Shown: positions 1 to 33,233 of the stretch, in pieces
How the letters are laid out: each line of letters opens with the position of its first letter
Numbering within the stretch: the first letter of the stretch is position 1
DNA from: a virus
Length of the DNA stretch: 33,233 nt
Strand: one strand, 5' to 3'
IMG/VR virus record: IMGVR_UViG_3300031812_000014
Location: 1 to 33,233 of that record
Made by a program: the position numbers and the translations under genes
Notes under the pieces: model-generated
Database searches by the model: none
What the model was told of the DNA's origin: nothing
The model's input: only the letters and a program-made list of their open reading frames with translations

Positions 1-340
1 GGGGGGGGGGACCACCCCCCAGGGGGGTCACCCTCCCCGGGGGGAGGTACACGCTTGTATCTTGTTGATTTCGCCGGGGTTGCGGGGCACCCCCCACCAC
101 CCCCAGAGGGGGGTGCGCAGCTATAAAAAGTTATACATACATACACGTATATACCGGTATACCGGATACTGTGTATATAGAGGGTATATAGGGTATATAG
201 TATATGTAACTTTTTATAGCGCGAGACCCCCCTAGGGGGGTGGTGGGGGGTCGCGCGTAACCCGCGCGCCATCAACAACTTGCAGACACCCCCCACCCCC
301 GGGAGGGGGGACCCTCCCCCGGGGGTGGGTGGGGGTACTC
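1..340. repeat. Large interrupted palindrome, probable operon-end or terminator region
   Basis: Bases i and 340-i are complementary over long stretches, so the block is symmetric about base 170. The clearest arms are GCTATAAAAAGTTA (120-133) against TAACTTTTTATAGC (207-220), and TTGTTGAT (62-69) against ATCAACAA (271-278). Between them are C6/G6 tracts that also form local hairpins (about 88-115 and 223-250). The centre (134-206) is AT-rich with repeated TATATAG. No convincing reading frame crosses it. It lies directly beyond the last leftward gene, so a two-way transcription stop is likely. A replication or genome-end role is also possible. The symmetry is seen; the function is inferred. Confidence 0.8.
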
Positions 341-354
341 GCCGCGCCACAGTA

Positions 355-522
355 CTACGCCCCATTCCCCCACCCCCACCGCAACAACTCCGCCACCCGC
401 GTGCCCGCCCGGGTCACCTCCACCACCACGGCGTCGCGGAGGAACACCCGCAACTGTGACGGCTCCAGGTAGGCGGCATCACGGCAGTCTGCCGTGCCCA
501 CCACCACCGCCGTTCCGATCAT
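355..522 (-). CDS. Tiny beta-rich protein, paralogue array member 1 (55 aa)
   Basis: Function unknown. The start chosen is the ATG at 522, which overlaps the upstream stop as ATGA and follows a GGGGG ribosome-binding site. A longer GTG start would run far into the neighbour. It begins MIGTAVVV, then has a YLEPSQL turn and ends with a VVVEVTRAGTRV strand pair. The same order of elements (a [YFI][LMS][ES]P-type turn, then V-x-V and GxGT) occurs in the next three genes upstream, so these are probably tandem duplicates. It is the last gene of the leftward operon, just before the large palindrome. There are no cysteines beyond one, no membrane segment and no recognisable enzyme motif. Confidence 0.65.
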   Translation of the reverse strand: MIGTAVVVGTADCRDAAYLEPSQLRVFLRDAVVVEVTRAGTRVAELLRWGWGNGA

Positions 523-680
523 GTACCAGCCCCCGGCAGTTCCCGCACGCGTGTCCCCGCCCCGGACACCTCCACGAACACCGGCCCCCGAACGACCACC
601 CACAGGGTTTCCGGGGACAGACTGATCATCACGTCGTCGAAGTTCTCGCCCTCCACGGTCAGCACCCCATTCTCGATCAT
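519..680 (-). CDS. Tiny beta-rich protein, paralogue array member 2 (53 aa)
   Basis: Function unknown. The ATG at 680 overlaps the upstream stop (ATGA), and its own stop overlaps the next start in the same way, so translation is probably coupled. It begins MIENGVLTVEG, then ISLSPETLWVVV and FVEVSGAGTRV. The LSP turn and the GAGTRV tail match the flanking genes. It looks like an all-beta domain of about 50 residues. A longer reading from 866 exists, but its extra N-terminal part is glycine- and arginine-rich and unlike the rest, and it would overlay the neighbouring gene in another frame. Confidence 0.65.
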   Translation of the reverse strand: MIENGVLTVEGENFDDVMISLSPETLWVVVRGPVFVEVSGAGTRVRELPGAGT

Positions 681-856
681 GTACCACACGCGTGTTCCTC
701 CGCTTCCCACACCGCCGTCTCCCCCGGCCCGTTCACTTCCACCCCCACGCCCGCCACCGTCGTGGACCACTGCCGCGGGCTCAGGTAGGCCAACACCTCG
801 CCCCCCGGTGCTCCCGGCATCACCATTACCGCGTCGCGCCAAATCAGGTAGATCAC
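677..856 (-). CDS. Tiny beta-rich protein, paralogue array member 3 (59 aa)
   Basis: This gene is easily missed because it is under 60 codons and starts with GTG. It opens at 856, where GTG overlaps the upstream TGA (GTGA), and ends at 677, where its TGA overlaps the next ATG (ATGA). The product begins VIYLIWRDAVMVMPG, contains AYLSPRQW, then VGVEVNGPGETAVW. The YLSP turn and the V-x-V-x-G-P-G-x-T segment match members 1, 2 and 4. The seamless stop-start overlaps on both sides are the strongest evidence that it is real. Function unknown. Confidence 0.7.
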   Translation of the reverse strand: MIYLIWRDAVMVMPGAPGGEVLAYLSPRQWSTTVAGVGVEVNGPGETAVWEAEEHACGT

Positions 857-1044
857 AGCGGCTCATTCACCTCCCACGCGTCCGTGTAGTTCCCCGCGTC
901 GGCCTCCACCACCACCCACTGTGTCCCACTCCCCAGCCACGTCCGCATGCACCGGGGGCTCATGAATGCCACCGCGTGCCCCGCGTCGGGGGGTCTCACC
1001 GTCACCACCACCGCGTCACCCGCTATCGTGTATGTGATCGTCAT
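853..1044 (-). CDS. Tiny beta-rich protein, paralogue array member 4 (63 aa)
   Basis: Function unknown. The ATG at 1044 follows an excellent ribosome-binding site (AGGAGG, 7 nt spacing). This is the only member of this cluster with a long leader of its own (about 250 nt gene-free upstream). It begins MTITYTIAGDAVVVTV, with the Y-x-I opening typical of the array, followed by AFMSPRCMRTW (the SP turn) and QWVVVEAD. It shares its order of elements with members 1-3, and its stop overlaps the next GTG. It probably heads a translationally coupled group of four. Confidence 0.75.
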   Translation of the reverse strand: MTITYTIAGDAVVVTVRPPDAGHAVAFMSPRCMRTWLGSGTQWVVVEADAGNYTDAWEVNEPL

Positions 1045-1291
1045 GGCCTCGCCTCCTAAAATGGCCCTAGCGGGCTCGTATTTGGCCTATAATCGTTCGG
1101 CGCGTAGGGGGTGGTAGGGGGGTAGCGACCCCCCACCCTCCGAACGCTTATAACGCCTCCTATAACACATTTCCTGCAACCTATTGATTCCAGAGCACTT
1201 ACGAGTTTGTGCACGCCATCTGTAACTCATTGCACCCAAAGGACTTAGCGTTTCCCCCCACACCCCAGCGTGCAAATGGCCCCGTTGCCCG
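1045..1291. other. Gene-free leader with stable hairpin and repeat motif copies
   Basis: No supported gene. The stretch holds the ribosome-binding site of the gene starting at 1044 and a long imperfect stem (1094-1146) closed by CGTTCGG/CCGAACG. It also has two copies of the dispersed intergenic motif (1173-1193 with TATTGATTCC, and a weaker one at 1219-1236), and GTTATA repeated either side of GGAGGC on the minus strand. No clear sigma70 promoter was found here, so it is more likely an internal RNA element of the long operon than a new start. Confidence 0.55.
1094..1146 (-). other. Stable RNA hairpin upstream of the last four tiny genes
   Basis: On the minus strand the outer arms CGTTCGG and CCGAACG pair perfectly. 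Inside, GGGTGGGGGGT faces ACCCCCTACCACCC with small bulges around a CGC turn. No U-tract follows, so it is not a textbook intrinsic terminator. It could slow transcription, protect RNA ends or regulate the downstream group. Confidence 0.5.
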
Positions 1292-1477
1292 TCACCGCTC
1301 CCACGCCTCCACCCGCACTCCGCGCCCTTCCACGGTCACCGTGATCCGTGACCGGCGCCCGCCCAATCCCACCACCATCCAGAACGGCCCCACGTGCACC
1401 TCCACCCGGCCCGGCCGGTCGGGGTAGTCGGCCCACACCGCAAACCCCTGGGCCGTCATGTAGTACCGCCGTGTCAT
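1292..1477 (-). CDS. Tiny beta-rich protein, array member 5 (61 aa)
   Basis: Function unknown. It begins MTRRYYMTAQGFAVWAD, the Y-x-[ILM] opening seen along the array, and continues with VEVHVGPFWMVVGLGG and ITVTVEGRGVRVEAW. The VGPFWMVV and VEGRGV segments resemble the strand and turn pattern of members 1-4. The ATG at 1477 was chosen because it places the shared opening at the N-terminus; its ribosome-binding site is weak (AGCGGG). An upstream in-frame start at 1561 would overlap the previous gene and add low-complexity residues. Confidence 0.6.
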   Translation of the reverse strand: MTRRYYMTAQGFAVWADYPDRPGRVEVHVGPFWMVVGLGGRRSRITVTVEGRGVRVEAWER

Positions 1478-1535
1478 CCCGCTGCCCCGCCCGCCTGGCG
1501 CGTGTGCCCCCCGCACCATCGGACCGGCCAGTGAA

Positions 1536-1763
1536 CTAGCGTTGTGGCCTGCCCCCCTCATACAAGATCGCGTGCGTTTCCGCCTCCCGAATCACCACCC
1601 GGCTGCCGTCCAACTCCACCATTACGCTACCGATTGATACCAGCAGCCACTCCGGCCGGACCGCCGTTATCCGCGTGCGCGTGCCGGTGTCATACCGTAG
1701 CAGCAGCATGCCCGCGCACACGCTGTACTCACGCTGCGGCCTCTTGCGCCGCGCCGCACTCAT
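1536..1763 (-). CDS. Tiny basic beta-rich protein, array member 6 (75 aa)
   Basis: Function unknown. The ATG at 1763 overlaps the upstream TGA as ATGA, which decides the start; longer readings to 2075 overlay two other genes. It has a basic N-terminus (SAARRKRPQ), then the array opening REYSVCAGMLLLRYD, and three further strand-like segments (WLLVSIGSV, MVELDGSRVVI, THAILYEGG). No membrane segment. The basic leader could contact nucleic acid, but this is a guess. Confidence 0.65.
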   Translation of the reverse strand: MSAARRKRPQREYSVCAGMLLLRYDTGTRTRITAVRPEWLLVSIGSVMVELDGSRVVIREAETHAILYEGGRPQR

Positions 1764-1951
1764 AACACCTGCCCCGTCACCGCGTGTTTGAGGGTCGTCT
1801 GCCCGCTCTCCCACTCGATCACCAGATTCCCCACCGTGGCCCGCAAATACCCCGGTGCGAACAGCACAACGCCCCGCTGTATGGAAACAATCATCACCAT
1901 GTACGGCTCCAAGCGGTATTCCCGCCACCGCGTATTGCGCTGCCCGGTCAC
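1760..1951 (-). CDS. Tiny beta-rich protein, array member 7 (63 aa)
   Basis: Function unknown. The GTG at 1951 overlaps the upstream TGA (GTGA), and the gene's own stop overlaps the next ATG. It begins MTGQRNTRWREYRLEPYMVMIVS, the W/R-E-Y-x-[IL] opening of the array, followed by GVVLFAP, ATVGNLVIEWESG and a short tail. The alternation of hydrophobic residues predicts four or five beta strands and no helix. Confidence 0.65.
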   Translation of the reverse strand: MTGQRNTRWREYRLEPYMVMIVSIQRGVVLFAPGYLRATVGNLVIEWESGQTTLKHAVTGQVL

Positions 1952-2151
1952 GGCCGCTCCACCCCCACCCCCCGGCCGCGGGCAACCACGCATTCATCCA
2001 CCCACGCGCCCTCGCGCCGGACGGCCAGCCAGATCTGTATGTCGCCCGGGAGCCGCAGCGTGCAGTCCCACCCATCCGCCCGGATTCTACCGACCCACCC
2101 GCCCCCTGCGTGTAGTATTATACCCTGGGGATTAATCCGATACCGTGTCAT
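1948..2151 (-). CDS. Tiny beta-rich protein, array member 8 (67 aa)
   Basis: Function unknown. The ATG at 2151 follows GGGAGG with 6 nt spacing, a strong ribosome-binding site lying inside the end of the upstream gene (20-nt overlap). It begins MTRYRINPQGIILHAGGG, the clearest example of the R-Y-x-I opening, then CTLRLPGDIQIWLAV and a basic, glycine-rich tail. The stop overlaps the next GTG. Confidence 0.7.
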   Translation of the reverse strand: MTRYRINPQGIILHAGGGWVGRIRADGWDCTLRLPGDIQIWLAVRREGAWVDECVVARGRGVGVERP

Positions 2152-2353
2152 TCACGACCTCCCCCACTTCTATCTTCATTCCGCCCCGCGGTCGGTATTC
2201 GATATACACGAATTCTCCCGACTTACTCCGAAGCAAAGCCGCAAGCACTCCATTCCGGATAATTCCTACTGTGTCCATGTTACTGGCCACCCGCACTGCC
2301 GGTTCGTTTTCCCCCAGAATCGAGTAAGTGATGTTACTCCAACTTACAGTCAT
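2132..2353 (-). CDS. Tiny protein, array member 9 (73 aa)
   Basis: Function unknown. The ATG at 2353 has GGAG 7 nt upstream. It begins MTVSWSNITYSILGENEPAV, again with Y-x-I after a short lead-in, then TVGIIRNGVLAALLRSKSGEFVYIEYRP and an acidic tail. The I-R-N-G segment resembles Y-R-N-G in the next gene upstream. There is a 19-nt gap to that gene and a 20-nt overlap with the following one. Confidence 0.65.
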   Translation of the reverse strand: MTVSWSNITYSILGENEPAVRVASNMDTVGIIRNGVLAALLRSKSGEFVYIEYRPRGGMKIEVGEVVNDTVSD

Positions 2354-2372
2354 ATCCCGTCTCCAGTAACTG

Positions 2373-2585
2373 CTAGCGCCGGGTCCATTTCCGTTCGACC
2401 ACCTCTGTCTCCCGGGGCAGCAGCGTGACCACCACGCCCTTCCGCACCCCGTTCGCCGCCGGGGGGTGTTCCATACGGAGGAACCCAAATTGCCGTCCGA
2501 AGAACCCGGCCGTCGCCCCGTTTCGGTACAGGGCGAGAGAGCCGTCCGTCCGGACCGCGTACTCCCACCGCGCCTGGTCAGTCAT
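2373..2585 (-). CDS. Tiny protein, array member 10 (70 aa)
   Basis: Function unknown. The start at 2585 is fixed by an ATGA overlap. It begins MTDQARWEYAVRTDGSLALYRNG. The neighbour at 2582-2788 has A-R-W-Y-Y-V-I-G-Q-D-G-S-L-H-L at the same place, so the two are clear paralogues. The middle holds FGFLRMEH and the end VVVTLLPRETEVV, matching FWYMRAAHGVWVTLENGKV in the neighbour. Confidence 0.7.
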   Translation of the reverse strand: MTDQARWEYAVRTDGSLALYRNGATAGFFGRQFGFLRMEHPPAANGVRKGVVVTLLPRETEVVERKWTRR

Positions 2586-2788
2586 AGCCCACGCTCCATC
2601 ATGCATACCTTTCCGTTCTCGAGCGTCACCCATACTCCGTGGGCCGCCCGCATGTACCAAAAGTCCGTCCCCAGACACCCCGCATGCAGCACCGTGTATC
2701 CGACCGCTCGCTGCAAATGCAGGGATCCATCTTGCCCAATCACATAATACCACCGTGCCGCTTCAGCGTGTTCTTCTCTGTCATTCAT
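2582..2788 (-). CDS. Tiny protein, array member 11 (68 aa)
   Basis: Function unknown. It begins MNDREEHAEAARWYYVIGQDGS, then FWYMRAAHGVWVTLENG. It aligns along its length with the gene at 2373-2585 (shared ARWxYxxxxDGSLxL, F[GW][FY][LM]R and V[VW]VTL). The ATG at 2788 overlaps the upstream gene's stop by 8 nt (ATGAATGA). The short N-terminal lead-in is acidic. Confidence 0.7.
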   Translation of the reverse strand: MNDREEHAEAARWYYVIGQDGSLHLQRAVGYTVLHAGCLGTDFWYMRAAHGVWVTLENGKVCMMERGL

Positions 2789-3332
2789 ACACGTATTCTA
2801 CCACGAACGTCGGCTCAATGTGCACCTTGCGGCCGGTGTCGTTCAGCCACACGGCCACCTTCACCCGCAGCCGCGCGTCCGGCAGCGTGCCTGCCGCAAT
2901 GCGGAAGTCGAACGGGGCCCGCGCCACCTCACCCTTGGTAGCATGCTGGATGTACACCAGCGTGTTATCCGCGGCGGGCCATACCCGCTCGCTGCCGTCC
3001 GGCTCGGTGGTTTGCAACCCAAACAACACGCCCGCCGCCGTGCCGGGGGGCACCGCGCCAATCGGCCACGCCACCAGATCGCCGTACACCCGCGTGATCC
3101 GCACGCGCTGGCCGGGGGGCACGTTGCGGAACTCCATCACCCACTCGTGCGCCGCCGCCGTCCCCCACGTGTCCGGGCGCGTGTCCGGCTCCCCCAACAG
3201 ATCCACGGCAAAGTTTGTCGCGGCCCGGTAGACGGGGGCACTGTCGCACTTCGCCCCCCGCGCATTGGCCGCCGCCAGTAGAAAGATGCCGCCACAGATT
3301 ACCAACTCTTTCAGTGCCATCTTACCCGCCAT
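2781..3332 (-). CDS. Exported protein of unknown function (183 aa)
   Basis: The first 25-28 residues form a Sec-type signal peptide: Lys near the N-terminus, then LVICGGIFLLAAA, with likely cleavage after the ANA or ARGA segment. No lipobox is visible. The mature part (about 155 aa) is beta-rich, with EWVMEFRNVPPGQRVRI and two 'VWP/AWP' segments. It lacks known catalytic motifs. It is larger than its tiny neighbours and is the only clearly secreted product in the operon, so it may act in the envelope. An alternative ATG at 3320 (MALKELV) would start 1 nt after the upstream stop and is about equally likely. Confidence 0.7.
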   Translation of the reverse strand: MAGKMALKELVICGGIFLLAAANARGAKCDSAPVYRAATNFAVDLLGEPDTRPDTWGTAAAHEWVMEFRNVPPGQRVRITRVYGDLVAWPIGAVPPGTAAGVLFGLQTTEPDGSERVWPAADNTLVYIQHATKGEVARAPFDFRIAAGTLPDARLRVKVAVWLNDTGRKVHIEPTFVVEYVYE

Positions 3333-3525
3333 GCCTGTGTTGATATGAACCTAGGGTGATCACTTTCGCCGTGTTGCGAAAAACGTCGTAGTACACGACT
3401 ACCACGGGCGCCACACCCAAATCCGCCCCCCACCCCCATCTCCCGATGTACCAATGCGGGCACAGCCTGCCTTCGGGCTGCGCCCACCCCACCGCAATTT
3501 CGCGCTCTAAGATCCGATATTCCAT
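3322..3525 (-). CDS. Tiny aromatic protein, HWYI subgroup (67 aa)
   Basis: Function unknown. The ATG at 3525 shares a base with the upstream stop (TGATG) and has a strong GGGAGG site. It begins MEYRILEREIAVGW; the next gene upstream begins MEYRISDYRIMIGW. Both then carry an HWYI segment, G-A-[DE]-L, a run of valines ending YYD or DYD, and NT before the last strand, and end in QxRHG. This is the best-conserved pair in the array and shows that it arose by duplication. Confidence 0.75.
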   Translation of the reverse strand: MEYRILEREIAVGWAQPEGRLCPHWYIGRWGWGADLGVAPVVVVYYDVFRNTAKVITLGSYQHRHGG

Positions 3526-3743
3526 CACTCCCTCCCGTGCCTGCACTGGTGTGGCCCCGCAACGATGATGTCCACCGTGTTCATCAGCGCGTCATAGTCC
3601 ACCAGCAGCACCGCCTCTCCGCCGGGCGCAATGTCTCCCAACTCCGCGCCGATTCCACGCCGTGCGATGTACCAGTGTGCGCAGAACCCGTTACTGTGCG
3701 GCCACCCGATCATGATCCGGTAGTCTGAAATCCTATACTCCAT
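3525..3743 (-). CDS. Tiny aromatic protein, HWYI subgroup (72 aa)
   Basis: Function unknown; clear paralogue of the genes at 3322-3525 and 3733-3987. It begins MEYRISDYRIMIGW, followed by CAHWYIARRGIGAELG, GEAVLLVDYDALMNT and a His/Arg-rich tail. The start at 3743 gives the shared N-terminus but has only a weak ribosome-binding site and overlaps the upstream gene by 11 nt, so coupling is likely. The RR-x-x-GAEL block is also in the upstream paralogue. Confidence 0.75.
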   Translation of the reverse strand: MEYRISDYRIMIGWPHSNGFCAHWYIARRGIGAELGDIAPGGEAVLLVDYDALMNTVDIIVAGPHQCRHGRE

Positions 3744-3987
3744 CGTGTTTCGCCCAATACCGCCGCGCCAGCGCCACCGCCGTGTAATGTCCGGTCTGCG
3801 TGTATCCGGCTCGGTGCATTATGAAGTGCGTTCGGCCATGCATATTGTAGACCACCGACAACACGGCCTCGCTGCCGGTCAATTCGGCCCCCAGCACCCG
3901 CCGGTGTACGTACCAGCGCGGCTCACTCTGGCCCGTGTCTCGGACCCAGAACCCCGCCGCGCTGATACCGTATCGGAGCGTTGTCAT
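3733..3987 (-). CDS. Tiny protein, HWYI subgroup with C-terminal extension (84 aa)
   Basis: Function unknown. The ATGA overlap at 3987 decides the start over a GTG at 4008. It begins MTTLRYGISAAGFWV, then EPRWYVHRRVLGAEL, SEAVLSVVYN and TGHYTAVALARRYWAKHD. The WYV-x-RR-x-x-GAEL and EAVLxVxY blocks match the gene at 3525-3743. The last 20 or so residues look helical and have no match in the other members. Confidence 0.7.
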   Translation of the reverse strand: MTTLRYGISAAGFWVRDTGQSEPRWYVHRRVLGAELTGSEAVLSVVYNMHGRTHFIMHRAGYTQTGHYTAVALARRYWAKHDGV

Positions 3988-4199
3988 CGTGTTCTGCCCC
4001 GGTTCCACCGCAACACCGCTTCCACGGTGGTGCGAAAGATATCGGCCGAGACCAGCCCCGCCTGGAACGCCTCATGCGCCTTGTCGAGCGGCACCAGCAC
4101 CGCGCGGATGAACCGCCGCAGGCGTCTGGCCGTGTGCCACCAGGCCACTGCGCAGATGAGTGCGGCCCCTACCGCCAGGCCCAGAATGACGTCATGCAT
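3984..4199 (-). CDS. Small single-span membrane protein (71 aa)
   Basis: One membrane segment lies at about residues 4-21 (VILGLAVGAALICAVAWW), followed by a basic patch (TARRLRRF) that should hold the rest in the cytoplasm, and a helical tail. The ATG at 4199 has GGGGAG 6 nt upstream. The gene at 4440-4820 has the same layout (N-terminal span, basic stop-transfer, helical domain), so the pair may share a role. No family was recognised. Confidence 0.7.
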   Translation of the reverse strand: MHDVILGLAVGAALICAVAWWHTARRLRRFIRAVLVPLDKAHEAFQAGLVSADIFRTTVEAVLRWNRGRTR

Positions 4200-4202
4200 C
4201 GC

Positions 4203-4436
4203 TCACTCCCCACAACTGTGCTCTACCCACTCCTCAATTTGCCATCCCCCATTTGGGGTGTACCACATGAAGAGGAGGGAGTTCTGGCCGATCAGGTCCG
4301 CCCGGAACGATGTCCGGTACACGCCCCAATGAACGCAAATACTTCGGGCGTTTCGGGTCAGGGCATCGCGCGTTACGTAGCCGACCCACAGACCGGAATC
4401 GATGACTCCATACTCCTCCCCCCGCGTGTTGCCCAC
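4203..4436 (-). CDS. Tiny aromatic protein, HWYI-like (77 aa)
   Basis: Function unknown. The GTG at 4436 follows GGGAG with 6 nt spacing located at the end of the upstream gene. It begins MGNTRGEEYGVIDSGLWVGYV, the E-Y-x-[IV] opening, then ICVHWGVYRTSFRADL, LLFMWYTPNGGW and IEEWVEH. The HWG-V and R-A-D-L pieces align with HWYI and GAxL of the three genes downstream, making it a divergent fourth member of that subgroup. Confidence 0.65.
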   Translation of the reverse strand: MGNTRGEEYGVIDSGLWVGYVTRDALTRNARSICVHWGVYRTSFRADLIGQNSLLFMWYTPNGGWQIEEWVEHSCGE

Positions 4437-4439
4437 CGT

Positions 4440-4820
4440 TTACTCCCGAAGTTCGAACATGCGCTCGACCACCGCCATGAAGTCGGCGGCCTCGATGCGG
4501 CCCGCGCGCAGGTCCTCGGCGGCTGCGGCTGTGGGCACCGTAAGCTGCGCCATTCCAGACTCTACCATCAAGATCGCCAGCGCCTCGGTGGCCTCGGGTA
4601 TGCGGGCCCGGCTCTTGATGCGCCATACCAGCTCCTCGCCGCTAATTTCTCCCCGATCATGCTGTCTTACGGCCAGCCACACACGCAGCAACAGCGCGGC
4701 GGCCTCCGCCAGGGCGACTTCTTTCACACTTAGCCCCCGGCGCCCGCGCCACCACCGGTGTGCCAGCGCGATCAACACCCCAAAGACAACGGCTACCAGC
4801 AGGACATCAGCCCAGGTCAT
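4440..4820 (-). CDS. Membrane-anchored helical protein (126 aa)
   Basis: The ATG at 4820 (MTWADVLL) puts a membrane span at about residues 4-21 (ADVLLVAVVFGVLIALAH), followed by the basic WWRGRRG. The remaining 95 residues look helical, with ISGEELVWRIKSRARIPEATEAL and RIEAADFMAVVERMF. It overlaps the upstream gene by 14 nt. An upstream in-frame extension to 4862 is Arg/Trp-rich and overlays another gene. No known family; the topology suggests a cytoplasmic domain tethered to the inner membrane. Confidence 0.7.
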   Translation of the reverse strand: MTWADVLLVAVVFGVLIALAHRWWRGRRGLSVKEVALAEAAALLLRVWLAVRQHDRGEISGEELVWRIKSRARIPEATEALAILMVESGMAQLTVPTAAAAEDLRAGRIEAADFMAVVERMFELRE

Positions 4821-5097
4821 CGCCGTCCTCCACCGCCTCCAGCGGCACGAACCGTGCGGCACGCTGCGTCAGCCGGGCGCACTCGCGGTCTACCGCCAGC
4901 CGCACCACGGTGGCGGGATGTCGGTACTCCGCAAAGTGCAGCGCCAGCCGCGAGACCACGAAGGCCTCCACCTCGTCGCGCAGGTGCGCAGGCACCCGCT
5001 GTGCGATGAGGTTGCGCAGCTTGCGCCGGAAGGCCCGAAAGTTCTCCTCGTTCCAGCCCCGCGCCCGCACGTCTTGTGCGAGCTTGCTCCAATTCAT
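4807..5097 (-). CDS. Small helical cytoplasmic protein (96 aa)
   Basis: Function unknown. It is charged, helical and has no signal or span: MNWSKLAQDVRARGW, then FRAFRRKLRNLIAQRV, HLRDEVEAFVVSRLALHF and an acidic end. The start at 5097 is the only in-frame choice before a stop. Its GGAGGGG site is unusually far (11-14 nt). An overlapping frame starting at 5107 has better spacing, but its product is Gly/Ala/Arg-rich and looks like a shadow. Confidence 0.6.
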   Translation of the reverse strand: MNWSKLAQDVRARGWNEENFRAFRRKLRNLIAQRVPAHLRDEVEAFVVSRLALHFAEYRHPATVVRLAVDRECARLTQRAARFVPLEAVEDGDDLG

Positions 5098-5103
5098 GGT
5101 CGG

Positions 5104-5382
5104 TCATTCCCCCTCCATTACCTCAGACGGTTGATGCGCCCGATCCAACACCGCGTGAATCACGAAGTGGAGGAACAGCATTGTCCCCACCAGCACTGCG
5201 CCCGTAGTCAGGTGGTGCCTCTCCCGCCACTCGTCCAGGACGCGGCCTAGATCATCGGTCGCCTCATCGCTCGGCCGCAGCGCCAAGAGCGGCGACGCCA
5301 GGCTGACAAACGTCAGCATGCTACTCAAAGCGACCAGCGCGCTGTACATAATGTCTCTATTCTGAAATGCATTCTCATCCAT
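5104..5382 (-). CDS. Small two-span membrane protein (92 aa)
   Basis: Two hydrophobic segments lie at about residues 12-32 (IMYSALVALSSMLTFVSL) and 62-80 (GAVLVGTMLFLHFVIHAV), joined by a charged loop. The ATG at 5382 has GGAGG 6 nt upstream and overlaps the Lon stop by 8 nt. Two-span proteins of this size include holins, but this one sits beside Lon, far from the lysozyme, so a holin role is not favoured. No family was recognised. Confidence 0.65.
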   Translation of the reverse strand: MDENAFQNRDIMYSALVALSSMLTFVSLASPLLALRPSDEATDDLGRVLDEWRERHHLTTGAVLVGTMLFLHFVIHAVLDRAHQPSEVMEGE

Positions 5383-7531
5383 TGATAACCTCCAGCGCGT
5401 GCGGCAACGCCTCACGGATGTGCCGCACGAAAGTGAGTTTGACTCCGAGTTTGCTCAGTTCGCGAACGTCCTCACGGTTGTCCGCAGGCAGCACCACGTG
5501 ACGAATGCCGTCACGCCGGGCCGCCAGAATCTTCTCCTTGAGCCCGCCGACCGGCAGCACCTCGCCCGTCAGCGTGACCTCCCCGGTGAACGCCACATCA
5601 CACCGCGCGCGCAGCCGCGTGAACAGAGACACCAGCGCGGCCACGATGGCCAGCCCCGCCGACGGGCCGTCCTTGGGGGTGGCGCCCTCGGAGACATGCA
5701 CGTGCACCGCCCCGCGCATGTCCCCAGCGTGCAACCCCAACTCCTCCGCGTGCGCCAGCAGCCACGACCGCGCGGCCTGCACAGACTCGCGCATCACTTG
5801 CCCGAGGTGGCCGGTGATGATGTCCTCCCGCTTGCCCGGCAGACACACGGCCTCGACATCCAGCGTGCTGCCCCCGGTCTCGCTCCACGCGAGCCCCACC
5901 GTGACACCCACGCGGGGCACCCGCTGCCGGGGGCGGATGCGGCTGTCTTCGCTCACCCAACGGTGTGCGTTTGCGGCGGAAATACGCACGCGGCCGATGC
6001 CCGTTTCGACCTTGGCCAGCGCCACCCGGCGGCACACCGAGGCAATGACGCGCTCCAAGCTGCGCACGCCCGCCTCACGCGTGTAGCCGTTGATCAGCGC
6101 CCGGATGCCCCCCGGCGTGAATTCTACGTCCTCGGCCGTCAGTCCGATCTCCTTCATTTGTTTCGGGATGAGGAACCGGGACGCGATGTGCGCCTTCTCC
6201 TCTTCCGAGTAGCCGTTCAGCCGAATGACTTCCATGCGGTCCAACAGCGGCGATGAAATGGTCGCCGTGGTATTGGCCGTGGCGATGAAGAGCACTTTGC
6301 TCAGGTCAAAGGGAATATCCACGTAGTTGTCTCGGAAGTGCTTGTTCTGCTCCGGGTCCAGAATTTCCAGCAGCGCCGCGGCGGGGTCCCCCCGGTGGTC
6401 CCGCCCGATCTTGTCCACCTCGTCGAACAGGATCACCGGGTTCTTGCCCGCGCGCTGAATGGCCTTGATGATCTTGCCGGGCATGGCGCCGACGTACGTG
6501 CGCCGGTGGCCGCGCAGCTCGGCCTCATCGTGCATCCCGCCGAGCGCGATGCGCTCAAAGTTACGTCCCAGCGCCCGGGCGATGGATCGCCCCAGCGAGG
6601 TTTTTCCTACGCCGGGCGGCCCCACGAAGCAGAGGATTGGTGCGCGGGCGGCGGGGTTCAACTTCATCACCGCCAGGTGCTCCAGCACCCGCTGCTTAAC
6701 CCGCTCGAGGTTGTAGTGGTCCTCGTCGAGGACCTGCCTGGCGTGCGCGATGTCCACCTCTTGGGGTGGGGGATCCTCCCACGGCAAGCTGGTGACGAAA
6801 TCGATGTAGTCTCTGAGCAGCGCGGCCTCGTGGCTGCCCGGGGGCATCCGCCGGAGCCGTTCTTGCTCTTTGTCCAGTTCGGCCTGCACGTGCGGGGGGA
6901 GGTAACCCTTGCGTGCTTGGGCCTCGAACTCGTCCCAAATGGCATCGGGGATGATGCGTTTGAGCGCCGCCTCCAACTCCTTGTAGTTCTCGGCCTTGAT
7001 CAGGTCCAGTTTGGCCTCGGGGGACACCCCCAGCGTGCCTTTGGCGATCATGAGCATGGCCAGGGCACGGGGGTGCGTAGGCAGCGTGTCCGGAACGCGC
7101 CCGGGCTTCATCTTCCGCAACTGTTCCAGCATTGCGGTGCACGTGCCGGCAATGCGCTGGCCGACGGCGCGGTCCGACTCGTCGAACGGAAACTCCTCGA
7201 ATTCCACGATGGGGTACTGCGTGAAGTCCGTGACCGCACCGATCTTCACCGGCTGGTCGGCGGCCAGCTCCACCTGCACCGTGTCGGTGGAGGGGTTGAG
7301 CGTACCGGTCCGGGGGCCCTCGTCCACCGAGATAATCTCGCACACCACACCGTGTGTAGCAAGCTCGCCATTGATGCTACACACCGCTACCGCGGGTAGC
7401 CCCGCCGCGGCCCCGGCGCGCACCTGCTCTACGACAACACGCTTAAGGGCGATTATGGCGTCGGAGTAGGGCAGGATTACCCCGTGCCGGATCTTTACGA
7501 GTACACCGCGCTGTTTCTTCGTAGTTGTCAT
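5375..7531 (-). CDS. Lon-family ATP-dependent protease (718 aa)
   Basis: A soluble hexameric AAA+ serine protease that unfolds and degrades proteins. Visible parts: a divergent N-terminal substrate-binding region (1 to about 250), the family signature TSLPWED-like (248-254), Walker A GPPGVGKT (304-311), Walker B VILFDEVDK (366-374), sensor Asn near 420 and Arg finger in LLDRM (about 432). The protease domain has catalytic Ser624 in DGPSAG and Lys665 in GGLKEK. All key residues are present, so it should be active. The length is somewhat below typical bacterial LonA (about 780-800), and the shortfall is in the N-terminal part, suggesting altered substrate choice. The ATG at 7531 (AGGAG, 6 nt) is preferred over 7549, which lies inside the upstream gene. 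It follows MoxR-type and VWA genes in the same operon. Confidence 0.95.
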   Translation of the reverse strand: MTTTKKQRGVLVKIRHGVILPYSDAIIALKRVVVEQVRAGAAAGLPAVAVCSINGELATHGVVCEIISVDEGPRTGTLNPSTDTVQVELAADQPVKIGAVTDFTQYPIVEFEEFPFDESDRAVGQRIAGTCTAMLEQLRKMKPGRVPDTLPTHPRALAMLMIAKGTLGVSPEAKLDLIKAENYKELEAALKRIIPDAIWDEFEAQARKGYLPPHVQAELDKEQERLRRMPPGSHEAALLRDYIDFVTSLPWEDPPPQEVDIAHARQVLDEDHYNLERVKQRVLEHLAVMKLNPAARAPILCFVGPPGVGKTSLGRSIARALGRNFERIALGGMHDEAELRGHRRTYVGAMPGKIIKAIQRAGKNPVILFDEVDKIGRDHRGDPAAALLEILDPEQNKHFRDNYVDIPFDLSKVLFIATANTTATISSPLLDRMEVIRLNGYSEEEKAHIASRFLIPKQMKEIGLTAEDVEFTPGGIRALINGYTREAGVRSLERVIASVCRRVALAKVETGIGRVRISAANAHRWVSEDSRIRPRQRVPRVGVTVGLAWSETGGSTLDVEAVCLPGKREDIITGHLGQVMRESVQAARSWLLAHAEELGLHAGDMRGAVHVHVSEGATPKDGPSAGLAIVAALVSLFTRLRARCDVAFTGEVTLTGEVLPVGGLKEKILAARRDGIRHVVLPADNREDVRELSKLGVKLTFVRHIREALPHALEVING

Positions 7532-7542
7532 GTTCGTCTCCT

Positions 7543-8667
7543 CTACCATTCTACCACAGTTCCTTCGCTGTCGTCCTCACGCTTTTGCGTGTAGACGACT
7601 TTGTCTTGGGGCCGGACGTGAGTGGGGCGTAGCCGCCCGTGCGGCACGATGACCCAGATGATGGGGGCCGCAGGCGGTCGGATTACCGCCTCGTGCTCCC
7701 CATCGGTGTATGCGATGACCAAATCCGGTTGCAGCGCCTCGGCGGCATTCAGCGCCGGTTGGATGTTCGTTCCGCCGCCCAGCCCCTCGATGTGTTCGGG
7801 GGGCGCGGCCCGGCCAGACCACAGCACGCGGTCGGAATAGATGATCACGTGCGGGAGCGCCGTTTTAGTCAGTTGCCGGACCGCGCTCCAGGCGTACGGA
7901 AACCAGTGGTCCATGCTGCCCGACCCATCGAGCAGCACCACAATGCGGCTGCGCCGCTCACGCACCGTACCGCGGAGGCCCGGCAGCCGCCCCGGGCGGC
8001 GCCACCCCCGCGCACGCACCGGCACCGTGCCCCGGACGCGTTTGGCCAGCCGCAGCGTGCGCAGCAGCCCCAGCAGTTGCAGATCGGGTTCCACCTTCGG
8101 CACCTGTACCATCTCGTGGTGTCCACCGGTGCCTCGCACGGGCGCGGCCAGCCGGTTGAGGCGTGGTAGGCTTTGTTGGGCTTGCATGAGTGTGCGCAGG
8201 TGCGCCTCAACACGCTGACCGTCGCTATCCCCCCGTGTAATGTTGGAGCCGGTCTGCGGTTGCCACCCGCTCTGAAGCAACCGGCGCTCGATCCAGCGCC
8301 AAGACGGCAGACTGACCTTTTGCAGCGGGCTGTCGTAGAGCCGGGCGGGTACGTCGTTCTCGGTAAGGCCGACGAATTGTCTCAAGGCTTGCGGCAGCGT
8401 GATGTGCCGATTGGCGGCGATTTCTTGCGCGGCCAGCCGCACTGTGGTGTTCGGGTGCGGCTCGTCGAGCGCGAGCACGTCGCCGCGAAAGATGCGCGTG
8501 GCGTAGTGAGCGATGATCGGCTCGGTCTCCTCGGGCGGGAGGGCGTCCCACGACAGCGGGATAGCGAGCGTGTATCCGCTGGCGTCCAGCGTGAGGAGCG
8601 GCTCCTCGTCTGTGGTTCGCACGATGCGCACTCCACAGATTTGGAGCTCTTCCAGAAACGCCTTCAT
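7543..8667 (-). CDS. VWA-domain protein with complete MIDAS, partner of the adjacent AAA+ ATPase (374 aa)
   Basis: The C-terminal half is a von Willebrand factor A domain: VVLLDGSGSM gives the metal-binding D-x-S-x-S, GGGTN supplies the Thr and AYTDGEHE the Asp, so the MIDAS site is intact. The N-terminal half (AAQEIAANRHI around residue 80) resembles the metallopeptidase-like part of DUF2201-type VWA proteins; the exact family is unverified. VWA proteins encoded next to MoxR ATPases (RavA-ViaA, CbbQ-CbbO and NorQ-NorD are known pairs) act as adaptors in metal insertion or complex remodelling. The ATG at 8667 overlaps the ATPase stop as ATGA, so the two are made together. Lon follows 11 nt later. 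Confidence 0.88.
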   Translation of the reverse strand: MKAFLEELQICGVRIVRTTDEEPLLTLDASGYTLAIPLSWDALPPEETEPIIAHYATRIFRGDVLALDEPHPNTTVRLAAQEIAANRHITLPQALRQFVGLTENDVPARLYDSPLQKVSLPSWRWIERRLLQSGWQPQTGSNITRGDSDGQRVEAHLRTLMQAQQSLPRLNRLAAPVRGTGGHHEMVQVPKVEPDLQLLGLLRTLRLAKRVRGTVPVRARGWRRPGRLPGLRGTVRERRSRIVVLLDGSGSMDHWFPYAWSAVRQLTKTALPHVIIYSDRVLWSGRAAPPEHIEGLGGGTNIQPALNAAEALQPDLVIAYTDGEHEAVIRPPAAPIIWVIVPHGRLRPTHVRPQDKVVYTQKREDDSEGTVVEW

Positions 8668-9803
8668 TGCTGTTCCTCCATCAGCTCCGGAAACTCCTGC
8701 CGGATCTGCTCTTCCAACTGGCGCCGGGCGGCGGGAGACAGTTGCGCGGCCCGGGCAATCTGAATGGCCCGCCGCTGCGTGGCCCGCCGCAAGGCATTGG
8801 CCACTTCGGACTGGTCGTGTTGCGGGCACAGTTGCCCGTTGCACCGCTCAGACACCTTCTTGAGCGTGTCACACAGTTGGGGGGCGATGTCGGCATACTC
8901 GCCCTCCAGCGCGCGGGCCACGAGGTGCTCCAAGATCTTCGGCGGGCCGACCTCGGCGAAGTGGTCCAGCAGCCGAATCGCCTGCGCGGGAGTGATGTTA
9001 TCCCGCACGGTGGGGTCCAGCCCCTCCCACCCGCGGGTCTCCAGGGCCCGGCGCAGCAGGCGCAGCAGCGTGACCCCATCTTGCGCCAGCCGCTCTCTGA
9101 GCCAGGTGGCGACGCGGGCGGGCACCAGCGCGTCCCACGCGTCAATGCCGTGGTCGTACATCCGCAGCCCGATGTCGAGGGTGCGGTTGGGGATCGGCTC
9201 GATAAACGGCGGCTCGGGCACACTGCCGCCCCGCAGTTCGGTGAGCCAGGGCAGGCCGTATTGCGCGGCCAGCCAGTCACGCTCGTCCCCAAAGGGGAAC
9301 CACGCCAGCCGCGCTGCGAGCGCCCGCCCGGTTTCTGAGGCTAAGAAGTCGGTGCGCGACACGGGCTGCATCGCGCAGATGATGATGGTCTGCGGGTGCA
9401 GTCGCCGCCCGTGTAGTTCGCAGTCCCACAACAGTGTAAGGATGGCTGCGGCCTTCTGCGGATCGTCGGCCGCTTTGTCGAGCTCGTCAAAGAACAGGAC
9501 CACTGGTTCCCGTTCCGCGTGCGCGAACCATGCGGGGACCGTGTGCACCGTGTCCCAGGGGCCTTGCGACTTGGGGTGGAACACGGCGCGCTGCTGCGCG
9601 TCGGCGCCAATTGGCAGACCACCGATGTCTTCCGGCAACAGTTGAGCGAGTAGAACGACCTCGATGGGCAGGTTCAGGCTCGCCGCTAACTTCCGGACGC
9701 GGGCGGTCTTGCCCGTGCCGGTGGGGCCCAGCAGGCACACGCGCGGCCAGTGCGGCCCCCGAAATTCCGTTGCGATGATGTCCCATGTTGCTGTCTTGAT
9801 CAT
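8664..9803 (-). CDS. MoxR-type AAA+ ATPase (379 aa)
   Basis: A chaperone-like AAA+ ATPase. Walker A GPTGTGKT at 26-33, Walker B VVLFFDELDK at 101-110, a sensor-like IICAMQP at about 141-147, and a helical C-terminal domain rich in Arg and Glu. Size and layout fit MoxR relatives that work with a VWA partner, which here is the next gene with a 4-nt overlap. The ATG at 9803 has GGAGG 5 nt upstream. A longer reading to 9962 overlays the neighbouring gene. A possible extended -10 (TGGTACAAT, 9823-9831) lies upstream but coincides with coding sequence. Likely role: remodelling a phage or host complex. The target is unknown. Confidence 0.9.
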   Translation of the reverse strand: MIKTATWDIIATEFRGPHWPRVCLLGPTGTGKTARVRKLAASLNLPIEVVLLAQLLPEDIGGLPIGADAQQRAVFHPKSQGPWDTVHTVPAWFAHAEREPVVLFFDELDKAADDPQKAAAILTLLWDCELHGRRLHPQTIIICAMQPVSRTDFLASETGRALAARLAWFPFGDERDWLAAQYGLPWLTELRGGSVPEPPFIEPIPNRTLDIGLRMYDHGIDAWDALVPARVATWLRERLAQDGVTLLRLLRRALETRGWEGLDPTVRDNITPAQAIRLLDHFAEVGPPKILEHLVARALEGEYADIAPQLCDTLKKVSERCNGQLCPQHDQSEVANALRRATQRRAIQIARAAQLSPAARRQLEEQIRQEFPELMEEQQ

Positions 9804-9820
9804 ATGGTCCTCCCTCTTCC

Positions 9821-10471
9821 CTATTGTACCATGTGTGTGGCCCGCAGCGCTAGCTTGAGCCAACGGCGCCCCACCCAAATGTGTTTGTCCGCAATGCACG
9901 GCGGTGACCCGCCGCACAGAATGTGAAGCTGCCTCTGCCGCTGTGTCGGCTTGCGCCTCCAATAGTGGAGGCAGGCTGTGATGGCGGCCTCCACCAGCCG
10001 CTCTTCAGTCCAACCCCACACCTGTGCAACCACTGCCAGATCGGGGCGGGCGGATAGCGGCATCCGAAGACCACGCCGCTCACGCCACAGAAAGACGCGA
10101 GAGAAGTAGCGTTGGATGCGCAGAATCTCGTGCGTGTACGGCACGTGCAAATCATCTAGCCGCCGTTTCAGTGGCGGCCATTCCGCGCCCACCATGATAT
10201 AGCTTGTGTCTCGCGAGCAGTATGGCGGCGTGGTGTCCGGAATGAACACAATTCCGTTAGGTATGAGCATGCGTGCGTAGCCTGAGTGTGTCAGGGTTCC
10301 GTCGGACGTGTAGTAGTACGCGGTGCGGCGGAGCGGCGGCGCGCTGTCATACAACCAGCGTTGCAGCGAGCGGTGGTGCCGCAAGGCGAAGACCGCCCGC
10401 TGCACGGCGGGATAGTTATTCGCCGCCGTCGCTGCCCGCACCAGACCTGCGTTGTAGTTTTTCCGGACCAT
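9821..10471 (-). CDS. Protein of unknown function (216 aa)
   Basis: Not recognised. It is basic and rich in Arg, Tyr and Trp: MVRKNYNAGLVRAATAAN, then RTAYYYTSDGTLTHSGY, an IPNGIVFIPD strand segment, a helical middle (LKRRLDDLHVPYTHEILRIQRY) and a C-terminal CGGSPPC pair. No signal or span. The ATG at 10471 immediately follows the upstream TAA (TAAATG) with GGGGA just ahead. It lies between the amidoligase/hydrophobic peptide pair and the AAA+-VWA-Lon cassette and could belong to either. Confidence 0.7.
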   Translation of the reverse strand: MVRKNYNAGLVRAATAANNYPAVQRAVFALRHHRSLQRWLYDSAPPLRRTAYYYTSDGTLTHSGYARMLIPNGIVFIPDTTPPYCSRDTSYIMVGAEWPPLKRRLDDLHVPYTHEILRIQRYFSRVFLWRERRGLRMPLSARPDLAVVAQVWGWTEERLVEAAITACLHYWRRKPTQRQRQLHILCGGSPPCIADKHIWVGRRWLKLALRATHMVQ

Positions 10472-10675
10472 TTATCCCCAGTAAGCCCAATAGAGCGCTG
10501 CAGCGATGATTCCGGTCAACAACAACAGTCCGGACAGGGGCCAGAACAGGTAGAGGAAGCCCACTACGAGGATCGCTACGAGGATCGGCCAGAGTGCGAT
10601 TAGCAGCGGCAGGCCGATGACTACCAGCAGCAGAAAGCCGAGAATGACCTGAATCGTTTCCATAATCGTTTCCAT
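10472..10675 (-). CDS. Very hydrophobic small membrane protein (67 aa)
   Basis: Almost the whole chain is hydrophobic: VILGFLLLVVIGLPLLIAL, then ILVAILVVGFLYLF and GLLLLTGIIAAALYW, giving two or three spans separated by single prolines. The ATG at 10675 has GGAGG 5 nt upstream, and only 12 nt separate it from the amidoligase stop. It could be a membrane anchor, a small toxin-like or pore-forming peptide, or a structural partner of the amidoligase. None of these is shown. Confidence 0.7.
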   Translation of the reverse strand: METIMETIQVILGFLLLVVIGLPLLIALWPILVAILVVGFLYLFWPLSGLLLLTGIIAAALYWAYWG

Positions 10676-10687
10676 GTTTACCTCCAG

Positions 10688-11395
10688 TTACTTGAATTGC
10701 TCGAATTGCTCGAACGGCAAACTCAATTGCTGCGGGCGCGGCACATCTAGCTCGCGCCGCAAATACTCTCCCAGGGTGTGCAGCAGCCAGTCCACGGCGT
10801 GGATGTACTCTTCGCTATTGCCTGCGTGCGGGAGCAGGCGGAATTCGACCGTGCCGTACTCGTGCACCGCATGCCAGTTGATGGCCCGGTATCGGGTTGA
10901 TCCCGGTACGCGCTCTCCGCGGCGCTTCATCCGGTGTTGGATGGCATGGGTCGGCGGTTCATCCCACCGGCAATAGCTGTACTTAAGCCGTGCTGTGTAC
11001 TTGTAGTTGTTTCCCCAGCGCGCCAAATAGCGCTGGTGGAACCAGCGCAGGAAGTGGCGGTGCGCAACGGCGTGTAGAGCACGTTCTGACAGGGCGACGT
11101 GCACGTGATTCCCACACGTGCTATTCTGCGTGATTCTGCCTCGCTGCCACAACTCTACGATGCGCTGTGACCATGTAGACCATTCGGTTGCCTGAATCCG
11201 AATCTTGACTTCTGCGTTGGGTATCCAGTCTCTGCGCCTCTGGTCGTCCGGCACATAGACCGTGACATCCCGGTCTAACCTGACGTCTTGATGGTCTGTA
11301 GCTCCCTGCTCCATACCGCACTCAATCTCTAAGCCGATGCCTCGGATGTCCGGGTGCGGTGAGTGGTATCTGATTGTGGTAGCCTCAACGGCCAT
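10688..11395 (-). CDS. Putative amidoligase-family enzyme (235 aa)
   Basis: Resembles the amidoligase (COOH-NH2 ligase, glutamine-synthetase fold) family: GLEIE at 21-25 (metal or ATP-binding strand), GNHVHV at 95-100 (the hallmark [GN]xHVHV), and RYRAINW...YGTVEFR at about 168-186 with His190 following. These match the family's core order. Such enzymes join amine and carboxyl groups and often sit with peptide-modifying partners in phages. The start at 11395 has GGGAG 7 nt upstream. Its leader is the 27-nt product of a predicted hammerhead ribozyme, so the enzyme's mRNA is probably processed. Substrate unknown; no glutamine amidotransferase partner is seen in the window. Confidence 0.8.
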   Translation of the reverse strand: MAVEATTIRYHSPHPDIRGIGLEIECGMEQGATDHQDVRLDRDVTVYVPDDQRRRDWIPNAEVKIRIQATEWSTWSQRIVELWQRGRITQNSTCGNHVHVALSERALHAVAHRHFLRWFHQRYLARWGNNYKYTARLKYSYCRWDEPPTHAIQHRMKRRGERVPGSTRYRAINWHAVHEYGTVEFRLLPHAGNSEEYIHAVDWLLHTLGEYLRRELDVPRPQQLSLPFEQFEQFK

Positions 11396-11417
11396 GCTCT
11401 GTCTCCCTGCGGCCATT

Positions 11418-11476
11418 GCCGTGACCGGCCGTACCGGCCGGTTTCGCCCCGTGCCGCTCGGGGCTCATCAGACGGC
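11418..11476 (-). ncRNA. Type I hammerhead ribozyme 2, overlapping a stop codon
   Basis: Read on the minus strand from 11476: stem I strand GCCGU, core CUGAUGA (11471-11465), stem II GCCCCG/CGGGGC with a 7-nt loop, GAAA (11445-11442), stem III ACCGGCCG/CGGCCGGU with a GUA loop (closing A-U), cleavage nucleotide C (11423), then stem I return strand ACGGC. All invariant hammerhead positions are present, and both closed helices are GC-rich. It is open at stem I, hence type I. The predicted cut is between 11423 and 11422. The UGA in the core is the stop codon of the gene at 11468-11743, so terminating ribosomes would cover the ribozyme. The 3' product starts 27 nt before the amidoligase ATG. Confidence 0.92.
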
Positions 11477-11743
11477 GGGGGAGTCGTTGTTGGGGGCGGG
11501 CCGGTACCATCTCCCCACATAATACCGTGTCTTCCGCCCGCGCCCACCGGGATCGATGGTTCCGGTGGGGGCATAGATAATCTCGACGCCCGCGGGCACG
11601 GGGCCGGGCCCTAGGCGACGATAGCCCCCGGCAGCCAGAAGGTCCATTGTTACACGGTACCAGTACGCACCGCCGCGGCCGGGGCGCGCCCAATGGGAGC
11701 ACTGCGCCCACAACTCTTTAATTTTTTCGCTAATCGTGTCCAT
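11468..11743 (-). CDS. Small protein between two ribozymes (91 aa)
   Basis: Function unknown. The ATG at 11743 (MDTISEKIKELW) has GGAG 6 nt upstream; the in-frame ATG at 11755 has none. There is a helical N-terminus, then AYWYRVTMDLLAAGG (echoing the Y-x-V opening of the tiny-protein array), a Pro/Gly-rich middle with VEIIYAPTG, and KTRYYVGRWYRP. Its 5' leader is the product of ribozyme 1, and its last codons plus stop form part of ribozyme 2, so both ends of its mRNA are predicted ribozyme cuts. Confidence 0.75.
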   Translation of the reverse strand: MDTISEKIKELWAQCSHWARPGRGGAYWYRVTMDLLAAGGYRRLGPGPVPAGVEIIYAPTGTIDPGGRGRKTRYYVGRWYRPAPNNDSPAV

Positions 11744-11765
11744 CGCATTCTCCATGCGGCCGGTT

Positions 11766-11823
11766 GCCGCGACCGCGGCCTTGCCGCGGTTTCGCCCCGG
11801 GCCGCCGGGGCTCGTCAGGCGGC
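11766..11823 (-). ncRNA. Type I hammerhead ribozyme 1
   Basis: Read on the minus strand from 11823: stem I strand GCCGC, core CUGACGA (11818-11812), stem II GCCCCGG/CCGGGGC with a CGGC loop, GAAA (11793-11790), stem III ACCGCGGC/GCCGCGGU with an AAG loop, cleavage C (11771), then stem I return strand GCGGC. The core fits CUGANGA...GAAA...UH exactly. Stem I (GCCGC/GCGGC here, GCCGU/ACGGC in ribozyme 2) and stem III differ by paired changes, which supports real structure. The predicted cut lies between 11771 and 11770, 27 nt before the start of the next gene. It lies 8 nt after the stop of the Cys-rich gene. Confidence 0.92.
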
Positions 11824-11830
11824 GTCGTTG

Positions 11831-12100
11831 TCATTCGCACATGCAGCACGGGGCGTCGGAGCCGCACTCGCAGTACGGCTTCTTCGAGCACGGGCAGTAG
11901 TCGTAGTCACGGTACCACGGGCGGTATGTGTTGTACTGCGAGCGGTTTGCCCCAGTTAGTACCTTGACCAGTGCGCCGTCTACCCAGAAGTCCTTTGAGC
12001 CGTCGAAGAACGCCAGATGTGCCCGCCGCCCATACTTCGTGTCTCCGATGTACAGGAGACGGTATTTCTTGCCTTTGTACTCAGCCACGTTGTTCATCAT
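11831..12100 (-). CDS. Cys-rich small protein, first gene of the leftward operon (89 aa)
   Basis: Function unknown. The N-terminal two thirds are basic and aromatic (VAEYKGKKYRLLYIGD, FFDGSKDFWVDGALVKV). The last 21 residues hold seven cysteines in CPC, CEC and CCMC pairs, suggesting metal binding. Adjacent ATGs at 12100 and 12097 both suit the GGAGG site; 12097 has the better 6-nt spacing. A consensus sigma70 promoter ends about 15 nt upstream, so the mRNA leader is very short. As the first gene it should be expressed most strongly. Confidence 0.8.
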   Translation of the reverse strand: MMNNVAEYKGKKYRLLYIGDTKYGRRAHLAFFDGSKDFWVDGALVKVLTGANRSQYNTYRPWYRDYDYCPCSKKPYCECGSDAPCCMCE

Positions 12101-12114
12101 CAACCTCCACTACC

Positions 12115-12143
12115 AGCATATCGGACGGCGGTGCGCTTGTCAA
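12115..12143 (-). promoter_or_regulatory. Consensus sigma70 promoter of the long leftward operon
   Basis: On the minus strand, TTGACA (12143-12138) is followed by exactly 17 nt and TATGCT (12120-12115), then the GGAGG site of the gene starting at 12100. The -35 is perfect and the spacing ideal. No other convincing strong promoter was found downstream, so this may drive everything down to base 355. Confidence 0.88.
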
Positions 12144-12161
12144 GGCTTTTCCATAGAAAGT

Positions 12162-12194
12162 CTGCAAGTCATTGATTCTGTGGGAAATAAAGTT
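12162..12194 (+). repeat. Dispersed intergenic motif, extended copy 1
   Basis: A 33-nt unit containing GCAAGTCATTGATTC and ending AAATAAAGTT. It matches the unit at 12712-12744 at 26 of 33 positions. It lies just upstream of the leftward operon promoter, where a regulator or replication protein could bind. Shorter copies occur elsewhere only between genes. Confidence 0.6.
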
Positions 12195-12285
12195 GCGCGC
12201 GGTGTGCGGGGCCGCGCGCCGCCATTCGACCCCCGCGTGTAAGTGGCGTAAAATCAATTGGTTGGAGGCGTGGTGGGCGGGACAC

Positions 12286-12316
12286 AAAAAAGCCCCGGTG
12301 GCAGGACCACCGGGGC
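12286..12316 (-). terminator. Intrinsic terminator of the 12415-12645 gene
   Basis: On the minus strand a perfect 10-bp GC-rich stem (GCCCCGGTGG at 12292-12301 pairing with CCACCGGGGC at 12307-12316, 5-nt loop) is followed directly by six T residues (12291-12286). It sits 98 nt after the stop of the small leftward gene and upstream of the next promoter, so it separates two transcription units. Confidence 0.92.
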
Positions 12317-12414
12317 CAGGCTAGGTCTCAGCGCAGGGGGTGTACACCGGTGGCGACCGGCCGGGCCAGGTAGCACTGGCGGCAGGCCAGGACGCCCCGG
12401 ATCACAGCCAATTG

Positions 12415-12645
12415 TCACGCCTCCTGTTCAATCGCTTCTTCAGGCAGATCGATGCTTACCTCGATGGGCTTTGGCGCATCGATCTCAGTATTGATCCAGT
12501 ACACCCGGTAGTATCCGCTCTCGACAGAATCGAGAGCCAGCTCCAACGCATCGCGAGCGGGCATGCCGCTCGCCCCGGCGCAGCCCCAATTCCCGCGGTC
12601 GTCTACGACTACCGCTATTCGGATCTTGATCTTTCTCTTAGCCAT
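12415..12645 (-). CDS. Small acidic-tailed protein, monocistronic (76 aa)
   Basis: Function unknown. It begins MAKRKIKIRIAVVVDDRGNWG, then GMPARDALELALDSV, YYRVYWINTEI and a very acidic C-terminus. The ATG at 12645 follows AGGAG with 8 nt spacing. It has its own consensus promoter and its own intrinsic terminator, a setup typical of early or always-on phage genes such as regulators or host-takeover proteins. The basic start and acidic end could suit nucleic-acid or protein binding; no known domain was recognised. Confidence 0.8.
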   Translation of the reverse strand: MAKRKIKIRIAVVVDDRGNWGCAGASGMPARDALELALDSVESGYYRVYWINTEIDAPKPIEVSIDLPEEAIEQEA

Positions 12646-12663
12646 GTGTCGTCTCCTGTCTCT

Positions 12664-12692
12664 ATCATACCACAAAGCACAGTGTGTGTCAA
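12664..12692 (-). promoter_or_regulatory. Consensus sigma70 promoter of the 12415-12645 gene
   Basis: On the minus strand, TTGACA (12692-12687), a 17-nt spacer and TATGAT (12669-12664), preceded by TGG (extended -10). It lies 18 nt upstream of the start codon at 12645. It should be strong and read by the host polymerase. Confidence 0.9.
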
Positions 12693-12711
12693 GCCCCTGC
12701 GCGGCTACAAC

Positions 12712-12744
12712 CCGTAAGTCGTTGATTCCACGGCAAATAAAGTT
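12712..12744 (+). repeat. Dispersed intergenic motif, extended copy 2
   Basis: Contains GTAAGTCGTTGATTCC and ends AAATAAAGTT, aligned without gaps to the copy at 12162-12194. A shortened version at 12800-12821 keeps CGTAAGTTATTGAT and AATAAAG but lacks about ten bases between them. It lies just upstream of the promoter at 12664-12692. Confidence 0.6.
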
Positions 12745-13608
12745 CACCAGCGTGCTGGCAGGGGAGTGCGCCTCACGTAGGGACAACTGTGTATACTACC
12801 CGTAAGTTATTGATAATAAAGCATTTGCCCGCGCCGCTTTGGCGGCGTTGAGGGCACCCCCGCTCCCGCCTCCCCCGCCCCACCCCCGCCCAACCCCCCG
12901 GCCGTCAACGGCCCCCCGCGGGCCGTTGTCCCTCGCCCGGGCGGCCTTGGACGGCCCCGCCAGGGCCCCGCGCCGCGGCCCGGAGTTACCCCAGCAGTTA
13001 CCCCGATGCCTCTAACCCATTGATTCCATTGGCCCGACCTACTAATTACTAATTAGCAGTTGTTCCCGCGGTGCGCCCGCTCGGGCAGGCGCGCGCGGGC
13101 GGTCCGGCCCGTCCAGCTCGGCCCCGGGCGGCGTAAGTCGTTCCGGCTCAACGGCTTACCGGTGGGGGCTTAGTTGCTTACCGGGCTTGCGGCGGCCAGT
13201 AGCTTAGCCGGTTAGACCGGGGGCATCGTGCGCTAACGCTTGTACAACAAGCCTATCCGCAAGTAATGGAGAGCGAATTGGGCGCCAAACTGGCCGGATC
13301 GTAAGTCCTTGCGAGTCAGCGGGTTGCGGGGAGCGGGTAGGGGGCCTATGCCGGGGGAGGGGGCCGGGGGAGGGCGGAGGGGGTGTTTGGGCTTAGTTCC
13401 CCCCACCCCGGGGCAGCGGCAGGGGTCCCCAAATCCGACTGACAGAATTTAGGAAATTCGAAATTTGACCCCCCAGTTCACACTGTGTTTTCAACAACTT
13501 ACGGCAACTACCACTTCTGCTTTGTGCAACTACACCGGTTCGTGGCCCTCAAATTCTGGCCTCCTTGCACCACTAAGTGCCTTTGCCAACAACACAACCT
13601 AGCCCTTT

Positions 13609-13650
13609 TTGCACAACATCTCTACATAGCGAAATGGGCCTGTTGTGCAA
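13609..13650. promoter_or_regulatory. Operator-like inverted repeat before the right arm
   Basis: TTGCACAACA (13609-13618) is repeated perfectly in inverted orientation as TGTTGTGCAA (13641-13650), with 22 nt between. A further half site, TTGTGCAA, lies at 13522-13529. The block ends just before a TATATAAG element (13668-13675) and the first rightward gene, so it may bind a regulator of the structural module. A weak promoter of the form TTGTGC-19-TATATA is possible. Confidence 0.55.
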
Positions 13651-13683
13651 AGTTGAAGTGACGACTCTATATAAGTGGAGGGC

Positions 13684-14100
13684 ATGTCGAAGCGGATCCG
13701 CCCCCGAAGGTGGTACCAAGAAGTCGCTCGTACCATGGTCCGCCGCAACTTGGATCTGCGGACCGCAGCGGCCGAGCATGGCATCCTCCTCACCCCCGAA
13801 GAGGCTCAGCGGCACGCGCGCCTCGCTTCGTTCCAACAGATTCTCTGGCGGGAACGCTACGACTACTACGCCGAGCTGGGTGCAACATCCTACCGCGGCA
13901 AGGAAGCGCTGGTAGGTCAAATGCAGTGGCTGGTCAATCAGCTTATCGAAGCGGGGCAACTCGACAAAGCACTCGATGGTGTTGCAAAGATAGCCCGCGT
14001 GCTATCCGGAGAAGACGACACATCACTGGAGCAGATTGCCGCGCTGACCGCTCAGCAACTAGACGAGCTCAAACGCAAACTCCATGATAAAGGAACTTAA
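13684..14100 (+). CDS. Candidate terminase small subunit (138 aa)
   Basis: Small terminases bind the packaging site and regulate the large subunit. This call rests mainly on position: first gene of the packaging module, two genes before the large terminase. The protein is helical and basic, with MVRRNLDLRTAAAEHGILLTPEEA suggesting an N-terminal helix-turn-helix, then long helices ending LTAQQLDELKRKL. Size suits the family. The ATG at 13684 has GGAGG only 2 nt away, which is unusually close; a GTG at 13675 is an alternative. Confidence 0.55.
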   Translation: MSKRIRPRRWYQEVARTMVRRNLDLRTAAAEHGILLTPEEAQRHARLASFQQILWRERYDYYAELGATSYRGKEALVGQMQWLVNQLIEAGQLDKALDGVAKIARVLSGEDDTSLEQIAALTAQQLDELKRKLHDKGT

Positions 14101-14152
14101 GATCTACTTTCGCCTTCGTCCAATCATCAAACAAATGAAGGAGGTATCACGC

Positions 14153-14386
14153 ATGAAATTCTCCGTCAATACCGTGATTCAGCTCTTCGCGTTGTGCGCG
14201 CAGGGCATCAACGCGGTGTCGGATTTGCTGCCGCCGCGCGGCAAGTTCTACGCTGCGGTCGCATTGGCCGCCGTACAGGGCATTGTGGGCGTGCTGGCCC
14301 ACTTCGCCAATCCCGACGGCACGCCCGCCGTGCAACCGTGGGTTCGCAGCGAAGACAATCCTAAGAGCAAGTCATCCAAGTCCTGA
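14153..14386 (+). CDS. Small membrane-associated protein, holin-like (77 aa)
   Basis: The start at 14153 has GGAGG 8 nt upstream; earlier in-frame ATGs overlap the preceding gene or lack a site. It has two amphipathic to hydrophobic segments (VIQLFALCAQGINAVSDLL and FYAAVALAAVQGIVGVLAHF) and a hydrophilic, Ser/Lys-rich tail, a layout seen in small phage holins. The lysozyme is about 2.5 kb downstream in the same direction. The hydrophobic parts are short, so the holin call is tentative. Confidence 0.5.
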   Translation: MKFSVNTVIQLFALCAQGINAVSDLLPPRGKFYAAVALAAVQGIVGVLAHFANPDGTPAVQPWVRSEDNPKSKSSKS

Positions 14387-14409
14387 TTGGCTGTATTTAG
14401 AACTGACTT

Positions 14410-15927
14410 GTGAGCATTGATCGCCTCGCCCGCCAACTGCGCACCGTCTCCGGTGGCGACCTCGAAGTCGCCGCTGAAGTTCTACGCCGGATCGAGGAGC
14501 AGGCGCGTGAACTCCACTACGCCCGCTACTTCACGCCTTACGGCGGGCAGAACGAGGTGATCAAACACCTGCACGATAAAAAGATCGTGCTGGTTCTAGG
14601 CGGCAACCGCGCTGGCAAGACTACCATCGGCAGCTGGGTCGCCGCCTGCTGGTTCCTTGGCAAGAACTACTTCGTCGGCAGCCCGGCGTGGAACGCCGTG
14701 AAAGATCTCCCCATCCCGGACGACGGGGGTTCCGTCTGGGTGGTCGGCCTCGACTTCCCCACCGTGCGTGACGTCATTTGGCGTGAGCACCTGGTTGGCG
14801 GCCTCGCCCATCCGCCGTTTTTGAATCCGCGCAACCCCGCCGTGGATCGCATACTAGAGCGCGACTTCCAGATCCACGGCAAGAACCGCCAACTGCTCAC
14901 GTGCAAATCCGCCGAGTCGGGCCGACCGAAATTCCAAGGCGCGTCGCTGGATCTTATCTGGCTGGATGAGGAGTGCGACGCCGATATCTTCGATGAGTGT
15001 TACCAGCGCACTCTGGACCGCAGCGGTAAAATTATCGTGACTGCCACGCCGCTCGGCGACATTGCACAACGTGCGCGGCGCCCGTGGCTCTATGAACTGT
15101 ATGTTGCCGCTCAGAACGGTGCCGCAGATATCGGCGTCGTACAACTTTCGGTCTTTGACAATCTGTTCCTTCCCGCCGACGAACGGGCACGCTTGCTAGA
15201 TAAATGGGACGGCCATCCGGAAGGCCCCGCGCGGCTGTACGGCAAATTCATTCAGCGTGTCGGACTGGTTTACCCCATGTTCGATCCCGCCAAACACGTG
15301 ATCACCCCCTTCCGCCTCCCAATCCAGTGGCCACGTTGGGTTAGCATTGACCCGGCCGCCACCGGCCCTACCGCCGCGCTGTGGGCTGCCGTCGACCCCG
15401 TGACCGGCGACGTGTACTTCTACCGCGAGTATTTCAGCGCGGAAAAAACCGTGTCAGAGCACGCGGCCAACATTCTGATTGCCTCGGGAGGCGAACGGAT
15501 CGACTACTGGCTCATCGACCCGAAGTGGGGCGCGCAGCGTAACGCGGAATCCCACAAGACCGGCGCGCAGCTTTATCGGGAGCGCGGCATTCCGGTGCGT
15601 CTCGCTAAAATCGACGCCGACTACGGCCTCGGGCGCTCCATGGAATACATGCTTGCGACCACCCGGGAAAGCAGCCATCACCCGCGTGTCTACTTCTTCG
15701 ACACGCTGGACGAGACCGTGCGCCAGATCAAGTCATACGTCTGGGACACCTATGCCAGCGGCCCGCAGGCCGGTATGTCCAAGCAACGGCCTCGCAAAGG
15801 CGACGATGACCTGATGAACGCAATGCAATATCTGCTTGCCACTCTCCCGGTTCGCCGCCGCGACACCAGCACGCGCGTGCACTGGCAGAAGATCGAACAA
15901 AAAGCCAAATTCAACTCTTACACGTGA
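14410..15927 (+). CDS. terL: Terminase large subunit (505 aa)
   Basis: The ATP-driven motor and nuclease that packages DNA into the capsid. N-terminal ATPase: Walker A GGNRAGKT at 64-71, Walker B LIWLDEE at about 182-188, and the coupling motif VTATPLGD at 210-217. C-terminal RNase H-like nuclease: first Asp in VSIDPAATGP (about 311-320), second acidic strand in DYWLIDPKWG, and the final acidic pair in DDLMNAMQYL near the end. All motor and nuclease elements are present and the length is normal. It starts with GTG at 14410 without a clear ribosome-binding site. Confidence 0.95.
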   Translation: MSIDRLARQLRTVSGGDLEVAAEVLRRIEEQARELHYARYFTPYGGQNEVIKHLHDKKIVLVLGGNRAGKTTIGSWVAACWFLGKNYFVGSPAWNAVKDLPIPDDGGSVWVVGLDFPTVRDVIWREHLVGGLAHPPFLNPRNPAVDRILERDFQIHGKNRQLLTCKSAESGRPKFQGASLDLIWLDEECDADIFDECYQRTLDRSGKIIVTATPLGDIAQRARRPWLYELYVAAQNGAADIGVVQLSVFDNLFLPADERARLLDKWDGHPEGPARLYGKFIQRVGLVYPMFDPAKHVITPFRLPIQWPRWVSIDPAATGPTAALWAAVDPVTGDVYFYREYFSAEKTVSEHAANILIASGGERIDYWLIDPKWGAQRNAESHKTGAQLYRERGIPVRLAKIDADYGLGRSMEYMLATTRESSHHPRVYFFDTLDETVRQIKSYVWDTYASGPQAGMSKQRPRKGDDDLMNAMQYLLATLPVRRRDTSTRVHWQKIEQKAKFNSYT

Positions 15928-15933
15928 GGTAAC

Positions 15934-16305
15934 ATGCCTGCAGTCAGCAAAGCCCAGCGCCGCCTCGCAGCCATGGTGCTGGCAGGAAAAGCAACTAAAA
16001 CGAAGGCCTTCACTAACATGGCCCCAAACGAGCTGCGTAAGTTTGCCACGACCCCCGAGGCGAAGTTGCCACTGCACAAGGGTCGGAACGACTATCATGA
16101 GTTAGACGTTCCCTACCTCTCGGGCGCTGCCGCCAACTACTACGGCGAAGGCGTGCACGACGAGGAATTCGAGCTGGAGCACGGTCACGGCTCTGCCCCC
16201 AACGGCTGGGACATTGACGTGAAGGACCCGGGAGCGCGGCAACCCTATGAGAGGTATTTGGAAGACTTTGATACTGGCGAGTTTTTTGACAGCTCAGGCA
16301 ACTAG
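15934..16305 (+). CDS. Small protein with DUF3008-like N-terminus (123 aa)
   Basis: Begins MPAVSKAQRRLAAMVLAGK with ELRKFATT further on, resembling the short N-terminal motif (MPAxSKAQQRLM...) common in small phage proteins of the DUF3008 type. The rest is acidic, with HDEEFELEHGHG and a Glu/Asp-rich end. The ATG at 15934 has GAGG 4 nt upstream and is 6 nt after terL. Role unknown; genes like this often sit between packaging and structural genes. Confidence 0.7.
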   Translation: MPAVSKAQRRLAAMVLAGKATKTKAFTNMAPNELRKFATTPEAKLPLHKGRNDYHELDVPYLSGAAANYYGEGVHDEEFELEHGHGSAPNGWDIDVKDPGARQPYERYLEDFDTGEFFDSSGN

Positions 16306-16483
16306 TGTCCCTGAGCACAACTGGCTCGCAGACCGCCTGAATTCGTTTGCGCAGGACTACAACGACTTCGTTCAAAAGTTGCAGCGTAACGTTATCGACT
16401 ACAAGCAGGCCAAGCGGCTTTCCAAGAAATGGCGTGAAGTCGAGAAAAGCGGTCTCTGGCCGGAGCCGGAAGGCTGCAAGTGA
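16247..16483 (+). CDS. Small exported or membrane-anchored helical protein, possible spanin (78 aa)
   Basis: Starts inside the preceding gene (59-nt overlap). The first 19 residues (MRGIWKTLILASFLTAQAT) look like a Sec signal, cleaved after AQA, or an anchor. The rest is one charged helix (SFAQDYNDFVQKL, YKQAKRLSKKWREVE). A short exported helix two genes before the lysozyme recalls spanins, but there is no lipobox Cys. Its stop overlaps the next GTG (GTGA), which supports the reading frame. Confidence 0.55.
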   Translation: MRGIWKTLILASFLTAQATSVPEHNWLADRLNSFAQDYNDFVQKLQRNVIDYKQAKRLSKKWREVEKSGLWPEPEGCK

Positions 16484-16947
16484 AGATTCAGCCCCTCGTC
16501 ACGGTGCGCCGCTATCTGAACAACTACGTGGCGGTCTGCCCCCTGCTCAAGCGTGCCGCCGTCGGCGCAACGCAAGACGAGGCGCTGCAGAAACTGTTGC
16601 GCGAGCTGGCCGAAGAAGGATGGTATGAATCGGACCATCAAAGTAGACGAACTGTCGGACGCCGAGAAGCAGCAGATCCTTCGCAACGTCTTCGACCCCG
16701 AGAAGATCCTTCTGGTGTGCGAGAAGCACAAGTACGGGGGAAGCCAGAACCTCAACAGCCGCCCGCCCGCCGACGGCTGCCCCGCGTGCTGGCAGGTGTT
16801 CCTGACCCACATCGTGGCTCAGTTTCCGCCGTCCAGACACGCAGAGATTATCGGGCGCCTAGAAGCGCTCATCCACTATCTGATCGAAAACCCCGCCGCC
16901 GTGAAGCTGTACCGGCAACCCAAGATCGATGTCGAGAAGGGAACTAA
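16480..16947 (+). CDS. HicB-like small protein with long out-of-frame overlap
   Basis: The GTG at 16480 overlaps the previous stop (GTGA). The first 50 residues look genuine and resemble a HicB-type fold: YVAVCPLLKRAAVGATQDEALQKLLRELAEEGW. After about residue 52 the frame stays open to 16947, but its product becomes Arg/Pro-rich and runs entirely over the more convincing gene at 16625-16951 in another frame. Either the gene truly has this long tail, or a base was lost or gained so that the two frames were once one protein. The full 155-aa extent is doubtful. Confidence 0.45.
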   Translation: MKIQPLVTVRRYLNNYVAVCPLLKRAAVGATQDEALQKLLRELAEEGWYESDHQSRRTVGRREAADPSQRLRPREDPSGVREAQVRGKPEPQQPPARRRLPRVLAGVPDPHRGSVSAVQTRRDYRAPRSAHPLSDRKPRRREAVPATQDRCREGN

Positions 16948-16951
16948 TTGA
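16625..16951 (+). CDS. Small protein with CxxC and His, unknown (108 aa)
   Basis: Begins MNRTIKVDELSDAEKQQILRN, then EKILLVCEKHKYGG and PPADGCPACWQVFLTHI; Cys37-x2-His39 and CPAC could bind a metal. The C-terminal part is helical (RHAEIIGRLEALIHYLIEN). The ATG at 16625 has AAGGA 4 nt upstream. Composition is ordinary, unlike the overlapping frame, so this is the real gene for most of the stretch. The lysozyme start lies within its last 23 nt. Confidence 0.7.
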   Translation: MNRTIKVDELSDAEKQQILRNVFDPEKILLVCEKHKYGGSQNLNSRPPADGCPACWQVFLTHIVAQFPPSRHAEIIGRLEALIHYLIENPAAVKLYRQPKIDVEKGTN

Positions 16952-17375
16952 GCGTTTAGCCATCTTACTTATTAAGCAGTTCGAAGGCGTGTCACTGACT
17001 GCCTATCGGGATCCCGGCGGCGTGTGGACCATCGGTTGGGGCCACACCACCACCGCGAAACCGGGTATGTCCATCACGGCGGAGAAAGCCGAGGAACTCC
17101 TCAAACAGGATTTGAAACCCCTGCTGGATTTGGTGGACGCCGCAGGCATTCCCGCGGCCGCGGCCGCCGCCCTGGTCTCCTTCGGCTATAACGCCGGGCG
17201 CGCGCGGCTGTTGCAGGCCATGAAGATGTCGCCCGAAGAGGCAGCAACGTATATGTCTCAAATCGTGCGTGACCGCACGGGCAACGTGCTGCGGGGCCTC
17301 GTTCGCCGCCGAGCTATCGAAACCGCTCTTCTGCTAGCGGGCCTGGAAAACCGTGATACCGTTCGATCCGCGTAG
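16929..17375 (+). CDS. Endolysin, GH24 (T4-type) lysozyme (148 aa)
   Basis: Cuts the peptidoglycan glycan chain at lysis. The catalytic triad spacing of T4 lysozyme is kept: Glu19 in KQFEG, Asp28 in YRDPGG and Thr34 in VWTIGWGHT. The later helix VSFGYNAGRARLL matches the family. Length is normal for a single-domain enzyme. There is no clear signal peptide, so release probably depends on a holin. The ATG at 16929 overlaps the previous gene and has a weak ribosome-binding site. Confidence 0.93.
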   Translation: MSRRELIERLAILLIKQFEGVSLTAYRDPGGVWTIGWGHTTTAKPGMSITAEKAEELLKQDLKPLLDLVDAAGIPAAAAAALVSFGYNAGRARLLQAMKMSPEEAATYMSQIVRDRTGNVLRGLVRRRAIETALLLAGLENRDTVRSA

Positions 17376-19524
17376 CATTCCCCCGATTCCTGCGTCGGAG
17401 GGCGCTCCGCCGGGGCTACCGAGCTTCCCCGCCGACCTGCTGCCGCCCGGCATGGGCCCGCAAGCGGCGCCCGAGCCGCCGGAGAAGCCCCCCGCCACCC
17501 CCGCCGTGGCGCAGCCATCCGACGAGGAACTGGAGGACATCGCCCGCAACGTGCGGAACAATCTCACGCGGATGCTGCACTACCGCCGCCAGTGGGATCA
17601 ACAGCGTGCGGTCTGGTACCAGCAATATCTCGGCGTGCGCCCCGCCGCCAAGTTCCCAGACAAGGTCACTTCCCGTAGCAATGTTGCTATTCCGTATCCC
17701 TTTGCCGTCGTGGAAGAGACCGTGTCACAGGTGATGGAGGCGTTCTTCGGCTTCTGGCCGTGGTTTGAAACCATCGGCCGTACACAGCGTGACACCGCGG
17801 CGGCCGACGCCATGCAGAGCGTGCTGCTGTCTCAGTTGCCGCGCAGCAACTTCCTCGACCAATTCGAGCTGCTGGTGCGCAACATTTGCATCTTCGGCCA
17901 AGCCGCGATGAAGGTAGATTGGGATTGGGACTACGACGTGATCACGGTATCGGAACCCATCCCACTGGTCGGTCTCGACGGCCAGCCAGTCATTGATCCG
18001 GCGACGGGCCAACCTGTAGCGCAAGGTGAGCGCCGCGTGCCCCGCCGCGTGCCGCGCAACCGTCCGGTATTTACCGCCATCGATGTCTATGACTTCGTAG
18101 CGGATCCCGACGGCAAGATCGTGGCGCACATGACGGAGAGGGACTGGGGCACGATGAAGCGTGAGTTTGAGCAGAACCCCAATCTCTACTTCCCCGACCA
18201 ATTCCAGAAACTGGCCGACGCGCTGAAAGACGAGCCCAACGCGGACGAAATCATCATCCGCATGGCCGAGGTTTGGGACACCATCTCCAACACAGTGACC
18301 CTGATCACGGTGCGGGATGACACAGACGCCCTCGGTTGGAAAGACTTCCTCCACTCTTTCCGCGCCGCGTCCTACGCCGCATTCAAGCGCCGCGTGTACG
18401 GCGGGGATGGCATCGTGCTGTTTCACGGGCCCAACCCGTTCTGGCACATGCGCGCGCCTATCGTCTGGACGTCCTACATCAAGCTGCCCAATCAAATCTA
18501 CGGCCTCGGTGCGATTGAAGCCGCCCAAACCGTGTACGAGGCGATCAACCGCACCGCCAACATGATCATCGACAACTGGAACCTAGGCATCAACCGCCGC
18601 TACGTCTACGACGTGGACGCCCAGATCGATGAGGATGCACTGGACTTCGCCAACGTGCCCGGCGGACGCGTCGGCGTGCACGGCGACGTGACGAAAGCGA
18701 TCCTGCCGCTGCCCAGCTTCACGCCGTCGCAAGGCGACTACATGATCTTGCCGCTGTTCCAGAAGATGGTCCAGCTCGCCACCGGCTTTCGCGACACCGA
18801 GCAGCCGTCCCCCAAGCAGCCGGTCGGTATGCAACTGGTCATGGTGGACGCGTCCCCGCGGTTCAAGAAGTTCCTGCGCAATCTGGAGGTGGATATCATC
18901 CAACCCCTGCTCCAGATGTGCGCCTCAATGAATCAGCAGTTTCTCACCGAGCCGTACGAAATCATCATTACCGGCGAAGAGGCCGCCATCCCCCGTTACC
19001 CCCACGTGACTCCCGCACAACTGGTTGGCGGCTTCGAGTTCAAGATCTTTGCGGCCAACTACCTCCAGAACAAAGTAGTGCGCCAGCGCAACCTGATGGC
19101 GCTGATGAACATCGTAGGCAACTCTCCCTACATCAACCAGTACGAAGCACTGCGTGAAGTTGGTCGCCTATTCGAGATTCGCAACCTAGACCGCATCCTG
19201 TACACACCGGAGCAGGTTGCGCAGATGCAGGCCGCCGCCGAGCAGGCCAAACTCCAACGGCTGGAGGCCATCTTCCGCGAGAAGGCACAGGCGGAAATCT
19301 ACGCCAAAACCGGCAAAGAGCCGACCGACGACGGTGGCGGCGGCGGTGGTGGCGGTGGCGGCGGCAAAGGTGGCCGCCCGCCGTCCATCCAATTCGAGGG
19401 CACTATTCCCGGCTCCTCGGAAGAAGTGGTTAACCGCATGCTGGGGCAGCAATTCGGCGCATCCGCCCTAGGCCTTGCAGGCTTAGGAAAGGTTGCCAAG
19501 GAGGTAGGCGGGAATGAAGTATGA
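17353..19524 (+). CDS. Portal (head-tail connector) protein (723 aa)
   Basis: Forms the dodecameric ring at the capsid vertex through which DNA passes. Length, position after terminase and before scaffold and capsid, and typical segments support this: VTSRSNVAIPYPFAVVEETV, VRNICIFGQAAMKVDWDWD, and YGLGAIEAAQTVYEAINRTANMIIDNW, which is a stem-helix-like region. It has a Pro-rich N-terminus and a run of eleven Gly near residue 660 before the C-terminal tail. It starts with GTG at 17353, overlapping the lysozyme by 23 nt. At over 700 residues it is in the size range of short-tailed phage portals. Confidence 0.88.
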   Translation: MIPFDPRSIPPIPASEGAPPGLPSFPADLLPPGMGPQAAPEPPEKPPATPAVAQPSDEELEDIARNVRNNLTRMLHYRRQWDQQRAVWYQQYLGVRPAAKFPDKVTSRSNVAIPYPFAVVEETVSQVMEAFFGFWPWFETIGRTQRDTAAADAMQSVLLSQLPRSNFLDQFELLVRNICIFGQAAMKVDWDWDYDVITVSEPIPLVGLDGQPVIDPATGQPVAQGERRVPRRVPRNRPVFTAIDVYDFVADPDGKIVAHMTERDWGTMKREFEQNPNLYFPDQFQKLADALKDEPNADEIIIRMAEVWDTISNTVTLITVRDDTDALGWKDFLHSFRAASYAAFKRRVYGGDGIVLFHGPNPFWHMRAPIVWTSYIKLPNQIYGLGAIEAAQTVYEAINRTANMIIDNWNLGINRRYVYDVDAQIDEDALDFANVPGGRVGVHGDVTKAILPLPSFTPSQGDYMILPLFQKMVQLATGFRDTEQPSPKQPVGMQLVMVDASPRFKKFLRNLEVDIIQPLLQMCASMNQQFLTEPYEIIITGEEAAIPRYPHVTPAQLVGGFEFKIFAANYLQNKVVRQRNLMALMNIVGNSPYINQYEALREVGRLFEIRNLDRILYTPEQVAQMQAAAEQAKLQRLEAIFREKAQAEIYAKTGKEPTDDGGGGGGGGGGGKGGRPPSIQFEGTIPGSSEEVVNRMLGQQFGASALGLAGLGKVAKEVGGNEV

Positions 19525-19813
19525 CGCCGAAGCGGTCCGTGCGTTGGCAACGCATGCGGGCTTCCATTCCTTGCTTATGCTGGTCGACAAGCTACATGCC
19601 GACTTGGTACGCCAGCTTCAGGACGTGAGAAAGCTGCCCGACCTCCTCCGTATTCAGGGCGCCCTGCAAACCTGCACGTGGTTGCGCAACGAGTTTCGAC
19701 GCCGCGTGGAGACACCACGCACCGGCGCGCCCACCGACGATGATCCGGCCGAGGAATTCCTCCGCGAATTCCGTAAGCAGGTCATTGTCGTGGGGAATTC
19801 CCACAAGGAGTAA
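19514..19813 (+). CDS. Small helical structural-module protein (99 aa)
   Basis: Function unknown. It is helical, with FHSLLMLVDKLHADLVRQLQDVRKL and IQGALQTCTWLRNEFRRRV. Small helical proteins between portal and scaffold are common in phages with this gene order, possibly head-completion or assembly factors. The ATG at 19514 follows GGAGG and overlaps the portal by 11 nt. Confidence 0.7.
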   Translation: MKYDAEAVRALATHAGFHSLLMLVDKLHADLVRQLQDVRKLPDLLRIQGALQTCTWLRNEFRRRVETPRTGAPTDDDPAEEFLREFRKQVIVVGNSHKE

Positions 19814-19816
19814 CCT

Positions 19817-20779
19817 GTGAGCAATACCGGACAACCGGAAACCAAAGTCCCCGCAAATGTAGAGCAAGCTGGCGATTGGTTCAGCGACGCCCCCGGTGGT
19901 GATCTTTCTCTGGCTGATATCTTCGGGCCGAATCCCGACGCCGTGCCGCCCGACAACGCTGCGGCCCAGGCGCAACTGCAGCCAGAGCCGGAACAAGCAC
20001 CGCAGCGGCCTCCACAAGAGGAGTTTTTCCTGCGTGGCAAACGCAGCGTGTATAAAACGCCGGACGAGGCTGTAAAGGGCATCGACGAAAAGGACGAGCT
20101 CATCGAACGTCTCCGTACCGAATACCAACGCGTGACCGGGCGTGACCCGATCACGGGGCGGTATGTCGCGCGTGAGCCGGAGACCCTACAGGCTCCGGCC
20201 ACGTCGGGGATCGAGGATGACTACTTGTCCAATCCCACCAAGTTTCTCGAAGACTTGAATCAAGCCTACATCAGCCAAGATGGGCGCAAGTATTACGAGA
20301 CGCACGCGAAGTTCGTCTTGTCCATGTTGCGGCCTTACCTTCCCGTCGTTCAAACCGCTGCACGCACCACCGCTTTGACACAAGTCAAAGAGCGTGTAAA
20401 GGACGAGCAGTTCGACAAGTTCCTCCGGGAGGAGCTGCCGCAAGTGTTGCAGGAGAACGAAACGCTCGCCACGTTGATTCAGGCAGCGGAATCCAATCCT
20501 GCCCTCGCTCAGCACCTTCCCAACCTGTACGAGACTGCCTACTACTTTGCACGCGGGCGCAAGTTGCCGGAACTGGTCAAAAGCGCTGCCCAACCCGTGC
20601 AACAATCGGTCCAGCCCCCGCGGCCCACGTTACGCCCGGGGACAATGCCTCCTCCCCCGCCGACAACGGCTGGCGGGAAGCCATTTGATCCGAACCACGT
20701 TGACTGGGGTGATCCCGAGCAGCGAAAGGCGTACATGAAGTGGCTCGAAAGCAAGGGGGTGCTGGACGTCAAAATCTAA
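19817..20779 (+). CDS. Probable capsid scaffolding protein (320 aa)
   Basis: Scaffolds guide capsid assembly and leave before maturation. Support: immediately upstream of the capsid gene; Pro/Gln/Glu-rich, low-complexity N-terminus; central charged helices (AVKGIDEKDELIERLRTEYQRV); and a Pro-rich segment (RPGTMPPPPPTTAGG) before a short C-terminal helix that could bind the capsid protein. The GTG at 19817 has GGAG 6 nt upstream. The family is too variable for motif proof. Confidence 0.75.
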   Translation: MSNTGQPETKVPANVEQAGDWFSDAPGGDLSLADIFGPNPDAVPPDNAAAQAQLQPEPEQAPQRPPQEEFFLRGKRSVYKTPDEAVKGIDEKDELIERLRTEYQRVTGRDPITGRYVAREPETLQAPATSGIEDDYLSNPTKFLEDLNQAYISQDGRKYYETHAKFVLSMLRPYLPVVQTAARTTALTQVKERVKDEQFDKFLREELPQVLQENETLATLIQAAESNPALAQHLPNLYETAYYFARGRKLPELVKSAAQPVQQSVQPPRPTLRPGTMPPPPPTTAGGKPFDPNHVDWGDPEQRKAYMKWLESKGVLDVKI

Positions 20780-20795
20780 CCGAGGGTAAATTTCC

Positions 20796-21758
20796 ATGGC
20801 AGATGTCATTACCGTAACTACGGGCACGGCCGGTACTCCGGGTTCGACGGCAGCGGAGCTTGTTTCGTACATCTCCGCCCAGATGCTGGAAGTCGCCGAG
20901 CTCCACACCGTGCTGCGCGATTTCGGTGAGAAGCGGCCTCTGCCTCCTCACGCGGGCAAAACCATCCGGTTCGTCCGTGAGGAGAAGTTGGCCGTCCCCA
21001 CCTCTCCCACCCAGCTGTCGGAGGGCGTTCCGCCCGATGCCGTTGGTCTCACGTTGAACCAGTTTGAGGCCACGGTGGAGCAGTATGGCAACGTGGTGCG
21101 CATCAGCGACCTCGCTGTGCTCACGGCGCGTCACCCGATTGTGGCCCGCACGGTCTACATTCTGGGCCTGCAGGCCGCCGAAGTGTACGATCAGCTGATC
21201 TTCAATGTGCTCAAGACTACGACCAATAACTATTGGCCGAACAATAAAACGTCCGATGCGAATATTACTGGAACGGATCAGCTGGCGTACAAGGACCTGA
21301 TTAACCTTGACGCGCTGTTGAACGTAGCCGGGGCTCGCCCGTTCGTAGATGGCGACTACGTGCTGGTCCTCGCTCCCGCGCAGTATAGCTCGCTGCAAGC
21401 CGATCCGGACTTCATCAAGGCAGCCCAGTTCAAGGCTCCTGAGAGAATCTGGAAAGGTGAAGTGGCGGAACTGGCGGGCTTCCGCATCGTTCGCTCTAAC
21501 GCCCCGGCGTTTGCTAAGCAGGGCACCAACAGCGGCGTGAACTACTACTATGGGTTCGCGATTGGCCGCTTTGCGTATCAGGTGACTGATTTACAGAACC
21601 TGCGTGCATACGTCGTGGCGCCGGGCGGCCAGACCGACCCGCTCTACCAGAACTACAAGATCGGTTGGAAGTTCGCGTTCAAGGCGATCATTACCAACCC
21701 GAAGTGGCTCATTGGTGTGCACTCGGCTGGTGCCAGCAACGCTAACTACAATCCATAA
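20796..21758 (+). CDS. Major capsid protein, N4-gp56 family (320 aa)
   Basis: Builds the icosahedral head. The N-terminus matches the N4-gp56 pattern: LEVAELHTVLRDFGEKRPLP, then GKTIRFVREEKLAV, TLSEG-like QLSEGVPPDAVGLT, and YGNVVRISDLAVLTARHPI. The later IGRFAYQVTDL and GWKFAFKAIITNPKWL are typical of the C-terminal domain of this HK97-fold family. It is followed by a strong hairpin in the mRNA, which may stabilise this abundant message. Confidence 0.9.
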   Translation: MADVITVTTGTAGTPGSTAAELVSYISAQMLEVAELHTVLRDFGEKRPLPPHAGKTIRFVREEKLAVPTSPTQLSEGVPPDAVGLTLNQFEATVEQYGNVVRISDLAVLTARHPIVARTVYILGLQAAEVYDQLIFNVLKTTTNNYWPNNKTSDANITGTDQLAYKDLINLDALLNVAGARPFVDGDYVLVLAPAQYSSLQADPDFIKAAQFKAPERIWKGEVAELAGFRIVRSNAPAFAKQGTNSGVNYYYGFAIGRFAYQVTDLQNLRAYVVAPGGQTDPLYQNYKIGWKFAFKAIITNPKWLIGVHSAGASNANYNP

Positions 21759-21771
21759 TTGACTGAATAAC

Positions 21772-21801
21772 GGAGGGGCGGGGCCATAACCCCGCTCCTC
21801 C
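21772..21801 (+). other. 12-bp hairpin after the capsid gene
   Basis: GGAGGGGCGGGG (21772-21783) pairs with CCCCGCTCCTCC (21790-21801), one G-U, loop CCATAA. A-rich sequence with the next gene's AGGAG site follows, not a U-tract, so it is not an intrinsic terminator. It probably protects the capsid mRNA 3' end or tunes downstream expression. Confidence 0.7.
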
Positions 21802-21815
21802 AAAAGGAGAAAGCG

Positions 21816-22082
21816 ATGACGAAAGATACTCCCCATGTGATCATTCACGAGCTGGAGGACGGCCTCGAAGGGGCGGGGTTGGAAGATCTGCGCTGCGACA
21901 TGCATGGTGAGAGCAGCATGGGGCGCAAGCTTCCCAAAAGCTTGGCGTGGTCCACGTATGAGAGCATCGAAGATACGTGGCTGCGCGGCACCATGGAGGG
22001 GCTCGATGAGCGCAAGATCGGCTTCAACCCCTCGCCGCAAAGGGGCTTCAGATCCAACAATGGCAATGGCAAAGACGACTGA
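21816..22082 (+). CDS. Small acidic protein after capsid (88 aa)
   Basis: Function unknown. Begins MTKDTPHVIIHELEDGLEGAG, with SLAWSTYESIEDTW in the middle and a polar Asn/Gly tail. The ATG at 21816 has AGGAG 6 nt upstream, within the spacer behind the capsid hairpin. No signal or span. Could be a head-decoration or chaperone protein; nothing in the sequence decides. Confidence 0.65.
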   Translation: MTKDTPHVIIHELEDGLEGAGLEDLRCDMHGESSMGRKLPKSLAWSTYESIEDTWLRGTMEGLDERKIGFNPSPQRGFRSNNGNGKDD

Positions 22083-22341
22083 AGAGAACCACAAGCAAAC
22101 CTTCCGGGTTCCCGAGAAGGACCCGCTCGGCCAGGCTTTTCCGGGCATCTGGATCAATGGCTTTCACTTTGAGCCGGGCAAGAGCTACGAGGTTGATCCA
22201 GTGACTTTCGAGTCGCTGAATTCCATTCTCGATGGCTGGATGCAGGAATCCCTACGCTTGCTCCAGCGCAAAGTGGACCTGAAGGCCTTGCGCCAGATCT
22301 TCGAGTCTCGGGGCTACTGGGCGGGCCTCCCGGAAGAGTAA
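22060..22341 (+). CDS. Small structural-module protein (93 aa)
   Basis: Function unknown. Begins MAMAKTTEENHKQTFRVPEKD, then INGFHFEPGKSYEVDPVTFESL, a pattern of small phage proteins with a beta N-terminus and a helical C-terminus (LLQRKVDLKALRQIFESRG). It overlaps the previous gene by 23 nt; ATGs at 22060 and 22066 are both possible, without a good ribosome-binding site, so coupling is likely. Confidence 0.65.
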   Translation: MAMAKTTEENHKQTFRVPEKDPLGQAFPGIWINGFHFEPGKSYEVDPVTFESLNSILDGWMQESLRLLQRKVDLKALRQIFESRGYWAGLPEE

Positions 22342-22346
22342 CTAAA

Positions 22347-22384
22347 GGAGGGGGCCGCCCCGCGGCCCCACATCTCTCACCATG
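22347..22384 (+). promoter_or_regulatory. Ribosome-binding site separated from its start by a hairpin
   Basis: AAAGGAGG (22344-22351) is 30 nt from the ATG at 22382, too far in linear form. A perfect 8-bp stem (GGGGCCGC 22351-22358, GCGGCCCC 22362-22369) lies between and would leave only 12 unpaired bases before the start. Looping of this kind is known to restore spacing in some phage genes. Confidence 0.5.
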
Positions 22385-22741
22385 AGGCTGCATACTCCCC
22401 GTTCACTCGGAAAGATCAAGGTAACCACTCCCGGCACTCCGGTACAAATTACCACAGACACGACATTGCGTGCTACCATCGTCCGCTTCTCTGTGTTCAT
22501 GGGTGGCACGGGCAAAGTTTATCTCGGTGTGCAGGGGATGAATCGTACCACTGGCGTAGGAGTCATCAAAGAATTCTGGCCTACCACAGCGGCCGGAGGG
22601 ATTGCCGACGAGCTTATTTTAGAAGTACCCGTCATAGGAAGCCACAGCTCTTTCCGTCTGTCGGACTTCTACGTCGATGCGGATGTAGCCAACGAGGGTC
22701 TGCTCGTGTCCTACTTTGTCAAGGAATCTGATCGTCTATGA
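22382..22741 (+). CDS. Small beta-rich structural protein (119 aa)
   Basis: Probably a virion component between capsid and connector genes. Beta-rich: GKIKVTTPGTPVQIT, TIVRFSVFMGGTGKVYLGVQG, LILEVPVIGSHSSFRLSDFYVD and GLLVSYFVKES. The arrangement resembles small head-decoration or head-tail fibre-like proteins, but no family is certain. Its stop overlaps the next ATG (ATGA). Confidence 0.65.
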   Translation: MRLHTPRSLGKIKVTTPGTPVQITTDTTLRATIVRFSVFMGGTGKVYLGVQGMNRTTGVGVIKEFWPTTAAGGIADELILEVPVIGSHSSFRLSDFYVDADVANEGLLVSYFVKESDRL

Positions 22742-23373
22742 CGGCTCAAGACATCGCCGACGCTGTGTCGGTTGACATGCGGCGGCTCATTTGGAGCTCT
22801 GGCTCAGAGCTACCGATCCTTCTGGGCTGGATCGACCGCGTGCAGAAGGAAGTGTTGCACAGCTCGGTATACGCGGCTTTCAACATTGCGCGAACCACTA
22901 TTTCTACTACTGCCCTTCAGGCCGTCTACACACTGCCGTCCGATGTCCGCCGCGTGCGCACGGTCTACAATCGCACGCTGTCGCAGGTGATCCTACCGCT
23001 GGAACACACGGCTGAGCCTGCCACTGCCATGGAGCACGCCACTCCCGCCGTCGGCGGCCCAGAGGCCCCGGACGCCAAACTTCTGACGATCCGCGTTCAC
23101 GGCGCCTTCCCCCTATACTATCAGCGTGCGGGCAACCAATTGATCCTGTTTCCCGAACCGCAGCTTTCAGACAACGTTATTGAAGTGACCTATGAGAAAA
23201 CCATACCGACCATCACTAGTGCGACACAAACCCTGACCGTGCCCGATGACGGCAAAGACGTTGTCGTAGCCGGAGTGAACGCGCTGGCGGCTGCGTATCT
23301 CATGCGAGATGACGAGGCGCAGCGCTGGTATACGGTTTACCAGAAACTTCTCAGCGCTATGCCACAGGCGTGA
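22738..23373 (+). CDS. Connector/adaptor-like protein, copy 1 (211 aa)
   Basis: Probably a head-tail adaptor that sits under the portal. N-terminal helices MTAQDIADAVSVDMRRL and LGWIDRVQKEVLHSSVYAAF, a beta middle (RVRTVYNRTLSQVILPLE, YYQRAGNQLILFPEPQ, IEVTYEKTIPT) and a C-terminal helix (VAGVNALAAAYLMRDDEAQRWY), the typical layout of short-tailed phage adaptor proteins. The start is fixed by ATGA overlap. The next gene is a close copy. Confidence 0.7.
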   Translation: MTAQDIADAVSVDMRRLIWSSGSELPILLGWIDRVQKEVLHSSVYAAFNIARTTISTTALQAVYTLPSDVRRVRTVYNRTLSQVILPLEHTAEPATAMEHATPAVGGPEAPDAKLLTIRVHGAFPLYYQRAGNQLILFPEPQLSDNVIEVTYEKTIPTITSATQTLTVPDDGKDVVVAGVNALAAAYLMRDDEAQRWYTVYQKLLSAMPQA

Positions 23374-23400
23374 TTACTTTGATGAAAGATAGGATCGTGT

Positions 23401-24036
23401 ATGACAGCACAAGAGATTGCTGACGCTGTGTCGATTGACATGCGTCGGCTAATTTCCAATACTGATCCGGACCTGTCCGTCATCTTGGGCTGGATTGACC
23501 GCGTGCACAAGCAAGTGCTGCACAGCTCGGTGTATGCAGCCTTCAACATTGCGCAGATTACCATTTCCACTGTTGCTAACACGGCAAGTTACACCTTGCC
23601 GTCGAATGTCCGCCGCATTCGCACGGTCTACAATCGCACGCTGTCACAGTTGATCTTACCGCTAGAACCGACAGCTGAACCCGCCACTGCTATGGAGCAC
23701 GCCACTCCCGCAATTGGCGGCCCACAGGCTCCCGACGCTAAGATCTTATCCATCCGCGTGCACGGCCCCTATCCCCTATACTACCAGCGTGTCGGCAGCC
23801 AATTAATTCTGTTTCCTCATCCCCGGCTGTCTAACAACCAAATCGAAGTAACTTACGAAAAAACCGTGCCTACCATTACTAGCGCCAGTACGGTTTTAAC
23901 CGTTCCCGATGACGGAAAAGACGTCATGGTAGCAGGTGTGAACGCCCTGGTTGCGTTGTACCTTAAGCGAAATGACGAGGCGCAGCAGTGGTATGCGATG
24001 TACCAAAAGCTGCTTAGTGGTGAAACACAGGCATGA
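23401..24036 (+). CDS. Connector/adaptor-like protein, copy 2 (211 aa)
   Basis: Same length as the gene at 22738-23373 and aligned to it end to end without gaps, with most residues identical (for example VLHSSVYAAFNIA, TAEPATAMEHATPA, VPDDGKDV). Differences are spread along the chain, so both copies are probably kept by selection and may form a mixed ring or act at different joints. The ATG at 23401 lies 27 nt after copy 1. Confidence 0.72.
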   Translation: MTAQEIADAVSIDMRRLISNTDPDLSVILGWIDRVHKQVLHSSVYAAFNIAQITISTVANTASYTLPSNVRRIRTVYNRTLSQLILPLEPTAEPATAMEHATPAIGGPQAPDAKILSIRVHGPYPLYYQRVGSQLILFPHPRLSNNQIEVTYEKTVPTITSASTVLTVPDDGKDVMVAGVNALVALYLKRNDEAQQWYAMYQKLLSGETQA

Positions 24037-25139
24037 CAGCCCAAGACATCATCACCCAACTTTATGCCGATAACGCCGTGACCACGGCGCAGCCCACTGT
24101 TATCTTGCAACATATCAACCGCGTGATTCAGGACCTCGTGAAGTGGTCACGCTGGCGCGTGCTGCGCTCGGAATACCGCTATTTCCTCACGCAGCCGGGC
24201 GCAACCGCCTACTGGATCGGCGCGGGCACCCCCGCCGCAGGCACGGTAGATACTACGTTGGGCATCTCGGACCTGTTCCGCATCGATCCCTTCTCCGTGA
24301 TCGACGTGACCAACCTGCGCCATCTGGGGCGCGCCGAACGGCCCATGCTGACTGCGTCCCACACACGGGCAGATGGGGCATACCGCCCCGGGCGGCCACA
24401 ACAGTTCTGGCTGGATGATGCCACAGATACCAATCGCCTGCACATCTTCCCCGCCCCGGACAACCAGAACACCTTCCAGCCGTCCCCCACATATGTGCCT
24501 CTGAATATCACAGCGGGGGGCACACTGCCGCTGCGCACCTACTTCGCAACGGCCACCTATGTGGACGCAAAAGGCGGAGAAAGCCTTCCCGCACCCCCAC
24601 GTGAATTCACGGTAGGCGCCAATTCCCTGCTCCGCGTGTTTCCGTCCTTCAGCTTGCCCGTGACGGCCAACGACAAAGGCGTGGCCTACGTCGGTTTCCA
24701 CGTCTATGCCGGTACTACGCCAAACACGTTGCAGCGCCAAACCACTGCTCCGACTCCCTTCGGCAATGCGTGGACGGAACCGACCACCGGCCTTGTCTCC
24801 GGCGCTGCTCCACCGGCATCGCCTACCATCGCCCCACTGGGGGGTTATTTGATCGGCTTTCGGTATTTCAGAAGCATCCCGAACGTCACTACGGGAGCCG
24901 ACCCGATCCCGTTTCCGGACAACTACCTCAACGTGTTAGTGGCGGGCACGGGCATGTTCCTTGCACGCGCGCTGGATCGCCCCGAAAACGTGATTGCGCG
25001 CTATCAACAGGACTACTACGAAGGGCGCGTGTCTCTCATCCGAGACCTCAACCTGTCTCCCCAGATGCGCTTTGTGCGCCCTGATCCCGCAGGCATCCCG
25101 TCTGCCATTACGCTAGATCCCAACTGGGTAGCTCACTGA
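24033..25139 (+). CDS. Larger adaptor-like tail protein with inserted beta domain (368 aa)
   Basis: The N-terminus (MTAQDIITQL...ILQHINRVIQDLV) and C-terminal helix (NVLVAGTGMFLARALDRPENVIARY) match the layout of the two preceding genes, so this is a third relative. Between them is an added beta-sandwich of about 100 residues (YFATATYVDAKGGESLP...GFHVYAGTTPNTLQRQ), resembling a fibronectin-type III domain. It may be the tail-side connector ring. ATGA overlap with copy 2. Confidence 0.65.
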   Translation: MTAQDIITQLYADNAVTTAQPTVILQHINRVIQDLVKWSRWRVLRSEYRYFLTQPGATAYWIGAGTPAAGTVDTTLGISDLFRIDPFSVIDVTNLRHLGRAERPMLTASHTRADGAYRPGRPQQFWLDDATDTNRLHIFPAPDNQNTFQPSPTYVPLNITAGGTLPLRTYFATATYVDAKGGESLPAPPREFTVGANSLLRVFPSFSLPVTANDKGVAYVGFHVYAGTTPNTLQRQTTAPTPFGNAWTEPTTGLVSGAAPPASPTIAPLGGYLIGFRYFRSIPNVTTGADPIPFPDNYLNVLVAGTGMFLARALDRPENVIARYQQDYYEGRVSLIRDLNLSPQMRFVRPDPAGIPSAITLDPNWVAH

Positions 25140-27085
25140 TGCCGTCAATCGCTGCACCCACACCGGACCGAAACGAATTCGTCATCATTCCGCAGACGGA
25201 TACGTACCAATACTATCTGCGTACGTCCTTCTACGATGCAGGCCTCGATACCTTCACGCGGGCTCCCATCCAGCCGCAAGGCGCATTCACAAAGTTGCTC
25301 AATGTGCAGCCCCCCGCCCGAGGCGTGCTGGAGCGCCGCTGGGGCTATGGCTTCTTCGCCACCACAACGGTGCTCGCCACCCTTGTCCAAGGCGACTATT
25401 ACAGCACCGGCACCCATAATCGTTACTGGATCGTATCCGGATACAGCGGCCAAACGCCACGCCTGGATTTGATCAACGAAAACGGCGGCGTGGCCGCATC
25501 CTTTATAGGCGGGGGCACAGTGCCCCGCTGGGCGGTTTCGCGGGGGCGTATCTTCGTCACGGACGCCTATAACGAGCAAACCAAGTGGGTCGGCGACCCC
25601 AACATTGGCCCCGTACCGTGGGGCATGCCCGCGCCGACGCAAGAACCATCGATTATGCCGCAAAGCGGTGGCAATATCAAGCTGTCGGTGGGGCGGCGCT
25701 ATGCCGTGGTCTTTGTCGAGGAACTGACCAACACTGTGTCTGACATCTCTCCCCTATCTCCGATCACGGGTCCGCTGGACAACCATCGAGTGGAAATCAC
25801 GATCCCCCTTGTGCCGCCCATCACCCGCCGCACCACTCTTCAGCTGGATCATCTGGCTCGCTACATTTTAGCCACCGCCGACGGCGGCGACCCCACGACG
25901 CTGTATCTGCTGGCCAAGATTCAGGACAACACAACCACTACGTACATCGACAACATGCCGGATTCCGAACTACTCTCCCAGCCCGTGTATCTGGAATACG
26001 ACCAGTTCGGCAACCCCCACGGCGTGTTGTTCAATTCGCCGCCTCCCGGCGGGAGTTACTTCCCGACGTACCACAACGGGCGCATTTTTTGTTCATACGG
26101 CCCGTTTCTGGTCTATTCCAAAAACCTCGACGAGGTGACAACCAGCAGCGGACTGATCACGTCGTCGTACGAAGACGCCTTTCCGGCAGCCAACATCCTC
26201 GACGTTTCCACAGGTGGGGATATCGTCCGGGCGCTGATCAGCTACAACGGCGTGCTATACATCGGCACACACCAGAACATTTACGCGCTGTACGGCGACA
26301 GCCCCTCCAATTTCTCCGCCCCACAGGTACTGTTCAAGGATGTCGGCGTTATCTCGCAAGATGTCGCCAAGCTGGTCTTCATCGAGGGACAGCCAGCCGG
26401 ATTCATCTGGATCACTCCGGATTTCCGCGTCATCCAGAGCGACTTCAACGATTATGTGGAGATCGGCAAACCGATCTATCCATTGCTGCGTGACAATGCT
26501 CCATCCAATCCGGACACGATCACAGCAACCTATGTAGGTAACGGGCCATACGATCTGTACGTGATCAACATCCCCCACCCGAGACCGATGCAGCTCGTCT
26601 ACGATCTGCGTGCCCGGCGATGGTTCCACTGGGAAATCTCCGGGGGATTCGATTCTGTGAACTACGGAATTACCAAAGCCGGAGAGCCGGTATTCCTGGG
26701 TGCACGCAATGGTAGCCTGTTCAAGATCGGCCCACAGTTTACCTCTGACAACGGATCGAACATTCCGGTGACCATCGAAAGCGTGTGGCTGCATTTCGGC
26801 GACCCCAGCTCTCGCAAGATCTTCAACGAAATCGACATCTCTACCGCAGACCCAAATCTGAAGTTCGAACTGGAAGGCGTTGACACCGCCACGGGTTTCG
26901 ACGACGTGCATTCTGTCGTACCGCAGACCACACCGCAGCTTGGCCCATTCGGCACGTACAAGGTGTTCGTGTCCCGCTACCGAATGAGTGACCATTTCTA
27001 CCGCTATCGCATTGTGTCTAACAGCACGGCTCCTGTCGTTCTGGCGGCCATCCGCATGGAGGTTGTGCCCATTAACCGGCTATGA
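25139..27085 (+). CDS. Tail nozzle or stabilising protein, beta-propeller-like (648 aa)
   Basis: Probably a short-tail tube or nozzle component. Repeated beta segments such as ARGVLERRWGYGFF, RYWIVSGYSGQTPRLDLINENG, GRIFVTDAYNEQTKW, NGVLYIGTHQNIYALYG and AGFIWITPDFRVIQSDF suggest a propeller, as known for T7-type nozzle proteins. Position after the adaptors fits. It starts at 25139, sharing a base with the previous stop (TGATG). Confidence 0.62.
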   Translation: MPSIAAPTPDRNEFVIIPQTDTYQYYLRTSFYDAGLDTFTRAPIQPQGAFTKLLNVQPPARGVLERRWGYGFFATTTVLATLVQGDYYSTGTHNRYWIVSGYSGQTPRLDLINENGGVAASFIGGGTVPRWAVSRGRIFVTDAYNEQTKWVGDPNIGPVPWGMPAPTQEPSIMPQSGGNIKLSVGRRYAVVFVEELTNTVSDISPLSPITGPLDNHRVEITIPLVPPITRRTTLQLDHLARYILATADGGDPTTLYLLAKIQDNTTTTYIDNMPDSELLSQPVYLEYDQFGNPHGVLFNSPPPGGSYFPTYHNGRIFCSYGPFLVYSKNLDEVTTSSGLITSSYEDAFPAANILDVSTGGDIVRALISYNGVLYIGTHQNIYALYGDSPSNFSAPQVLFKDVGVISQDVAKLVFIEGQPAGFIWITPDFRVIQSDFNDYVEIGKPIYPLLRDNAPSNPDTITATYVGNGPYDLYVINIPHPRPMQLVYDLRARRWFHWEISGGFDSVNYGITKAGEPVFLGARNGSLFKIGPQFTSDNGSNIPVTIESVWLHFGDPSSRKIFNEIDISTADPNLKFELEGVDTATGFDDVHSVVPQTTPQLGPFGTYKVFVSRYRMSDHFYRYRIVSNSTAPVVLAAIRMEVVPINRL

Positions 27086-29511
27086 GACAGCGTCCCAAAA
27101 CCCCGTCTGTCCCTCGCCTGCGAGACCCCGAGGCCAACCTCTCCCGTCTGAACACGTTCATGCAAGAGGTGGCGCAGGCCATCGGCGATGCGGCGCCGCC
27201 CAAACCTGCAAGCCCGCGTGCCTCCGCCGTGCCGGTGCCGCCCGATGCCACCAGCTCTCGGGCCGTGCCTTTGATACCCTACTACCGGGCGGGCCACGAG
27301 ATGTCTGACGGCACGTGGGCGACGGAGATGTATTGGGACGACCGCCGGGAGCGCATGCTTGTGGACAACTTCGTGCTCGCACCGGACAAACGGGAAAACT
27401 GGGGCGGTGTGCAATTCTGGATCAAGACGCCCACGGCCACGGTTCCCGCCACCGGCCTGGCGCCTATCGAGCAGTTCCACGATGAAAGCGGCGGAAAGAA
27501 GTCCTTCCGTGAAACCATTGCCATCGAGCCGCAGTTCATCCCCGCTACGCCCGAAACGTGGCAATTTATCGCCGCCAGCGCGGATGCCGAAGGCAACATC
27601 GTGAAAGATTCCACCGGCGTGCCGCGAGGACCGCGGGTTGCACTCGTCACGCTGCCTAAGGCGGACCACGTGCAGAGCCCACAAGTCAGCGTACAGATCC
27701 GCATTGACGAGGCCGGAGACCAGGTGTTTCGATTGGTCGGAAGCTGGGTCAACCCGCCCGTGCCCCGCTACAAGGGCGTGCGCATCATCATGCGGGGCTT
27801 GCACGAAAACGACACACCCGTGTACGACGCCGCCGAAGGCGAGGCCGGGTTCGTCAGTGAAGAGTTCCCGGTTCCCGCCAGTGCCAAGAACCTGACGATC
27901 TTCTTCGTTCCGATATTCGGCGACGGCACACTGGGAGACATCAACACCGCGCCGTCCGTCACCGTTACAGTCAGCCGGATTCAAGGCGGCTTCGGGGAGG
28001 AATTCGCCCCCCGCGTGTTCTCTTACGGCGGCATGGTGCTAGGCTATGCCGTTAACTATGATGGTCAGCGTGTGCTCCGCGTGCGGCTGGATTGGTCCAA
28101 CCCCGCCGATGTGCGCTTCGGCGGAGTGATCATTTACGTCGATTGGGTGGATGGAAACCGATACCAACTCAGTGGCGTAGAACGCGGCACGTTTTACATT
28201 TGGGAAACCACTCACTTTCCCCCTTCCAATGCCAACGCCACATTCTACTTGCTCAGCGTCGATACCAACAACCGCCGTAACACGCTGCGCACGGACGGAT
28301 TCACTCCCTCTGTCACGCTGGCGATTCCCGTTCCCAGCTTCACGCGGGTAGCCGAGGTTACCGGCTTCTATGCTACTTCCAACCGCGTGACGACCTCCGA
28401 CGGCACACGCCCGGTGATGGTCTCGGTGTCGTTTTTCCCGCCCACCTCGGACCGCCGCTGGGGCGGTGTGAACATCAAGACCTCCAACGACGGCGTAACG
28501 TGGCGGCTACGGGCCAGTGCCTCCCGGGAAAGCGGCCTGACTAATGTCAGCTTCTACGAACCCGATCCGCTATCCTACAGCGGCCTTAACTCACTCGTGC
28601 TTCGTGTAGCCGCATTCTCCTATGACGTCAATGGCGTTGAAAATCCCTACCAAGCAGGCCTAACTCCCGAAATGAACGTGTACTACGGGGGAATGGACCT
28701 GCTAGACCTGACGAACGCCAACCCCAACACATTCAACCAAGCGCAATTTAACAAGGACTCGTCTCGCCGGTTCCAGATTTACAGTGTGCACGGCGATTTG
28801 ATCGTCTCAGGCACCATTGCCTCCCGTCACATAGTAACGAACGGCATTGACATCGGCCCGCTGGCCAGTATGCCGGGACGGTTCCGAATCTTCAACGGTG
28901 CGGGGCAGCAGATCGGCTTTATTGGCACACAGGGCGCTTGGGACGGCGGCTGGTTCAGGCAGTTGAAGGTCGGCGGCATTTCGGAAGTCGGCAACACGCC
29001 GTTCATGGTAGACTCGTTAGGTAGACTGAAGATCACAATTGGGTCCAGTGATGCAACGGGAACTATGGATGAGAGCTCGCCGATACCACTGGTCGTAAAA
29101 GATGCCGGAAGCACCCGCCGTGTATGGTTGTCATCAAATGATTCATTATATGGCACAGGGATATACTGCGACCCCGGTTGGACATTTACTGCGCCGTGGG
29201 CTAATATGACAATTAGCCCCAACGGCGCCGGTGTTTCAGTCGCGCCAGCGACGCTTGTTACATGCTACATGGGTGGTTCATCCGTATATGGGACCAAGTT
29301 TGCGAAATTGTCAATTGGAATACTTGACCTTGCTAGAACTTTCTCGGTTGAAATCGATACTGGAACCACATCAGAAATGAGGCTAAACAACATGGGCATC
29401 ATTGTCGATAGCATCTACTCAGGCCAGACTGTCACTCTTGGATATACCAAAGACAGCGGCGGAACGGGCACACTGACCTTCCGTCGTGGCATCTTGGTAT
29501 CATACTCATAA
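27082..29511 (+). CDS. Large tail protein with fibronectin-like repeats (809 aa)
   Basis: A tail-tip or fibre-attachment protein. After a Pro-rich N-terminus there are several beta domains (FRLVGSWVNPPVPRYKGVRI, VLRVRLDWSNPADVRFGGVI, PVMVSVSFFPPTSDRRWGGV) spaced by 100-200 residues, each with a repeated 'N/P-P-x-x-x-R-[WF/YK]-x-G-V' block. The C-terminal part has GDLIVSGTIASRHIVTNGIDIG, similar to the end of phage host-specificity proteins. Start fixed by ATGA overlap. Confidence 0.7.
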   Translation: MRQRPKTPSVPRLRDPEANLSRLNTFMQEVAQAIGDAAPPKPASPRASAVPVPPDATSSRAVPLIPYYRAGHEMSDGTWATEMYWDDRRERMLVDNFVLAPDKRENWGGVQFWIKTPTATVPATGLAPIEQFHDESGGKKSFRETIAIEPQFIPATPETWQFIAASADAEGNIVKDSTGVPRGPRVALVTLPKADHVQSPQVSVQIRIDEAGDQVFRLVGSWVNPPVPRYKGVRIIMRGLHENDTPVYDAAEGEAGFVSEEFPVPASAKNLTIFFVPIFGDGTLGDINTAPSVTVTVSRIQGGFGEEFAPRVFSYGGMVLGYAVNYDGQRVLRVRLDWSNPADVRFGGVIIYVDWVDGNRYQLSGVERGTFYIWETTHFPPSNANATFYLLSVDTNNRRNTLRTDGFTPSVTLAIPVPSFTRVAEVTGFYATSNRVTTSDGTRPVMVSVSFFPPTSDRRWGGVNIKTSNDGVTWRLRASASRESGLTNVSFYEPDPLSYSGLNSLVLRVAAFSYDVNGVENPYQAGLTPEMNVYYGGMDLLDLTNANPNTFNQAQFNKDSSRRFQIYSVHGDLIVSGTIASRHIVTNGIDIGPLASMPGRFRIFNGAGQQIGFIGTQGAWDGGWFRQLKVGGISEVGNTPFMVDSLGRLKITIGSSDATGTMDESSPIPLVVKDAGSTRRVWLSSNDSLYGTGIYCDPGWTFTAPWANMTISPNGAGVSVAPATLVTCYMGGSSVYGTKFAKLSIGILDLARTFSVEIDTGTTSEMRLNNMGIIVDSIYSGQTVTLGYTKDSGGTGTLTFRRGILVSYS

Positions 29512-29514
29512 GCC

Positions 29515-29823
29515 ATGCGTGTAACAATTGACATCCCTGATAACATTGTGAGATACCTCGAAGAGTACATCCGCACGGCGACCAAACCGCCGTACGTGGA
29601 TGCCAACGGTAACACCGTGATCGAACCGATGTTCCGCCGGGGAGTTCCCGAGTTCATCGAGGAAATCCTCGCGGCAAACTTCGAGCACTACCTTCCCGCA
29701 CACGCGCCGGAGCGTGCGGCCGTCACGCAGCAAATCCAAGCGTTGCAAGACCAAATCCGTAGGGCAATTCGTCCCATCTGCCGAGAACAAGTGGTTTCAG
29801 TCGGTGACAGAAAAGATGCGTAA
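29515..29823 (+). CDS. Small cytoplasmic protein before the tailspike (102 aa)
   Basis: Function unknown. MRVTIDIPDNIVRYLEEYI, then MFRRGVPEFIEEILAANFEHYL and a helical end (AAVTQQIQALQDQIRRAI). It resembles small phage proteins often placed beside tail-fibre genes, possibly assembly helpers. No strong ribosome-binding site; it lies 3 nt after the previous stop. Confidence 0.65.
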   Translation: MRVTIDIPDNIVRYLEEYIRTATKPPYVDANGNTVIEPMFRRGVPEFIEEILAANFEHYLPAHAPERAAVTQQIQALQDQIRRAIRPICREQVVSVGDRKDA

Positions 29824-32617
29824 GCCAATCATTGCAGCACTGTGCGCCACCGTTATGTGGGCGCAAAACCCAAATACCGCAGTCTACCCGAATGCGGTAG
29901 CGACCGACACCGACCTATTGGTAGGTGAGAATCTGGTTCAAAGCCCGCTGACCGCCAATATCACGGCTACCTCTACTACGCTACCGGTGGCGAACGCGGC
30001 TATCTTCCGCGTCCCTACGGCTGTGACCATTGACTCGGAAATCATCAAAATCTGCGCCAAGGACACGGCCGCAAATACCCTAACTGTGTGTTCCGGCGGG
30101 CGCGGTTTCGACCGCACTACTGCAGCGAGCCACACCAGCGGCACAATGGTTCGGGCTACTATCGCCGCTCACTACCACAACCAAGTGGCCGCAGAAATCA
30201 AGGCCATTGAGAACACGCTGGGGCCCAACCTCGGCAACGTGCGAACCACCATTAATGCTGTTGGCGGGGCCAGCAATCTGGACACAGTGGGGCGTGTGCC
30301 CTTCACCAGTGCCTCCGGCATCGTGAACAAAAGCACGCTGCATTTCAGTTCCAGTAACCAGCGTCTCGGTATAGGGGTAACGGCCCCCCATGAAAGGCTG
30401 GACGTTCTGGGCCGTCTGAAACTTCGCGACGACGACACTTTCACCGCGGGTATATTTTTTAACGACACAAACGGCAGTGGCGACGTGTTTGTGGGGAAAA
30501 CTACCACTGCCGCCAACGGGCCGTTCGGTGTGTGGCATAGTGGCGCGTGGCGGCTTCGCATTCGGAGTGACGGTAATGTTGGCATTAACATAGGGGATCC
30601 CATCGCTAAGCTGCACGTTTCCGGATCAGTCAAGTTTGATACCGATTTCACGGGCCAAGGTGCCGGATTCGGCGGCGTGACGCAGACTTTCACGTGGCCG
30701 TCGCCCCGCGGCACCAATCTGTACTACGGCTACCGCTTTGACATTCAGGACAGCCTGCTCGATGGGTCAGCCGCAATCGCCGTGTACAACACGGGCACGG
30801 CGGACGGTATCTTCATCGAGGCGCGTGGGCATTCCACCGGCTCCACCAGTCCCACCGGGCTAGCCATAGCGATGAACAAGATCGGAACCAACCAGAACAA
30901 CCCCAACTACTCCGGCTACGGCATTCAGGTTTGGGATTACACCAGCGCCGCCAATCCCGGCAGCCCCCTGCTCGTGCGCAACACGGTGGGGGGTACACGC
31001 CGCCTGGCACAGTTCCAGAACATCGGAAACGGCCCGGCAATCATCGAGCTGTTTTCTGGTAATACGGCGGATCAGGAGAGCATCCTACGGTTTCAAGACC
31101 GCGCGGGGGCGACGCGGTGGGACTTCGGAAAGAGTGCCTCCAACAACCTGATTTTCCGCACCGGCGGGGGAACCACTGTGGCCGAAATTCGTTCTGATCG
31201 CCTGCAGGCACCTGTGATTGACAGTGGCGGCACTGTCGTGCACGTGAAAGCCTACGGTGCCGTCGGCGATGGCATCGCGGACGATACGACAGCATGGCAG
31301 AATGCACTCAATGCCGTAGCGGGCACAGGAAGGACACTGGTATGCGGGCCCGGTACGTACAAGACCACCGCCAGTCTGTCCGTCAGTGCGGGCAACTTCA
31401 CAATTCAGGGGCCATGCACGATTAAGCCCACCTTTTCGGGAACCAGCCAGTTCTCTGCTATTTCTTTTACCGGATCTGAAGTGGTCTCCACCACCGTCAC
31501 GTCTGATGTCAATACGAACCGGGCAAACTCGGCAACCGATACGATCAGCGTTGCTTCAACATCCGGCTTCGCAGTGGATGACTACGTCTACCTACTCGGG
31601 TCGCAGACTACCGGCTCGGCTACCAGTTACTTCTCCCAAGTAGTGCGCGTGAAATCCGTAGGCGGGTCATCGTTGACGTTCTACACCCCCGTAGTGATTC
31701 CGATTCGAACATCGGACACGTCGTCTGTGACCAAAGTAAACCTGCTCTCCAACATTACTCTGCGTGATTTGACGTTCGACGGGGAGAATGTCACAGCGCC
31801 TAACGCAGATGGGGTGGCGATCCGGGCCAGCTATTACAGAGACAGCGTGTTTGAAAACCTGACGTTCCTTAACTGGAAACACGGTGGTGGGTCCAACTCT
31901 TCGGCCGCAATCGTAACGTGGGTTGGCCTGAACAACCGCCACCGGAACATTTCCATCCGGGATTCCGGTTCTGGGAACACGTCCGACTATAACATCACTA
32001 ATGAGACTGCCTTAATGACGACTAACCTCAGTTCGATTGAGGCAACCGGCGCTGGCCCTCGATGGATGCGCTGCACGCATTGTATCGTTGACGGAGTGAC
32101 GGTGCTGTCCGCAGGTCAGAAGATAGCCACAGGCCGCGGGCTGAGAGCTCACGGCACAGTGTGGTCCCATTTCTCCAATCTGTACGTAGCGCGCTCAAAG
32201 CGCACAGGCCTCTCCATCTTGGGTGGCACTTACCGTACCGTGTTTTCCAACATAAATACTGTGCAAAACGAGAACGAGGGAGTTTGGTTCCCGCAACAAG
32301 ACGACTGCATTTACAACACACTGTTGGGAATCAATTCTATTGGCAATGCGACGGCTGACCTTACCTTTGGTACAGGTAACAGGCTCAACGCCGCGCTGGT
32401 TTTACAAATTGGAACGATTACCTCGAATGAAACCAATTTCGTAGCACAGATGCGTGATGGGGGGTGGCAGGCGATAAACTTCGGGACGAAGCCTACGTGC
32501 TCGGCGTCTGTGCGAGGAATGACGTGGTTCACCCGAGGGGGAACAGGCGCCAAAGATGCCTATGAAGTGTGTGCAAAAGACTCCTCGGACGTCTATGCCT
32601 GGCGAACAATCTACTAG
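29816..32617 (+). CDS. Tailspike with pectate-lyase fold (933 aa)
   Basis: Binds and probably degrades a surface polysaccharide. Residues about 465-510 carry VKAYGAVGDGIADDTTAWQNAL, the opening of the pectate-lyase-3 (right-handed beta-helix) domain, followed by long beta-helix repeats to about residue 860. The first half has fibre-like segments (LGIGVTAPHERLDVLGRLKL, RWDFGKSASNNLIFRTGG). The ATG at 29816 gives an N-terminus MRKPIIAALCATVMWAQN that looks like a Sec signal, unusual for a virion protein; an upstream in-frame start at 29714 would overlay the previous gene. Catalytic residues cannot be assigned by eye. Confidence 0.85.
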   Translation: MRKPIIAALCATVMWAQNPNTAVYPNAVATDTDLLVGENLVQSPLTANITATSTTLPVANAAIFRVPTAVTIDSEIIKICAKDTAANTLTVCSGGRGFDRTTAASHTSGTMVRATIAAHYHNQVAAEIKAIENTLGPNLGNVRTTINAVGGASNLDTVGRVPFTSASGIVNKSTLHFSSSNQRLGIGVTAPHERLDVLGRLKLRDDDTFTAGIFFNDTNGSGDVFVGKTTTAANGPFGVWHSGAWRLRIRSDGNVGINIGDPIAKLHVSGSVKFDTDFTGQGAGFGGVTQTFTWPSPRGTNLYYGYRFDIQDSLLDGSAAIAVYNTGTADGIFIEARGHSTGSTSPTGLAIAMNKIGTNQNNPNYSGYGIQVWDYTSAANPGSPLLVRNTVGGTRRLAQFQNIGNGPAIIELFSGNTADQESILRFQDRAGATRWDFGKSASNNLIFRTGGGTTVAEIRSDRLQAPVIDSGGTVVHVKAYGAVGDGIADDTTAWQNALNAVAGTGRTLVCGPGTYKTTASLSVSAGNFTIQGPCTIKPTFSGTSQFSAISFTGSEVVSTTVTSDVNTNRANSATDTISVASTSGFAVDDYVYLLGSQTTGSATSYFSQVVRVKSVGGSSLTFYTPVVIPIRTSDTSSVTKVNLLSNITLRDLTFDGENVTAPNADGVAIRASYYRDSVFENLTFLNWKHGGGSNSSAAIVTWVGLNNRHRNISIRDSGSGNTSDYNITNETALMTTNLSSIEATGAGPRWMRCTHCIVDGVTVLSAGQKIATGRGLRAHGTVWSHFSNLYVARSKRTGLSILGGTYRTVFSNINTVQNENEGVWFPQQDDCIYNTLLGINSIGNATADLTFGTGNRLNAALVLQIGTITSNETNFVAQMRDGGWQAINFGTKPTCSASVRGMTWFTRGGTGAKDAYEVCAKDSSDVYAWRTIY

Positions 32618-32626
32618 GGAGGTTAC

Positions 32627-33001
32627 ATGCCTTTAACCAACGCCTATCGCGATTATGTTGCCTCTGACACGGTGGGGGATGCAACGCCCCGCTTTGACTC
32701 GTCCAATGCCTACATCGGCGTGGGCAACGGCACCGCTGCATTCAGCCCCACCCAGACAGACCTGCAGGGAACGAGCAAGTTCCGCAAGGCAATGGACCCG
32801 GGTTATCCCACTGTCACTGGCAACGTAATAACGTTCAGGGCCACGTTCAACCACTCCGAAGCCAATTTTGCGTGGAACGAGTGGGGTGTATTCAACGCCG
32901 CCACCGGCGGCACGATGTTGAACCGCAAAGTGGCCTCGCTGGGAACAAAGGACAATACCCAAACTTGGGTACTGACGGTGCAGATCACCCTAAACGTGTA
33001 A
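32627..33001 (+). CDS. Small tail-fibre-associated protein (124 aa)
   Basis: Begins MPLTNAYRDYVASDTVGD, with SNAYIGVGNGTAAFSPTQTDLQG and ANFAWNEWGVFNAATGG, a set seen in small phage proteins encoded after tail fibres, possibly distal tips or collar parts. The ATG at 32627 follows GGGAGG with 4 nt spacing. Beta-rich, no signal peptide. Confidence 0.75.
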   Translation: MPLTNAYRDYVASDTVGDATPRFDSSNAYIGVGNGTAAFSPTQTDLQGTSKFRKAMDPGYPTVTGNVITFRATFNHSEANFAWNEWGVFNAATGGTMLNRKVASLGTKDNTQTWVLTVQITLNV

Positions 33002-33002
33002 A

Positions 33003-33233
33003 ATGCCCGATGAGCTGTTCGGCTCCGGCCTATTCGGTGAAACCCTGTTTGGCGGAAAGCCGGGGTCCCAGGTATCCGACTCAGACAGTGGTACCTTATC
33101 TGCGGTTGAGGCCCAATCGCTTGAAGTTCAGCGTGCTGTCAACGAAGCTGATGCAGGCACGCTGGAGGGCGCCGAACAGCTTACACTGGCCCGTGATCCT
33201 GCCGACGCCGGAACGCTGCTTTCCGACGAGACC
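33003..33233 (+). CDS. Repeat-containing probable tail protein, cut by window end
   Basis: Open from the ATG at 33003 (1 nt after the previous stop) to the last base; the 3' end is missing. It starts MPDELFGSGLFGETLFGG and then repeats a unit opening D-[SA]-G-T-L about every 18-22 residues (three copies), with Glu and Leu conserved inside. Repeated units of this kind suit a fibre or adhesin shaft. Confidence 0.65.
   Translation, partial: MPDELFGSGLFGETLFGGKPGSQVSDSDSGTLSAVEAQSLEVQRAVNEADAGTLEGAEQLTLARDPADAGTLLSDET

Follow-up and report, generated by a model that had tools for sequence, protein, structure and literature searches.

A phage hammerhead ribozyme that holds the stop codon of its upstream gene: sequence context and a probable role in mRNA end formation

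Clustered hammerhead ribozymes (HHRs) are known to flank phage genes, and processing of the surrounding transcripts into single-gene mRNAs has been proposed for them (Perreault et al., 2011; PMC3088659). Three tandem sets of this phage type cleave in vitro and the A. tumefaciens set also cleaves in E. coli; spliced or circular products were sought in the same study, and none were found (Perreault et al., 2011). For the HHphage ribozyme of the haloviruses HF1 and HF2, a mapped transcript 5' end lies near the cleavage site (PMC3088659). In synthetic biology, the insulator RiboJ combines a hammerhead with a downstream hairpin and normalizes the 5' UTR after cleavage (PMC7536230). A 2017 review described the role of prokaryotic HHRs as open and linked them to phages and to small open reading frames (ORFs) of unknown function (PMC6155905). 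Among the open-licence papers searched, no report of stop codons inside hammerheads was found.

The ribozyme described here, HHR2, belongs to this known kind of element, the clustered phage HHR. The whole stretch of DNA analysed (the window, 33,233 bases) is a phage record with terminase, portal and capsid genes. A descriptor scan identified exactly two type I HHRs in the window, both on the minus strand, and scans of the window for type II and type III HHRs gave no match. The order on the minus strand is gene A, HHR1, gene B, HHR2, gene C (Table 1). Gene B is bounded by two HHRs of the same strand, which is the arrangement that marks the HHR clusters proposed to process phage polycistrons. 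No DNA relatives of the window were found in the phage collection, and three relatives found through the terminase (L441–L443) show no HHR in the parts available. Gene B has no detectable homologue in the viral contigs and gene C has one remote relative, which lacks an HHR.

Other regions of the window have features of their own. Positions 355–4436 (minus strand) hold runs of mutually related small ORFs, a tandem paralogue family of unknown function (for example 3322–3546, 3525–3743, 3733–4008 and 4203–4436, as well as 355–687, 519–866 and 1292–1561). At 5375–9962 (minus strand), a Lon-like ATP-dependent protease (phrog_15585, E 2.4e-200) adjoins an AAA+ ATPase, accompanied by a 433-aa protein which has a weak match to an HNH-family PHROG and reads like a VWA-type partner.

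Table 1. Positions of the two ribozymes, their parts and the neighbouring genes in the window
Feature	Position	Strand	Basis
HHR2, complete type I HHR; stems I 5 bp, II 6 bp, III 8 bp	11418..11476	-	descriptor scan
HHR2 stem I, GCCGU/ACGGC	11476-11472 with 11422-11418	-	sequence
HHR2 stem I 5' strand GCCGU, within the final two codons of gene B (Ala-Val)	11472..11476	-	sequence
HHR2 C3 and UGAUGA core	11471-11465	-	sequence
Core U4-G5-A6, UGA stop of ORF 11743-11468	11468..11470	-	sequence; coding frame
HHR2 loop II AGCGGCA; GCGGC can pair with GCCGC 11413-11409 (predicted pseudoknot)	11452..11458	-	
HHR2 predicted cleavage site, C17 11423 / A 11422	11422..11423	-	position in hammerhead consensus
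HHR2 post-cleavage 5'-terminal hairpin CGGC(AAUG)GCCG; shares the 3' segment of the pseudoknot partner	11409..11421	-	predicted
Shine-Dalgarno GGGAG of gene C	11403..11407	-	sequence
Gene B, 91 aa, flanked by HHR1 and HHR2, no known family	11468..11743	-	ORF, coding frame, profile searches
HHR1, sister type I hammerhead; predicted cut 11771/11770	11766..11823	-	descriptor scan
Gene A, 90 aa, upstream of HHR1; stop UGA 15 nt before C3, outside the core	11831..12103	-	
Gene C, amidoligase-like, downstream of HHR2	10688..11395	-	phrog_2443 E 3.7e-8; PF12224 just under cut-off

Read 5' to 3' on the minus strand (11476–11418), HHR2 consists of GCCGU CUGAUGA GCCCCG AGCGGCA CGGGGC GAA ACCGGCCG GUA CGGCCGGU C ACGGC, where stem II (GCCCCG/CGGGGC) is followed by GAA and the 8-bp stem III. 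The conserved core is complete in the descriptor scan (CUGAUGA, GAAA, U16.1 and C17), and the three helices with an open-ended stem I correspond to the type I topology. A chance origin of the motif is excluded because none of 300 dinucleotide-preserving shuffles of the window contained a match (descriptor requiring 4 bp or more in each stem). The minimum free energy fold of isolated HHR2 is the hammerhead (-32.1 kcal/mol). With its flanks, a nested alternative fold lies 3.6 kcal/mol below the hammerhead; the folding model has no means of including the pseudoknot, for which about -8.4 kcal/mol is computed as an isolated duplex. HHR1 takes the hammerhead fold both in isolation and with flanks; it shares its core with HHR2 and differs from it by five compensatory double changes and no broken pairs. 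Every structural element listed in the preliminary description of this DNA (core, stems, C17 and the stem I pairing) is present on the minus strand, and its identification of a hammerhead is upheld by the complete core, the three stems, the shuffled windows and the compensatory changes. At the gathering score, neither HHR of the window reaches any Rfam family. The weak best match at HHR2 is Hammerhead_HH9 (RF02275; E 0.39, 16.5 bits against a threshold of 52), with which it aligns in its core and stem order but from whose model its GC-rich stems and loops are absent; the classification of HHR2 as a hammerhead therefore stands on core and fold, not on the Rfam score. Cleavage at the consensus position is predicted to leave a 5'-OH end at 11422.

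The same preliminary description held that the UGA of the core is a stop codon and that the final codons of the gene form stem I, and both claims agree with the sequence: 11470–11468 ends the ORF 11743–11468, here gene B, and the last two codons, GCC GUC, supply the 5' strand of stem I. This ORF is likely to be a real gene. No other frame at the site stays open for 40 or more codons, the ORF has a positive codon score, and its start at 11743 is supported by a well-spaced Shine-Dalgarno sequence (a further in-frame ATG lies at 11755). Searches of gene B against PHROG and Pfam gave no match.

To place this overlap, stop positions were compared across a set of HHRs collected by scanning viral contigs, and in one scan genomes, for the sequence pattern and then applying a structure filter (3.7 Mb). 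The filtered matches comprise 317 type I and 56 type III HHRs, and reversed sequence passed through the same filter yields none. Removal of near-duplicates left 198 non-redundant type I HHRs, for 179 of which codon usage allowed a coding frame ending near the ribozyme to be assigned. The upstream stop adjoins stem I in 77 of these (positions -9 to -7 from C3), and in 36, about a fifth, the core UGA is itself the stop of the upstream gene. Stops within stem I (4/179) or beyond the core (12/179) are few, and the remainder lie further upstream. Across type I HHRs, the position of the stop tracks the length of stem I. Core stops occur at all GC contents, with 14 of 96 cases below 55% GC and 22 of 83 above. 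Of the 46 ORFs that pass stem I, 36 end at the core UGA, as opposed to the one third expected if no frame were preferred (p 4e-9).

Spurious open frames are a real concern in GC-rich phages, and a few false calls are allowed for among the 36. ORFs of at least 40 codons are open in the core frame at 28 of 112 HHRs whose true stop lies elsewhere; the median coding score of these spurious ORFs is -0.07, compared with 0.21 for the called ones. Of the ten long core-stop ORFs compared with PHROGs, five match phage families (best E 1.6e-72). The stop in the core is a recurrent variant of type I HHRs and an instructive contrast to type III. Such stops may have arisen by loss of an ancestral stop at position -8, which is weakly suggested by near-stop codons in 18 of the 36 cases against a background of 33% (p 0.03). 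The idea of an in-frame backup, in which a stop at -8 shares its frame with the core UGA, was rejected, as that frame shows no excess (48 vs 66 and 44). A contig titled Thaumarchaeota archaeon (L335) carries a 341-codon ORF at 4917–5942 (plus strand) that ends at the core UGA of a type I HHR and belongs to no PHROG family, and five phage contigs (L153, L189, L050, L130 and L258) have at least four tandem hammerhead-pattern matches between genes.

A comparison of type I with type III HHRs, made post hoc after the data had been seen, reveals a core stop in 36 of 179 type I HHRs but in just one of the 37 type III HHRs with a callable frame (Fisher p 0.009). The single type III case is itself ambiguous, its longest ORF ending at the core while a rival stop lies upstream. 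In this post hoc comparison, the median gap between the stop and the first stem is 0 nt in type I and 23.5 nt in type III (p 6e-11). Among type III HHRs, 34% have a hairpin of at least 6 bp within the 36 nt that precede stem III, compared with 5% in shuffles, whereas the same test on type I HHRs with an abutting or core stop gives 5% against 4% in shuffled sequence. The cut of a type III ribozyme precedes its core, and a core stop would consequently leave a non-stop upstream mRNA. In type I, the core lies 5' of the cut and remains on the upstream product, so that its UGA is usable as a stop and a separate stop before stem I becomes dispensable. The simplest account of these sequences is that a hairpin is required where the cut leaves the upstream mRNA with a new 3' end, provided by stems II and III in type I and often by a separate hairpin in type III, where the hairpins could also serve another role. 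In individual type III contigs (L304, L319, L052, L138 and L260, among others), a GC-rich hairpin is found between the stop and stem III, often abutting stem III.

The contrast between the two types in core stop, gap and hairpin favours end formation. HHR2, a type I hammerhead, probably cuts a polycistronic phage RNA between two genes into single-gene mRNAs with formed ends, as suggested by its fold, the stop in its core, its location between a stop codon and a Shine-Dalgarno sequence and the sister copy on the other side of gene B. Self-cleavage would leave an upstream message with its whole reading frame and stop, and the 3' end of this message would be formed by hairpins II and III, both GC-rich, and carry a 2',3'-cyclic phosphate. 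Such an end may resist 3' exonucleases. The downstream message would begin with a 5'-OH and a short hairpin, followed by an exposed Shine-Dalgarno sequence.

The downstream side of the ribozyme is consistent with such a leader. The loop II sequence GCGGCC of HHR1 is complementary to GGCCGC at 11761–11756 over 6 bp, with a 5-bp counterpart in HHR2. In 39% of 253 HHRs, loop II is complementary over 4 bp or more to the sequence that follows stem I, as opposed to 17% with swapped loops, in agreement with the loop II pseudoknot probed by mutation in earlier work (Perreault et al., 2011; PMC3088659). The downstream product begins with a 5'-terminal hairpin of 4 bp or more for 37% of HHRs and 19% of strand-swapped controls, and one of 5 bp is predicted for the product of HHR1. 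Loop II complementarity and product hairpin co-occur across HHRs (odds ratio 3.0, p 0.0003), which suggests that, once the RNA is cut, one segment may exchange loop II for the 3' strand of stem I as its pairing partner. For both gene B (from the ATG at 11743) and gene C, the leader predicted to remain after cleavage is 27 nt long, and the two share a layout of stem I 3' strand, GGCCGCA segment, GGAG and ATG. One further candidate, masking of the Shine-Dalgarno sequence by a CUCCC that lies in gene B's final codons and extends stem I outward, was set aside, as it occurs at HHR2 and is absent from HHR1.

A different reading of the overlap is that translation gates cleavage. A ribosome terminating at the core UGA would occupy the core together with the 5' strand of stem I and the first part of stem II. 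The ribozyme could then fold only in the intervals between ribosomes or when the upstream gene is not translated, and cleavage would report upstream translation and set downstream expression. The footprint of a terminating ribosome would indeed cover these parts: when the stop codon occupies the A site, the ribosome's leading edge lies about 12–13 nt further, over the core and stem II. The stop is located in the core or at most 9 nt from it in 113 of the 179 type I HHRs, and ORFs entering the HHR favour the core frame. However, end formation predicts the same stop placement and explains it without regulation. Termination is also brief compared with the lifetime of a transcript, and cleavage would still happen after the first ribosome. 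Moreover, the stop upstream of HHR1 lies outside its core, and the arrangement is therefore not needed even within this phage. Competition between translation and cleavage is physically plausible, yet the data do not need it, and gating of this kind appears unlikely. It is quite unlikely, too, that the core stop is a recurrent, selected design which couples finished translation to the release of a hairpin-capped mRNA and the birth of the next one, the ribosome holding the ribozyme open until termination and the freed 3' strand of stem I then snapping into the 5' hairpin to make the cut irreversible. If true, however, translation coupling would tie mRNA processing directly to termination through RNA alone.

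The overlap might alternatively be without consequence, HHRs being placed at gene ends by genome compactness alone. Phage genomes are compact, the motif CUGANGA brings a stop codon at no cost in one of its frames, and spurious ORFs do run into the core; nonetheless, their coding scores fall well below those of the called ORFs, and type III HHRs from these collections keep a distance from the stop (median gap 23.5 nt). Mere packing is accordingly considered improbable. It is highly improbable that the HHRs are inactive relics or that their cleavage products serve RNA circularization or ligation rather than processing. Hammerhead ribozymes are in general able to ligate, and two flanking copies could release a small unit, but core residues are intact and stems perfect in both copies of the window, and the post-cleavage hairpin would oppose religation.

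HHR2 resembles the phage and prophage HHRs described earlier, which likewise flank single small genes and are proposed to cut long transcripts, and whose pseudoknot between the stem I side and loop II has a predicted counterpart in HHR2 (Perreault et al., 2011; PMC3088659). Stop codons are without mention there (term search), and the core stop, the contrast between type I and type III and the product hairpin come from the present analysis. The HHphage of HF1 and HF2 shares the position of the ribozyme a few nucleotides upstream of a phage gene start; it differs in lying in the leader of a first gene, and a core with an upstream stop codon has not been described for it. The stop statistics and the type I/III contrast offer a concrete, testable answer to the question of what prokaryotic HHRs do, namely that these natural ribozymes may generate the 5' as well as the 3' ends of single-gene phage mRNAs and leave no non-stop messages behind. 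The natural arrangement resembles the RiboJ insulator of synthetic biology, and in several contigs (for example L123, L068, L073, L087 and L198) the 5' product hairpin, in which the 3' strand of stem I pairs with sequence further downstream, recalls that of RiboJ. RiboJ is engineered, with a 23-nt hairpin added after the ribozyme, and is placed after a promoter without overlap with an upstream gene; its downstream layout nevertheless matches that of the natural HHRs.
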